NCBI GenBank assembly: GCA_949288485.1
Contig: CASEKC010000007.1
Coordinates: forward strand, 1 to 55,317
Direction: 5' to 3'
DNA length: 55,317 nucleotides
Origin: an uncultured bacterium
GTDB lineage: Bacteria > Bacillota_I > Bacilli_A > RFN20 > CAG-826
Shown here: positions 1 to 55,317 of the stretch, in pieces
Layout of the letters: each line of letters opens with the position of its first letter
Position numbering within the stretch: position 1 is the first letter of the stretch
Made by a program: the position numbers and the translations under genes
The notes under the pieces: model-generated
What the model saw: only the letters and a program-made list of their open reading frames with translations
The model's database searches: none
Told to the model about the DNA's origin: nothing

Positions 1-249
1 ATTTTCACAAAAGATAATCTTTCGTATACTTTAATTTTAAAATATTTGCTATAAAATTGCCAAAATCAAAGTCATTGCAATAAAGAAATTTATTTTTTTT
101 GCGATGAATAGGCCATATTTTAAATTATATTATTTTATTTTAAAATCTTTTGCATTGAGTTTGATATTTAACGTTGAAGTAAAAGTGTATAGACTTTAAG
201 TGATATTTATCATAAAATATTTAAGCAAAATTTTAAGGAGGTTTAATTT

Positions 250-561
250 ATGCAGTGGTATGATTGGATATTCTGGGTAATATGTGTAATTATCATTGTT
301 TTAAGTTTACTCCAAGGTGGTAAGAGTGAAGGTGCATCTGGAGCTATTACAGGTGGTGGATTAAACGTATTTGTTAAAACAAAAGAAAGAGGAAGTGAAC
401 TTATCGTTTCATATTTAACTCTTGGATTTGGTATCGTATTCTTATTCTTAGCATTACTTTCTTCAGTCTTAGGAGTTGGAGGAAGTGATTCAAGTAGTGG
501 TGTAACTCCTGATGATAGTGTTACAACCGCAATTAACTTAATTACAAATTTCTTATTTTAA
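250..561 (+). CDS. secG: SecG, preprotein translocase subunit
   Basis: Small accessory subunit of the SecYEG channel, which moves unfolded proteins across the cytoplasmic membrane. The 103-residue protein has two hydrophobic segments (about 5-22 and 53-75) joined by the Gly-rich SecG loop LLQGGKSEGASGAITGGG. The C-terminal tail after TM2 is about 25 residues longer than a minimal SecG and is Ser/Gly/Asp-rich. A strong AAGGAGG lies 8 nt before the ATG. It is a single-gene unit closed by a hairpin terminator. Family identity is clear from the loop and topology. Confidence 0.9.
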   Translation: MQWYDWIFWVICVIIIVLSLLQGGKSEGASGAITGGGLNVFVKTKERGSELIVSYLTLGFGIVFLFLALLSSVLGVGGSDSSSGVTPDDSVTTAINLITNFLF

Positions 562-578
562 TAGTTAAAAAGATTAAT

Positions 579-612
579 AAAAAGTTGCTAGCGAGAGTTA
601 GCAACTTTTTCT
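579..612 (+). terminator. Intrinsic terminator of secG
   Basis: A stem AAAAGTTGCTA/TAGCAACTTTT with an 8-nt loop is followed by a T-run, 18 nt after the secG stop. Confidence 0.9.
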
Positions 613-616
613 TTAT

Positions 617-647
617 AAAAAAAGATAGTTATTCTTCATAACTATCT
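617..647 (-). terminator. Intrinsic terminator of the 656-1645 membrane gene
   Basis: A 10-bp stem AGATAGTTAT/ATAACTATCT with a 5-nt loop is followed, read on the minus strand, by six T. It lies just beyond the minus-strand stop codon and back to back with the secG terminator. Confidence 0.85.
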
Positions 648-655
648 ATAAGATT

Positions 656-1645
656 CTATTCCATTGGTGGACGTAAATATTTCATTGAGAGCCACATTGC
701 TCTAAAACCATAACACATGACATAAAGCATTGTCATATATTGGAAAGCGCCTCCCATGATATATCCAATAATTAATGCTAAGATTGCAGGAGAGAGTGTA
801 GCATGGAAGCCAATACCCATAATTTGATAGAATTTAATATTTCTATTAGGATTATTTTTACCTCTTGTCATTAAGAAGAGAATAGGAATAACAATAATAG
901 TAATTCCAGCATTAATTCCTAAACAAATTCCAACAGTCATTCCAACTTGTTGACCTCTTAAATCCAAATAACCTAAATCAAAGAAATGATTAATTTTATC
1001 TTCATAAAGAGCTTTAACTTCATTAATTGGAAGAGTTTCATCGATTCCTTCTTTAATATAATTTTTAAATGAAGGAATATCTTCGATATGAGTATATCCG
1101 CCATTAGCCATTCCAACAGCTTGTGCATTAGTAGGATTTACTAAATGAACTTGGAAAGATGTAGTAGAAATAAAGAAATAAGATTGAATATTTGGATTAT
1201 TTTCTAGAAGTGAATTAGCTTGATCACTTAATGAAGGCATTCCTTCGTTAGTATCAAAGAAATAATAATCAATTCTTGAATCTCCTCTTTCATAAGTATA
1301 AAGAGCGTTTTCATTGTTTCCTAATACTAAGCTAGCTTTATGATCTCTAATTTCAAAATCCAATGTTTCATCACTATTAACATAATTATATAAAGATTCA
1401 ACTAAGACATCATTATATTGATTATTAATTGAAGATGAACCATTTCTAGTTGCTTCAGTTGTCAAAACTGGAATAACAGAAATAAAGATAGAAAGAAGGA
1501 AAACAAATATCGATGAAATCCAATGTCTTACACCAATTTCTTTTACAATTCCATTGTTGATTAATGATTTAAGATAGAATAAAACTTTATTTAAGTTAAT
1601 TTTATTTTTCTTTACTTTTTTTGCCTTTACGTTTTTACTTGCCAT
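656..1645 (-). CDS. Polytopic membrane protein, DUF1189-like topology
   Basis: The 329-residue protein has a Lys-rich cytoplasmic N terminus, one membrane segment near 40-62, an extracytoplasmic domain of about 165 residues and three closely spaced C-terminal membrane segments (about 235-320). This layout resembles DUF1189 proteins (YvdJ type), but I see no diagnostic motif, so that is a suggestion only. A GAGGT site 8 nt before the ATG supports the start. It is transcribed divergently from the Nudix gene, and a perfect 24-bp palindrome lies between the two. Function unknown. Confidence 0.7.
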   Translation of the reverse strand: MASKNVKAKKVKKNKINLNKVLFYLKSLINNGIVKEIGVRHWISSIFVFLLSIFISVIPVLTTEATRNGSSSINNQYNDVLVESLYNYVNSDETLDFEIRDHKASLVLGNNENALYTYERGDSRIDYYFFDTNEGMPSLSDQANSLLENNPNIQSYFFISTTSFQVHLVNPTNAQAVGMANGGYTHIEDIPSFKNYIKEGIDETLPINEVKALYEDKINHFFDLGYLDLRGQQVGMTVGICLGINAGITIIVIPILFLMTRGKNNPNRNIKFYQIMGIGFHATLSPAILALIIGYIMGGAFQYMTMLYVMCYGFRAMWLSMKYLRPPME

Positions 1646-1662
1646 TAATTTTTACCTCAACG

Positions 1663-1686
1663 CTTAAATAGTATATACTATTTAAG
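1663..1686. promoter_or_regulatory. 24-bp perfect palindrome between divergent genes
   Basis: Half-site CTTAAATAGTAT is followed directly by its exact reverse complement. It sits between the start codons of the membrane gene (18 nt away) and the Nudix gene (24 nt away) and holds TATACT on both strands. It could act as a shared operator or as overlapping divergent -10 elements. Confidence 0.5.
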
Positions 1687-1710
1687 GAAAAGAAGATATA
1701 AAAAATTACT

Positions 1711-2109
1711 ATGGATAAGAAATATCAAAAATGCATATTAACAAATATGGTTATGGTTTATAAAGGAGACCAAATTCTTGTAATTAATCGTAAAAAGAGT
1801 GATTGGCCTGGATTATCATTTCCTGGAGGTCATGTTGAAAAAGATGAAACTATTGAAGAAAGTGTTTATCGTGAAATAAAAGAAGAAACAGGCTTAACTT
1901 TAAATAGTGTTAAATTATGTGCTGTTAAAGAGCGGAAATGGGAAGAAAATAATCGTTATTTAGGATTTTTATATAAAAGCGATGATTTTAATGGATCAAT
2001 TCATTCATCAAAAGAAGGAGAAATCTTTTGGATAAATAAAAAAGATATTAATAAATATCCATTAAGTGATGATTTTGAGGAACTTTTTGAACTTATCGAC
2101 AAAGCTTAA
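1711..2109 (+). CDS. Nudix hydrolase, MutT-like
   Basis: Predicted to hydrolyse a nucleoside diphosphate linked to another moiety, such as an oxidised dNTP, at a Mg-binding site. The Nudix box runs from GGHVEKDETIEES to REIKEETGL (about residues 37-59) and fits GX5EX7REUXEEXGU. The 132-residue length is that of a single-domain MutT family member. Substrate cannot be read from sequence. No Shine-Dalgarno lies at a usable distance; the purine stretch GGAAAAGAAG is about 16 nt or more upstream. The gene is followed by tmRNA with its own promoter. Confidence 0.85.
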   Translation: MDKKYQKCILTNMVMVYKGDQILVINRKKSDWPGLSFPGGHVEKDETIEESVYREIKEETGLTLNSVKLCAVKERKWEENNRYLGFLYKSDDFNGSIHSSKEGEIFWINKKDINKYPLSDDFEELFELIDKA

Positions 2110-2124
2110 TTTGGCTTCTAATAC

Positions 2125-2153
2125 TTGAAAAAACTGAATTTTATCATTATAAT
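2125..2153 (+). promoter_or_regulatory. Promoter of ssrA
   Basis: TTGAAA (2125-2130), a 17-nt spacer and TATAAT (2148-2153). Predicted start near 2160 gives a precursor about 24 nt longer at the 5' end than mature tmRNA, consistent with RNase P trimming. Confidence 0.75.
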
Positions 2154-2183
2154 TCTTTAAAATCTTTGAGATATATAGAAATC

Positions 2184-2555
2184 GGGGATGTCTTGGTTTC
2201 GACAGGGATTGATTTATCACTATTTGCAGTGGGATTGTCGCCTTAAAGACTAAAAACAAATATCTGGCAACAGAAATCAAAGATTAGCATTCGCTGCTTA
2301 ATTTGCAGTTAATCACATTTAATTTTATTTTAAGAATGCCGGAATAAAATTCTTCGTTTCTTCTTTTGAATTTTATTCTGTGATAGTTAAGAAACTCGTT
2401 TAAATGATGATTATAAATTTAAATTAAATTTCTATAATCTAGCGGCTGTAAAGTTTGTTAAGGTTGATAAGTCGTGAAATTTAAATCTTAACTAAACTGT
2501 AGAAGTAGTGGGGAATATTTCTTGGACCGGAGTTCGAATCTCCGCATCTCCACCA
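2184..2555 (+). ncRNA. ssrA: tmRNA (one-piece)
   Basis: Rescues stalled ribosomes with SmpB (encoded at about 33.8 kb). The acceptor stem GGGGATG pairs with CATCTCC and the 3' end is an encoded CCA. The T arm contains GGAGTTCGAATCTCC and the 5' domain has the conserved TCTTGGTTTCGACA. The tag frame appears to resume at GGC 2266 and end at TAA 2299-2301, encoding GNRNQRLAFAA; with the Ala from the charged tRNA-like domain the tag is AGNRNQRLAFAA. The resume codon is inferred from the usual Bacilli pattern and the LAxAA ending. The 372-nt length is normal for bacterial one-piece tmRNA. Confidence 0.95.
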
Positions 2556-2569
2556 TAAAAAAGTGTTAT

Positions 2570-2597
2570 TGCCTGTTTATAAATGACAGGCTTTTTA
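2570..2597 (+). terminator. Terminator of ssrA
   Basis: Stem GCCTGT/ACAGGC with a T-run, beginning 15 nt after the CCA end. Confidence 0.85.
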
Positions 2598-2613
2598 TTT
2601 GCTTAATATAAAT

Positions 2614-2629
2614 ATTTCCACGTGAAAAT
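2614..2629. promoter_or_regulatory. parS-like site 1
   Basis: ATTTCCACGTGAAAAT matches the Bacillus ParB site TGTTCCACGTGAAACA at 12 of 16 positions, including the central TTCCACGTGAAA. It lies in noncoding DNA. Two more copies occur at 33761 and 42723. Confidence 0.5.
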
Positions 2630-2653
2630 AATTTTTTATGTATCCAATTAGTT

Positions 2654-2682
2654 ACATTTGTATATTTTGAATAAACAAATGT
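2654..2682. repeat. Inverted repeat upstream of the WYL regulator
   Basis: ACATTTGT (2654-2661) and ACAAATGT (2675-2682) are separated by 13 nt, about 125 nt before the regulator start. Possible operator of the adjacent gene; nothing confirms this. Confidence 0.35.
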
Positions 2683-2808
2683 GCCAGATTTACGCAACAA
2701 ATCATAAAATATGTCATATTTCGGTTGAATTTAGCGAGATTTTCATAGATAAACAATTATTTACCATTTAAAATATTTTTATGGTTTTTAACAAGTGGAG
2801 AGGTCCTT

Positions 2809-3705
2809 ATGAGCGATTCAAATGATATTTTAAAAGCGGTAAAAATGTTAGGCTACCTTCAAAATCACTCACCGATGGCAATTTCTAGAAAAAAACTTTC
2901 TGAATATTTGGAATGTTCTATTAGATCTGTTACAAGATACGGAAAGAAATTAGAAGTTGTTGGGGTCGAATCTGTAAGAGGTAGAGATGGGGGCTTTTAT
3001 TATGGTGGTAAAGATGCTTTTCCTTTTAATCTAACTAATGTTGATGATTTATATAGATTAAATTTATCTATAAATTCCGAATATGTAATTGATAAAGTTA
3101 ACGAAATTAATAAAACAGGAATAGCTTTGTCAAAAGATTTGATATTTTCAAATAGTAATATTTCACAAGAAGATATTGAGAAAATGACGAAAATTACTGA
3201 AGCTATTTATTTAAAAAGAAGTATTAAAATTACATATGAGAAAAAAGGCAATTATTTTGATGCTTATATATGCCCAATTTGTTTTAAAAACTATGATGGT
3301 GTCGTTTATTTATTCGCTTACTATCGCAATTCTATTAGAGTTTATGATTTAAGGAAAGTTGATTTTAAAGATTATCAAGATAGACAATATACTATTAAAA
3401 AGGAAGATGTTGAACATATTAAAAAACTTCCTAATCATGAAATTTATGGCTCAGATGTTCCTTGCTCATTTACAATTAGAGTTTATAAAATTGCTTATAA
3501 TCGTTTTAAAAAATCCTTTAAAGATTTAGTTAAACTCAATTATGAATCAACTTATACAGACGTTACGATAAAAACAAAATCATATCATGAGGTTGTATCA
3601 TTATTATTGTCTTTAGGATCAAATGTTGAATTTGTTGATAAAGATAATGATGTCTTTAAATTATATAAAGAAGAATTATATAGAATGATGACACTCACTA
3701 GATAA
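2809..3705 (+). CDS. HTH/WYL-domain transcriptional regulator
   Basis: The N-terminal 60 residues form an HTH_11/DeoR-like winged helix (ISRKKLSEYLECSIRSVTRY). From about residue 125 to 240 a WYL-type ligand domain can be seen, with ICFKNYDGVVYLFAYYR followed by IRVYDLRKVDF, the usual R-x-[FY]-x-L-x-R-[IV] signature. Such proteins act as transcription factors that may sense nucleic-acid or nucleotide ligands. The start is fixed by GGAGAGG 5 nt upstream of ATG. It stands alone between terminators, with an inverted repeat and a parS-like site upstream; its targets are unknown. Confidence 0.8.
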   Translation: MSDSNDILKAVKMLGYLQNHSPMAISRKKLSEYLECSIRSVTRYGKKLEVVGVESVRGRDGGFYYGGKDAFPFNLTNVDDLYRLNLSINSEYVIDKVNEINKTGIALSKDLIFSNSNISQEDIEKMTKITEAIYLKRSIKITYEKKGNYFDAYICPICFKNYDGVVYLFAYYRNSIRVYDLRKVDFKDYQDRQYTIKKEDVEHIKKLPNHEIYGSDVPCSFTIRVYKIAYNRFKKSFKDLVKLNYESTYTDVTIKTKSYHEVVSLLLSLGSNVEFVDKDNDVFKLYKEELYRMMTLTR

Positions 3706-3730
3706 TTTTTAAATTAAAATTATTAAAATC

Positions 3731-3760
3731 GAGACTAGTTTTAAAACTAGTCTCTTTTTG
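3731..3760 (+). terminator. Terminator of the WYL regulator
   Basis: A perfect 12-bp stem GAGACTAGTTTT/AAAACTAGTCTC is followed by T5. Confidence 0.9.
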
Positions 3761-5134
<1,374 letters not shown>

Positions 5135-5161
5135 TTATTAAGCAACAATTTTTAAATCAAT

Positions 5162-5190
5162 AAAAGCGAGATCAAAAGTCTCGCTTTTTA
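5162..5190 (+). terminator. Terminator of eno
   Basis: Stem AAAGCGAGA/TCTCGCTTT with a 7-nt loop and T-rich tail. Confidence 0.9.
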
Positions 5191-5216
5191 TAATATCTTA
5201 TATTAATAAATTTTTA

Positions 5217-5271
5217 CCCTATATTACAGGGAATAAGTTTAATTATTCCCATACACCCTATACGTCGACGT
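5217..5271. other. GC-richer segment with competing hairpins
   Basis: CCCT 5217-5220 can pair with AGGG 5228-5231. The same GGG also begins GGGAATAA (5229-5236), which pairs perfectly with TTATTCCC (5243-5250). ACCCTATA occurs twice (starting 5216 and about 5254), and the 10-bp palindrome ACGTCGACGT lies at 5262-5271. None has a T-run. It may be a regulatory or small-RNA element; no known family was recognised. Confidence 0.3.
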
Positions 5272-5379
5272 CTACAAGACAAGAATGCTCCAATTTTAAA
5301 AAATATTCATTTTTGGTGCAAAATTAATAAACTTTTAATTTTAAATTTTATATCTATAAATTAGAGATATATTTTTAAA

Positions 5380-5408
5380 TTGTTCAATAAATTAAAAATT
5401 ATGATAAT
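5380..5408 (+). promoter_or_regulatory. Promoter placing the start codon at the 5' end
   Basis: TTGTTC (5380-5385), 17-nt spacer, GATAAT (5403-5408). The ATG at 5420 is 11 nt after the -10, so the transcript would have almost no leader. Confidence 0.65.
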
Positions 5409-5419
5409 ATATAGAAGTT

Positions 5420-6037
5420 ATGGCAAGAAGAAGTAGAAATTTTTTAAATACATTTGCCGTTAGTGCAGCAGCAATTTGTTTAGTTTATATCTTATTAAAT
5501 ATTGTTACGTTACTTGTAACATTAATAACAACAAGGACAAATATTGATGCTTTAGATATTATTTCTTTAGCAATTAATATTTGTTTTTATTGTTTAGTTG
5601 CGCTTTATTTTTATAGAGCAAGAAATGGAAATGGTGGAAGTGCTTATTATGCAATGCTTTGTCTTGCGCTTGCTACTTATTTAATTCCTTTCATTATGCA
5701 AATATTTACTGGAATTGTAACTTTAAATTTTAGCGTAATGATTCTTTCAATTTCTTTACTTGCAGGAATTATCTATTCAATTATTCTTATTTTAGAAAGT
5801 AGAAACCATAAAAAAGCTTATGTAATAACTCTTATTATCTTAGGTATTATTCTTTTAATTAGTGGATTAAGTAGTTTAATTAATATTTTATGGGTTAGTA
5901 TTTCTTTATTAATTAGTAATTTTGTTAATTTAAGTATTGGAGCATTAGCTAGTGAAATATTATTTATTTTAACTACAATTGTTAATTTTGGTTTTTCTTT
6001 AATTTTTGCATCATTCCCACTTTTATTAGTTAAGTGA
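5420..6037 (+). CDS. Polytopic membrane protein of unknown function
   Basis: The 205-residue protein is almost entirely hydrophobic, with about six predicted membrane segments and an Arg-rich start (MARRSRNF) that fits a cytoplasmic N terminus. No family motif was recognised. There is no Shine-Dalgarno, and a good promoter ends 11 nt before ATG, suggesting leaderless translation. The stop is TGA, direct evidence against a Mycoplasma-type code. The 3' end overlaps the convergent yolD-like gene by 12 nt, and the terminator for this gene lies inside that opposing frame. Confidence 0.7.
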   Translation: MARRSRNFLNTFAVSAAAICLVYILLNIVTLLVTLITTRTNIDALDIISLAINICFYCLVALYFYRARNGNGGSAYYAMLCLALATYLIPFIMQIFTGIVTLNFSVMILSISLLAGIIYSIILILESRNHKKAYVITLIILGIILLISGLSSLINILWVSISLLISNFVNLSIGALASEILFILTTIVNFGFSLIFASFPLLLVK

Positions 6038-6355
6038 AGTAAAAATATCATCATCAATACTTAAAATATTTGAAATAGGAATATAAAAGTTAGTGAAATA
6101 CACTAACTTTTTATTTTTATCAATAAAAGTTATTTTATCTACTATTTTATAAATATATCCATCAAAATATATTTTCAAAGATAAAGGATTAATAAAATCA
6201 TACTCATTAAGAGCTTTATTAATAATTTCTGATGTATCGTCTAATACAATTGGTTTTTCAATTTTATATTTCTCATACATCATTTTAGACAAATACTCAC
6301 CTTGTTCGACTAGCGAAGCAAAAGGGAGCCACTTTTTCATTCCTCTATCTGCCAT
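6026..6355 (-). CDS. YolD-like protein
   Basis: The N-terminal DRGMKKWLPFASLVEQ is the hallmark of the YolD family, followed by the usual small barrel-like half (VDKITFIDKNKKLVYF, then IPISNILSIDDDI). The 109-residue length is typical. YolD genes in Bacillus usually sit next to a Y-family DNA polymerase (UvrX type) and are thought to be linked to mutagenic repair; no such polymerase is seen here, so this is an orphan. No Shine-Dalgarno; on the minus strand a TAAAAT box lies 10 nt before ATG. It is divergent from the acetyltransferase fusion gene. Confidence 0.8.
   Translation of the reverse strand: MADRGMKKWLPFASLVEQGEYLSKMMYEKYKIEKPIVLDDTSEIINKALNEYDFINPLSLKIYFDGYIYKIVDKITFIDKNKKLVYFTNFYIPISNILSIDDDIFTSLN
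6085..6117 (+). terminator. Plus-strand terminator inside the yolD-like gene
   Basis: An 11-bp stem AAAAGTTAGTG/CACTAACTTTT with a 5-nt loop is followed by T-rich DNA. It would terminate the 5420-6037 transcript although it lies wholly in the opposing coding sequence. Confidence 0.75.
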
Positions 6356-6426
6356 AAGTAAAATTATTTTAACGCATTTTATTTTCTATTCATAAATAAA
6401 TTGATTTAAAATAGTGACAGTGTTTT

Positions 6427-7920
6427 ATGGAATTAAAATTTATAAATTTAGATATTAATCTTTTAAATAAAATCAAAGACCAATTATATAAAAATAATTC
6501 ATATATTTGTGATTATACACTCGCTATTTTATATATGCGGAAAGATTATTATGATATAAAAATAGCCTTTATCGATGAAAAAAATAATGAATTTATTTTA
6601 AAAGCTAAATATGATTTAGAAAATAATAAATATATGTTTTATTTTCCTTTTTCTTCTGATATTCAAAAAAGTATTGATTTAATAAATGAATATGCTTTAA
6701 AAAATAAGATTTTTCCACTTGAATATACTTGTTTAAATATGGAAAATGTCGAAAAATTGAAAGATTTTTATAAACATTATTATTTTCACTTCGATAGGAT
6801 GTGGAGTGATTATATATATAAAAATAATGACTTTGTTGAATTTAAAGGTAAAAAATATCAAAACAAACGCCATTTTGTTTCAAGATTTAAAAGGCTATAT
6901 CTTTTAAAAGAAAATATTGATAAAGGTGAAGAAATAAAAGAAAAACATAATATTGAAATTATTAAATATGAAAATAAGTTAGATGATGTTTTACTTTTAA
7001 AATGTTTTGATTTTATTGATGAATTTAAAAAAGATAAGTTTGGAATAGTAGGAAATAATGAAGAAATAGGCATAAAAGAAGAAGATTTTTCTAAAGAAAT
7101 ATTAAAAGTATTTTATAAACTAAATTTAACTTTATTTATTATGGTTGATAATAAAAAAATTATTGGATTATCTTTAGTTGAAATTGTTAACGATACTCTT
7201 TTTGATCATTTAGAAAAATGTAATAAAAAATATTTTGGAATTGTTCCTTATTTTGTTAACTATATTGCTACTTCTTATCAAGATAAAGTTATTTATTTTA
7301 ATAGAGAAGATGATAGTGGCGATTTAGGATTAAGAAAATCAAAAGAAGACTATCATCCATTTATGATGATTCATAAATATGCATTTAAAGTTTTAAATAA
7401 TATGACTTTATTAACAAATATTCCTACTTTAAAAGTAAATGATGATATCTTTTTAGAACCTTTAAATGAGAAAAATAAAGAAAATTATTATTTATTATCT
7501 ATTGATGAAAAAAGAAATAAATATTGGGGATATGATTATAAAAGCGATTTAAAAGGAAATCAAATTCCTGATAGTACTTATTTCTTTAATATGGTTAAAA
7601 ATGATTTTTTAAATAAAGAAAATACTGTTTTTATTATAAATTTTAAAAATAATTTTGCTGGTGAATTAGTTATTCATAATTATTTAAATGATAATAGTGT
7701 TGAAATCGGAATTAGGTTGATAGAAGAAATGGAAAATAAAAATATTGCTTTTAACGTAGTATCTTTTATTTTAAGTTATTTGAAAAACGAATTAAGTATA
7801 AGCAAGGCAAGGATGAAGTGTTATAAAGAAAATAAAAAGAGCGATAAACTAATCGCTCGATTAAATTTTAAATTTATTAATAGTGATGAAATCTATAACA
7901 ATTATGAACTTATTTTATAA
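6427..7920 (+). CDS. Fusion of DUF2156-like and GNAT acetyltransferase
   Basis: The 497-residue protein appears to have two units. Residues 1 to about 310 resemble DUF2156, the GNAT-like aminoacyl-transfer fold of lysyl-phosphatidylglycerol synthases, with FKGKKYQNKRHFVSRFKRLY as the clearest match; no membrane segments are present. Residues about 325-497 resemble a RimJ/RimL-type N-acetyltransferase (VFIINFKNNFAGELVIHNY, SVEIGIRLIEEMENKNIAF). Substrates are unknown. No Shine-Dalgarno is seen; TAAAAT (6407-6412) is 14 nt before ATG. The 3' end overlaps degV by 11 nt, and the degV terminator lies within this gene. Confidence 0.65.
   Translation: MELKFINLDINLLNKIKDQLYKNNSYICDYTLAILYMRKDYYDIKIAFIDEKNNEFILKAKYDLENNKYMFYFPFSSDIQKSIDLINEYALKNKIFPLEYTCLNMENVEKLKDFYKHYYFHFDRMWSDYIYKNNDFVEFKGKKYQNKRHFVSRFKRLYLLKENIDKGEEIKEKHNIEIIKYENKLDDVLLLKCFDFIDEFKKDKFGIVGNNEEIGIKEEDFSKEILKVFYKLNLTLFIMVDNKKIIGLSLVEIVNDTLFDHLEKCNKKYFGIVPYFVNYIATSYQDKVIYFNREDDSGDLGLRKSKEDYHPFMMIHKYAFKVLNNMTLLTNIPTLKVNDDIFLEPLNEKNKENYYLLSIDEKRNKYWGYDYKSDLKGNQIPDSTYFFNMVKNDFLNKENTVFIINFKNNFAGELVIHNYLNDNSVEIGIRLIEEMENKNIAFNVVSFILSYLKNELSISKARMKCYKENKKSDKLIARLNFKFINSDEIYNNYELIL
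7834..7858 (-). terminator. degV terminator inside the fusion gene
   Basis: Stem GAGCGAT (7839-7845)/ATCGCTC (7852-7858), followed on the minus strand by T5. It serves the minus-strand degV gene but lies in the plus-strand coding sequence. Confidence 0.75.
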
Positions 7921-8785
7921 GTGCTTTTTTTGTAACTGTTAAAGCTAATACACCTGGACCAGTATGTGTTGAAACGACAAGTGATAATGGTCTAAGTTCA
8001 AAAGAATCAACACCTAATTCAGCTGCAGCTTCTTTAATAAATTCTTCAGCTTCCTCTTTATTATTAGAATAAGCAGCGCCAAAATATAAATCTTTTTTAT
8101 CGATTCCTTTAAATTTTTCATTCATATCTTTTCTAATAGCATCAATTAAAACTTTTCTAGCTTTTTTTGAACCAATAACTTTTTGATAAGCATCAAGTTT
8201 TCCGCCAAAAATAGCTAATATTGGTTTTACGTGAAGTGCACCACCTAATAAAGCAGCAGCAGGAGTTACTCTTCCTCCCTTTTTTAGATATTTTAAAGTA
8301 TCAACCATTAAATAGATTGAAGAATTAGGACCTTCATCAACAATCGTTTTTTGAATTTCTTCTGGAGAATATCCTGCTTCAATTAATCTAAGAGCATCTC
8401 TAACGCTTTCTCTTAATGTTGGTTCAACCCTATGGTTGTCACAAACGAATACTTTTCCTTGGAATTCATCTTCTTGAGAAATCATTTTTGCACTATTACA
8501 TGCTTCAGATAGGCCACTAGAAAGTGGTATATGAATGATTGCATCATATTCTTTTAAAAGTTTAGCCCATAATTCCATTAATTCACCTGGAGATGGTTGA
8601 GAAGTTTGAACATCATCATCAGATGCTAATCGTTTAAAAAATGTTGCATCATCAATTGTCTCATTTTGGAAATAAGCTTCCCCATTAATAATAATAGGAA
8701 CTCTAACTATATATAAATTACCAGCTTGTTCAATTTCTTCTTTTGTAAATTGAGCGGTATCATCACTTGTAATACAAATTTTCAT
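7910..8785 (-). CDS. DegV family fatty-acid-binding protein
   Basis: DegV/FakB proteins bind a fatty acid and present it to the kinase FakA for phosphorylation. The 291-residue protein is full length. Visible family motifs are TSQPSPGEL, the phosphate-contacting IPLSSGLSEAC, DTLKYLKKGGRV, and the C-terminal VVSTHTGPGVLALTV. AAGGGG lies about 10 nt upstream of the ATG on the minus strand. No FakA (DAK-domain) gene is in the window. It is divergent from the macrodomain gene. Confidence 0.9.
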   Translation of the reverse strand: MKICITSDDTAQFTKEEIEQAGNLYIVRVPIIINGEAYFQNETIDDATFFKRLASDDDVQTSQPSPGELMELWAKLLKEYDAIIHIPLSSGLSEACNSAKMISQEDEFQGKVFVCDNHRVEPTLRESVRDALRLIEAGYSPEEIQKTIVDEGPNSSIYLMVDTLKYLKKGGRVTPAAALLGGALHVKPILAIFGGKLDAYQKVIGSKKARKVLIDAIRKDMNEKFKGIDKKDLYFGAAYSNNKEEAEEFIKEAAAELGVDSFELRPLSLVVSTHTGPGVLALTVTKKALIK

Positions 8786-8961
8786 AAATAAAATTACCCC
8801 TTAAAACTTTAAAATTCTATCATTTAATATGTTTTTTTAAAATCTAATACTAATTACTAGATAAAAAAGTATCAAATAACATTATCTAGTTTTAAATTCT
8901 ATATATATTTTTAAACGGTTTTTATCGTTAAAAAACGTTTTCTATTAACCTAGATATTAAT

Positions 8962-8990
8962 TTGAAAATGATAGGTTATTTTACTATAAT
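8962..8990 (+). promoter_or_regulatory. Promoter of the macrodomain gene
   Basis: TTGAAA (8962-8967), exactly 17 nt, TATAAT (8985-8990). It overlaps an upstream in-frame ATG and therefore argues for the start at 9007. Confidence 0.85.
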
Positions 8991-9006
8991 TAAGCAGGAG
9001 AAAAAT

Positions 9007-9918
9007 ATGGCTATTTATTTGGTACGTGGGGATTTAGTTAGCATGAATGTTGATGCAATTATTGCAAATGCTAATGTTAACTTAAAGATGGTGGAAGGTG
9101 TAAGTAGAGCTATTTTCCACCGTGCAGGAGATTTATTATTACAAGAAGCTTGTAGAAAAATTGGACATTGTGATGTAGGGAAAGCGGTTATGACTCCTTC
9201 ATTTAATATCACAAACTGTAAAGCGATTATTCATGCGGTTGGTCCAAATTATATAAATGGAAAACATGGCGAAGAAAAAAACTTAAGAAATGCATATAAA
9301 TCAATCTTTTCTTTACTTGAACAAAATGATTTTAAAACTGCAGCATTTCCAATTATTTCAAGTGATTTTAACTATCCTTTAAGAGAATGTTACGATATAG
9401 AAAAAGATGAAATTTTGAATTATCTTAAAAATCATATAGATACAGACATTTATATCGTTTTATTCAAACAAGCTTTTGAAATTTTTGATGATGATTTTAA
9501 AGATAATCTTGCTAATTACGTTAATGCGCATTTTGATACAAAATCTCCAAAACAAAATTTAAAAGAAACAAACGTTGATGTTGTTAATGAAATAAAAAAA
9601 CTAATGGAAGAGAAAAATATCGATAAGAACACTCTTACATTAAAAGCAAACTGGGATAAGGAATATTTAGAAAAATTATTTATTGATCCAACATTCCTTC
9701 CTACTAAAAATATGCTTTTATCTTTAGGAGTTGCTTTTGAATTGACTAATAAAGAAATAGGAAATTTATTAGCAAAACAAGGTTATGGTTTTGGAAAAAA
9801 TTCTATGTATGAATTAGTTGTTCAATATTATGTTGATAAGAAAATTTTCGATGTCTTACAAATAAATGATTGTTTATTTTTCCATGGCCTAGAAACTCTT
9901 TCAAAAAAGCTATTTTAA
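9007..9918 (+). CDS. Macrodomain protein with C-terminal helical regulator-like domain
   Basis: Residues 1 to about 170 form a macro (ADP-ribose-binding) domain: YLVRGDLVSMNVDAIIANAN, then VEGVSRAIFHRAGD, AIIHAVGP and FPIISSDFNYP. The C-terminal part (about 190-303) has a conserved segment (LLSLGVAFELTNKEIGNLL, then KIFDVLQINDCLF) that I recognise from other Firmicutes macrodomain proteins and that looks like a compact helical, XRE-related module. The likely activity is ADP-ribose recognition or removal, possibly coupled to regulation. I chose ATG 9007 because AGGAG is 6 nt upstream and a consensus promoter ends at 8990; an ATG at 8968 and the longer frame lie within the promoter. Confidence 0.8.
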   Translation: MAIYLVRGDLVSMNVDAIIANANVNLKMVEGVSRAIFHRAGDLLLQEACRKIGHCDVGKAVMTPSFNITNCKAIIHAVGPNYINGKHGEEKNLRNAYKSIFSLLEQNDFKTAAFPIISSDFNYPLRECYDIEKDEILNYLKNHIDTDIYIVLFKQAFEIFDDDFKDNLANYVNAHFDTKSPKQNLKETNVDVVNEIKKLMEEKNIDKNTLTLKANWDKEYLEKLFIDPTFLPTKNMLLSLGVAFELTNKEIGNLLAKQGYGFGKNSMYELVVQYYVDKKIFDVLQINDCLFFHGLETLSKKLF

Positions 9919-9977
9919 AAGAAAATCTTAAATCTCACTCATCGAAGTAAAATTCAATAGTTATTAATTATATTAAT

Positions 9978-10025
9978 AAAATGTGGTAAAAAATATCCTA
10001 ATTTGGTAAAAAATGACCACATTTT
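9978..10025. repeat. Long-loop hairpin with internal direct repeats
   Basis: AAAATGTGGT (9978-9987) pairs with ACCACATTTT (10016-10025). Inside, GGTAAAAAAT occurs at 9985-9994 and again at 10005-10014. It could terminate the macrodomain transcript (T-rich 3' arm) or hold a regulator site for the dehydrogenase promoter 20 nt downstream. Confidence 0.5.
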
Positions 10026-10044
10026 TATTTTTTTGATATTTTAT

Positions 10045-10072
10045 TTTACATTCAAAAAATTAATGCTAGAAT
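10045..10072 (+). promoter_or_regulatory. Promoter of the alcohol dehydrogenase gene
   Basis: TTTACA (10045-10050), 16-nt spacer, TAGAAT (10067-10072) with an extended -10 TGC immediately before it. Confidence 0.75.
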
Positions 10073-10104
10073 AAATATGTATTTCAGACAAATAGGAGGA
10101 GATT

Positions 10105-11289
10105 ATGTCAAGATTTACATTACCAAGAGACGTTTACTATGGAAGTGGTTCTTTAGCAGAATTAAAGACACTTAAAGGTAAAAGAGCTATCGTTGTTACT
10201 GGCGGTCACTCAATGAGAGCTAGCGGTTTCTTAGACAAAACTGTCAATTATTTAAAAGAAGCAGGATTCGAAGTTGAATTATTTGAAGGTGTCGAACCAG
10301 ATCCATCAATCGAAACTGTTATGAAAGGTGCTGAAGCAATGAGAAAATTCGAACCAGATTGGATTGTTGCTATCGGTGGAGGTTCTCCAATTGATGCTGC
10401 AAAAGCTATGTGGGCATTCTATGAACACCCAGATACAACTTTTGAAGCTTTAGTTACACCATTTAATTTCCCACATTTAAGAGAAAAAGCAAAATTCTGT
10501 GCTATCCCTTCAACAAGTGGTACAGCTACAGAAGTTACAGCATTCTCAGTTATTACAGACTATGCTAAAGGTATTAAATATCCATTAGCTGACTTCGAAA
10601 TTACTCCAGATGTCGCAATCGTTGATCCAGATATCGTTAGAGGATTACCAAAAGTTCAAGTTGCTTATACCGGAATGGACGCTTTAACTCACGCAGTTGA
10701 ATCATATGTTGGTACAATTGCTACACCATTCACAGAATGCTTATCATTAAAAGCTATTCAAATGGTTAATACATACCTTGTTGATTCCTATAATAATCCA
10801 GATGGAAAAGGTAGAGAAGAAATGCACTATGCTCAATGTTTAGCAGGTATGGCATTCTCAAATGCTTTACTCGGTATCGTTCACTCAATGGCTCACAAGA
10901 GTGGTGCTGCTTTCTCAACAGGTCATATTCCACACGGTTGTGCTAATGCTATGTATTTACCACACGTTATCGAATACAATGCAAATAACAAAACAGCTCT
11001 TGAAAGATATGCTCAAATTGCAACAGCATTAGGTATTCAAGGACATGATGCTCGTGAACAAACTCAAGGTTTAATCAATAGAATTCATGAATTAAATACT
11101 CTTTTAAATATCCCACATTCAATGAAAGAATTTGGTGTTAAAGAAGATGAATTCTTAGAAAAATTATCATTCATTTCTCACGAAGCAGTCGGCGATGCAT
11201 GTACAGGAACTAACCCAAATCCTATCGATGATAAGACTATGGAAGAACTCTTTAAATGCTGCTACTACAATACTCCTTATAAATTCTAA
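10105..11289 (+). CDS. Iron-containing alcohol dehydrogenase (type III)
   Basis: Cytosolic NAD(P)H-dependent reduction of an aldehyde, or the reverse, probably in fermentative redox balancing. The 394-residue protein carries VAIGGGSPIDAAKAMW (nucleotide binding), IPSTSGTATEVTAFSVI, the metal-binding region YTGMDALTHAVESYV and the two-His segment SMAHKSGAAFSTGHIPHGCANAMYLP (shown from SMAHK to IPHGC). It resembles the dehydrogenase half of AdhE more than GldA. A very strong AGGAGG precedes ATG. Codon use is less AT-biased than its neighbours, like enolase, suggesting high expression. The exact substrate cannot be assigned. Confidence 0.9.
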   Translation: MSRFTLPRDVYYGSGSLAELKTLKGKRAIVVTGGHSMRASGFLDKTVNYLKEAGFEVELFEGVEPDPSIETVMKGAEAMRKFEPDWIVAIGGGSPIDAAKAMWAFYEHPDTTFEALVTPFNFPHLREKAKFCAIPSTSGTATEVTAFSVITDYAKGIKYPLADFEITPDVAIVDPDIVRGLPKVQVAYTGMDALTHAVESYVGTIATPFTECLSLKAIQMVNTYLVDSYNNPDGKGREEMHYAQCLAGMAFSNALLGIVHSMAHKSGAAFSTGHIPHGCANAMYLPHVIEYNANNKTALERYAQIATALGIQGHDAREQTQGLINRIHELNTLLNIPHSMKEFGVKEDEFLEKLSFISHEAVGDACTGTNPNPIDDKTMEELFKCCYYNTPYKF

Positions 11290-11315
11290 TTAAATAATAA
11301 AATTTATAATCAATA

Positions 11316-11347
11316 AAAAGGTGAGGTTTATGCCTCATCTTTTTTTA
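11316..11347 (+). terminator. Terminator of the alcohol dehydrogenase gene
   Basis: Stem AAAGGTGAGG/CCTCATCTTT (one G-U pair) with T7. Confidence 0.85.
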
Positions 11348-11421
11348 TATACAAAATATCTTCCTCTTTATTTATGATGTTTAAAGACTTTAAATTAGTT
11401 ATGTTTTATAATATTTAATGT

Positions 11422-11727
11422 ATGGAAAAAGAAAAGAATAATGATTATTTTTATGGTGATTTTATAAAAAAAAGAAAGATTAAAACATGGCTTATCTCAA
11501 AAAGATTTAGCTTCGTCTTTATCAGTTTCTTTTCAAGCGATTTCTAAATATGAAAAAGGGGAAATCATTTAGATATTTTTTTAATTTCTAAACTTTGTAA
11601 TATTTTTCATATCGACATTGATTCATTTATTAATAAAAAAGAAGAATGGAATAATGATTATTCTTTAACTCATAATTTTGATTCTAAAAAATTTGCTTAT
11701 TCTTTAATTTATTTACGTGAAAAGAAT
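11422..11727 (+). pseudogene. Frameshifted 5' part of an XRE-HTH/LRR gene
   Basis: From ATG 11422 the frame reads MEKEKNNDYFYGDFIKK. It then continues sensibly only in the next frame (ERLKHGLSQKDLASSLSVSF, then QAISKYEKGE), and from about 11567 returns to the original frame (HLDIFLISKLCNIFHIDID) running into the intact gene at 11728. The first shift fits one extra A in the A8 run 11466-11473; the second fits one missing base near 11562-11567. Together they would restore an N-terminal XRE helix-turn-helix. TATAAT (11407-11412) lies 9 nt before ATG. Either a decayed start, two sequence errors, or a switchable run. Confidence 0.65.
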
Positions 11728-13170
11728 ATGATTTCTCAAAAATCTTTAGCTGAAGAATTAAATATTTCGCCTTCCAGATTAAATAAAATAGAAAATATTT
11801 CTTCACTAGTTAAAATTGATGAATTTATAAAAATAGCTGAATATTTTAATATTTCTTATACCGAATTGTATTTTGGTTTTCTTTTAGAAAATAAAAATAA
11901 AAATAATAATAAAAAGAATAGTTTCTATTTATTAAATTTAATAAGAAAACATCCAAAAATAAGTATCGGTGTTTCTTCTTTTCTAATATTTGCTATCCTT
12001 TTGGGAACAATTTTGCCTATTTCTTTAAATCTTTCATCAGAAAAAGTTGTTTTAAATTTTACCTATTATAATGTTAATGAAAATGATGTTTATATTAATG
12101 GAATAGATTTAAAAACATCATCTAATTTAAATTTAGTTGAAAATTTAACTATTCCATCAAAAATTGATGATAAAAATGTTAAAGGAATAACAGGAAATTC
12201 ACTTAATGAGTTAAATAATCTTAAAAATATTAAAATTGAAGAAGGAGTAGAATTTTTATATGATTATTTGATTTCAGATTTTGATAAATTAGAGTCAATA
12301 GATTTACCAGCTTCTTTAGTTAATATTCAAAATCTTGCTTTTTGTAATAATCCTTCTTTAAAGAGCATAAAAATTGATGAAAATAACCTAAATTATAGTG
12401 TTTTAAATAATGATTTATATTCTAAAGACTATAAGATTTTATATAAAGTAACTAATAAAAGTGATTCTTCACTTTATTCTTATGATATTTTAGAAGGTGT
12501 AGAAGTAATTTCTTCATCTGCTTTTTCTTCATTAACTTTATTAAAAGAAGTGAATTTTCCTTTCTCTTTAAAAGAAGTTTATTCTAACGCCTTTATGTCT
12601 CTTCCTTCTTTAGTTTCAGTTAATTTTAATGAAGGATTAAAAAGCTTAGATTTTGCATCTTTTTTAGCTTGCGATAATGAAGATTTTAATAAGATATATA
12701 TTCCAAGTTCTTTATCTATTATGACAGGTAATCCATTTTTACATATGTCAAATTTAAAAAATATTATTGTTGATCAAAATAATCAAAATTTTACTTTTGA
12801 AGATAATTTATTAACTTCAAAAGATAAAAAGGAATTATATTATTTTGTTGAAGATTTATCTAAAGATAGTAAAAAAGAAATATTACCTTCTTATATTAAT
12901 GAGATTTATAGTGGGGCAATTAATACTTTTAAAAATATTAAAGAATTAATTATTCCTTCTTCAATTACGTTTTGTGATTCTTTTGCAATACAAAATATGA
13001 CTAATTTACATTCTGTTTATATAGAAAAAGGTGCGTCTAATTTCTTAAAAGATGCAATAACTAATTCTTCCCTTCTTGATGTTTATTTAGAAGAAGAAAA
13101 TTTACCACTTACTTTTGATAAGGAATTTTATAGTGGTGATATTCATTATGGAGTAGATATTCCTTATTAA
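11728..13170 (+). CDS. HTH-transmembrane-BspA-like LRR protein (intact part)
   Basis: Residues 1-50 form a helix-turn-helix of XRE type (ISQKSLAEELNISPSRLNKIE). A single membrane segment follows at about 78-100. The rest (about 110-480) is an extracytoplasmic BspA/LRR_5-type repeat region with unit motifs such as VSSSAF.. LKEVNFP and LKNIIVD. The order suggests a cytoplasmic DNA-binding head tethered to an outside sensor or adhesin. This frame continues upstream without stops to the damaged region at 11567, so ATG 11728 may not be the native start. The TPR-TM-LRR protein at 38139 has the same outside domain. Confidence 0.7.
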   Translation: MISQKSLAEELNISPSRLNKIENISSLVKIDEFIKIAEYFNISYTELYFGFLLENKNKNNNKKNSFYLLNLIRKHPKISIGVSSFLIFAILLGTILPISLNLSSEKVVLNFTYYNVNENDVYINGIDLKTSSNLNLVENLTIPSKIDDKNVKGITGNSLNELNNLKNIKIEEGVEFLYDYLISDFDKLESIDLPASLVNIQNLAFCNNPSLKSIKIDENNLNYSVLNNDLYSKDYKILYKVTNKSDSSLYSYDILEGVEVISSSAFSSLTLLKEVNFPFSLKEVYSNAFMSLPSLVSVNFNEGLKSLDFASFLACDNEDFNKIYIPSSLSIMTGNPFLHMSNLKNIIVDQNNQNFTFEDNLLTSKDKKELYYFVEDLSKDSKKEILPSYINEIYSGAINTFKNIKELIIPSSITFCDSFAIQNMTNLHSVYIEKGASNFLKDAITNSSLLDVYLEEENLPLTFDKEFYSGDIHYGVDIPY

Positions 13171-13194
13171 TCAGTTATAAATACCTGAATATTT

Positions 13195-13222
13195 GAATAT
13201 AAAATATGTATATTTTATATTC
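13195..13222. repeat. Inverted repeat upstream of uvrA
   Basis: Twelve-base arms GAATATAAAATA and TATTTTATATTC flank TGTA. It starts 25 nt after the LRR gene stop and ends 30 nt before the uvrA -10 box. There is no T-run and it does not match the Bacillus LexA box, so it is either a weak terminator or an operator. Confidence 0.45.
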
Positions 13223-13251
13223 GTATTACTTTTAAAAGAGTAAAAAATATG

Positions 13252-13257
13252 TATAAT
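13252..13257 (+). promoter_or_regulatory. -10 box of uvrA
   Basis: TATAAT ends 10 nt before the uvrA ATG; the -35 region is poor. It predicts a transcript starting within a few nucleotides of the start codon. Confidence 0.55.
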
Positions 13258-13267
13258 TTTATCTTGT

Positions 13268-16105
13268 ATGCAAAACGATGAAATTAAAGTAAAAGGTGCT
13301 AAAGAAAACAATCTTAAAAATATAGATTTAAATTTACCAAAGAATAAATTAATTGTATTTAGTGGAGTTAGTGGAAGTGGAAAATCTACTTTAGCTTTCG
13401 ATACTATTTTTGCTGAAGGTCAAAGAAGATATGTTGAATCTTTATCTTCCTATGCCCGCCAATTTTTAGGAAATTATGAAAAACCTGATGTTGAATCAAT
13501 CGAAGGATTATCTCCTTCTATTTCAATTGATCAAAAATCAACATCTCATAATCCTCGTTCAACAGTTGGAACAGTTACAGAAATATATGATTATTTAAGA
13601 TTGCTTTTTTCTCGAATTGGTGTTCCATATTGTCCACATCATCACGAACCTATCGTTGCTTTTTCAATTACTAAAATTGTTGATATTATTTTAAAAAGTG
13701 AAATGGGGAGTAAAATCATTATATTTTCTCCTATTGTTAAAAATGAAAAAGGAACTCAAAAAGCTATTTTAGAAAAAATTGCTAAAAACGGCTTTATTCG
13801 TGTTAGGGTTGATGGTGAAATTAAGCGAATTGAAGAGGTTGGAGAACTTGCTAAAAATAATAAACATAATATCGATATTGTTATCGATCGAATTGTTAGA
13901 AAAGAAGGCATTGATTCACGTCTTTTTGAGGATGTCGAACTTGCAACAAATTGGTCTAATGGTTTTGTAAGTGTCGATATTAATGGTGAAGAAAAATTAT
14001 ATAGTGAAAAAAATGCTTGTCCAATTTGTGGATTTACAATTCCAAAATTAGAACCAAGATTATTTTCTTTTAACAATCCTTTAGGATGTTGCCCTTCTTG
14101 CAATGGACTTGGAATAAAACAAGAAGTTAGTTTGGATTTATTAGTTCCAGATCCTTCTTTAACAATCGATGAAGGAGCCATCCTTTATTATAAAAATACT
14201 GTAAATACAGCAAATTTAGATTGGCTTGGTTTTAAAGCTCTTTTAGATCATTATAAAATTCCAACTAATATCCCTTTTAAAGATTTAACTGAAGAACAAG
14301 TTGATATTATTTTAAATGGTTCAAAAGAAAGCATTTCTTATACGTTAACTTCAATAAGTGGAAATATTTCTAAGAAAAATGGTCATATTGAAGGTGTAAA
14401 AGAAAGAATTGAAAGACTTTATAATGAGACTACAAGTGAATTTAATCGTGCATATTATGCTAAATTTTTAAAAGACAGAATTTGTAGTGAATGTAATGGT
14501 GCCAGATTAAACAAAGAAGTTTTGAGCGTTTTAATTGATGGCAAAAATATTTATGATGTCTGCTGTTTAACTTTAGATAAATTACATGAATGGATCTTAT
14601 CTTTAAAAACTAAATTAAGTGAATATGAATTAAATATTGCTAATTTAGTTTTAAATGAAATTTTAAATAGAAGCCAATTTTTAATTGATGTAGGATTAGA
14701 ATATCTCACCCTTTCTCGTTATGCAATGACTCTTTCAGGAGGAGAAGCTCAAAGAATTAGACTTGCTACTCAAATTGGTTCTAAATTAAGTGGTGTTTTA
14801 TATGTTTTGGATGAACCTTCAATCGGTTTACATCAAAAAGACAGTGCAAAACTTATCGCCTCTTTAAAAGAAATGAGAGATTTAGGTAATACTTTAATCG
14901 TTGTTGAACACGATGACGAAATGATTAAAGCAGCTGATTATATAGTTGATATTGGTCCAGGTGCTGGAGTTCACGGGGGAGAAGTTGTTGCAAGCGGAAC
15001 TTTAAATGATATTGAAAATAATCCTAATTCCATTACTGGTGCATATCTTTCTGGTAGAAAAAAGATTTTTGTTCCAAAAAATAGAAGAAAAGGTAATGGA
15101 AAATTTGTTGAACTTAAAGGAGCCGCTTTAAATAATTTAAAATATGTAGATATCAAGATTCCTTTAGGTTGTTTTGTTTGTGTAACTGGAGTTAGTGGAA
15201 GTGGAAAGTCTTCTTTAATAAATGAAACTTTATATCGAGCAATTTATAAAAAGATTTCTAATATCGAAACTTATCCAGGCCCATATAAAGAATTAAATGG
15301 TGTTGAGAATATTGATAAAATTATTAATATTTCTCAAGAACCAATTGGTAAAACTCCTCGTTCAAATCCTGCAACATATATTAAAGCTTTTGATGATATT
15401 CGTGATATTTTTGCTCAAACTGTTGAAGCAAAGGCTCGCGGATTTAATAAATCAAGATTTTCATTTAATCTTCCTGGAGGAAGATGTGAACATTGTCAAG
15501 GAGCTGGAGTAACTAGAATTCCAATGAATTTTTTACCTGATGTATATGTAAAATGTGATGAATGCGATGGAAAAAGATATAATGCTGAAACATTATCTTG
15601 TTTATATAAGGGTAAAAATATCTATGATGTTTTAGAAATGAGAGCGGAAGAAGCTTATAATTTCTTTAAAAACCATACTCAATTAGCTGTAAAACTTAAA
15701 ACATTATGTGATGTTGGTTTAGGTTATGTTAAATTAGGTCAAAGTGCCGTTACTCTTTCAGGAGGAGAAGCTCAAAGAGTTAAACTTGCTTACTATTTAG
15801 AGAAAAAACCAACTGGAAAAACTTTATATATTCTTGATGAACCTACAACTGGATTACATACCGACGATGTTGCTAGATTATTAAAAGTTTTAGAAGCAAT
15901 TGTTGATAATGGTGATACAGTTTTAGTTATTGAACATAATCTTGATGTAATAAAAATGGCTGATTATATTATTGACATCGGACCAGATGGTGGGGATAAG
16001 GGCGGGAAAATTATCGCTAAAGGAACACCTGAAGAAATTGCTAAATCAAAAGTCTCTTACACTGGCGAATATTTAAAGCCAATTTTAGAAAGAGACAAAG
16101 AATAG
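13268..16105 (+). CDS. uvrA: UvrA, excinuclease ABC subunit A
   Basis: Damage-recognition ATPase of nucleotide excision repair, acting with UvrB. The 945-residue protein is full length, with two ABC cassettes: Walker A GVSGSGKST near residue 33 and GVSGSGKSS in the second half, and signatures LSGGEAQRIRLA and LSGGEAQRVKLA, each followed by YVLDEPSIGLH or YILDEPTTGLH. Zinc-finger cysteines are visible in CPICGF..CCPSCNG, CSECNGARL and CEHCQG..CDECDGK. There is no Shine-Dalgarno, and TATAAT is 10 nt upstream of ATG. uvrB is not in the window. It heads the uvrA-lgt-HAD-whiA series found in related Bacilli. Confidence 0.97.
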   Translation: MQNDEIKVKGAKENNLKNIDLNLPKNKLIVFSGVSGSGKSTLAFDTIFAEGQRRYVESLSSYARQFLGNYEKPDVESIEGLSPSISIDQKSTSHNPRSTVGTVTEIYDYLRLLFSRIGVPYCPHHHEPIVAFSITKIVDIILKSEMGSKIIIFSPIVKNEKGTQKAILEKIAKNGFIRVRVDGEIKRIEEVGELAKNNKHNIDIVIDRIVRKEGIDSRLFEDVELATNWSNGFVSVDINGEEKLYSEKNACPICGFTIPKLEPRLFSFNNPLGCCPSCNGLGIKQEVSLDLLVPDPSLTIDEGAILYYKNTVNTANLDWLGFKALLDHYKIPTNIPFKDLTEEQVDIILNGSKESISYTLTSISGNISKKNGHIEGVKERIERLYNETTSEFNRAYYAKFLKDRICSECNGARLNKEVLSVLIDGKNIYDVCCLTLDKLHEWILSLKTKLSEYELNIANLVLNEILNRSQFLIDVGLEYLTLSRYAMTLSGGEAQRIRLATQIGSKLSGVLYVLDEPSIGLHQKDSAKLIASLKEMRDLGNTLIVVEHDDEMIKAADYIVDIGPGAGVHGGEVVASGTLNDIENNPNSITGAYLSGRKKIFVPKNRRKGNGKFVELKGAALNNLKYVDIKIPLGCFVCVTGVSGSGKSSLINETLYRAIYKKISNIETYPGPYKELNGVENIDKIINISQEPIGKTPRSNPATYIKAFDDIRDIFAQTVEAKARGFNKSRFSFNLPGGRCEHCQGAGVTRIPMNFLPDVYVKCDECDGKRYNAETLSCLYKGKNIYDVLEMRAEEAYNFFKNHTQLAVKLKTLCDVGLGYVKLGQSAVTLSGGEAQRVKLAYYLEKKPTGKTLYILDEPTTGLHTDDVARLLKVLEAIVDNGDTVLVIEHNLDVIKMADYIIDIGPDGGDKGGKIIAKGTPEEIAKSKVSYTGEYLKPILERDKE

Positions 16106-16145
16106 TTTTTATTATAAAATTAGCATTGAATAAGGAAATAAAAAT

Positions 16146-17630
16146 ATGATTATACACGAAATTATTTATTATATAGGATTGGTCTTACTTTTAGGTGGAT
16201 TTATCGCTAATATTGTTTTTCTTTATTTAATAAAGAAATATGAGAAAAAATATACTTCTTTAATTGATATATTAAAGAAAAATTGGATACAACTTGGTAG
16301 TTCAACACTTGCTTTTACTGTTGGATTAGTTTTATTAAACGTTGCTTTTTATATTGATCCATATACATCAACTTTTTTAGAAGAAGCAAATATAGTTATT
16401 AAAAATTATCATCAAGCAATGGTTTATATTTTTGGTCCTTTATTTGCTATTTCTTTAATGATTTTCATTTATTCATTATTTGTAAAATTATATATTGAAA
16501 AAATTGAAGTAAATCAAAAAATGTTTTCTTATTCTGTTGGTATAAGTTTAGCCTTAACTATCGTATTTTTTGGACTTTGGGGAGAAGGAAATGCTCCATA
16601 TTTAGAATATCCTTTAGCAAATGCGATTTATTTTGGCGCACAAGGAATTAAATTAATTAATATTTATAGATATGGTGATTTTTATCAAGATGGTATATCA
16701 ATTTATTTATATGCTATATTTATTCTTTTTGGCGCTTGTTTAGTTTTATATGTTTGTGATTATAAATTATATAAAATTTATGGAAGCCATGATTTAATTA
16801 CAAATACATTCTTAGTTGGATTCCCTTTTGGTATTATTGGAGCACGTCTTTGGTATGTGATTTTAGATATTTCTAGTGGAAGTAATTATTTTTTAGGAAG
16901 CAATTGGACTAATATCTTTAATTTTAGAGATGGTGGATTAGGAATAATGGGAGGCGCTATTTTAGGAATTATTGCCGGAGTTAGCCAAGTTTTAATTGTT
17001 AAATATGCGATGAAATCACCTCGTTATAAAAATTTTAATCTTTTAACAGCAATTGATATTATTATTCCATGTATTTTATTTGCCCAAGCAATTGGAAGAA
17101 TTGGAAATTTCTTTAATAATGAAGTTTATGGTGGATTAGTTGATATTTCTGGATGGGAATTTTTACCAACTTGGATAAAAAATAATATGTATTTCAATCA
17201 CGGAACCATATTACCTCATGAATTTGATAACGGAACAAAAATTTCTGGTTTAGAAGCTTTAAATTATTATTTAGAAAATGGTAAATTCTATATGCCATTA
17301 TTCTTTGTTGAATTTTTCTCAAATTTAGCTGGATATTTTATTTTAGAATATTTAATTAGAAAATTACTTGGTAAATATCATGCTGAAGGATCGCTTTTAG
17401 GTGCCTATTTAATTTGGTATGGAGTAACAAGAGCAATTTTAGAACCTTTAAGAACTGAAGCCGATTATTATGGAGCTAGTGAAATTACTTCTTATGTAAT
17501 GATTGCTGGTGGAGTTTTAATAGTAGTTTTAGCTTATATTAATAAATATGTTATAAAAGAAAAAAGACTTTTATGGTATAAAAATTTAGCAATTGAAAAT
17601 AATGAAAAAAGTGAAAATAAAGATAAATAA
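16146..17630 (+). CDS. lgt: Lgt, prolipoprotein diacylglyceryl transferase with N-terminal membrane extension
   Basis: Transfers diacylglycerol from phosphatidylglycerol to the lipobox cysteine of prolipoproteins. At 494 residues it is some 200 longer than usual. The Lgt core starts near residue 145 and contains FPFGIIGARLWYV, NFRDGGLGIMGG and the signature QAIGRIGNFFNNEVYG; C-terminal membrane helices follow. The first ~140 residues add about four membrane segments of unknown role. In E. coli Lgt a His (H103) lies in the GGMSFHGG motif; here the same position is Met, while some streptococcal enzymes have Tyr as I recall. AAGGA precedes ATG. The large lipoprotein at 22376-26944 is an expected substrate. 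Confidence 0.85.
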   Translation: MIIHEIIYYIGLVLLLGGFIANIVFLYLIKKYEKKYTSLIDILKKNWIQLGSSTLAFTVGLVLLNVAFYIDPYTSTFLEEANIVIKNYHQAMVYIFGPLFAISLMIFIYSLFVKLYIEKIEVNQKMFSYSVGISLALTIVFFGLWGEGNAPYLEYPLANAIYFGAQGIKLINIYRYGDFYQDGISIYLYAIFILFGACLVLYVCDYKLYKIYGSHDLITNTFLVGFPFGIIGARLWYVILDISSGSNYFLGSNWTNIFNFRDGGLGIMGGAILGIIAGVSQVLIVKYAMKSPRYKNFNLLTAIDIIIPCILFAQAIGRIGNFFNNEVYGGLVDISGWEFLPTWIKNNMYFNHGTILPHEFDNGTKISGLEALNYYLENGKFYMPLFFVEFFSNLAGYFILEYLIRKLLGKYHAEGSLLGAYLIWYGVTRAILEPLRTEADYYGASEITSYVMIAGGVLIVVLAYINKYVIKEKRLLWYKNLAIENNEKSENKDK

Positions 17631-17632
17631 AA

Positions 17633-18277
17633 ATGATTAAATTAATGATTTTTGATATGGATGGAACAATTATTGATTCCGATTTAATCCTTTATAAAAC
17701 TTGGGTCGAACTTTTTTCTTTATATAAAAAGAATGAAACTTTTAATATTGATAAAATAAGTGAATATAGCGGACCGCCTTTATCTTATGCGATAAATGAC
17801 GCCTTTAAAGATTATGAAGATAAAGAATTTATAAGAAAAGAATATCGTAAAAGAACTAAAAAATATTATGATACTGATCTTTATATTTTTAAGCATTCGA
17901 AAAAAGTAATTAAAAAGCTATATGAAGATGGAGTTATTTTATGTGTTTTAACAGCAAAAACTCTAGAAATGACTGAATTTTGTTTAAAAAAATTTCATTT
18001 AAGAAAATATTTTAAAGATTTAATCACATGTGATTCCTCTTTTCCTCCTAAACCATCTCCAGAAGCAATTTATTATTTAAAAGATAAATATAAGTTAAAA
18101 AATGAAGAGATGATGATGGTAGGAGATACTTCTTATGATGCTTTAGCAAGTAAAAATGCTTCGATAAAAGGAGTAATTTTTACAATGCATAAAAGAGTTA
18201 ATATAGACGATATCGATTATGTATATAAAGCTAAAGATTATGATGATTTTTATTCTTACTATTTATCTATAAAATAA
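17633..18277 (+). CDS. HAD-superfamily phosphatase, PpaX/Gph-like
   Basis: A 214-residue soluble haloacid-dehalogenase-fold hydrolase. Motif I is FDMDGTIIDSD at residues 6-16, with an alpha-helical cap to about residue 85; motif II is CVLTAKT, motif III the Lys in PKPSPEAIYY, and motif IV MMVGDTSYDALAS. The position next to lgt matches the ppaX (pyrophosphatase) place in Bacillus, and phosphoglycolate phosphatase is the other possibility. It starts 2 nt after the lgt stop, so it is translationally linked; no Shine-Dalgarno is visible. Confidence 0.85.
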   Translation: MIKLMIFDMDGTIIDSDLILYKTWVELFSLYKKNETFNIDKISEYSGPPLSYAINDAFKDYEDKEFIRKEYRKRTKKYYDTDLYIFKHSKKVIKKLYEDGVILCVLTAKTLEMTEFCLKKFHLRKYFKDLITCDSSFPPKPSPEAIYYLKDKYKLKNEEMMMVGDTSYDALASKNASIKGVIFTMHKRVNIDDIDYVYKAKDYDDFYSYYLSIK

Positions 18278-18308
18278 ATATTTATAATAAAAGTAGTTTA
18301 TTTAATAT

Positions 18309-19292
18309 ATGGATGAATATAAAAGTGAAACAATAAAAAAAGAATCTTTTTCTAAAGAAATCAAAGAAGAATTAACATCTTTAGAATATAGTAAAGAAGT
18401 TGCAACTTCTATTCTTTCTTCATTTTTAAGATGCAATGGAGAATTAATTTTAAGTAAAAATGAAGAAAGAATAATAATTAAAACTGAAAATGCTAAAATA
18501 GCTAAATTTATTTATAAATTATTAAAAGAAGTATTTAATGAAAATAATATTAAATTATCTTTTTCATATCGTAAAAATATGAGATTTAATAAATCTTATG
18601 AGTATATTATTAATATTTTATCTGCAATAGATGAAGTAATTTCAAAATTATCTATCTTTAATTTAGACGATAAAATACCTTATTTATTAACAAATAGTGA
18701 AAAAAAGGTTAGAGGATATATTGTTGGTTTATTTTTGGTTAGTGGAAGTTGTTCAAATCCTAAATCAAGTAATTATCATTTTGAAATGTATACTCACGAT
18801 GAAAAATATTCAAAAAATATCTTAAGCTTAATAAAAAACAAAATTAAAGTATATCCTTTTGATTTTAAAATGATAAAAAGAAGAAATAATTATGTTATTT
18901 ATTTAAAAAGAAGTGATCAAATTGCATCATTTTTAGCATATATGGATGCTAATCAATCATCTTTAATTTATGAAGGATATCGCCTTGATAGAGATGTTGC
19001 AAATAATGTTAATCGTCAAGAAAATTTAGATATTTATAACTATAAAAAAGTTATTAAAAATAGTGAAGAACTGATTAATATTATTAATTTAATTGATAGA
19101 AAGTTAGGTATTAAAAATATAAATAATGAAAAATTACGAGAACTTTGTTATTTAAGAAAAGAATATCCAGAAAGTTCTTATAATGATTTAGCCCTTCTTT
19201 TAAGTGAAAAATTAAATAAACCAATTTCTAAATCAAATGTTAATCATTTAGTAATAAAAATTCGTGAAATGGGTGAAAAATTTAAAGATTAA
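18309..19292 (+). CDS. whiA: WhiA, DNA-binding cell-division regulator
   Basis: Conserved Gram-positive protein with a LAGLIDADG-homing-endonuclease-like N-terminal half and a C-terminal helix-turn-helix. The 327 residues include the N-terminal SFSKEIKEEL, GYIVGLFLVSGSCSNPKSSNYHFEM (visible from GLFLVSG to NYHFEM), and the C-terminal NRQENLDIYNYKKVI and LREL..YPESSYNDLALLL..SKSNVNHLV helix-turn-helix. The usual neighbours yvcJ and yvcK are missing. There is no Shine-Dalgarno; TATAAT 18283-18288 is 20 nt before ATG. Confidence 0.92.
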   Translation: MDEYKSETIKKESFSKEIKEELTSLEYSKEVATSILSSFLRCNGELILSKNEERIIIKTENAKIAKFIYKLLKEVFNENNIKLSFSYRKNMRFNKSYEYIINILSAIDEVISKLSIFNLDDKIPYLLTNSEKKVRGYIVGLFLVSGSCSNPKSSNYHFEMYTHDEKYSKNILSLIKNKIKVYPFDFKMIKRRNNYVIYLKRSDQIASFLAYMDANQSSLIYEGYRLDRDVANNVNRQENLDIYNYKKVIKNSEELINIINLIDRKLGIKNINNEKLRELCYLRKEYPESSYNDLALLLSEKLNKPISKSNVNHLVIKIREMGEKFKD

Positions 19293-19316
19293 TATATTAA
19301 AATATATAAAAAGATT

Positions 19317-19547
19317 ATGGAAAGAGATGTTTATTTTGAAAAAATATTATTAAAAAAATTCGGGGAACACATTAAAGAAGTAAGGATAAATAATTTCTTA
19401 ACTCAAGAAAAAGCTGCGCTTTTATGTGAGTTAAATCAACATTATTTATCCGATTTAGAAAATGGTAGGAAAAATCCAACATTAAAGGTTTTATATAAAC
19501 TTAGTGAAGGATATAATGTTTCTTTGGAAGAATTAATGAATTTTTAA
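19317..19547 (+). CDS. Small XRE-family regulator
   Basis: The 76-residue protein is essentially one XRE helix-turn-helix (KFGEHIKEVRINNFLTQEKA, then LNQHYLSDLENGRKNPTLKV) with no ligand domain. It sits 24 nt after whiA and 5 nt before the serine dehydratase gene, so it may be co-transcribed and could regulate that gene; this is inference from position. No Shine-Dalgarno is apparent. Confidence 0.8.
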   Translation: MERDVYFEKILLKKFGEHIKEVRINNFLTQEKAALLCELNQHYLSDLENGRKNPTLKVLYKLSEGYNVSLEELMNF

Positions 19548-19552
19548 AAGTT

Positions 19553-20809
19553 ATGTTAAAATCAATAAAAGATGTTTATATAGTTGGTCCAGGACCATCT
19601 TCCTCTCATACAATTGCTCCTTATAAAGCAGCAACCGATTTTATTTTATCTAGTAAAAAAGATAATTTATTAAATGAGGGAGTTTATTTTTTAATAACTT
19701 TATATGGTTCTTTAGCTTTAACCGGTAAAGGGCATTTAACAGATTATATTATTTTAAAAGTTTTGATAGATTTTTCATTAAATAATTCAAAAAATAAAGT
19801 AATTTTTGATATAAATACCCCTATTTCTTCTTTAATTCATCCTAATACAATGAAATTCGAACTTTATGATATAAATAATAATTTAATTAAAAAAGATCTA
19901 TATTTTTCAATTGGTGGAGGAGAATTAAGAAAAAATAGTTTAGAAGATATTAATAATAAAAATAATTATATTTATCCTTTTTCTTCATTTAATGAAATTA
20001 AATCTTATCTAAAAGATAATAATTTATCGATTAATGAATTAATCGATAAATATGAAGAAAAAGATATAAATATTTATCTTAAAGGTATCTTAGATCAAAT
20101 GATTAATAGTGTAGATAATGGCTTAAAAACTAAAGAGGATTATCTTCCAGGGTCATTACATTTAAAAAGAGTCGCTAAGGAATTATATAAAAACACTATT
20201 AATATTAAAAATGAAGGTGAAAAGAAAGAGATGCTTTTAACTAGTTTTGCTTATAGTGTTGCTGAAGAAAATGCTAGTGGAAAAATGATTGTTACAGCTC
20301 CTACTTGTGGAAGTGCCGGAATTATCCCTTCAATAATGTATTATTATAAAAATATTTTAAAATTTGATGATCAAAAGTTAATAAATGGTTTAAAGGTAGG
20401 TGCCTTATTTGCTCTTTTAGCAAAAGAAAACGCTTCAATAAGCGGAGCAGTAAGTGGATGTCAAGCTGAAATAGGAGTAGCTAGTGCTATGGGAGCAGCT
20501 ATTTTAGCTTATTTAAATGATTTAAGTATTTATCAAATTGAATATGCTAGCGAAGCTGCTTTAGAACATTTTTTAGGTTTAACGTGTGATCCAGTTAAAG
20601 GATATGTTCAAATTCCATGTATTGAAAGAAATGGAATCGGTGTTTTAAGAAGCGAAGCAGCATATTTATATGCAAAAAATATTGCCCCTTTAAGAAAAAA
20701 TAAAGTTTCTTTTGATGATGTTTTAAAAGCTATGAAACAAACTGGCGATGATTTAAATCCTGAATATAAAGAAACTAGCGAAGGTGGATTAGCTAAAATT
20801 ATTGAATAA
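19553..20809 (+). CDS. sdaA: L-serine dehydratase, single-chain iron-sulfur type
   Basis: Deaminates L-serine to pyruvate and ammonia using a 4Fe-4S cluster. The 418-residue chain joins the beta domain (VYIVGPGPSSSHTIAPYKA at the N terminus) to the alpha domain (VTAPTCGSAGIIPSI from about residue 245). Cluster cysteines are expected in APTCGSAG, SGCQAEIGVASAMG and LTCDPVKGYVQIPCIERN. Bacillus encodes two chains (SdaAA/SdaAB), whereas this is the fused form as in E. coli SdaA. It follows the XRE gene with a 5-nt gap and no Shine-Dalgarno. Confidence 0.92.
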   Translation: MLKSIKDVYIVGPGPSSSHTIAPYKAATDFILSSKKDNLLNEGVYFLITLYGSLALTGKGHLTDYIILKVLIDFSLNNSKNKVIFDINTPISSLIHPNTMKFELYDINNNLIKKDLYFSIGGGELRKNSLEDINNKNNYIYPFSSFNEIKSYLKDNNLSINELIDKYEEKDINIYLKGILDQMINSVDNGLKTKEDYLPGSLHLKRVAKELYKNTINIKNEGEKKEMLLTSFAYSVAEENASGKMIVTAPTCGSAGIIPSIMYYYKNILKFDDQKLINGLKVGALFALLAKENASISGAVSGCQAEIGVASAMGAAILAYLNDLSIYQIEYASEAALEHFLGLTCDPVKGYVQIPCIERNGIGVLRSEAAYLYAKNIAPLRKNKVSFDDVLKAMKQTGDDLNPEYKETSEGGLAKIIE

Positions 20810-20827
20810 TTTTTTATTATCGAAAAG

Positions 20828-20841
20828 TGCAATTAGTTGCA
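20828..20841. promoter_or_regulatory. TGCAA/TTGCA site, copy 1
   Basis: TGCAATTAGTTGCA is an inverted repeat 19 nt after the serine dehydratase stop. Two related sites follow at 20943 and 21008. Confidence 0.45.
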
Positions 20842-20931
20842 ATTTCTGATAATTAATATTTAGAAATAGTGCTAATTTTTTTACAAAAATAAGCTTATTC
20901 TTATTTTTTTGCTTTAATTTATATATTTTTA

Positions 20932-20963
20932 CTGACAAAAAATGCAGCATATTGCAAAAGCTG
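20932..20963 (+). repeat. Operator-like direct repeat, copy 2
   Basis: Contains TGCAGCATATTGCA (20943-20956). The 32-bp segment matches copy 3 at 25 of 32 positions with a 65-bp offset. It overlaps the -35 region of a TATAAT at 20979-20984. Confidence 0.6.
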
Positions 20964-20996
20964 TTGCTAATTAAAATATATAATATTAAAATTTAA

Positions 20997-21028
20997 TTGA
21001 CGGAAAATGCAACAAATTGCAAAAGGCG
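20997..21028 (+). repeat. Operator-like direct repeat, copy 3
   Basis: Contains TGCAACAAATTGCA (21008-21021), 14 nt before the ATPase ATG and inside its predicted 5' leader. With copy 2 it brackets the promoter. Confidence 0.6.
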
Positions 21029-21034
21029 ATAATT

Positions 21035-22351
21035 ATGATTTTTAAAAGAGAGAAATATTTAAACGAAATCATTCAAGGAATGAGCAATGATTTAATTAAA
21101 GTTATTACTGGTATAAGAAGATGTGGCAAATCTTTTATCGTTTTTAAATTATTTTATGAATATTTATTAAAACAAGGAATAAAAGAAGAAAATATCATTC
21201 GTTTTGCATTTGATGATGATAACGATATAGATAAATTAGATAACTTTTTTAAAGAAGAACCAACTAAAATTTATGATAAAGAAAGAAGAATTTTTCTTAT
21301 AAATTCAAAAAAATTTAGAGCTTATATTAAAAGTGTTACTCCTAAAGATGAAAAATATTATCTTTTACTTGATGAAATTCAATTATTGGTTAATTTTTCT
21401 CCGACTTTAAATAGTTTTTATCGAGAACCTCGTTTTGATGTTTATGTTACTGGAAGCAATTCTAAAATGTTATCAAGTGATATAGTTACAACTTTTAGAG
21501 GAAGAGGAGATCAAATTAATGTTATGCCTTTATCTTTTAGCGAGTTTTTTGAAAATTGTAATAAAAATTTTGAAGAAGCTTATCAAGAATATTCTTATTT
21601 TGGTGGAATGCCTTTATTAGTTAATATTGCTAGTGAAGAACAAAAAAGACAATATTTAGAAAATTTATATAATGAAATTTATATAAAAGATATAGTTGAA
21701 AATAAAGGAATTAAAGACAAAGATAGTTTTGAAAGATTGATTAATGTATTAGCTTCTTCAATAGGTTCATATACTAGTCCAAATACGATTGAAAATACTT
21801 TTAAAAGTGAGCTTAAAACTACTTATCATCATGAAACAATAAAAAATCATATCGAATATTTAAAGGACAGTTTTTTAATCGAAGAAGCAAATAGATATGA
21901 TATTAAGGGTAGAAAACATATAAGTTCTAAAAGTAAATATTACTTTATTGATCCAGGTTTAAGAAATGTAAAGTTAAATTTTAGACAATTCGAAGAGGCT
22001 CATTTAATGGAAAACATTATTTATAATGAATTAATTTATCGTGGATTTAATGTAGAAGTAGGAGTTGTTGAAATTAATGAACGTAATTTAAATGGAAATA
22101 ATATAAAAAAACAATTAGAAGTAGATTTTGTTTGTACTAAATCATTTGAAAAATTTTATATTCAATCAGCATTTTCTATTTCCAATGAAGAAAAATTAAA
22201 ACAAGAAGAAAGACCATTATTAAATATTAAAGATTCTTTTAAAAAGATTATTGTTGTTAATAGAAAAATGAAATATTTTTATAATGATAATGGTACATTA
22301 ATTATAAGTTTAGAAGAATTCTTATTAAATAAAAATAGCCTATATTTATAA
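21035..22351 (+). CDS. AAA-type ATPase with DUF4143 C-terminal domain
   Basis: The N-terminal P-loop domain has Walker A TGIRRCGKSFIVF (about residues 27-39), Walker B YYLLLDEIQLL and sensor VYVTGSNSKML, then the family-typical RGRGDQINVMPLSFSEF. The C-terminal DUF4143 half contains YFIDPGLRN, EAHLMENIIYNELIYRG and a PD-(D/E)XK-like QLEVDFVC..FYIQSAFSI. These proteins are common and often multicopy in anaerobes; their role is not established. The in-frame TTG at 21017 is part of an operator-like repeat, so ATG 21035 is preferred. Regulation by the TGCAA/TTGCA repeats is likely from their position. Confidence 0.85.
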   Translation: MIFKREKYLNEIIQGMSNDLIKVITGIRRCGKSFIVFKLFYEYLLKQGIKEENIIRFAFDDDNDIDKLDNFFKEEPTKIYDKERRIFLINSKKFRAYIKSVTPKDEKYYLLLDEIQLLVNFSPTLNSFYREPRFDVYVTGSNSKMLSSDIVTTFRGRGDQINVMPLSFSEFFENCNKNFEEAYQEYSYFGGMPLLVNIASEEQKRQYLENLYNEIYIKDIVENKGIKDKDSFERLINVLASSIGSYTSPNTIENTFKSELKTTYHHETIKNHIEYLKDSFLIEEANRYDIKGRKHISSKSKYYFIDPGLRNVKLNFRQFEEAHLMENIIYNELIYRGFNVEVGVVEINERNLNGNNIKKQLEVDFVCTKSFEKFYIQSAFSISNEEKLKQEERPLLNIKDSFKKIIVVNRKMKYFYNDNGTLIISLEEFLLNKNSLYL

Positions 22352-22366
22352 AAATAGGCTATTTTT
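22331..22366. terminator. Bidirectional terminator between ATPase and lipoprotein genes
   Basis: A 13-bp stem AAAAATAGCCTAT/ATAGGCTATTTTT with a 10-nt loop. It overlaps the last codons of the ATPase gene and has A-rich and T-rich flanks that serve both strands. Confidence 0.85.
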
Positions 22367-22375
22367 ATGAAATAT

Positions 22376-25300
22376 TTAATTTAAACCATAAATTAATCCT
22401 AATAATGTTTCATCTTTTTCTATATCAGAAATTGTAATTGAAATTGATGCATTATTTGAAGTAGGGGATTGCCCATCTTTTTTTATTGGAATGAAACCTA
22501 AAACTTTAAATTCAGATTGAAAATAAGAATATCCTGTTAATTCATAATATTCGATTGAATTATTTTTCTCATAATTATGAATTGAGTTAATAAAATTATC
22601 ATATCTTTCCATAGAAGATGGATTTTCCATAAGTTTTATATCCAATGAGAAGCTAACATCAATTAATCCAGCTAATCCATCTATAATTAAATTATCATTT
22701 CCGCTACCTGTTATTAATAATGAAGTTAACTTATTATCCGAATAATTTAAATTAATTTTAGCCCCTAAAAGTTCATCCATATTTGCTAAATTTCCTAAAT
22801 CAAAAATCATAGAGAAATTAGATGAACTTGTTTCGAAGCTTTGTAAGCATCCAAATAAATCTAAAGGTTTTGATTCACTGCTAGACGAATCTGATTCAAA
22901 AATAGAATTATAGATAACTGCCATTAATGATTCGTGTGATGTTTTAACTAATGTAGTATCTAATTTTTCAATTATTCCCAAATCTAATAAATAATAAACT
23001 ATATTTAATCCGCCGTTACCTAATAATTCTTCTTGTGTAACTTTATAAATTGTTTGACTAAATTCGTTATGAGAAGGGATAGTTTCGGTTATAGGTTTAG
23101 AATAAACGGTTAAATCATAACGAGGGCCTACATTTACCCTGTAAAACCAATCGCTCCAAGATGGTTTTGACACAGTAGCTAAATTATTATCATTGTATTT
23201 TTGATTGATTTCATTTTTTCTTTTTTCCGCCTTGCTACCCTCAAAGGCTGTATAGGTCTCTTGATACGAAGAAAGTTGTGTTTTTCCTTGAATAATGTAA
23301 TCCTCTTCAGAATATTTTTGTTCAAGTTCTTTAACTTTATTAGAATCTGTAGTGTAAATTGTTTCAATTAATTCTTGTTCTTTTATTGTATTAATTTTTT
23401 CTGGTATATAAGTTCCTCTTGTTTTAACAATATAACAAATTTCTTGATATCCTTGAGCTCCTAAATCTAACCTCTCAGTGAAATATTCAACAAAATTATC
23501 GCTAGAATCAATAACACTATTTTGGCCATAGTTTCTTAAAGTAAGATGAGCTCTAGTTTGAGAATATAAGTTACTTCCTTCGGGTTTAATTAATTCTACC
23601 TTTGCATTTACAAATTTATCTGGAATTGCTGAAGATAAATCATAATCAATCCCAAGAATTGATAAATTAATTTTTAAAACGCCTTCTAATTCGAAATAAT
23701 GTTGTTCGGTTGTTGAAATACCAATGTTAATTAAATTAATACAATCATCTAAATTAACGAAATCAGAAGAATTAGTATTTTTATCGTATTTTTCAAAAGA
23801 ATCTAATAAATATAAAGAAGAAGTGGAATTTTCTTCGATAAATTTACCATTATTTTTAAGTTCAATATAAAAATTTTCTAAATTAAATGCACTTGAATCG
23901 GTTGCGTCAATTTTTAAATTATTTAAGCTAATAACGTTATTTTGATCTAAACTAGCATTTAAATAAATTTCAATATCTTTTGAATATATCTTTTTGTCTT
24001 CATTATTTAAATATGCTGGATTTATTAATAATTTAACTTCAATACTTTTAGATTTATCCATGTTTTCTATTAAAACAAATGAATAATCTTTAAAAATATT
24101 TTTATCTAGTAATTCTAAATATTCTTTATTAGAAATTAAGGTAAATAATGGTAAATTTTGATTAAATAATTCATCTAAAATAGAAGCAAAAGAATCTCTA
24201 AATGTTGCTAAAACATTTTCATCACTTATTGATAAAAACTGTGATAAACAATTAAAAGGAGATGAAGTTTTAGTAATTAAATGAAGTGGACTAACCATAT
24301 TATTTAATCTAATTTCAGCTTGTAATTGACCTTCAGGGAAAATTATTCCGTTTGTTGGATCATTAAAAATAATATTTCCATCATTATATCCAAGTGAAAA
24401 AGAGTCATCGTTAAATTCTTTATCATCGTAAATGAATTTAAAATCTAAAGAAGTAGAATTATTAATATTTAAATTAAACATTCCTTCACTATAAATATCG
24501 CCTTCATTATTTCTATTTATTCCTAGTTTTGCATTATCAATATTTATTCCATCTGCAAAATTTCTAACATCTATATCATATATATTATTTATTGAAAAAG
24601 AAGGAGTGAAAGAGTTTATAGAAGAGATAGTTTCAATTACTTTAGAAGCATCTAAATAATCTTTTTCTTCATCTTTAGAAACAAATTCTAAAGATGAATA
24701 AGAATTATATCCATAAAATAAAGTAATATTAGTATCATCTTCATTTAAAGATAAATATATACCAGATAATTTATTAAGTTTTATATTATAAAATAAAGAA
24801 ATTTCATCATTTATATCATTATTTTCTTTTTTTAATCCTTTATTTGTTAAATCATCATTAAATAAATAAGAAGTATTTAATCTAATTTCTAAAGTGTCAC
24901 CATCATTATAAATAGAAATTAAACTTTCTAAATTGGATAAAGAAAAATCATTAATAACTTTATTTAAATCACTTTTTAATGATTTATTATTCATTATTTT
25001 ATCTATATAAGTATTAATTAAATTGATATAAGAAGGATCAATAAGAGAATCTAAAAAGTCATTAGAAGAGTTATTACTACTATTATTAAAAGATGAAAAA
25101 GAAGATATAAAATCAGTTAAAGTTTCATCTTTAAGTAAATCTTCATTCATTTTTAATTTTAATGGTAAAAATCCGTTTTTACCGATTTCACCATCAAAAA
25201 AGATGCTTTTTTTATTATTTTTATCTTCTTGATAAGATAGTTTTTCTATCTTTAAAGGTAAAGAAAATTTATTATTACCATTACTATCTATACTAGAAAA

Positions 25301-26944
25301 GGAAGGAGAATTTAAAACAAATGAAGAAGTAGTTAAATCATCAAATGAAGGTAAAGAAGCATTTAATTTAGTATTTAAAGATAATAATGATTTATCTTTT
25401 TTATTAGTAATCGCAAAAGATAAATTTCCCCCAAATCTTTTTTCATCAACTATTTTATATATTGAATTAATAAAAGATGGTAAAAAATCATATGAAGGAT
25501 ATTCTTTTTCATTAATATATGAAAAAGAAGAGTTTTCAATAAAACGTAATGATCCACTTAATATAGCTTCATCATTAATTTTAAAATTATCTATTTCAAT
25601 AGTTTTAAGTTTTAAATTGTTAAGTCCGATTTTTAAAGAAAGAATCGAAGAAGGAAGAGAAAATAGTTTAGTATCTATTTTTAAAGAAATTACGTTGTTT
25701 CTAATATTTAATTCTTTTAAATATTCATTAATATTATCAATTGAAGAGATATTTCCTTCACTAATTTTTAAAAATGAGTCGTTATTAAAAATATTATTAA
25801 GTGGATTTATTAAAAGTGAAGAAAAAGAAGTGTCATCACTAATTAAAGAAACTGTATCAATTAAAGAAGAGACACTACTTTCTTTAATTTTTCCTTTTAT
25901 TAAATTTCCGCTTCTAAAATAAACATTTGTATCTTTATATTGTAAAGAGATTTCATTAGATAAATCTTTTGAAGTATAGTGAGTTAAATTAAGTTCAATT
26001 TTTGAATTATCAAGTAAATCACTATTTCTTAAATCAAAATTGATATCTCCTTTAAAATGATAAGATTTTTCATTTAAATCGATACTTTTTGTATTGATAT
26101 TATTAATTTTATTTTCTTTTATTGGCTCAATATTTATATCAAAAATTGTTTTAAAATTTGAATTATTAAATAATTTGGTTAAAGTCGTTAAAAAATCTGT
26201 AGGATTATCTTCATTTATTAACTTTCTTTCTTTAACTTCATTTGCTTCATTAAATTTTAAATCGATTTCATAATTTAATGAGTTATTGTTTCCTTTGTTG
26301 GTTTTAATTTCTTTTAATTTTAATGAAGAAGAATCAGCTATTACTTCATAAGAAGGCGAAATGAATTTATATTCGTTAGTGGCTGAGTTTTTTATAACAG
26401 AAGATTCATTAATAGAAGAAAAAACTTCATTAAATAATGATGAAATTGATGTATTTCCGTTATTAAATGTAATTTTTTTATTATTCGCTAATGAAAAAAG
26501 TGATGATAATTCGTTATTTTGTTTGATATATGCTAAATCTTCTTTATTTTTTATTGAAGAAAAAATTGCATTTGCATTATTTAAAAGTAAATCTGATGTA
26601 TTATCTTTATTTTCAAAAGAAATGTTATAAGAAGAAGTAGTTCCGTTTTTAAAAGACAAATTTCCGTAATTAATATTTAAATTATATTTTTCATTGGTAT
26701 TTCTATTTTTTAATGAGAGAAAAGATGAATCGTCGAGCTTATATGTATAGTTTTCTTTCAATGATTCATTAATTTTTTCTTTTAATATTTTTTCTTCATC
26801 TTTTTCAGTTACTAAAACTTCCCCTTTATTGGAATCGTTTGAAGAGGATGTATTTTCATTTGCTATGTTATTACTACAACTTGTTAGTGTAGTCAAAGCA
26901 ATAAAAATTGAGCAAAAGATGAGTTTTGTTCTTTTAAGTTTCAT
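22376..26944 (-). CDS. Very large surface lipoprotein of unknown function
   Basis: The 1522-residue product starts with a lipoprotein signal (MKLKRTKLIFCSIFIALTTL, lipobox LTSC, Cys23), so it should be processed by Lgt and anchored outside the membrane. The rest is Ser/Asn/Asp-rich, with many short beta-like stretches that alternate hydrophobic and polar residues (for example SLPSSILSLKIGLNNLKLKT). No known domain, membrane segment or LPXTG signal is seen. The composition suggests many beta-repeat units that have diverged too far to align by eye. AAAAGG precedes the ATG. The long intact frame through numerous homopolymers argues for good sequence quality and selection. It is monocistronic. 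Confidence 0.8.
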   Translation of the reverse strand: MKLKRTKLIFCSIFIALTTLTSCSNNIANENTSSSNDSNKGEVLVTEKDEEKILKEKINESLKENYTYKLDDSSFLSLKNRNTNEKYNLNINYGNLSFKNGTTSSYNISFENKDNTSDLLLNNANAIFSSIKNKEDLAYIKQNNELSSLFSLANNKKITFNNGNTSISSLFNEVFSSINESSVIKNSATNEYKFISPSYEVIADSSSLKLKEIKTNKGNNNSLNYEIDLKFNEANEVKERKLINEDNPTDFLTTLTKLFNNSNFKTIFDINIEPIKENKINNINTKSIDLNEKSYHFKGDINFDLRNSDLLDNSKIELNLTHYTSKDLSNEISLQYKDTNVYFRSGNLIKGKIKESSVSSLIDTVSLISDDTSFSSLLINPLNNIFNNDSFLKISEGNISSIDNINEYLKELNIRNNVISLKIDTKLFSLPSSILSLKIGLNNLKLKTIEIDNFKINDEAILSGSLRFIENSSFSYINEKEYPSYDFLPSFINSIYKIVDEKRFGGNLSFAITNKKDKSLLSLNTKLNASLPSFDDLTTSSFVLNSPSFSSIDSNGNNKFSLPLKIEKLSYQEDKNNKKSIFFDGEIGKNGFLPLKLKMNEDLLKDETLTDFISSFSSFNNSSNNSSNDFLDSLIDPSYINLINTYIDKIMNNKSLKSDLNKVINDFSLSNLESLISIYNDGDTLEIRLNTSYLFNDDLTNKGLKKENNDINDEISLFYNIKLNKLSGIYLSLNEDDTNITLFYGYNSYSSLEFVSKDEEKDYLDASKVIETISSINSFTPSFSINNIYDIDVRNFADGINIDNAKLGINRNNEGDIYSEGMFNLNINNSTSLDFKFIYDDKEFNDDSFSLGYNDGNIIFNDPTNGIIFPEGQLQAEIRLNNMVSPLHLITKTSSPFNCLSQFLSISDENVLATFRDSFASILDELFNQNLPLFTLISNKEYLELLDKNIFKDYSFVLIENMDKSKSIEVKLLINPAYLNNEDKKIYSKDIEIYLNASLDQNNVISLNNLKIDATDSSAFNLENFYIELKNNGKFIEENSTSSLYLLDSFEKYDKNTNSSDFVNLDDCINLINIGISTTEQHYFELEGVLKINLSILGIDYDLSSAIPDKFVNAKVELIKPEGSNLYSQTRAHLTLRNYGQNSVIDSSDNFVEYFTERLDLGAQGYQEICYIVKTRGTYIPEKINTIKEQELIETIYTTDSNKVKELEQKYSEEDYIIQGKTQLSSYQETYTAFEGSKAEKRKNEINQKYNDNNLATVSKPSWSDWFYRVNVGPRYDLTVYSKPITETIPSHNEFSQTIYKVTQEELLGNGGLNIVYYLLDLGIIEKLDTTLVKTSHESLMAVIYNSIFESDSSSSESKPLDLFGCLQSFETSSSNFSMIFDLGNLANMDELLGAKINLNYSDNKLTSLLITGSGNDNLIIDGLAGLIDVSFSLDIKLMENPSSMERYDNFINSIHNYEKNNSIEYYELTGYSYFQSEFKVLGFIPIKKDGQSPTSNNASISITISDIEKDETLLGLIYGLN

Positions 26945-27024
26945 ATATCAAATGCCTTTTAAAGTAAAACGTCTAATAAATTTGTCACGATTAAAATATA
27001 TACTTATTATTTTGTTATGTCAAA

Positions 27025-27050
27025 AGAAAAAAGCCCTAAATTAGGGCTTT
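27025..27050 (-). terminator. Terminator of the Zn/Cd ATPase operon
   Basis: AAAGCCCTAA (27030-27039) pairs with TTAGGGCTTT (27041-27050). Read on the minus strand, the stem is followed by a T-rich tail. Confidence 0.8.
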
Positions 27051-27115
27051 ATTCAAATTTCTAGTTTTAAATACTAGATTCTATAGTTTTTAAAATATAA
27101 ATTTAAATTATTAAT

Positions 27116-29029
27116 TTATTTGTATTTTTTATGAATCATTAATGTTAATGAGTGACAAACACAAAGAAAAGTAACTCCAACATCTGCAAAAATTGCTATC
27201 CACATAATATAAGCAGGAATAAGATTAAGCGTTGCAATTATTACAGCAATTAACTTAATTAAAATGGCAAAAACTATATTAATATAAACTACATTTAATG
27301 TTCTTTTAGCGATATGTTTTCCCTTTACTAAAGTTGATAATTTATCATCCATTATAACAATATCACTAGCTTCAATAGCGGCATCACTACCAATTCCACC
27401 CATTGAAATTCCTAAATCAACAATTCCCATTGAAGGAGCATCGTTTACACCATCTCCACAAAAAGCAACTTTTTTATGTGTTTTATCGTTTTCAATTTTT
27501 TTAACTTCCTCAACTTTATCTAAAGGTAAAAGATTAGCTTTTACGTTATCAATATGACATAAAGAAGCAACATAATTAGCGGTTTCTAAATTATCACCGG
27601 TTAACATATAAGTGTTTTTAATACCAATCTTTTTTAAATCAATTAATGCTTTTTTGCTATCTTCTTTAATTTCATCTTTTATAACCATTGATCCTAAAAA
27701 TTTATTATCATACGCAACATAAATTATTGTTCCAACTTCTTTATTTTCGATAAATTCAATATTATGTCTTTTTAATAATTTAATATTCCCTACAAGAAGC
27801 AGCTTATTTTTATATAAGCCTTCAATACCTTCTCCTTCAACTGTTTTATCATCTTTCCATTCACTTATATCAATATTTGATTTATCTTCTCCAATAATTG
27901 ATAAAGCAATTGGATGAAGTGAGTTATATTCGGCAATTTTTGCTAAAGATAAGATTTCTTCTTTAGAAATATCATTTAAAGCAGGAATAATATCTGTTAA
28001 AACAAAGTTTCCTTTAGTAATTGTTCCGGTTTTATCTAAAATAACAGTATCAAGTTTAGATAAATCTTCTAAATAAGCACTGCCTTTAATAAGCATCTTT
28101 ATTTTACTAGCTTCTCCAATTCCAACAAAATAAGCCATCGGAACTGATAAAACAAGTGCACATGGACAAGAAACAACTAAAAGAGAAGCCGCGTTAAAAA
28201 AGGAATTACTCCAAACATTTAAAGAGGTATAATCTCCAAAAAATGGTGTAATAAGGGCAATAAGCAAAGCAAGAATTAAAACAATTGGTGTGTAATATTT
28301 ACAAAATTTAGATATAAATCTTTCATTTTTTGTTTTTGTATTAGTAGCATTTTCAACCATATCCATAATTTTTGAAACGGTTGAATCATAAAATGGTTTG
28401 CTTACTTTAATAATTAAAGGCGAACCTTTATTAATAACTCCACTTAAAACAACATCTCCTTCTTTAACTCTTTTAGGAACAGGCTCACCAGTTAAAGAAG
28501 AAGTATCTAAAAAAGATTCTCCTTTATAAACATTTCCATCTAGTGGAATTCTTTCTCCATTTTTTACAATAATTAAATCATCAACATTTACATCATACGG
28601 ATCAACATTTTTTTCTATTCCATCAATATATAAAGTTGCTTTATCTGATCTAATATCTAAAACTTCTTTAATAGATTTTCTAGATTTATTTACGGCATAA
28701 TCTTCAAATTTTTCACCGATTTGGAAAAATAAAACAACCGCTAAACCTTCAACGTATTCTCCAACAATAAAAGCAACAATAGAAGCAATTAAAGTTAGGG
28801 TTATTTCATCAAAAAATCTTTTTTTCTTAAAATTTTTAAAAGTTTTAATTAAAAAATCATATATTAATAATAAATAAGCAAGAAGTGATAATGGTAAGAT
28901 AATTAATGTTTTAACATCACTAATCCATAATTTATTATCTCCAATACTAAAAGATAATATTAACATTGGAATAGTTATAATAATTCCAAAGATAATTGCA
29001 AAAATGTCATATTTTTCTTTTTTCGACAT
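27116..29029 (-). CDS. P1B-type heavy-metal ATPase (Zn/Cd exporter type)
   Basis: Exports soft divalent metal across the cytoplasmic membrane. The 637-residue chain contains the CPC metal site SCPCALVLSVPMAY (C288 and C290), actuator SLTGEPVPK, phosphorylation motif DKTGTITKGN (D332), HP motif SLHPIALSI, TGDN and GDGVNDAP. The N-terminal metal-binding domain is missing from the chain and is encoded as a separate 70-residue protein upstream. Zn2+/Cd2+ specificity is inferred mainly from the regulator. The start is ATG at 29029 with AAGGTG just upstream; an earlier in-frame GTG is part of that ribosome-binding site. Third gene of an arsR-HMA-ATPase operon. Confidence 0.9.
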   Translation of the reverse strand: MSKKEKYDIFAIIFGIIITIPMLILSFSIGDNKLWISDVKTLIILPLSLLAYLLLIYDFLIKTFKNFKKKRFFDEITLTLIASIVAFIVGEYVEGLAVVLFFQIGEKFEDYAVNKSRKSIKEVLDIRSDKATLYIDGIEKNVDPYDVNVDDLIIVKNGERIPLDGNVYKGESFLDTSSLTGEPVPKRVKEGDVVLSGVINKGSPLIIKVSKPFYDSTVSKIMDMVENATNTKTKNERFISKFCKYYTPIVLILALLIALITPFFGDYTSLNVWSNSFFNAASLLVVSCPCALVLSVPMAYFVGIGEASKIKMLIKGSAYLEDLSKLDTVILDKTGTITKGNFVLTDIIPALNDISKEEILSLAKIAEYNSLHPIALSIIGEDKSNIDISEWKDDKTVEGEGIEGLYKNKLLLVGNIKLLKRHNIEFIENKEVGTIIYVAYDNKFLGSMVIKDEIKEDSKKALIDLKKIGIKNTYMLTGDNLETANYVASLCHIDNVKANLLPLDKVEEVKKIENDKTHKKVAFCGDGVNDAPSMGIVDLGISMGGIGSDAAIEASDIVIMDDKLSTLVKGKHIAKRTLNVVYINIVFAILIKLIAVIIATLNLIPAYIMWIAIFADVGVTFLCVCHSLTLMIHKKYK

Positions 29030-29064
29030 ATATATCACCTTCTTTTTTAACTAATATATAAAAT

Positions 29065-29277
29065 TTATTTAATTCTTTTTAAAGTTAATCCGTCTTCAAA
29101 ATTTTTAGCGATTGTGAAAATTTGATTTTCACAATCGCTAGATAAATCAACAATAAGTTTTAAAGTCATAAAATTAACTATAGCTTTATTAACTCCGTTA
29201 ATTTTCTTTATTTTTTCTTCAAATTCTCTTGCACAATTAGCACAATCTAATCCTTTAATAATATAAATTCTTTCCAT
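29065..29277 (-). CDS. Free-standing HMA metal-binding protein
   Basis: A 70-residue single heavy-metal-associated domain with the metal motif GLDCANC (C12 and C15) near the N terminus and the usual beta-alpha-beta pattern (INGVNKAIVNFMTLKLIVD). The Asp next to the first Cys is typical of domains that favour Zn, Cd or Pb over Cu(I). It probably works as the detached N-terminal domain or chaperone of the ATPase whose gene begins 35 nt downstream. GAGGGGAG lies upstream, across the end of the regulator gene. Confidence 0.88.
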   Translation of the reverse strand: MERIYIIKGLDCANCAREFEEKIKKINGVNKAIVNFMTLKLIVDLSSDCENQIFTIAKNFEDGLTLKRIK

Positions 29278-29285
29278 AAATTAAT

Positions 29286-29615
29286 TTATCTCCCCTCTTT
29301 TAAATGAATTTGAGCTGTTTCTATAATTGTAGAAATATGTAAATCATCAAGTTCATAAATAACATTTTTACCGACCTTTCGATAATTTACTAATTTATTA
29401 TCTTTTAATACTTTTAGTTGATGAGATATTGCACTTTTTGTCATTCCTAATAGGGAACATAATTCAGTAACAGTCATTTCGTTTCGATCTAATGCCCAAA
29501 GTATTTTTAATCTAGTTGAATCGCCAAGAACTTTAAAAAAATCAGATAAATCATAAATTTCTTCATCTTTAATTTTTCTAGTTAATCGATTAATTGGGGT
29601 TAATTTTTCTTCCAT
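29286..29615 (-). CDS. ArsR/SmtB-family zinc-type repressor
   Basis: The 109-residue winged-helix repressor releases DNA on metal binding. The recognition helix is in TVTELCSLLGMTKSAISHQL. The C-terminal helix carries D91, H93, H104 and E107, which reproduces the spacing of the SmtB alpha-5 zinc site (D-x-H, then H after 11 and E after 3 more). The alpha-3 site of CadC needs more cysteines than the single C53 here, so a zinc or cobalt sensor fits better than Cd/Pb. The start is ATG 29615 behind GGAGG; an in-frame TTG upstream overlaps that site. A matching operator lies in its promoter. Confidence 0.9.
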   Translation of the reverse strand: MEEKLTPINRLTRKIKDEEIYDLSDFFKVLGDSTRLKILWALDRNEMTVTELCSLLGMTKSAISHQLKVLKDNKLVNYRKVGKNVIYELDDLHISTIIETAQIHLKEGR

Positions 29616-29643
29616 TAGTGATTCCTCCAAAACTTACAACAAT

Positions 29644-29673
29644 ATAATAGTTGAACAACTATTCAACTGTCAA
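29644..29673 (-). promoter_or_regulatory. ArsR-operon promoter with embedded operator
   Basis: On the minus strand TTGACA (29668-29673), an 18-nt spacer and TATTAT (29644-29649). The inverted repeat AGTTGAA-N6-TTCAACT (29649-29668) fills the spacer and matches the SmtB/CzrA operator core TGAA-N6-TTCA. Confidence 0.88.
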
Positions 29674-29760
29674 GTTATAAATGTATATTGCTTGAAAATA
29701 ATTTGTTAATGGATTAAATTCAAAATTAGTTAATTCTTAAATTTTTAAAAATTGACGTAC

Positions 29761-29788
29761 TTGTTTTCAAGATTTTCCTATATATAAT
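29761..29788 (+). promoter_or_regulatory. Promoter of the flavodoxin-like gene
   Basis: TTGTTT (29761-29766), 16-nt spacer, TATAAT (29783-29788), then only 9 nt to ATG 29798. A TTGACG at 29752 is 25 nt from the -10, too far to be its partner. Confidence 0.65.
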
Positions 29789-29797
29789 AAGGATATT

Positions 29798-30334
29798 ATG
29801 GAAAATTTAATTGTTTATAAAAGTGATACTGGTTTTACTAAAAAATATGTTGATTCTTTAGAAAGAAGATTACCAGAATCAAAAGTAGTTGATATTAAAA
29901 AATTTAAGGTAAAAATGACAAAGGATGTTGATTTTATATTTTTTGGAGGGCCATTAAGAAATAGCAAAATACTTGGTTTAGATAAATTTTTAAAACATTA
30001 CGAAAAGTTTAAAGATAAAAATATATTCATTTTTTGTACAGGAATTGAACCTATTACTGATGAAAAGAAAGATATAGTTATAACTTCTAATGGATTAAAT
30101 TATTATCATGTTAGACTCTATCTTCTTCCAGGAGGTATGGATTATTCAAAAATGAGCAAAATCATGCAAAAAATGATGAAAATTGGTTTAGAAGCTGCAG
30201 CTAAAAAACAAAATTTACCTTTAGATCAAATAAGCGCAAGATTAACTACACCAATGGATTTAACAGATGTTTCTAAACTTGACAAAATGTTAGATGTTTA
30301 TCATCGTTTAAAAATTAATAAAAATAATAAATAA
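29798..30334 (+). CDS. Flavodoxin-domain protein
   Basis: The 178-residue protein begins with an FMN phosphate loop (YKSDTGFTKKY, residues 7-17). It continues with a flavodoxin-like strand FIFFGGPLRN and FIFCTGIEP, typical of the Flavodoxin_5/HemG-like group. The C-terminal helix region (SKMSKIMQKMMKIGLEAAAK) is Met/Lys-rich. Likely a flavin-binding electron carrier or oxidoreductase of unknown partner. It appears leaderless (-10 box 9 nt before ATG). copA follows 45 nt downstream and may be partly co-transcribed. Confidence 0.78.
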   Translation: MENLIVYKSDTGFTKKYVDSLERRLPESKVVDIKKFKVKMTKDVDFIFFGGPLRNSKILGLDKFLKHYEKFKDKNIFIFCTGIEPITDEKKDIVITSNGLNYYHVRLYLLPGGMDYSKMSKIMQKMMKIGLEAAAKKQNLPLDQISARLTTPMDLTDVSKLDKMLDVYHRLKINKNNK

Positions 30335-30340
30335 GTATTT

Positions 30341-30372
30341 TAAAATTAAAAGAGCTATTTATTCTTAAATAG
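30341..30372 (+). promoter_or_regulatory. -10 box and 5' inverted repeat of copA
   Basis: TAAAAT (30341-30346) is followed by CTATTTA (30355-30361) and TAAATAG (30366-30372), ending 7 nt before the copA ATG. No Shine-Dalgarno is present. The repeat would lie at the transcript 5' end. Confidence 0.45.
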
Positions 30373-30379
30373 AGAAGTT

Positions 30380-32653
30380 ATGGAAAAAGAATATAGTGTT
30401 AAAAATATGCACTGTGCAGCATGTAAGATAAATGTAGAAAATGCTGCTAAAAAGGTTGATGGAGTTACTTCTTGCGAAGTAAATTTAATGACTAATAGTG
30501 CAAAAATATCTTTTGATGAAAAAAAGATTGATAAAGAAAAGTTAAAAAAAGCTATTAAGGATGCTGGATATGAATTAGTTGATGATTTTGATGAAGAAAG
30601 CGTCTATGAAAATAAAAAAGATTATAGAAGATTAATTAAAATAATTATTGGGTTTATTCTTCTTATTCCGCTTTTATTTTTTGGAATGGGAGGAATGTAT
30701 AGTGATATATTCCCTGAAATAATAAAAGAAAGTCCTTTTATTATTTCAAATGTTGTTCAATATGTAATAACTATTATTATTGTAATAATGTTTTTTGATT
30801 ATTATAAAAGTGGATTCTTATCTATTATAAAACTATCTTTTAATATGGATTCTCTCGTATTTTTAGGTAGTTTCTTCTCATTTGTATATTCAATTTATTT
30901 AACAATTAACGTTATCGTTAACCCAGGAATTTACCCTTTCTCCCATTTCCATTTATATTTAGATAGTGCCGCAATGGTTTTAGTTGTTGTTTCTTTGGGT
31001 AAATATATTGAAGATTTATCTAAAAATAAGGCAAAATCAACAATTCGCGCTCTTTTAGCATTACGTCCTAAAACAGCCCATGTCTTAGTTAATAATGAAA
31101 TTGTAGATACACCAACTAAACTCGTTAAATTAAATGATGTTTTAATAGTTAAACCAGGTGAAACTATTCCTTGCGATGGAGTTGTTCTAAGCGGAAAAAG
31201 TAGTGTTGATGAATCAATTATTAGTGGAGAATCTTTACCTGTATTTAAAAAAGAAGATGATAATGTTGTTGGTGGAAGTGTCAATAAAGAATCATCTTTA
31301 AAAATATTAGTCAATAAAGATAAAAAAGATAATTTATTAAATAAAATTGCTTCTTTAGTTAGCGAAGCAAGTAATATGAAAACACCTTTAACAAAAAAGG
31401 TTGATAAAGTTGCTAAAATATTTGTTCCTTTAGTCATGATTTTAGCGGTCATTGTCTTTATTGTTTGGATTACTTTAGGTTATACAATTGGTAATGAAAA
31501 TGGCGTTATTATTACTTCTTCACATTTTATCAATGGATTTGATGAAGCATTTACCTTTGCAGTTGGCGTATTAGTTATTTCTTGTCCATGTGCTTTAGGT
31601 CTTGCCACCCCTATTTCTTTACTTGTTGGATCATCGGTTTTTAGTAAAAATTTTGTATTAGTTCAAAAAAGTGAAGGAATTGAAAAAGTAAAAGATATTG
31701 ATTGTTTGGTTTTAGATAAAACTAACACTATTACAGAAGGCGAACTTACAGTTTCATATACCAATTTTAAGAAAGAATTATCTGATGAATTAAAATCTAA
31801 AATTTATACAATGGAATCTTATAGTGAACATCCTATTGCTAAAGCTATAACTTCCTATTTAAAAAATGATGTAAATACTTTAAACGATAAATTCATGATG
31901 AACGAAACTTTACCAGGAGCTGGAATTAAAGCAACTTTTAAAGATGAAGTTATTTATATAACAAATTTAACATATGCAAAAGATATCGTTTCCTTAGATG
32001 AAAATATCTTAAAAGAAGTAGATGATCGTTCATATAAAGGAGAAATTCCTATTTGCGTTTATAATAAAAATGGCGATATTTACGGCTTTTATTATTTAAA
32101 AGATAAACTTAAAGCTGAAAGTAAAGAATTTATCAAAGAAGCTAAAAAGAGATTTAAAAAGATTGTTTTATTAACTGGTGATAATAAAAACATTGCTTCA
32201 TATATTGCTAAAGAAGTTGGAATTGATGAAGTTATTAGTGAAGTTAAACCAACTGAAAAAGATAAGGAAATTATTAGACTTCAAAATGAAGGCTATAAAG
32301 TTATGATGGTTGGTGATGGAGTTAATGATTCTATCGCTTTAACTAGAAGTGATGTTGGTGTAACGGTTGCAAAAGGTAGTGATATTGCTTTAGCTAGTGC
32401 TGAATTTATCTTAATGAGATCTTCTTTAACCGATATATTTAAAATCTTAAATATATCAAAAAGGATTAGAAATAATATCTCATTTAACCTTTTCTGGGCA
32501 TTTATTTATAATGTTATCTTCATTCCAGTAGCAGCAGGTGTCTTTGCTAAACTTGGTTTTGTTCTAGAACCAATGTATTGTTCGATGTTAATGGCTTTAT
32601 CTAGCGTCACTGTTTGTTTAAATGCTTTAACATTATTTATTAAAAGAAACTAA
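30380..32653 (+). CDS. copA: CopA-type Cu(I)-exporting P1B ATPase with DKTNT motif
   Basis: Exports Cu(I). The 757-residue protein has one N-terminal HMA domain (MHCAAC, C12 and C15), eight membrane segments, CPC site [12 protein letters not shown] (C402 and C404), actuator ISGESLP, HP motif [16 protein letters not shown] and [10 protein letters not shown]. Copper residues are also visible in helix 7 (FIYN) and helix 8 (MALSSV). The phosphorylation motif reads DKTNTITEG (D446, N449), where nearly all P-type ATPases have DKTGT. All other catalytic motifs look intact. No ribosome-binding site; an inverted repeat precedes the ATG. Confidence 0.93.
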
Positions 32654-32673
32654 TTAAATAATTATAAAAATTA

Positions 32674-32725
32674 GAGAAGATGTTTATTTTTAACTTAAAG
32701 TTAATTATAACCTCTTCTTTTTTTT
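32674..32725 (+). terminator. Terminator of copA
   Basis: Outer stem AGAAGA/TCTTCT and inner stem TTAACTT/AAGTTAA, then a run of about nine T. Confidence 0.75.
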
Positions 32726-32813
32726 ATATTCTTTTATTCTCATTAATGTATCTTTAAATTAAGAAGTAGTTTATAATTATTAAGCAAGAAAAAGAGATAC
32801 GAGGTTAAACTAA

Positions 32814-33761
32814 ATGAAAATATTAATCACAGGTGGATTAGGATTTATAGGTGTAAATTTCACTAAATTCTTTTTAGGCAAATATAAAAACGATAAGTTA
32901 GTTATTATCGATAAATTAACTTATGCTGCTAATAAAAAAATGCTTGAAGAATTCAAGAATTTTTCTGCTTTCACATTTTTTAAAGGTGATATTGCTGATT
33001 TTTCTTTTTTAGAAAGAGTTTTTAGAAAAGAAAAATTTGATTATGTAGTAAATTTTGCGGCTGAAACAAGTGTTGATAAATCTTTTATGGATGAAACAAC
33101 ATTTTTTAAAACAAACGTTTTAGGAACAATAAATTTAGCTACTTTATGTTTAAAATATAATGTAAAAAGATTACATCAAGTTTCAACTGATGAAGTTTAC
33201 GGGGATTTAGATTTAAATGATAATCATCAATTTAAAGAAACTGATCCATTAAATCCAAAAAATCCTTATGCTTTGAGTAAAGTTCAAGCAGAAGAATTTT
33301 TAATAATGTATCATAAAGTTCATGGCTTAGATGTAACAATTTCTAGATCAACTAATAATTTTGGCAAATATCAAGCAAGCGATAAACTTATTCCACTTGT
33401 TATTAATAGAGCATTAAATAATATGGAAATACCTGTTTTCGGTAATGGAAAACATGTCAGAGATTGGATTTATGTTTTAGATCATTGTAAAGCAATTGAT
33501 TTAATTTTAAAAAACGGAAAAAGTGGAGAAGTTTATAATGTTTCTTCTCATGAGCCTCATCAAAATATCGAATTAGTAAAATTTATTTTACAAAAGATGA
33601 GAAAAAAAGAATCATTAATAAAATTTGTTGAAGACCGCAAAATTCATGACCGTAAATATTCTGTTGATACAACTAAAATTGAAAAAGAACTTGGATATCG
33701 TCATGACTATGATTTTGAATATGCAATAGATATAACTATTGATTATTATCGAGGAAGATAG
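32814..33761 (+). CDS. rmlB: dTDP-glucose 4,6-dehydratase
   Basis: Short-chain dehydrogenase/reductase enzyme that converts dTDP-glucose to dTDP-4-keto-6-deoxyglucose for surface sugars. The 315-residue protein has the NAD motif TGGLGFIG (residues 6-13), HQVSTDEVYGDL with the catalytic Asp-Glu pair, the YALSK catalytic Tyr/Lys, and the substrate loop RSTNNFGKYQ. GAGG precedes ATG. It is an orphan: rmlA, rmlC and rmlD and glycosyltransferases are absent from the window. A related NDP-sugar epimerase is less likely because of the TDEVYGD motif. The stop overlaps a parS-like site and lies 8 nt before the smpB start. Confidence 0.88.
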   Translation: MKILITGGLGFIGVNFTKFFLGKYKNDKLVIIDKLTYAANKKMLEEFKNFSAFTFFKGDIADFSFLERVFRKEKFDYVVNFAAETSVDKSFMDETTFFKTNVLGTINLATLCLKYNVKRLHQVSTDEVYGDLDLNDNHQFKETDPLNPKNPYALSKVQAEEFLIMYHKVHGLDVTISRSTNNFGKYQASDKLIPLVINRALNNMEIPVFGNGKHVRDWIYVLDHCKAIDLILKNGKSGEVYNVSSHEPHQNIELVKFILQKMRKKESLIKFVEDRKIHDRKYSVDTTKIEKELGYRHDYDFEYAIDITIDYYRGR

Positions 33762-33776
33762 ATTTCACGTGGAAAA
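33761..33776. promoter_or_regulatory. parS-like site 2
   Basis: GATTTCACGTGGAAAA; its reverse complement matches TGTTCCACGTGAAACA at 13 of 16 positions. It spans the rmlB stop and the smpB start codon. Confidence 0.5.
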
Positions 33777-34227
33777 TAAAGATGGTATTAAAATAATAAG
33801 CAACAACCGTAAGGCTCACTTTAATTATTTTTTAAGTGATTTTTTAGAAAGCGGAATTGAACTTAAAGGAAGTGAAATTAAATCGATAAGAAACAATAAA
33901 GTTAATATTGATGATGCTTACGTAATTATTAGAAATAATGAAGCTTTTGTTATAAATATGAATATTGCTATTTATGAAAAAAGCAGCGTTTTTAATCACG
34001 ATCCTTTAAGAAGTAGAAGATTACTTTTGCATAAAAAAGAAATAATAAAACTTAAAAATCGTATCGAAAGAGATGGTTATACAATAGTTCCAACAAAAGT
34101 CTATTTAAAAAAAGGTAAATGTAAAGTTGAAATAGCCCTAGCTAAAGGTAAAAAACTTTACGATAAAAGGGAAACTATTAAAAAAAGAGATATTGATAGA
34201 AATATAGCAAAAGCATTAAAAAGATAG
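33769..34227 (+). CDS. smpB: SmpB, tmRNA-binding protein
   Basis: Binds the tRNA-like part of tmRNA and places it in the stalled ribosome. Motifs are ISNNRKAHFNYFL, GIELKGSEIKSIRNNKVNIDDAYV, DPLRSRRLLLHKKEI and the basic tail KLYDKRETIKKRDIDRNI. GTG 33769 gives 153 residues, with the N terminus ending in line with other SmpB proteins, and GAGGA is 14 nt upstream. The alternative ATG 33739 would add ten residues inside rmlB. The GTG forms part of a parS-like site. ssrA is about 31 kb away in the same window. Confidence 0.9.
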   Translation: MENKDGIKIISNNRKAHFNYFLSDFLESGIELKGSEIKSIRNNKVNIDDAYVIIRNNEAFVINMNIAIYEKSSVFNHDPLRSRRLLLHKKEIIKLKNRIERDGYTIVPTKVYLKKGKCKVEIALAKGKKLYDKRETIKKRDIDRNIAKALKR

Positions 34228-34233
34228 ATAAAT

Positions 34234-35067
34234 ATGAGAAAAATGACAGTTTTATATAAAATAGCTTTTAGCGCTTTATTTATTGCACTAGGTATAATTT
34301 TATCTAGATTTTTCTCATTGCCTTATCTTTTTGGGTTACCATTTTTAAAAATCTCATTCTCAATGAGCGTTATCTTTTTTGCAACTTTCTATTTAGGACC
34401 TTTATATGGTACTATTGTATCTTTTTCTGTTGATTTTTTTGGAGCATTACTTTTTCCACAAGGTGGTCCGTATGATTTTTTATTCTCCATTCCTGCGATA
34501 ATACAAGGATTTATTCCTTATTATGCTTATAAAATATTAGAAAAAATTAAAGTCGATAGAAAATATCCGATAATTTTAGGAATTATTCTTCTTTTACTTG
34601 ATGTATTTGTTTTAGTATTTGTTTTAACTCATGATACTTTCTCATATACTACAACTTCAAAAGTTTATGAATTTACTCCTACATTAAAAGTTGTTATTCC
34701 TTTGGTTTTCTTTGTTTTATCGATTATTTTTTATATAGGAATTATTCTTTTTAAAAGAAAATATAGAGACCGTAAAATTAACAAATATTACAATTTATAT
34801 TTAATCGCTGCTTCAATGTTTATTACCTATTTTTTCTTCAAAATTCCAGTTTCATCATTAATTTTTGTTTATAGATTGAATTATTCATTTGAAATTATTT
34901 ATGGAGTTAGAGGATTAACAGGTTTCTTAACTGCTTTTGTTCATTATATTATTGTTATAGTTGCTTTAAATGTTTCCTTAAAAAGCGGAGTTAAAGGGGC
35001 ACTTTTACCTAAAGATTTAATTTTTGATAATACAAAAGAAGAAGTTATCGAAGGAGAAAAAAAGTAA
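34234..35067 (+). CDS. ECF transporter S component, folate (FolT)-like
   Basis: Membrane substrate-binding subunit of an energy-coupling-factor vitamin importer. The 277 residues include the start IAFSALFIALGIILSRFFSL, the conserved FYLGPLYGTIVSF and VDFFGALLFPQGGPYDF, which most resemble FolT-type subunits. Two or three extra membrane segments in the middle make it longer than the usual 170-190 residues. It probably docks on EcfA1-EcfA2-EcfT, encoded 8 kb downstream. Folate is a guess from motif similarity. It starts 6 nt after smpB; its stop codon overlaps the next start codon by one base. Confidence 0.78.
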   Translation: MRKMTVLYKIAFSALFIALGIILSRFFSLPYLFGLPFLKISFSMSVIFFATFYLGPLYGTIVSFSVDFFGALLFPQGGPYDFLFSIPAIIQGFIPYYAYKILEKIKVDRKYPIILGIILLLLDVFVLVFVLTHDTFSYTTTSKVYEFTPTLKVVIPLVFFVLSIIFYIGIILFKRKYRDRKINKYYNLYLIAASMFITYFFFKIPVSSLIFVYRLNYSFEIIYGVRGLTGFLTAFVHYIIVIVALNVSLKSGVKGALLPKDLIFDNTKEEVIEGEKK

Positions 35068-35300
35068 TGTTAGAAAATGAAAAACCACATTTAGAAGAAG
35101 AAAACGAAGAAAAAGATTCAAAAAATAAGAAAAATAAAAAAGGATTAATTATTTTCATAATCATCCTTGTTGTAATAGTCATAGCTTTAATTGTTGGAAT
35201 TGCAGTTATAAATGGATTAAATCCTTCATCTAATGGAGGAAATGATTGTGGAAGTGGAACTTGTCCTATAAATTGCGATTTAATAAATTTTCTTTTTTAA
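35067..35300 (+). CDS. Small single-span membrane protein with Cys-rich tail
   Basis: The 77-residue protein has a charged cytoplasmic head (residues 1-26, Glu/Lys-rich), one membrane helix (about 27-50) and an extracytoplasmic tail CGSGTCPINC. Three cysteines within ten residues suggest a disulfide or metal site. The start overlaps the preceding stop (TAATG) and AAGGAG lies upstream, so it is translated with the ECF S subunit. The last 35 nt overlap the convergent amidohydrolase gene. No family recognised. Confidence 0.65.
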   Translation: MLENEKPHLEEENEEKDSKNKKNKKGLIIFIIILVVIVIALIVGIAVINGLNPSSNGGNDCGSGTCPINCDLINFLF

Positions 35301-36078
35301 TTTTATAAATCTTAAGAGCGTTTAAATACATTAATTTGTCATAATCGCTCTTTTTTAATTTATAAAAATTATTAAGATATTTTTGATAAATATCTTCTTT
35401 CAATGTGTCTTTTCCATCAATTGGAGTATCGCTTCCAAAGCAAATTTTACCAATCAAATTATCTTTAACTATATTTTTTAATAATGAAGGATCAACCCAA
35501 GCAGTATCACCATATAAATTAGGTGTTTCTTTAATTACTTTTAAAGAATGAAGATGATCACTTCCAAGCTCGAGATGGGCAGCAATAAAAGTTAAATCTT
35601 TATTATTTAAAGCTAATTTTTTCACACTATCTATATAAGAATATTCATCTAAAGCTGTATGAATTAATATAGGAAGGTTATATTTTCTTGCTAAAACTAA
35701 ATAAGGATTAATTCTTTTTGAAGTAATTAGTTTTCTAGATAAAAATGGATGAAATTTTAATCCATAAATTATTTCTCGGTTCTCTATAATGAATTTTTCT
35801 AAAAACGCTAAATCAATTTTAGTTTTACCAAAGGGAATCCAAATTAACATGCCCATTCCTTTAAATCTAGAAACAAAATTTCTTAAATAGATTAATGATT
35901 TCTCAAAAGAAAGATGCTCATTCTTTTTATAATTATATTCACTATTATCGTAAGAAATTAAAATAAATGATAAATCATAATTGTTGAACGAATAAAGAAG
36001 ATTATTTTCACATTCTTTTAAAGAATTCCACCATCCAAGATGAGTATGTGTATCAATTAAAAAGGTAGGTTTAATCAT
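35266..36078 (-). CDS. Amidohydrolase-superfamily metal-dependent hydrolase
   Basis: The 270-residue protein shows the TIM-barrel amidohydrolase ligand set: LIDTHTHLG (HxH, residues 8-16), GLKFHPFL, LPILIHTALDEY, IAAHLELG and FGSDTPIDG. It is closest to the Amidohydro_2/TatD-like group of short enzymes. Substrate unknown. The 3' end overlaps the small membrane protein gene on the other strand by 35 nt, and the plus-strand terminator is embedded in its coding sequence. Confidence 0.8.
   Translation of the reverse strand: MIKPTFLIDTHTHLGWWNSLKECENNLLYSFNNYDLSFILISYDNSEYNYKKNEHLSFEKSLIYLRNFVSRFKGMGMLIWIPFGKTKIDLAFLEKFIIENREIIYGLKFHPFLSRKLITSKRINPYLVLARKYNLPILIHTALDEYSYIDSVKKLALNNKDLTFIAAHLELGSDHLHSLKVIKETPNLYGDTAWVDPSLLKNIVKDNLIGKICFGSDTPIDGKDTLKEDIYQKYLNNFYKLKKSDYDKLMYLNALKIYKIKKENLLNRNL
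35314..35356 (+). terminator. Plus-strand terminator inside the amidohydrolase gene
   Basis: AAGAGCG (35314-35320) pairs with CGCTCTT (35346-35352) and is followed by T6. It closes the smpB/ECF-S/35067 transcript. Confidence 0.65.
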
Positions 36079-36216
36079 TAATATAATTATAGTCTTATTT
36101 TTTAAAAATTATGAATATTTGTGAATTTTTAATTAAAACAGAAAAAAGATATATTTTAAATAATTTATTTAGGTATCTACCTTTCATAACTTCTTTTTAA
36201 GAAAATAAAACTATTA

Positions 36217-36250
36217 TATAATAGTTAAAGTAATTATAAATAATTACTTT
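36217..36250 (+). promoter_or_regulatory. -10 box followed by a perfect inverted repeat
   Basis: TATAAT (36217-36222), then arms AAAGTAATTAT and ATAATTACTTT around AA (36227-36250), ending 6 nt before ATG 36257. The repeat would start at about +1. Confidence 0.6.
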
Positions 36251-36256
36251 TTGAAA

Positions 36257-36916
36257 ATGGAAAAATCTAAGATTATTAAATATAGTTGTTTTGGAGCAGG
36301 AATATTTTTTATACTTGCAGGATTATTATTAATTTTAATCCCTTCTTTTACTTTACCTAACTATTCAATGTATAAAAATGGGGCAGTTGTTTCAAATGAT
36401 TATTCTTTAGCAACAAGTGAAGAAGAATATTTAAAAACTATTTACTCTTCGTTAAATGCTGATGAAGAAAGTTATTTCTTATTAACAAATGAATTAGATG
36501 ATATAGAAAAAGAAAAAATATCTTCAAAAATTAATATTTCTTCAATATACGATACAAATTTTAATGAAAATGGTAAAAATATTTCAGTAAATATTTCTTT
36601 AGCTTTTGAATATAGTGAAGAATTTATTGAAAATTTAAACTCTGGAACAGAAAAAATTTCTGCTTATCCTAGTATTTATCTCTTACTTGAAACAAATGAA
36701 AAAGAAATAAAATCTTCTTCTTTAAATTTATTACCTTTAGCAGATTCTTTAAGATTTGAGGAATTTAAGGTAGATACTTTTAATAAAAATAGCTTAACTG
36801 ATGGCTATATTAATGTTATTAGTGAAGGAAAATTAGAAACTTTAACTAATGCAGGCGAAACAAAAACTTATGATTTTTCAATTTCAAGAATTGATCTTGA
36901 ATTTTTTGCTGAATAA
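36257..36916 (+). CDS. Membrane-anchored extracytoplasmic protein, unknown
   Basis: Residues 1-10 are cytoplasmic and Lys-rich, one membrane segment spans about 11-31, and the remaining 190 residues are predicted outside, with alternating beta-like strands. No lipobox or known motif. ATG 36257 (219 residues) is preferred over the in-frame TTG at 36251. There is no Shine-Dalgarno; a perfect inverted repeat sits directly upstream. It begins a probable operon with pepT (24-nt gap). Confidence 0.65.
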   Translation: MEKSKIIKYSCFGAGIFFILAGLLLILIPSFTLPNYSMYKNGAVVSNDYSLATSEEEYLKTIYSSLNADEESYFLLTNELDDIEKEKISSKINISSIYDTNFNENGKNISVNISLAFEYSEEFIENLNSGTEKISAYPSIYLLLETNEKEIKSSSLNLLPLADSLRFEEFKVDTFNKNSLTDGYINVISEGKLETLTNAGETKTYDFSISRIDLEFFAE

Positions 36917-36940
36917 ATATTATTAAAGGAATTAGAAATT

Positions 36941-38137
36941 ATGAAAAATATTGTAGATTTATTTAAAGAATTAATTAGTTTTGACACAATGAGTGATGAA
37001 TCTTCTTCGACTTATCCTTCAAGTGCAAGTGAATTAGAATTTGCTTCAAAACTTGTTGATATTTTAAAAGAAGAAGGGGTTGAAGATGCTTTTCGTGATG
37101 AATTTGGATTAGTTTATGGACATGTTAACAATAACAAAGAAAAAACTATTGGTTTAATTGCCCATATGGATACATCTCCTGCATTAAAGGGAGGAATTAA
37201 AAATCCTAGGATAATTGAAAAATACGATGGTTCTCCTATTAAATTAAATGAAAAATATACGATGGATTCAGAAGAATTTCCATTCTTAAATGAAATTAAA
37301 GGCGATGATATTATCGTAACTGATGGCGAACATCTTTTAGGAGGTGATGATAAAGCAGGAATAGCTATTATCCTCACATTCCTTTCTTATTATTTAAAGC
37401 ATAAAGATGAATTTAACTTTAATTTAGCAATATCTTTTACTCCTGATGAAGAAATTGGCAAAGGCGCTCTTCATTTTGATGTTAAAAAAATGAATGCCGA
37501 TGTTGCTTTTACCCTTGATGGCGGAACAATTTATGAAGCAAGTTATGAGAATTTTAATGCTTCAAGTGCATCAATAAAAATTTATGGAGTTGGTGTCCAT
37601 CCAGGAAGTGCAAAAAATATCATGGTAAATGCTATCTATTTAGGAACAAAACTTGTTAATCTTTTACCAAGCGAAATGGTTCCTGAAAAAACAGAAGGTA
37701 GAGAAGGGTTTATTCATCTTATAGATATGAAAGGAGATGTTGAAGAAGCTCATCTTTCTTTTATTTTAAGAGACCACGATAAAGATTTATTAGAAGAAAA
37801 GAAAAATATCTTAAAAAAAGCTATTGATACAATTAAAGAAGAATATCCAAAAGCTAAATTTGAGTTAGAAATTCATGATGAATATCGTAATATGTTTGAT
37901 TATTTTAAAGAAGATATGAGTGCGATTAATTTAATTAACAAAGCTTATATCGCTTCAAAAATAAAAATTGCTTATGATCCTATTAGAGGTGGAACTGATG
38001 GAGCAACAATTACTTATTTAGGATTACCTTGTCCTAATTTAGGTGTTGGTGATTTTTCACCTCATGGTCGATTTGAAGTTGTTTCCATTACTCAAATGAA
38101 TAAAATGGTTGAAATTTTAAAAGAATTATTTAAATAA
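36941..38137 (+). CDS. pepT: Peptidase T (M20B tripeptidase)
   Basis: Cytosolic zinc aminotripeptidase. The 398 residues contain all metal-binding and catalytic motifs: GLIAHMDTSPA, LLGGDDKAG, TPDEEIGKGA, FTLDGG and SPHGRFE, and the PepT-specific DPIRGGTDGATI. Length is normal. AAAGGAATT precedes the ATG. Likely releases amino acids from imported peptides, though no peptide transporter is in the window. The next gene starts 1 nt after its stop. Confidence 0.93.
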   Translation: MKNIVDLFKELISFDTMSDESSSTYPSSASELEFASKLVDILKEEGVEDAFRDEFGLVYGHVNNNKEKTIGLIAHMDTSPALKGGIKNPRIIEKYDGSPIKLNEKYTMDSEEFPFLNEIKGDDIIVTDGEHLLGGDDKAGIAIILTFLSYYLKHKDEFNFNLAISFTPDEEIGKGALHFDVKKMNADVAFTLDGGTIYEASYENFNASSASIKIYGVGVHPGSAKNIMVNAIYLGTKLVNLLPSEMVPEKTEGREGFIHLIDMKGDVEEAHLSFILRDHDKDLLEEKKNILKKAIDTIKEEYPKAKFELEIHDEYRNMFDYFKEDMSAINLINKAYIASKIKIAYDPIRGGTDGATITYLGLPCPNLGVGDFSPHGRFEVVSITQMNKMVEILKELFK

Positions 38138-38138
38138 A

Positions 38139-40769
38139 ATGAAGAAAAAAGAAGAAAAAGAAAACATAGTTAATGAACTTAATGAAACTACAATTAACGA
38201 TGAATCTATAAAAAATGTCATAAATGCTAAAAATATTTTGATGGCTAAATCTCATTGTGACAATGCTTTTAGTTTGCTTGCTAATGGTAAAAAAGAAGAA
38301 GCTAAAAAAGAAATCGAAATAGCTTACGAGCTTGATGAAAATAATGCCTATGTTTATTTAGCAAAACTTTATATTAAATTTAATATAAAAAATTATGCTG
38401 ATTTAGAGAAAAAAGCTAGCAATAGTATCATTTCTTCATCTTTTTTTAAAGCAGCATATGAACTTGGCGATAAAAAATTAAAAGATGAATTAAATCAAAT
38501 TAGTGAAGAAGTCGAATATAAGGAATTAGAATTAAACTTAGATAATGCTGATGTCGAACAACTTTTAAAACATCTAAGAATTCAAAAAAGTAAAGAAGTT
38601 GATTATACATACACAATTTCTTTAATTTTAGGTATTTTATATCGTTCTTTTAGATACATTGATACAGATTATATTGATGAAAATCTTTCAAAAGATAATT
38701 TTGTTCCAATTTTGGCTAAAATGGAATCTTCCTTCCAATATTATATGGATATTCTTTATCATTTTGACGATATTTCTGATATTAAAGATATTATTGCTCA
38801 ATGTGTTAAAGATCATAAAGCTGTTTTATCTTATCTTTTAATTATTTTTAAAAAGATTATTGATAATACAAATGACCAAGATAAATTATTAGAAATAAAA
38901 GAATTTTTAGAATCAACATACGTTAATCATGAAGCTGATGATTTATTAGAGGAAATTAGACCAAAAATTAAAAAAGAGTTAAAAATGTCTAAAAAAGGCT
39001 TAACTATCGCTCTTTCTTCATTAGCTGTTTCGCTTATTTGTATTTTTGTCGGAGTTGGAGTTGGTGCAAGTGTTAACGATGCTCCTATCACATTAAATGG
39101 TGTTACATATGCTAAAAATGATAGAAGTGGATTCACAATTATCGGTTATGATTTCGATAGCAATATAGTTACATTTGAAAATGAGATTGATGGAATGCCT
39201 GTAAATATGATTGATAGCGATGTTTTTTATGATTCATCAATTCAACAAGTTATAAATTTCCCTAAATATATAACAGAAATTCCTGCTTCAACATTTGAAA
39301 GTTGTGATTTTTTAACTTCTTTTAGTTTTTCAGAAGATAGTGTCTTGTCTAGAATTGGAGAAAATGCTTTTAAAAATTGTACAACTTTAGAAACGTTAGA
39401 AATTCCTCAATTTGTTTCTACAATTGGAAGTGATGCATTTTTAAATACACCAAATTTAATTTATTTAACTAAATTAACTAATGTTGATTTTGACGAGGAA
39501 GATTTAGGATTAACTCCAAGGCTTTTAACTATTGCTGATAGTGATTATCAACTTACTTATTACAGTTGGGATAATATTACATTGCCAATTTCTAAGGAAG
39601 AAGATTTTGATTTTACCGGCTATCAAATTAATGGTGATCCTACCGATTTTAAAAATGTTGATGCCGATAATGAAGGGGTAACTTTCTCTTGTTCAGGATA
39701 TTTTTCAATTGAAGCAAGTCCAATTTTCCTTTCTGCTTTAGTTATAACTGATCAATATGGAGTTACATATCAAACCGATGAAAATCGTGAATTTTATACA
39801 ATAGTTGATTATGATCCAACGCCTACTTATTCAAATAGAATTACACTTGCTTATATTTTAAACGGAATTCCTGTAACTCAAATTTCATCTACAGCTTTCC
39901 AAAATAACAGAAGTATCGTACAAGTTAATAATTTTCCTCATTTTATTAAGGAAATTCCTGAAAATTGTTTTAAAGGTTGTGTTTCCTTGGAAAGTTTTAT
40001 TTTCTCAGACACTCCTAGTGAACTCGAAATAATTGGAAATAATGCTTTCGATGGTTGTTCATCACTTACTTCCTTTACCCTTCCTAGAAGTGTAAAAACT
40101 ATTGGCGATAATGCTTTTGCTAATACTGAAAATTTAGTTGAATTCTATAATACCTATGATTTTGGAGAAAATGGACAGGAAGCTCAAAGAATAGGTTTTG
40201 AAGAACGACCATATACAATTACTTATGAAAATGGAACAACAATAAGTGGAATTTATTATAACTGTGAAGATTTATTGAATATTGAAATTATACCTCGTGA
40301 AAATTATCGTGCTGTAATTATAAATAATATGAATGAAGATGAACCTATTATTTGTAATGTTGATAGTTCGTTCTATCGCTATAATGTTCAAGGTCATTCA
40401 TCTTTAAATTTAAGTTTATATTATGAAAGATATTATGATCCTTCTTTATATCGAGTTGAACTTGATGACAATCAAATTGGGGAAATTGTTCTTGAAGGTA
40501 ATCAAATTAGCGTTCCTTTACATTATATATTCCGAGATAATGCAGGTAATTTGATTTCGAATCATGAATATAATGTTGAATTTGTTGCAACTGACTCTTC
40601 TTCACAAATTGATGCAAGAGTTGAAAATAATAATTTAATTATTACTCGACATGAAAATTCTTCCGAAAGACAACAATTTATCATTATGGAAGTAAGAATA
40701 AGAGGAAAATATTCGAATGAAATCATGCTTTCCTCAACAGCTGAATTTGTTAATGTTTTATTAAGATAA
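38139..40769 (+). CDS. TPR-transmembrane-BspA-like LRR protein
   Basis: The 876-residue protein has a cytoplasmic helical N-terminal part (1-280) with a TPR-like unit (NAFSLLANGKKEEAKKEIEI, then NAYVYLAKLYIKF). One membrane segment lies at about 287-310 and an outside region carries two blocks of BspA/LRR_5 repeats (IPASTFESCDFL, IGENAFKNCTTLETLEIP; IPENCFKGCVSLESF, IGNNAFDGCSSLTSFTLP), followed by an Ig-like beta tail. There is no N-terminal signal peptide, so topology depends on the internal segment. BspA-type repeats often mediate binding to host or matrix proteins. It is translationally linked to pepT (1-nt gap). Confidence 0.78.
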   Translation: MKKKEEKENIVNELNETTINDESIKNVINAKNILMAKSHCDNAFSLLANGKKEEAKKEIEIAYELDENNAYVYLAKLYIKFNIKNYADLEKKASNSIISSSFFKAAYELGDKKLKDELNQISEEVEYKELELNLDNADVEQLLKHLRIQKSKEVDYTYTISLILGILYRSFRYIDTDYIDENLSKDNFVPILAKMESSFQYYMDILYHFDDISDIKDIIAQCVKDHKAVLSYLLIIFKKIIDNTNDQDKLLEIKEFLESTYVNHEADDLLEEIRPKIKKELKMSKKGLTIALSSLAVSLICIFVGVGVGASVNDAPITLNGVTYAKNDRSGFTIIGYDFDSNIVTFENEIDGMPVNMIDSDVFYDSSIQQVINFPKYITEIPASTFESCDFLTSFSFSEDSVLSRIGENAFKNCTTLETLEIPQFVSTIGSDAFLNTPNLIYLTKLTNVDFDEEDLGLTPRLLTIADSDYQLTYYSWDNITLPISKEEDFDFTGYQINGDPTDFKNVDADNEGVTFSCSGYFSIEASPIFLSALVITDQYGVTYQTDENREFYTIVDYDPTPTYSNRITLAYILNGIPVTQISSTAFQNNRSIVQVNNFPHFIKEIPENCFKGCVSLESFIFSDTPSELEIIGNNAFDGCSSLTSFTLPRSVKTIGDNAFANTENLVEFYNTYDFGENGQEAQRIGFEERPYTITYENGTTISGIYYNCEDLLNIEIIPRENYRAVIINNMNEDEPIICNVDSSFYRYNVQGHSSLNLSLYYERYYDPSLYRVELDDNQIGEIVLEGNQISVPLHYIFRDNAGNLISNHEYNVEFVATDSSSQIDARVENNNLIITRHENSSERQQFIIMEVRIRGKYSNEIMLSSTAEFVNVLLR

Positions 40770-40791
40770 ATGAGAAAGGGGTATTAAATAT

Positions 40792-42204
40792 ATGAGAAAA
40801 TGTCCAAATTGTGGGAAAGAAAATAATGATAATGCGAAATTTTGTATTGAATGTGGCGCTTCTTTAAGTGATCACAATCTTAGATGTCCACGTTGTAATG
40901 CTGTTACCAATGCTAACTCTAAAATTTGTCCAAAATGTGGATATCGTTTTACAAGCGTTAGTAATTGCGAAACTCAATCAATTAATACAATTGATATTGA
41001 TGTAATTGATGAAGAAGAATATTTAAAAGAACAAAAAGAAATTAAACAAAGAGTTTTTAATTCGAAAATTAGAAGATTAAATGAAGATGAATATAAAAAT
41101 ATAAAAAAGACTAAAATTAAAGAATTTAGTGAAGATTTTGCATCTTCAAAAAGTAAAATTAGTGCTGAAAAAATGTTAAAGGTTGAAAAAATATTCCATT
41201 TAAGTTCATTTATTTTCTCTGCTTTAATTCTTTTACTTGGTTCGATTTTCTCATTTTTACCTTTAGTTGTTTCTAATGATGGAAATGCTCTTGTTTATCC
41301 TTATACATTTTTAATTGATAATTGGACAGCTGTAGTAGAAGGTTTTTCTTATGGATATTTTGCTAATGGAGTAGCTCATGGACTTGCTCCAGTATTACAA
41401 TTTATCTTTGTTTTAGGTTTTATGGTTGTTTCAATAACTTTCTTCTTAATTGTATTAATTCAAGGATTAAATAAACTTTCAAGACACGATTTAAAAAATA
41501 ATTATTATGTTTTAGTTTTAATAGATTTATTAATTGCTTTTGCTTCGATGATTTCTATTTCGCTTGATAATAGTGTTTTAATGTATTCTCCTACAATTTT
41601 AGTATTTATAATAATTTCACTTGTTTATTTACTTTTAGTTGGTGGGTATTATATTTTTAAAGCTTCAGTTGTTAAAGAAACTACTTTAATTATTAGAAGA
41701 ATTTCTTTAATTGTTTCATCATTTTTAAGTATTGGTGCGTTAGTTTTACTTTCATATCGTTTTTTAATTACATCTACTTATAATGAAACAATTCATGAAT
41801 ATTTAAATGATTTATTAATTTCTTTTTCAGATTCTAATAATGGCTTAAGTTTCTATTTAGGTTTTGTTGGTTATTTTATTTATATTTTATGTGCAATATT
41901 TATTTCTTTATCAACACTTTATTCATTTAGAATGGTTAGAAAATATAATACATACCGTTTAAACAATCTTATTTTTACTATTTTTGGATTTGTTTTATCA
42001 GTATTAATTTTAGTTTTATTTACTCTTTCAACATATTATTCTAATCTTAACGACCAATTTAGTATTAATTTTTATCCTTTACTCGTTGTTATTTTAGAAG
42101 GTATTGCATTGCTTATATCTTTAATATCTTTTATTCTTTTAAAAGATGAAAGAATAAAAGATAAAGATTTTGATAAATTAACATTATCAAAAGAAGAAAA
42201 ATAA
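40792..42204 (+). CDS. Double zinc-ribbon multi-pass membrane protein
   Basis: The N terminus holds two zinc ribbons: CPNCGKENNDNAKFCIECGA (residues 4-23) and CPRC..CPKCGYRF. A charged linker follows to about residue 135, then about eight membrane segments. The architecture resembles zinc-ribbon (DUF-type) membrane proteins common in gut Firmicutes, without assigned function. GAAAGGGG precedes the ATG. It lies in the pepT/LRR operon. Confidence 0.72.
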   Translation: MRKCPNCGKENNDNAKFCIECGASLSDHNLRCPRCNAVTNANSKICPKCGYRFTSVSNCETQSINTIDIDVIDEEEYLKEQKEIKQRVFNSKIRRLNEDEYKNIKKTKIKEFSEDFASSKSKISAEKMLKVEKIFHLSSFIFSALILLLGSIFSFLPLVVSNDGNALVYPYTFLIDNWTAVVEGFSYGYFANGVAHGLAPVLQFIFVLGFMVVSITFFLIVLIQGLNKLSRHDLKNNYYVLVLIDLLIAFASMISISLDNSVLMYSPTILVFIIISLVYLLLVGGYYIFKASVVKETTLIIRRISLIVSSFLSIGALVLLSYRFLITSTYNETIHEYLNDLLISFSDSNNGLSFYLGFVGYFIYILCAIFISLSTLYSFRMVRKYNTYRLNNLIFTIFGFVLSVLILVLFTLSTYYSNLNDQFSINFYPLLVVILEGIALLISLISFILLKDERIKDKDFDKLTLSKEEK

Positions 42205-42214
42205 GGTATTTAAT

Positions 42215-42700
42215 ATGAATAGTGCTAGAAAAGATATTATTTCCTGGGATGAATATTTCATGGGAATTGCCCTATTAAGTAAAAAAAGAAGTAAAGATCC
42301 TTCAACCCAAGTAGGAGCATGTATTGTTGATGATGATAAAAAGGTTATTTCCATTGGATATAATGGAATGCCAAAAGGATTAAATGAAGATAAATTATCA
42401 TGGAATAAAAATGAAGATTTAGATAGTAAATATCTTTATGTATGTCATGCTGAATTTAATGCTATTTTAAATACTAAAAATAATATGTCTTTAAAAGGAT
42501 GTACATTATATGTAACACTTTTTCCATGTAATGAATGTGCTAAAGCAATTATTCAAGTAGGTATAAAGAAAATTATTTATTTAGAAGATAAATATCATGA
42601 TTCGCTTGAAACAAGAGCTAGTCGTAAATTATTTGATTTAGCAAATGTTAAATATGAAGCTTATAAAGGAAGATATAAAGAACTAGAATTTATTGAATAA
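42215..42700 (+). CDS. comEB: dCMP deaminase (ComEB type)
   Basis: Deaminates dCMP to dUMP for thymidylate synthesis. The 161-residue zinc enzyme has ligands in CHAEFNAIL and PCNECAKAII and the substrate region SKDPSTQVGACIVD. The tail LETRASRKLFDLANVKY is typical of dCMP rather than cytidine deaminases. A weak AAGG precedes ATG. Last gene of the 36.3-42.7 kb co-directional series; no clear terminator is seen. Confidence 0.9.
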   Translation: MNSARKDIISWDEYFMGIALLSKKRSKDPSTQVGACIVDDDKKVISIGYNGMPKGLNEDKLSWNKNEDLDSKYLYVCHAEFNAILNTKNNMSLKGCTLYVTLFPCNECAKAIIQVGIKKIIYLEDKYHDSLETRASRKLFDLANVKYEAYKGRYKELEFIE

Positions 42701-42722
42701 ATTTAAAAATGCGTATTATCTT

Positions 42723-42738
42723 ATTTTCACGTGAAAAC
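42723..42738. promoter_or_regulatory. parS-like site 3
   Basis: ATTTTCACGTGAAAAC has the perfect palindromic core TTTTCACGTGAAAA and matches TGTTTCACGTGAAACA at 12 of 16 positions, in noncoding DNA. Confidence 0.55.
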
Positions 42739-42837
42739 TATTATTACATTTAATATAAATTTTCATAAAAAATAAAATAATTAATAATAATTTAAAGAAT
42801 ATTTAGTTATTTAGTACTATTAAATTTACTAATTTAG

Positions 42838-42898
42838 TTGAAATTACTACTAAATAAAGTAATAATTATTATCTAATTAATTAAGTAATTAATTAGAT
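42838..42898 (+). promoter_or_regulatory. ecfA1 promoter with 5' inverted repeat
   Basis: TTGAAA (42838-42843), 17-nt spacer, AATAAT (42861-42866), then 13-bp arms starting ATCTAATTAATTA and ending TAATTAATTAGAT around AG (42871-42898). The repeat is followed by TTTTATT and ATG 42905. No known riboswitch was recognised. Confidence 0.55.
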
Positions 42899-42904
42899 TT
42901 TATT

Positions 42905-43726
42905 ATGGAAAAAATTATTGAGGTTAAAAATTTAACATTTGGATATGAAAAATATAAAAAGATACTCGATGATGTATCTTTTTATATTAATAAGGGCGAA
43001 TATGTAACTCTTATTGGTCATAATGGCAGTGGTAAATCAACACTAGCTAAACTTTTATCATACATTTTAGAACCTCAAAAAGGTAAGATTTATATCGAAA
43101 ATGAAGAATTAAATGAAAAAACTATTAAAAATATCCGAAATAAGATAGGAATAGTTTTTCAAAATCCAGATAATCAATTTATCGGTTCAACTGTTGAAGA
43201 TGATATTGCTTTTGGTCTAGAAAATAGAAATATTGAACAAAAGAAAATGAAAGAAATTGTAAAAGAGTATTCTAAAAAAGTTGGAATGGATAAATTTTTG
43301 GCTAAAGAACCAGAAGAATTAAGTGGTGGTCAAAAACAAAGAGTCGCCATCGCTGGTATTTTAGCTTTAAATTTAAAAATTATGATATTTGATGAAGCAA
43401 CTTCAATGCTTGATCCTGAAGGAGTTGAAGAAATTAGAAATTTAATTTTAAAAATGAAAAAAGAAAATCCTGAATTGACTGTAATTTCTATAACTCACGA
43501 TATTGAAGAAGCTTATTTAAGCGATAGAGTAATTATTTTAAATGAAGGAAAAGTTTTTAAAAACGATATTCCTTCTAATGTTTTTTCAAATGAAGAAGAA
43601 ATGAAGAAAATAAATTTAGATATTCCTTTTGTTTTAAAACTTAAAAATAGATTAAAAGAAAAAGGAATAGTAGTTGATGAAAATATTAAAACTATCGAGG
43701 AATTAGCAAGATTTATATGTCGTTAA
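42905..43726 (+). CDS. ecfA1: ECF transporter ATPase EcfA1
   Basis: First of two ABC ATPases powering vitamin and micronutrient uptake through group-II ECF importers. The 273 residues have Walker A GHNGSGKSTLAK (about 38-49), Q-loop FQNPDNQFIGSTVEDDIAFG, signature LSGGQKQRVAIAG, Walker B IMIFDEATSMLDP and switch His in SITHDIEEAY. No Shine-Dalgarno; a perfect inverted repeat ends 6 nt upstream. It overlaps ecfA2 by 10 nt. Confidence 0.94.
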   Translation: MEKIIEVKNLTFGYEKYKKILDDVSFYINKGEYVTLIGHNGSGKSTLAKLLSYILEPQKGKIYIENEELNEKTIKNIRNKIGIVFQNPDNQFIGSTVEDDIAFGLENRNIEQKKMKEIVKEYSKKVGMDKFLAKEPEELSGGQKQRVAIAGILALNLKIMIFDEATSMLDPEGVEEIRNLILKMKKENPELTVISITHDIEEAYLSDRVIILNEGKVFKNDIPSNVFSNEEEMKKINLDIPFVLKLKNRLKEKGIVVDENIKTIEELARFICR

Positions 43727-44616
43727 TAAATTTTAATAACATATCTTTTATATATAACAAAAAAGATCCTAATCATTATGATGCCTTAAAAGAGGTAAGT
43801 TTTAATATTGAAAAAGGTGATTTTATCGCTCTTGTTGGTCATACAGGTAGTGGAAAATCTACCTTAGTTCAAACTTTAAATGGTTTATTACTTCCAACAA
43901 GTGGTTATACAAAAGTTTTAGATTATTATGTAACAGCTGATAAAGAAATCATTAAAAAATTAAAAAAAGAAAAGGGTTTTAAAAGAAAAGATTTTAAAAA
44001 ATTCTCAGCTTTAAGAAAAGAAGTTGGAATGGTTTTCCAATTCCCAGAATATCAACTTTTTAGCGACACGGTTTTAAAAGACGTTATGTTTGGACCTTTA
44101 AATTTTGGGATGAATGAAAAAGAGGCAGAAGAAAAGGCAATTGAAGCTTTAACTGAAGTTGGAATTGATAGTTCTTATTATGAAAAAAGTCCTTTTGAAA
44201 TTAGTGGTGGAGAAAAAAGAAGAGTCGCGATTGCTGGAATTATTGCTTCATCTCCTTCAATTTTAGTTCTGGATGAACCAACAGTTGGTCTTGATCCTAA
44301 TGGAAAAAAGGAAATTTTAGATTTAATTAAAAAAATACATGAAAAAGGAACAACAATCATTATCGTTACCCATGATATGGACGTTGTAATGGAATATGCT
44401 TCAAAAGTTGTTGTTTTAAAAGACTCTCGTTTTATTAAAATGGTAACTCCAAGTGAGTTATTTAATTCTAAAGATTTAAGCAATTACTCATTAGAAATAC
44501 CTTCTTTTTATAAATTTAAGAGATATTTAGATGAATTTGGTTTTAAAAAGGATATTTCTAATGCTAATACTATCGATGAATTAGTCGATGTTATAGGAGA
44601 TAATTATGGCAAATAG
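43717..44616 (+). CDS. ecfA2: ECF transporter ATPase EcfA2
   Basis: Partner ATPase of EcfA1. The 299 residues have Walker A GHTGSGKSTLVQ, Q-loop FQFPEYQLFSDTVLKDVMFGP, signature ISGGEKRRVAIAG, Walker B ILVLDEPTVGLDP and IVTHDMDVV. A short charged insert (KKEKGFKRKDFKKFSALRKE) precedes the Q-loop. Overlaps of 10 nt with ecfA1 and 11 nt with ecfT show translational coupling. Confidence 0.94.
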   Translation: MSLINFNNISFIYNKKDPNHYDALKEVSFNIEKGDFIALVGHTGSGKSTLVQTLNGLLLPTSGYTKVLDYYVTADKEIIKKLKKEKGFKRKDFKKFSALRKEVGMVFQFPEYQLFSDTVLKDVMFGPLNFGMNEKEAEEKAIEALTEVGIDSSYYEKSPFEISGGEKRRVAIAGIIASSPSILVLDEPTVGLDPNGKKEILDLIKKIHEKGTTIIIVTHDMDVVMEYASKVVVLKDSRFIKMVTPSELFNSKDLSNYSLEIPSFYKFKRYLDEFGFKKDISNANTIDELVDVIGDNYGK

Positions 44617-45487
44617 CAATATTTTAGGTAAATATTCTCCATATAATACGATTATTCATCGTCTTGACCCTCGTTTTAAACTTTTTAGTTTAATTTTATT
44701 GATGGTAGTTACTTTTTTACCTTATGGAAATTATACTAATCGTTTTATCGTTTTAGGGTTTTTAACAATAATCATCGCTTTAATTATGATTATTGGAAGA
44801 GTTTCATTTAAATCCTTCTTTAAAAGTCTTTCTTCAATGTGGGTCATGTTTATTTTTCTTCTCATTTTTATGTTTTTCTTGCCAAATGAAGGAAAATATT
44901 TGATTCATCAATTTGAAAATGGATATGCTCTTTATTATGATGGGCTTTTAAATGTTGGCCATGTTATTTTAAGACTTATTTTGATGGTTGCATTAACAAT
45001 TATTTTAACATCGACCACTTTACCAATGGATATTACATACGCTCTCGAATGGTATTTAACACCATTAAGAGTAGTTAAATTTCCTACACAAATCGTATCT
45101 TTAACTATTTCTTTGGCTTTAAGATTTATTCCTACTCTTTTAAATGAATCTAACCGAATAATGAATGCTCAAAAAAGTAGAGGTGTCGATTATAATCGTG
45201 GTTTTTTAATGAGTAAAATTAGATCAATAACAACACTTATCATCCCTCTTTTAGTCAGTTGTTTTTCAAGGAGTGATGAATTAGCTATCGCAATGGAAGC
45301 TAGAGGATATGATCCATATAAAAAAAGAAGTCACTATAAAACTCTACATTTTACCTATCGCGATTTACTAGCAATTATTTTTATACTTTTAGTAGCAGGT
45401 ATAATGATAACTGCATCTTGTTTTGCCTCTTATGTTCCAGGTTTTGATGATTTCTTAAATTCAATTTTTAATATTCCAACAATTTAG
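44606..45487 (+). CDS. ecfT: ECF transporter transmembrane subunit EcfT
   Basis: Scaffold membrane subunit linking the ATPases to exchangeable S components such as the one at 34234. The 293-residue polytopic protein starts with YSPYNTIIHRLDPRFKLF, typical of EcfT, and contains both coupling-helix motifs (QKSRGVDY and MEARGYDP). AGGAG lies 6 nt before ATG. It ends the ecfA1-ecfA2-ecfT operon. Confidence 0.93.
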   Translation: MANSNILGKYSPYNTIIHRLDPRFKLFSLILLMVVTFLPYGNYTNRFIVLGFLTIIIALIMIIGRVSFKSFFKSLSSMWVMFIFLLIFMFFLPNEGKYLIHQFENGYALYYDGLLNVGHVILRLILMVALTIILTSTTLPMDITYALEWYLTPLRVVKFPTQIVSLTISLALRFIPTLLNESNRIMNAQKSRGVDYNRGFLMSKIRSITTLIIPLLVSCFSRSDELAIAMEARGYDPYKKRSHYKTLHFTYRDLLAIIFILLVAGIMITASCFASYVPGFDDFLNSIFNIPTI

Positions 45488-45535
45488 CGATTTTTAATCG
45501 TTTTTAAGGGGTTTTCAAAAAAGTCCCTTGGAAAA

Positions 45536-45593
45536 TTTGCAAAATTATGAAAAACTCGCTTGGTTTTTTGCAAATTATAGAAAAAGTCGCTCA
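45536..45593 (+). repeat. Imperfect tandem repeat, about 30 bp
   Basis: TTTGCAAAATTATGAAAAAC followed by TCGCTTGG (45536-45563) is repeated as TTTGCAAATTATAGAAAAAG then TCGCTCAA (45567-45593). It lies in the 254-nt ecfT-truA gap, which otherwise holds only AT-rich DNA and the truA promoter. Confidence 0.5.
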
Positions 45594-45703
45594 AAAAAAT
45601 CGAAAAATGTTTTGCGATAGATTCTAAATATGATTTTAAACAAAGTAAAAATTGAAAATTTCTCTTAATTTCATTCTATTGGAACATTGTAATAAAAACA
45701 TCA

Positions 45704-45732
45704 TTGTAGATTTTTAAAAATAAATTTAAGAT
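45704..45732 (+). promoter_or_regulatory. Promoter of truA
   Basis: TTGTAG (45704-45709), 17-nt spacer, TAAGAT (45727-45732), then 9 nt to ATG 45742, predicting a leaderless transcript. Confidence 0.6.
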
Positions 45733-45741
45733 ATTGAAAAT

Positions 45742-46554
45742 ATGCATACAAAAAACGAAGAAACAAAAAGAAAAATAGAAGATATTCAAAAGAATTTAGG
45801 TAATTTTAACTATAAAATAGTTTTTTCTTATGATGGAACATCTTTTTTTGGATATCAAAAACAAAAAGAAGAAAGAAGTGTTCAAGAAGAAATCGAAAAA
45901 GTATTAAATATTTTATTGAATAATAAGAATGAAACTAAAATTTTTAGTAGTGGAAGAACTGATAAAGGAGTTCATGCACTTAATCAAGTAGCAAACTTTT
46001 TTACTATTAAAAAAATAGATGATTTAAATCTTTTTAAATATAAAATGAATAAACTTTTACCTCCTGACATTTATATAAAGAAAATAAATAAAGTACCTTT
46101 ATCTTTTTCATCACGTTTTCCATCATTAAAAAAAGAATATTTTTATTTAATAAACATAAAAGAATATGATCCATTGAAAAGAAATTATGAATTATATTAT
46201 TCAAGAGATATTGATATAAATAAGCTTAAAGATATTTCTAAACTTTTTATAGGTAAACATAACTTTATTAATTTTACATCTAAAAAAGAAGATGAAGATA
46301 ATTTTATAAGAACAATTTTTGATATTAAAATATCAAAAATTAATAATAAATATATAAAAATAACATTTATTGGTGATGGATTTATGCGTTATGAAATAAG
46401 AAAAATTATTGGTACTTTTTTAGCGTATAATGAAAATAAATTAACTAAAGAAGAAATAATAAATTATTTAAATAATAATTTTAAAGAAAGAAAAATAATC
46501 AATTATCAAGTTGAAGCTAAAGGATTATATCTTTTTAAAGTATTTTATAAATAA
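45742..46554 (+). CDS. truA: tRNA pseudouridine synthase A
   Basis: Makes pseudouridine at tRNA positions 38-40. The 270 residues include a 22-residue charged N-terminal extension before YKIVFSYDGTSFFGYQKQ. The catalytic loop is SSGRTDKGVHALNQVA (Asp74), with FSSRFPSLKKEYFYLI and the C-terminal GDGFMRYEIRKIIGTFL also present. In many Bacilli truA follows ecfT, as here. No Shine-Dalgarno is present; a promoter ends 9 nt before ATG, so this ATG is well placed for leaderless initiation. Confidence 0.93.
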   Translation: MHTKNEETKRKIEDIQKNLGNFNYKIVFSYDGTSFFGYQKQKEERSVQEEIEKVLNILLNNKNETKIFSSGRTDKGVHALNQVANFFTIKKIDDLNLFKYKMNKLLPPDIYIKKINKVPLSFSSRFPSLKKEYFYLINIKEYDPLKRNYELYYSRDIDINKLKDISKLFIGKHNFINFTSKKEDEDNFIRTIFDIKISKINNKYIKITFIGDGFMRYEIRKIIGTFLAYNENKLTKEEIINYLNNNFKERKIINYQVEAKGLYLFKVFYK

Positions 46555-46896
46555 TTCGCGTTAATTAAATTTACTATTTATTTTTTAAAAATCTATTTTA
46601 TAATAAAAATATAAATTACTTAACATTTTAAAAAAATAGGCCAAAAAACTATGAAAGTAGTGTATTTTGGTTCATTTTTTGGTAAATAAGTGTGAAAAAT
46701 TGTAAAAGTAAGCCTAAAATCTTTAATTATTTATCAATTTAATTATAATAAAAGTAAGAAAAGGGATTATTTTATGAATTAAAAAGAATAATAATTTATT
46801 AATTTAATTATCTAATTATCTTTTTAAACTAAATAACATTATCTATCTTTTCTTAAAAAAATCGCGTCGTTATAAGTTATTAAAATTAAAGAATTT
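46555..46896. other. AT-rich noncoding gap
   Basis: No convincing gene or RNA. It holds a 12-codon ATG frame at about 46650 (MKVVYFGSFFGK) without a ribosome-binding site, and AGAAAAGGG placed before an ATG-AAT-TAA start-stop near 46775, possibly a relic of a lost gene. Confidence 0.5.
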
Positions 46897-47212
46897 ATGG
46901 AAAAGAATGTGGAAAATGAAGTATTAAAAAAAGAAAAAGGAAACAATTTCCCACTATCTATTAATAAATCATATCGACCAAAGGTTTTAGTTCTCGATGA
47001 ATCTTTAACCTTTCTTTTTATTTATCACTCTTTTTAGAAAATGAATTTAATTTACTTTTAGTTTCTACTCCTTATAAAGCTTTAACAGTTTAAAAAAAGA
47101 AATAGAAACCGCTAAAAATAATCCAGCATATCAAAGAATTGATATTGTTTTACTTTCTTTAACATTTTATAAAAACGTAGTAAATGATAAAGATTCTTTT
47201 GAAAGAGTAAAC
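46897..47212 (+). pseudogene. Frameshifted receiver-like 5' part of an OmpR-type gene
   Basis: From ATG 46897 the product reads on through KVLVLDESLTF, then hits TAG at about 47035. The sense continues in a second frame (SLFLENEFNLLLVSTPYKAL) to TAA near 47091, and in a third frame (KKEIETAKNNPAYQRIDIVL) that runs into the intact frame at 47213. Each jump fits one missing base in a T/A-rich run (about 47010-47025 and 47088-47098). A receiver-like domain is suggested, but the expected phospho-Asp is Ser in IDIVLLSLTF. TAAAAT lies 10 nt before ATG. Confidence 0.6.
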
Positions 47213-47938
47213 ATGCTTAAAGAAATCAATAAACTTGTTATTTATGATGAATCATTTGATAAAGAAGGTAATTCTAAATTTGTCGAATTATTCTCAGATG
47301 ACAATACATTTATCGATTTTATTTATATGTCTAATTATATTAAAGTTATCCTAGATAACTTTAATTATTCTTATTTAGAAAATATTGATTATAAAGATTT
47401 TAATGATGAATCTAATTTACATAAAAATATTGAAGCAATATTTACTAAAGAATATTTAGCATTCTTAAACGAACTTAAAATTAGATTAAGATTAAAATTA
47501 ATCGTTAAAGAAATTATTAAAACTAGTGATTTAGAGATTAATAATGTTAAAAAAAGCGTTAAAGTTAATAATAAGAAAACTAAATTTACACCTATTCAAT
47601 TTAAAATTCTCTACTTACTAGTTTCTTCTCCAAATCGTGTATTTAGTGCTCATGAAATTTATGATCGTTTATGGAGAGAACCTTCTTTAAGTGAAAGAAC
47701 ATCTGTCCCTCGTCATTTATCAACAATTCGTCACAAAATTAATGTTAATAATAAAGAATATATTAAAACTATCTTTGGAAAAGGATATTATTTCGATCCA
47801 TTAGGAAGTAAAGAAAATTATGATGAAGTTAAAAATTATGAAAAAGAAGATATAATTGTTAACTTAAATGGTGAAAATAAAAGCTTAAACGAAACATTTA
47901 AAGATATTTACGGTGAATTAATTAAAAATAACAAATAA
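47213..47938 (+). CDS. OmpR/PhoB-type winged-helix protein (3' part of a damaged gene)
   Basis: The 241-residue open frame ends in a trans_reg_C winged helix (KFTPIQFKILYLLVSSPNRV, HEIYDRLWREPS, RHLSTIRHKINVNNKEYI, then FGKGYYF). The preceding 110 residues continue a receiver-like region. Sequence similarity of reading continues upstream in other frames to ATG 46897, so ATG 47213 is probably not the native start. There is no ribosome-binding site. No histidine kinase is nearby, and the missing phospho-Asp would make it an atypical regulator even if repaired. Confidence 0.65.
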   Translation: MLKEINKLVIYDESFDKEGNSKFVELFSDDNTFIDFIYMSNYIKVILDNFNYSYLENIDYKDFNDESNLHKNIEAIFTKEYLAFLNELKIRLRLKLIVKEIIKTSDLEINNVKKSVKVNNKKTKFTPIQFKILYLLVSSPNRVFSAHEIYDRLWREPSLSERTSVPRHLSTIRHKINVNNKEYIKTIFGKGYYFDPLGSKENYDEVKNYEKEDIIVNLNGENKSLNETFKDIYGELIKNNK

Positions 47939-47940
47939 AG

Positions 47941-47980
47941 CAACATCAAAACTAATGAATAGTTGAAATGTTGTTTTTTT
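47941..47980 (+). terminator. Terminator after the OmpR-type gene
   Basis: CAACAT (47941-47946) pairs with ATGTTG (47968-47973), with an inner AACT/AGTT pairing, followed by T7. Confidence 0.75.
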
Positions 47981-48426
47981 ATTGAACAATAATAATTAAT
48001 TAAACTTAATACATAAACAAAAGTAATAGTATATAATTTTTAAGAATGTTAAAAATGTTAATAAAATTATTATTTTTTTAATTTTTATATTAAATATAGT
48101 CAAAAAAGAATTTTAACATATATTTTTATATCGACTTAAAAGTCAATTGGGTTTTAAGTAAAAATAAGGAGAAAATAAAACAATAATTAGAAAAAGAGAG
48201 ATTATTTTATTACAGAATTTTTAAAAAAATAAAAAAACGCTATTTAGATAAAAATAATAATTTATATTAAATAGTGACAAAACGTTTAAATATTAAAAAT
48301 ATTTTTGAATAATTGTGAAATTAAAATTTGTTACCTTTAGAGCTAAAAAAATGGACAAAATTCACTGTTTTTAATCATTCTTGTGCAAAATTTTCATTTT
48401 TTATGGTTATATTTTTATATTCTTTA
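47981..48426. other. Long AT-rich noncoding stretch
   Basis: No open frame of substance. It holds a TATAAT near 48035, AAGGAG near 48168 with no start codon behind it, and short AT-rich inverted repeats such as CTATTTA and TAAATAG around 48240-48280. A decayed gene or a replication-related region are both possible. Confidence 0.45.
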
Positions 48427-48457
48427 TGTGAATAATTGTGAAAATTACTTATTCACA
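48427..48457. promoter_or_regulatory. Two inverted DnaA-box matches
   Basis: TGTGAATAA (48427-48435) and TTATTCACA (48449-48457) are each exact matches to the relaxed DnaA box TTATNCACA, facing each other across 13 nt, inside the longest gene-poor stretch of the window. In DNA this AT-rich, chance matches are possible. Confidence 0.4.
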
Positions 48458-48506
48458 AATTTTCATAAATAATTATTATATAGTCGTAGAAAATAGAAGA
48501 CTTTTT

Positions 48507-48683
48507 ATGTTTAAAAGGATGTTTGGAGGCTTTTTTCTATCTATTGTTATTGTTTTATTAACTGTTGCTGCAGGTTTTTGCGCCCATTATTTCTTACTCG
48601 CTAATGGGTATGGATGCATTGTCGAAGATATAACGGAAGCACTAGCAAATTTATTTGGAATAATAATCTCTTCTATTATCTAG
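48507..48683 (+). CDS. Possible 58-residue membrane peptide
   Basis: MFKRMFGGFFLSIVIVLLTV begins a basic start plus one strong hydrophobic helix (about 8-33), followed by a weakly polar stretch and a second hydrophobic end. There is no clear ribosome-binding site and no family was recognised. An in-frame ATG at 48438 would place the start among the DnaA-like boxes and is less likely. Coding status is uncertain. Confidence 0.35.
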   Translation: MFKRMFGGFFLSIVIVLLTVAAGFCAHYFLLANGYGCIVEDITEALANLFGIIISSII

Positions 48684-48712
48684 GTTATTAAAAAGAGCTA
48701 TTTTGGAAAAAG

Positions 48713-48729
48713 TGTAACAATTAGTTACA
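48713..48729. repeat. Inverted repeat TGTAAC/GTTACA
   Basis: TGTAAC and GTTACA flank AATTA. The 12-mer CAATTAGTTACA inside it also occurs at 2645-2656 upstream of the WYL regulator. The rest of 48684-48982 shows no gene. Confidence 0.35.
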
Positions 48730-48982
48730 AGAAAAATTCACGCTTTTTCGCTAAAATTATATTAGAAATAATTAGTAAATTATTTTCTTAAAAAACATAT
48801 TACTTATTTTTCACTAATTTTAACTAAATTTTCTTTTTAACATATGTTCTATCCCTAATAGTTTAGTTAAAGCTAGTTAAAGATAAGTAAATAAATAGCT
48901 AATAAAATATTAATTTTTATCATTTTTAACGATGTTTTAATTAATATTGAATACTTATTTAATAAGTAATAAAATTAAAAAG

Positions 48983-49010
48983 ATTTATTTATATATAAAT
49001 AAATTTTTTT
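48983..49010 (+). terminator. Palindrome with T-run upstream of yebC
   Basis: Arms ATTTATTTATA and TATAAATAAAT (48983-49004) are directly followed by T6, 30 nt before yebC. It has terminator-like form but an all-AT stem and no loop; it could attenuate or end an unrecognised upstream transcript. Confidence 0.35.
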
Positions 49011-49040
49011 ATTGTTAATTTATAAGGAGAAGAGAAGAAT

Positions 49041-49757
49041 ATGGGAAGACATTTTGAAGTTAGAGCTGCTTCCATGGCTGCAACTGCAAAAAAGAAAAGT
49101 GCAATTTATATGCGTGCCTCAAAAGAAATCTATATGGCCGCTAAAAAGGGTGTTCCTGATCCTAACTCCAATCTTGCTTTAAGAAGTGCAATTGATAAAT
49201 ATAGAAAACAATGTCCAAAAGATGTTATTGATAGAGCAATTAAAAAAGCTCAAGGCGGAGATAATACCTCTTATATTGAAGGAAGATATGAAGCTTTAGG
49301 TCCAGCTGGATCACTTTTAATTATCGATACATTAACTGATAATTCAAATAGAGCATTAGTTAATGTTAGAACAATTGTTACAAGAAAAGGTGGACAACTT
49401 GGTAGTGTTTCTTATAATTTTGAACATGTTGGATTATTAGATTTTAAATATGAAGGCAGTGAAGATAGTTTAGAAGAAGCATTAATTTTAAATGATGTTG
49501 ATGTAAAAAGTATCGATAATGATGAAGGAGATGTTGAAGTTATCGCTTCTCCATCAGATTTTGAAAAAGCAAAAGAAGCTTTAAAAACTTTAGGTGTTGA
49601 AGAATTCGAAGCTGCAGAAATTACAATGCTTGCTAATGATAAAATTACATTAAGTGGTGAAGAATTAACTAAATTTAAAGATTTACTCGATCAACTTGAT
49701 GATTGTGAAGACGTTCAAAACGTATATCACAATGTTGATTTAGCTGCTTCTAATTAA
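49041..49757 (+). CDS. yebC: YebC/PmpR family protein
   Basis: Widely conserved three-domain protein once described as a transcription regulator and more recently linked to translation of difficult sequences. The 238 residues include the family start MGRHFEVRAASMAATAKKKS, then KGVPDPNSNLALRSAI and IDRAIKKAQGG. The middle block LLIIDTLTDNSNRALVNVRT and the ending CEDVQNVYHNVDL are also present. AAGGAGAAGAG lies upstream of ATG. It is a single-gene unit with terminator. Confidence 0.93.
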   Translation: MGRHFEVRAASMAATAKKKSAIYMRASKEIYMAAKKGVPDPNSNLALRSAIDKYRKQCPKDVIDRAIKKAQGGDNTSYIEGRYEALGPAGSLLIIDTLTDNSNRALVNVRTIVTRKGGQLGSVSYNFEHVGLLDFKYEGSEDSLEEALILNDVDVKSIDNDEGDVEVIASPSDFEKAKEALKTLGVEEFEAAEITMLANDKITLSGEELTKFKDLLDQLDDCEDVQNVYHNVDLAASN

Positions 49758-49779
49758 TTTATTAAAAAAATAAAAAAAT

Positions 49780-49816
49780 AAATATCGCTAGACTCAAGTT
49801 TAGCGATATTTTTTAT
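49780..49816 (+). terminator. Terminator of yebC
   Basis: An 11-bp stem AAATATCGCTA/TAGCGATATTT with a 10-nt loop and T-run. Confidence 0.88.
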
Positions 49817-49875
49817 ATTAGTAATTAATTTTATTCATAAATTTTAAAAAAATAGCATTCTTGTATTATATAAGG

Positions 49876-50461
49876 ATGTTTAAAGACGAAAAGAAGTCAA
49901 AAAATAAAAATTATTAATTTTAAAGAAGGGTTAAAATCCTATTCAATTCTAATTATTTTAATTTTATGTTCGTTAGCTGTTTCAATATATTCACTATTTT
50001 TATTTATCGAAAGTAAAAATAATGAATATTCTCTTTTAGGCATTATTGCTTCTTCAATTATTGGTCTTTTAGCAGGTTCAATACAAATTACTTTATTGTT
50101 AAAAAGTAAAAGTGATTAAAGATTAAATGATAGAAAAATTACAATTGAAAAAGCTTTTCATTATTCAAACATGTTAAATAAATATAATTATTTAATTAGA
50201 GAAATGCTTAAAATTAATGAAAATCTGTTCAATAGTTATGAAGAGCTACTATATTTTTTTCAAAATAATGATTTTTATATAATAAGATTTGGAAGTGTTA
50301 ATCAATTAATTGATGAATTTTTTACTTTTTTTCAATTATTAGAAGAAATTTTATATCGGAGGGATTTTTCTGGTATCTCCGATAAAAAACAATTTGATAA
50401 GATCGTTTATTTCGATGTTGTAAATTTGCTTAATTTAGTTAGAAAATATTATTTTTTTTGA
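49876..50461 (+). pseudogene. Decayed small membrane protein gene
   Basis: ATG 49876 reads MFKDEKKS, then the sense passes to another frame (QKIKIINFKEGLKSYSILII) with two membrane segments, to an in-frame TAA at 50117-50119. The same frame continues beyond the stop with RLNDRKITIEKAFHYSNMLN into the 96-codon open stretch 50171-50461 (helical, ending at TGA). One frameshift near 49890-49900 and one nonsense codon thus separate parts of what looks like a single protein of about 190 residues: two membrane helices plus a helical cytoplasmic tail. TATTAT is 6 nt before ATG. Confidence 0.5.
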
Positions 50462-50538
50462 TAAGAGTAATTATTTTAAAATGATAGAGAATTTTACTTA
50501 TGCGGTTATAATTAAATAAAGGAGGTTAACTAAAAAAA

Positions 50539-50697
50539 ATGAGTATTGAAAAAGAAGATATTAAAAAGAGAGGTGAATTAAATAATAAAATTTTAAAAAA
50601 GGTGAAAGAAAGTAAAGAATTCGCTGGAAAATATGTTCTTGAACATGGCGGAACAGACGAAGAACCGGTTCCAGTTAGAAGAAACGATTGGTTTTAA
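50539..50697 (+). CDS. 52-residue soluble protein of unknown function
   Basis: MSIEKEDIKKRGELNNKILK starts a highly charged helical protein that ends EEPVPVRRNDWF. It has one of the better ribosome-binding sites in the window (AAGGAGGTT, 12 nt upstream), a TATAAT at 50507-50512 and its own terminator, so it is very likely expressed. It has no signal or membrane segment. The inverted 7-mers GCGGTTA (50503-50509) and TAACCGC (about 50716-50722) flank it. No family recognised. Confidence 0.7.
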   Translation: MSIEKEDIKKRGELNNKILKKVKESKEFAGKYVLEHGGTDEEPVPVRRNDWF

Positions 50698-50767
50698 ATT
50701 TTTCATTTTTTTTATGTAACCGCTTTCATATTATTTAATTAATAAATTTTAAAAATAAGATTTTATA

Positions 50768-50793
50768 AAAATACGATAAATATCGTATTTTTA
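50768..50793 (+). terminator. Terminator of the 52-residue gene
   Basis: AAAATACGATA and TATCGTATTTT around AA, followed by a T-rich tail. Confidence 0.8.
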
Positions 50794-50843
50794 TTTTGTT
50801 TTAAAAAGAAAAAGTGTTAAAAGTAAAATTTAATAAAATCTAC

Positions 50844-50892
50844 TTGATTTTATAAAATACTCTCACTATAATTTAGTTCGAAAACGAACTAA
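50844..50892 (+). promoter_or_regulatory. marR promoter with palindromic operator
   Basis: TTGATT (50844-50849), 17-nt spacer, TATAAT (50867-50872), then the perfect inverted repeat TTAGTTCG/CGAACTAA around AAAA (50873-50892), 2 nt before the marR ATG. Its position over the transcription start suits autorepression by the MarR protein. Confidence 0.85.
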
Positions 50893-50894
50893 TT

Positions 50895-51344
50895 ATGGAT
50901 AAAACAGTCTCTTACTATTTACATTATTTATCACGTTATATTCATAAAAGATTAGAAGAATATGACAAAGAAAACGGAATATCAACTATCGATTGTATGA
51001 TTGTAGATTTTATATGTCATCGAAAGGATAAAAATTTAGAAACCATACAAAAAGATATTGAGGATGAATTTTATATTGGTAAGGCTGTTACAAGTGATTT
51101 ACTTTCGTCTTTAGAAAAGAAAGGTTACATTGAAAGAGTTGTTGATCCTAAAGATCAAAGAAAAAAGATTTTACTCGTTACTAAAAAAGGTCATGAATTT
51201 AATGATTTTAATTTAGAAAAGGTAAAAAAATTTGATAATCAATTAACTGATAAATTAAAGAAGAAAGATAGAGAAGCTTTATTCAAATTACTCGACGAAT
51301 TGATTTTAAAAGTTAAGGAGGAAGAACATGACGAAAAGTATTAA
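50895..51344 (+). CDS. MarR-family repressor
   Basis: The 149-residue winged-helix dimer-type regulator carries the recognition helix in YIGKAVTSDLLSSLEKKGYI and the wing ERVVDPKDQRKKILLVTKKG, the DxRxxx hallmark of MarR. It likely represses its own operon and is released by a compound exported by the downstream pair. There is no Shine-Dalgarno; the palindrome occupies the short leader. The 3' end overlaps the first exporter gene by 17 nt. Confidence 0.92.
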   Translation: MDKTVSYYLHYLSRYIHKRLEEYDKENGISTIDCMIVDFICHRKDKNLETIQKDIEDEFYIGKAVTSDLLSSLEKKGYIERVVDPKDQRKKILLVTKKGHEFNDFNLEKVKKFDNQLTDKLKKKDREALFKLLDELILKVKEEEHDEKY

Positions 51345-53157
51345 ACATAAGTTGAGTTTTATTCCAAAATTCAAATATTTATTACATTCCACTCGTGAAT
51401 ATAAAAAATATGCTTATGGATCGATTATTTTTGTTCTTTTAGAAACAGCGTTAGAGTGTGTTATACCTTATATAATGTCACTTTTAATTGAAGTTTTATC
51501 TTCATTTATTAATGTTACTGTTACTGATGCTTTAAAAGAACAAGCTTTACATTCTGTTTTAATCTATGCTGCTATTTTATTAGTTTTAGGTGCTTTATCA
51601 CTTTTTTGTGGCGTTATGTCCGGAAGAATGAGCGCAATTGCAGCGACTGGTTTAACTAAAAATTTAAGAGTTGATATCTTTAAAAAGATTACATCTTATT
51701 CTTTTAATAATATCGATAAATTCTCAACTTCTTCATTAATTACAAGACAAACAACAGATATTTGGAACATTCAAATGGCTTACATGCTTTTAATTAGAAT
51801 TGCAGTCAGAGCTCCATTCATGTTTGTTTTCTCATTTGTAATGGCTTTAGTTGTTGCTACTCCAATTTCTTGGATTTTCTTAATTACTATTCCATTTATC
51901 GCAATTATATTAATTTGTTTAATTCCAATTGCTACTAAGTTATTTGTTAAATTATTTAGAAAATACGATGATTTAAATGAATTAACTGAAGAAAATATTC
52001 GTGGAATGAGAGTTGTCAAAACTTATGCTCGTGAAGAACAACAAAAAGAAAAATTTGCTCATGAATCTGGTGTTATGGGCAAAGGTTTCCAAAAAGTTGA
52101 ACAAATTATGAGTGCTGTAAATCCAGCAATGCAAGCAGTTATGTATCTTTCTATGTCCTTAATTCTTTTTATGGGAAGTATGCTTTGTATTGAACTTGGT
52201 ATTGAATTTGGTCCTGAAAATGCTCCATTTAATGTCGGTTCTTTATCAGCAATGATTACATATTCAGCACAAGTTTTATCATCATTAATGATGGTTGCTA
52301 TGATTCTTTTTATGATCATTATGGCTGTTCCAGCTATTGAAAGATCATATGAAGTTTTAACTGAAGAACCAACAATTAAAAATCCTGAGAATCCACTTTT
52401 TGAAGTTAAAAATGGCGATATTGATTTTGAAAATGTTTCCTTTAAATATAAAGAAGATGCTGAAAAGTATGCTTTAGCTAATATAAATTTACATATTAAG
52501 AGTGGTCAAACCGTTGGTATAATCGGTGGAACTGGTTCTTCTAAATCAACCTTAGTTAATCTTCTTTCTAGATTCTATGATGCTAGTGTTGGAGATGTTA
52601 AAGTCGGAGGAGAAAATGTTAAAAATTATGATGTAAAAACATTAAGAGATAACGTCGCAATGGTTTTACAAAAGAATGTTTTATTCTCTGGAACTATTAA
52701 TGATAACCTTAGATGGGGAAATAAAGAGGCAACTCAAGAAGAAATAATTGAAGCGTGTAAAATTGCTCAAGCTGATTCATTTATTGAAACTTTCCCTAAA
52801 AAATATGATAGTTGGATTGAACAAGGCGGTGTTAACGTTTCTGGTGGTCAAAGACAAAGACTTTGTATCGCTAGAGCATTGCTCAAAAAACCAAAAGTAT
52901 TAATCTTAGATGATTCAACTAGTGCAGTCGATACAAAAACCGATGCCTTTATTAGAAAAGGATTTAAAGAATTTATTCCTGGAATAACAAAAATCATCAT
53001 TGCTCAAAGAATATCTTCTGTTCAAGATGCCGATATGATTATTGTTATGGATAATGGTGAAATAAATGGTGTTGGTACACACGAAGAACTCTTGAAAAAC
53101 AACGCAATTTATCAAGAAGTTTATGAAATTCAAAACAGAGTAGGAGGTGCACATTAA
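51328..53157 (+). CDS. ABC exporter half-transporter, degenerate-site subunit
   Basis: The 609 residues comprise six membrane helices (about 30-340) and a C-terminal nucleotide-binding domain. Walker A is GGTGSSKST (G400-T408), the signature is canonical VSGGQ (504-508), but Walker B ends LILDDSTS (D529 replaces the catalytic Glu) and the switch His is Gln560 in IIAQRISS. This is the noncatalytic partner pattern of heterodimeric exporters such as TM287/288, BmrCD and LmrCD. AAGGAGG precedes ATG. Likely drug or lipid export; substrate unknown. Confidence 0.92.
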   Translation: MTKSIKHKLSFIPKFKYLLHSTREYKKYAYGSIIFVLLETALECVIPYIMSLLIEVLSSFINVTVTDALKEQALHSVLIYAAILLVLGALSLFCGVMSGRMSAIAATGLTKNLRVDIFKKITSYSFNNIDKFSTSSLITRQTTDIWNIQMAYMLLIRIAVRAPFMFVFSFVMALVVATPISWIFLITIPFIAIILICLIPIATKLFVKLFRKYDDLNELTEENIRGMRVVKTYAREEQQKEKFAHESGVMGKGFQKVEQIMSAVNPAMQAVMYLSMSLILFMGSMLCIELGIEFGPENAPFNVGSLSAMITYSAQVLSSLMMVAMILFMIIMAVPAIERSYEVLTEEPTIKNPENPLFEVKNGDIDFENVSFKYKEDAEKYALANINLHIKSGQTVGIIGGTGSSKSTLVNLLSRFYDASVGDVKVGGENVKNYDVKTLRDNVAMVLQKNVLFSGTINDNLRWGNKEATQEEIIEACKIAQADSFIETFPKKYDSWIEQGGVNVSGGQRQRLCIARALLKKPKVLILDDSTSAVDTKTDAFIRKGFKEFIPGITKIIIAQRISSVQDADMIIVMDNGEINGVGTHEELLKNNAIYQEVYEIQNRVGGAH

Positions 53158-53159
53158 TT

Positions 53160-55064
53160 ATGAAAGCAAATAATAAAAAACAGCATGTCCTTCTTAGAAG
53201 TATTTTTGATTACTATAAGGCTCACCCAATCGCATTAACTATTGCTACACTTTGTGTTTTTATTTCTGCATTAGGTGCAATTGTTGCTCCTTTGATGATT
53301 CAAAATGTTACAAATTTAATTGAAAAAGCTATTGTTGCTGGTAGTTTTGATGCAATTTCAGCTGAATTTAATAGATTCTTAATTATTTTAGTATCTGCGT
53401 ATTGTATATCACTCGCTGGTGGTTTCACATATTCACAAATTACCGCTAGATATGCTCAAAAATATATGCATGAGATGAGATGTCGCTTATTTAACCACAT
53501 GCAAGATCTCCCTATCCGTTATTTTGATACTCATGATAACGGAGAAATTATGTCAACATTTACAAACGACGTTGATACAATTAGACAACTTTTATCTCAA
53601 TCAATTACAACAATTTTAATTTGTAGTGTTACTTTTATTTCGATTTTTGTAATCATGCTTATTTCAAGCGTTTATTTAACACTTATTGTTCTTGTTGGTT
53701 CAATCGCGATGGTTATTGTTACTAAATCCGTTGGTGGAAGAAGTGCTAAAAACTTTAAAGCTGGCCAATATAACGTAGCAAAACTTGAAGGCTACGTTGA
53801 AGAAATGATGAATGGTTTAAAAGTTATTAAATCATTCACTCATGAAGAAGAATGCAAAAATGATTTTGAAAAATTAGCTGTTAATTTACAAAAAACTTCA
53901 TGCAATGGTAACATTTTTGCAAATATGTTGATGCCAATTATGGGCAATATTGGCAACCTTCTTTATATTATTATCGCAGTTGTTGCAACATTATTATTTA
54001 TTTATGAAGTTCCAAATGTAACTATAACCGGAATAAATGGAACAATTTCAATTGGTGTTATTGTTTCTTTCCTTCCAATGATTAGACAATTTACGAACAA
54101 TGTTGCTGAAGTTTCCAACCAAGTTAACCCTATAGCTATGGCTATTGCTGGTACAAGTAGAGTTTATGAACTTTTAGATGAAGAAAAAGAAACAGACAAT
54201 GGATATGTTACTTTAGTCATGGGTAAATACGATGATAAAGGAAATATTGTCGAATGTTCTAGAAAAGAACACACCTTATGGGCTTGGAAACATCCTCATA
54301 CCGCTGATGGTTCAATTACTTATACTCTTTTACAAGGTGATATTAGAATGTTTGATGTTGATTTTGGATATGTTCCAGAAAAAATCGTCCTTCATGATGT
54401 CTCACTTTATGCTAAACCAGGCCAAAAAATTGCTTTCGTTGGTGCAACTGGTGCTGGAAAAACAACTATTACAAACTTAATTAATAGATTCTATGATATT
54501 GCTGATGGAAAAATTAGATATGATGGAATTAACATCAATAAAATTAAGAAAAAAGATTTAAGAAGATCACTTGGAATGGTTTTACAAGATACAAACCTTT
54601 TTAGTGGAACAATTATGGATAATATCCGTTTTGGTAGACTTGATGCTACTGATGAAGAATGTATTGAAGCAGCAAAACTTGCTAATGCCGATTCATTTAT
54701 TACTCGTTTACCTCAAGGATATAATACTTATATTAAAGGAAATGGATCTTCTATTTCACAAGGTCAAGCTCAACTTCTTTCTATTGCAAGAGCAGCGGTT
54801 AGCGGATGCCCAGTTATGATTTTAGATGAAGCAACATCTTCAATTGATACTCGTACCGAACAAATTGTTTTAAAAGGTATGGCAAATTTAATGAAAGGGA
54901 GAACAGTTTTCTTAATTGCTCATAGACTTTCAACAATTCAAGATGCAGAAGCTATCATGGTTCTTGAACATGGTAAAATTATTGAAAGAGGTACTCATGA
55001 TCAATTGATCGCAATGCATGGGTATTATTATCAACTTTATACTGGTGTTTTCGAACTTGAATAA
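53160..55064 (+). CDS. ABC exporter half-transporter, catalytic-site subunit
   Basis: The 634 residues have six membrane helices, then an extra stretch of about 40 residues (about 345-390, with ECSRKEHTLWAWKHPHTADG) before the nucleotide-binding domain. Walker A is GATGAGKTT (G428-T436), Walker B is ILDEATSS with catalytic E557, and the switch is H588 in IAHRLST. The signature is altered to SQGQ (533-536). Together with its partner this gives one complete ATP site (this Walker A/B with the partner's VSGGQ) and one degenerate site. AGGAGGTG precedes ATG, with a 2-nt gap to the preceding gene. Confidence 0.93.
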   Translation: MKANNKKQHVLLRSIFDYYKAHPIALTIATLCVFISALGAIVAPLMIQNVTNLIEKAIVAGSFDAISAEFNRFLIILVSAYCISLAGGFTYSQITARYAQKYMHEMRCRLFNHMQDLPIRYFDTHDNGEIMSTFTNDVDTIRQLLSQSITTILICSVTFISIFVIMLISSVYLTLIVLVGSIAMVIVTKSVGGRSAKNFKAGQYNVAKLEGYVEEMMNGLKVIKSFTHEEECKNDFEKLAVNLQKTSCNGNIFANMLMPIMGNIGNLLYIIIAVVATLLFIYEVPNVTITGINGTISIGVIVSFLPMIRQFTNNVAEVSNQVNPIAMAIAGTSRVYELLDEEKETDNGYVTLVMGKYDDKGNIVECSRKEHTLWAWKHPHTADGSITYTLLQGDIRMFDVDFGYVPEKIVLHDVSLYAKPGQKIAFVGATGAGKTTITNLINRFYDIADGKIRYDGININKIKKKDLRRSLGMVLQDTNLFSGTIMDNIRFGRLDATDEECIEAAKLANADSFITRLPQGYNTYIKGNGSSISQGQAQLLSIARAAVSGCPVMILDEATSSIDTRTEQIVLKGMANLMKGRTVFLIAHRLSTIQDAEAIMVLEHGKIIERGTHDQLIAMHGYYYQLYTGVFELE

Positions 55065-55082
55065 TTAATTATTTTATAAAAC

Positions 55083-55119
55083 AAAGGATTATACAAAATC
55101 ATGTGTAATCCTTTTTATT
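55083..55119 (+). terminator. Terminator of the marR-ABC exporter operon
   Basis: AAAGGATTA (55083-55091) pairs with TAATCCTTT (55106-55114) with a T-rich tail. Confidence 0.85.
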
Positions 55120-55135
55120 TTGAATGGATTTGCAA

Positions 55136-55160
55136 AAAACGGGGCAATTTGCCCCGTTTT
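55136..55160. terminator. GC-rich bidirectional terminator
   Basis: AAAACGGGGC pairs with GCCCCGTTTT around AATTT. The minus-strand reading has a six-T tail, so it fits the gene entering from the right edge. Confidence 0.85.
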
Positions 55161-55257
55161 ATTTATTTTTAATTAAAATTGTTAATGAATTTATTTAAAT
55201 TTTGTAAAAACAAAACCCATTATTAATTTCAAGATAAAAATGTACAATTTTTTTAAC

Positions 55258-55317
55258 TTATGAATGCTCAGATTCAGTATTTGAAGCTTCGTACATATTT
55301 TTTAATCTGTATGATTT
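55258..55317 (-). CDS. C-terminal end of a minus-strand gene (partial)
   Basis: The minus strand reads SYRLKNMYEASNTESEHS followed by TAA, with no stop up to the window edge. A strong minus-strand terminator lies about 100 nt further on, which supports a real convergent gene. Too short to assign. Confidence 0.4.
   Translation of the reverse strand, partial: KSYRLKNMYEASNTESEHS

Follow-up and report, generated by a model that had tools for sequence, protein, structure and literature searches.

P-type ATPases go through a common catalytic cycle and are recognised by a textbook signature, the phosphorylation motif DKTGT, so that DKTNT and DKTKT proteins do not match it strictly and risk being overlooked or taken for defective. 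The closest described systems to the protein analysed here are the P1B-1 Cu+-ATPases (CopA; TIGR01511; ATP7A/ATP7B), whose signature we take to be CPC in TM6 together with YNX4P in TM7 and PX6MX2SSX[STN] in TM8. The P-type cycle itself is treated in PMC10654040. Among the 9,634 P-type ATPases of a 2014 UniProt survey, 99.77% carry DKTGT and 22 have a single change in the motif, the variants being suggested to be sequencing errors, non-functional or highly specialised (PMC3896382). In a CopA metagenomics study, DKTGT is present in all 10 synthesised genes (PMC11082258).

In the window (the whole stretch of 55,317 nucleotides that was analysed), a copA-like gene codes for DKTNT. An earlier reading made from the sequence alone had pointed to it as an exception to a nearly invariant Gly, a near-invariance that the survey figures bear out. 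By comparison with genes of the same genus, the same class and a species-wide collection, we consider it very probable that the product of this gene is a working Cu+-exporting P1B-1 ATPase, Gly having been replaced by Asn on the stem of a genus-level clade, where Asn has been fixed since. Like the published variants (PMC3896382) it has a single change in DKTGT, but here the change is clade-fixed and recurrent. A whole-word literature search for DKTNT and DKTKT found no paper with either, and as far as that search goes both the clade fixation and the recurrence of Asn are new. A natural, apparently selected and recurrent exception of this kind shows which residues are tolerated by the catalytic loop and may matter for the assessment of human copper ATPases altered at this position.

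The copA gene and its neighbours

The CopA-type P1B ATPase gene is an intact open reading frame of 757 aa at 30380-32653 on the forward strand, assigned to the P1B-1 (Cu+) group from the reading frame, TIGR01511, Pfam and solved relatives. Direct reading of the window gives GAT AAA ACT AAC ACT in frame at 31715-31729, that is D-K-T-N-T where DKTGT is canonical, with the AAC codon of Asn449 at 31724-31726 and Asp446 as the presumed phosphorylated residue; sequence and reading frame thus agree with what the sequence-only reading had reported. Its statement that the other motifs are intact in a full-length frame holds as well, the A-domain loop being SGES and not TGES (residues 282-285; 31223-31234; TGES in part of the clade). 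The N-terminal HMA domain carries the metal-binding motif CAAC (C12-C15; 30413-30424), identified from the reading frame, Pfam and alignment, and the transmembrane metal-binding motif CPC (402-404; 31583-31591) was located by the spaced pattern and alignment. Alignment further placed HP in the nucleotide-binding domain (484-485; 31829-31834), TGDN (599-602; 32174-32185), GDGVND (645-650; 32312-32329), YNX4P of TM7 (710-716; 32507-32527) and PX6MX2SSVT of TM8 (731-744; 32570-32611), all on the same strand. In all 20 aligned orthologues the DKTNT motif (including D446, K447, T448 and T450, the Asp, Lys and Thr residues of D-K-T-x-T), TGDN and GDGVND are invariant, as are Y710, N711 and P716 of TM7 and P731, M738, S741, S742, V743 and T744 of TM8.

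Compared with P1B-1 Cu+-ATPases, the window protein is alike in HMA CxxC, CPC, GES, HP, TGDN and GDGxND and has the usual spacing from CPC to Asp; CPC, YNX4P and PX6MX2SSX[STN] are all present, the latter two (the last as PX6MX2SSxT) presumably being shared signatures of the group. It differs in having DKTNT, not DKTGT, in SGES, which occurs in part of its clade, and in Ala664, where 84 of the 113 DKTGT rows have Gly. The P1B features HMA domain, CPx motif and HP motif were found, and Pfam recognises the domains HMA, E1-E2_ATPase and Hydrolase (HAD). Profile scores were 488.5 bits for the copper ATPase subfamily TIGR01511 (cut-off 397), 539.7 bits for the heavy-metal ATPase subfamily TIGR01525 (cut-off 346.25) and 255.4 bits for the P-type ATPase profile TIGR01494 (cut-off 62.3), so that membership by profile holds; the strict motif PROSITE PS00154 (DKTGT) is absent. 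The best solved relatives, both by sequence and by fold (Foldseek), are ATP7B, HMA4 and bacterial copper ATPases. An AlphaFold2 model built on the 20 orthologues was mediocre as a whole (pLDDT 69.2, pTM 0.49), with a mean pLDDT of 83 across residues 441-450, the motif region. A search for the spaced pattern CPC-N123-DKTNT gave a single hit in the window and none in 100 shuffles.

Directly upstream of copA, at 29798-30334 on the same strand, lies a gene for a flavodoxin-domain protein of 178 aa (PF12724, 55 bits). It is upstream of copA in 18 of the 19 relatives' loci, being absent from that place in L023 and some hundred bases away in L022, L024 and L025. In the flanking DNA of L029 and L030, two CopA genes of the genus with an ordinary DKTGT, no such gene was detected. 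The flavodoxin-domain protein might serve copper handling as a redox partner. On the reverse strand, a zntA-like gene for a Zn/Cd P1B ATPase (27116-29038), identified by profile and motif reading, has a normal DKTGT and served as internal control. Between arsR and zntA, a free-standing HMA domain protein of 70 aa is encoded at 29065-29277 (reverse strand), and Pfam detected no such domain in ZntA, which indicates that the metal-binding domain is here encoded as a separate gene. The arsR-hma-zntA genes have a strong sigma-70-like promoter (11/12) at 29644-29673 (reverse strand), overlapping the inverted repeat GTTGAACAACTATTCAAC, which is likely an ArsR-type operator.

Asn449 in the genus and residues at the site within the class

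The genome, a draft of 1.36 Mb in 15 contigs, holds six P-type ATPases by Pfam PF00122. The other five, ZntA and four more, all read DKTGT, which supports the earlier argument against a genome-wide drift. Relatives were searched in 96 genomes, 95 of which gave a match to the window CopA. The 20 best matches (the own genome and 19 genomes of the same genus, 53-96% identical) all have DKTNT, so that Asn is indeed a clade trait, a point for which the sequence-only reading had proposed an alignment of related CopA proteins; the ten further loci compared (38-42% identical) have DKTGT without exception. Among the relatives Asn is encoded by AAC or AAT and the adjoining codons vary too, and no reversal of Asn was seen among the 20 aligned orthologues. 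A sequencing or assembly error, for which one could invoke the draft state of the assembly, is refuted in practice: 20 genomes share the residue, with codons that differ and flanks that have diverged, and Gly to Asn needs two base changes. The probability of such an error is negligible. Nor is recoding needed, since AAT and AAC alternate and the conserved Asn residues of GDGVND and TGDN come from the same standard translation; codon reassignment, a frameshift and a pseudogene were rejected for the window gene in view of the intact frame and normal AAY use.

Across 15 pairs among six clade genes, dN/dS ranged from 0.05 to 0.22 (Nei-Gojobori), from which the window copA is judged to be under purifying selection. 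The 26 genus genomes (G000-G025) comprise 20 with a DKTNT protein, each once above 400 bits, three (G006, G007, G020) that have instead a 40-42% identical CopA, always DKTGT, and lack the DKTNT protein, and three (G008, which is 52% complete, G011 and G019) with no match above 400 bits. For the 20 DKTNT genomes, several of them 70-80% complete, no second match of CopA strength (above 400 bits) is listed among the top candidates scored per genome. Seven of these genomes are part of the class sample described below and have exactly one CPC-spaced DKTGT pump each, which in the own genome is the adjoining ZntA. The Asn form thus appears to be the sole CopA of these bacteria. These data also bear on the view that catalysis was lost and that the protein is inactive or repurposed as a metal sensor or binder. 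In its favour, the changed residue sits in the most conserved motif, and the human ATP7A change T1048I, in the last Thr of this motif, was reported in a Menkes patient (PMC3489546); but with the other catalytic motifs invariant in 20 of 20 orthologues (only the first residue of TGE varies, between Thr and Ser), the low dN/dS and the lack of any further listed match of CopA strength in the 20 genomes, we regard such a loss as very improbable. The statement that CopA looks functional is upheld as far as sequence can tell, by the intact frame and the purifying selection.

Within the class, 395 genomes were scanned for CPC followed at the exact spacing by DKT-x-T. CPC-spaced DKTGT is present in 311 genomes, DKTNT in seven, all of the window genus. 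Codons with A, C or T as first base were found at the fourth position in 14 genomes, corresponding to these seven Asn cases, five cases of DKTKT and two chance matches, and the codons GAN, GCN and GTN in one genome, as DKTAT. Ser, Asp, Arg, Glu and Val were not found among the in-frame P1B matches of the 395 class genomes. The DKTKT proteins are in-frame P1B ATPases of five of the 28 genomes of family f23, spread over four genera (L201, L202, L203, L205 and L206 in genomes G386, G349, G290, G321 and G121, respectively; the frames of L201 and L202 are cut at the 5' end), and well-supported branches force at least three changes. Like the proteins of the window clade they are CPC pumps in which this position is not Gly, the residue being Lys there and Asn here. 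Judged by these counts Gly is strongly preferred at the site, yet Asn, Lys and Ala are natural alternatives. Ala was seen once in the 395 genomes, in L208 of genome G234, a P1B ATPase of 622 aa with a GCG codon. L200 (17 aa), L204 (16 aa; the sixth pattern match in family f23) and L209 (not an ATPase) were chance matches and were dropped. Beyond P1B, a PEG-spaced pattern with A, C or T as first base of the codon, run as a pattern without DKTGT control, gave one match in 198 class genomes, which was not a P-type ATPase; two of the own genome's pumps have PEG at the spacing of this pattern. In IMG/VR, a CPCA-spaced pattern for codons not starting with G, without Gly control, gave 0 matches.

Recurrence of DKTNT in other P1B ATPases

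The same Asn change recurs in unrelated P1B ATPases, which like the Lys and Ala variants had not been foreseen by the sequence-only reading. Hereto, one genome per species from 84,980 species was scanned on contigs of at least 3 kb for the exact pattern of CPC, 123 bases and DKTNT, with Asn codons only. This gave 35 matching stretches, 34 of which have CPC and DKTNT in frame in P1B-type ATPase frames; the remaining one, L067 of Pseudomonas, was a chance match in a frame of 80 aa and was dropped. A tblastn comparison with the window protein assigns 19 of the 34 to the window clade (48-96% identical) and shows 14 others to be 22-34% identical; L037, which was not part of that comparison, is placed apart from the clade by the 154-row tree described below. 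The 15 non-clade proteins come from four Chlamydiae, two Halomonadaceae, Succinivibrio, Izemoplasmatales, Holdemania, Erysipelotrichia, Zixiibacteriota, Campylobacterota, Clostridia and two further Bacilli records. Eight of them were compared with NCBIfam and all eight match TIGR01525, seven over the cut-off and L047 just under it. L048 and L050 score over the cut-off of the Cd subfamily and under that of the Cu subfamily, and as Zn/Cd-type pumps with DKTNT they indicate that the change is not confined to copper pumps.

Some of these frames lack a motif or are cut short. L037, L047, L052, L058 and L063 are without a literal TGD, and several other non-clade frames are cut by the end of the sequenced DNA. 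In the Campylobacterota pump L052, Asn replaces Thr in the TGE of the A-domain, and a simple scan found no HP or TGD match. The frame of L053 (Chlamydiae) ends at 471 aa without an in-frame GDGxND, with further matching pieces downstream, and the gene is possibly disrupted. Close relatives with Gly exist as well: DKTGT is read in L140-L153, the 14 proteins closest to the Halomonadaceae pair (58-68% identical), and in L173-L175, which stand next to the four Chlamydiae (49-54% identical). Such natural Asn/Gly pairs lend themselves to the question of why Gly is kept so strictly elsewhere.

A tree of 154 rows was built with the motif columns removed; L039, L045, L057 and L123 were left out of it as shorter copies of L128, L121, L120 and L042. 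In this tree Asn needs nine changes, seven of them forced by well-supported branches, and with seven more rows again nine changes, six of them forced. A careful mixture-model tree of 40 rows, restricted to the CopA and Chlamydiae types, needs five changes, of which well-supported branches force only two, and 0% of 200 bootstrap trees had a single change. A single origin of all DKTNT proteins was thus rejected by both the 154-row and the 40-row tree. Separate origins of Asn between P1B types are well supported by these phylogenies, and within the Bacilli-type CopA group the number of gains as against losses of Asn is less certain, the forced changes being seven, six or two depending on the tree. 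The joining of L047 and L052 on the trees may be a long-branch artefact. In the 154-row tree, the partial protein L044 has zero branch length to L016 of the same-genus genome G021. The stem of the window clade is long, with 0.73 and 1.1 changes per site in the 154-row and 40-row tree, respectively.

Possible mechanism and compensating residues

Columns that are conserved in DKTGT CopA proteins but changed in the clade were listed and compared on independent pairs. None co-varied significantly with Asn, the 7 to 9 independent pairs being too few after correction over 213 columns; for the best columns (434, 249, 487, 287, 356 and 664) an average of 2.5 to 3.6 of 7 pairs showed a change in the same direction. 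Residue 651, directly after GDGVND, is Ser in 26 of 41 Asn rows, nearly all of one clade, and in the 113 Gly rows it is Ser in 5 and Thr in 17. The first residue of the A-domain TGE is Ser in 17 of 41 Asn rows and 9 of 113 Gly rows, and is Thr or Ser within the window clade. Both were dropped as partners of Asn, since they vary with DKTGT too.

Motif I of the HAD superfamily has the form DxDx[T/V], and we take Asn449 to occupy its second x, a variable position. After the replacement of Gly by Asn at the fourth residue of the motif, which would have occurred on the clade stem and been kept since, Asp446 would still be phosphorylated by ATP, with Lys447, Thr448, Lys627, Asp646 and Asn649/Asp650 in their usual roles. 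Since none of the 20 orthologues departs from Asp446 or its partner residues, the usual P-type cycle is the simplest reading. We infer that copper is the substrate, that the protein is catalytically competent and that it is the HAD fold which makes Asn tolerable. The retained mechanism is weakened by the fact that no compensating change supports it, no column being found to co-vary, and the long clade stem leaves room for another functional change.

Within the reading of a working pump, two histories can be envisaged. Asn may have been fixed by chance on the long stem as a near-neutral change and then locked by epistasis, making it hard to revert, to which we give about an even chance; the length of the stem, the confinement of Asn to one genus in the class sample and the occurrence of Asn at this place elsewhere in the HAD superfamily fit this course. 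It is at odds with the 99.77% conservation of DKTGT in the survey (PMC3896382), which implies that most changes here are costly. Alternatively, Asn or Lys could shift the E1P-E2P balance or the rate of phosphoryl transfer and so suit a special habitat. Such adaptive retuning could account for recurrence in several P1B types, for the missing reversals among the aligned orthologues and for the excess in the class sample of Asn and Lys (7 and 5 cases), which are two base changes away from Gly codons, over one-step residues (Ala, 1 case). It is nevertheless rather unlikely, since no co-varying partner was found, a tandem GG to AA mutation would give exactly Asn or Lys without selection, and the seven Asn genomes represent one origin, leaving few events in the class sample. 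More speculative, and in our opinion doubtful, is the idea that P1B ATPases have an evolvable control point in the fourth residue of DKTGT, where Asn or Lys, taking the place of Gly independently in several lineages, would put a polar or charged group next to the phosphoaspartate and reset how long the phosphorylated states of a natural copper pump last.

A precedent at the level of the fold is present in the own genome, where a YqeG-type HAD phosphatase (L199; TIGR01668) reads DLDNT, which indicates that the HAD fold can hold Asn at this site. HAD phosphatases with a DxDNT motif I and the window CopA thus have Asn at the equivalent place, whereas the phosphatases are soluble, carry Asp at the position of the Thr in the D-K-T of P-type ATPases, and carry out no transport.
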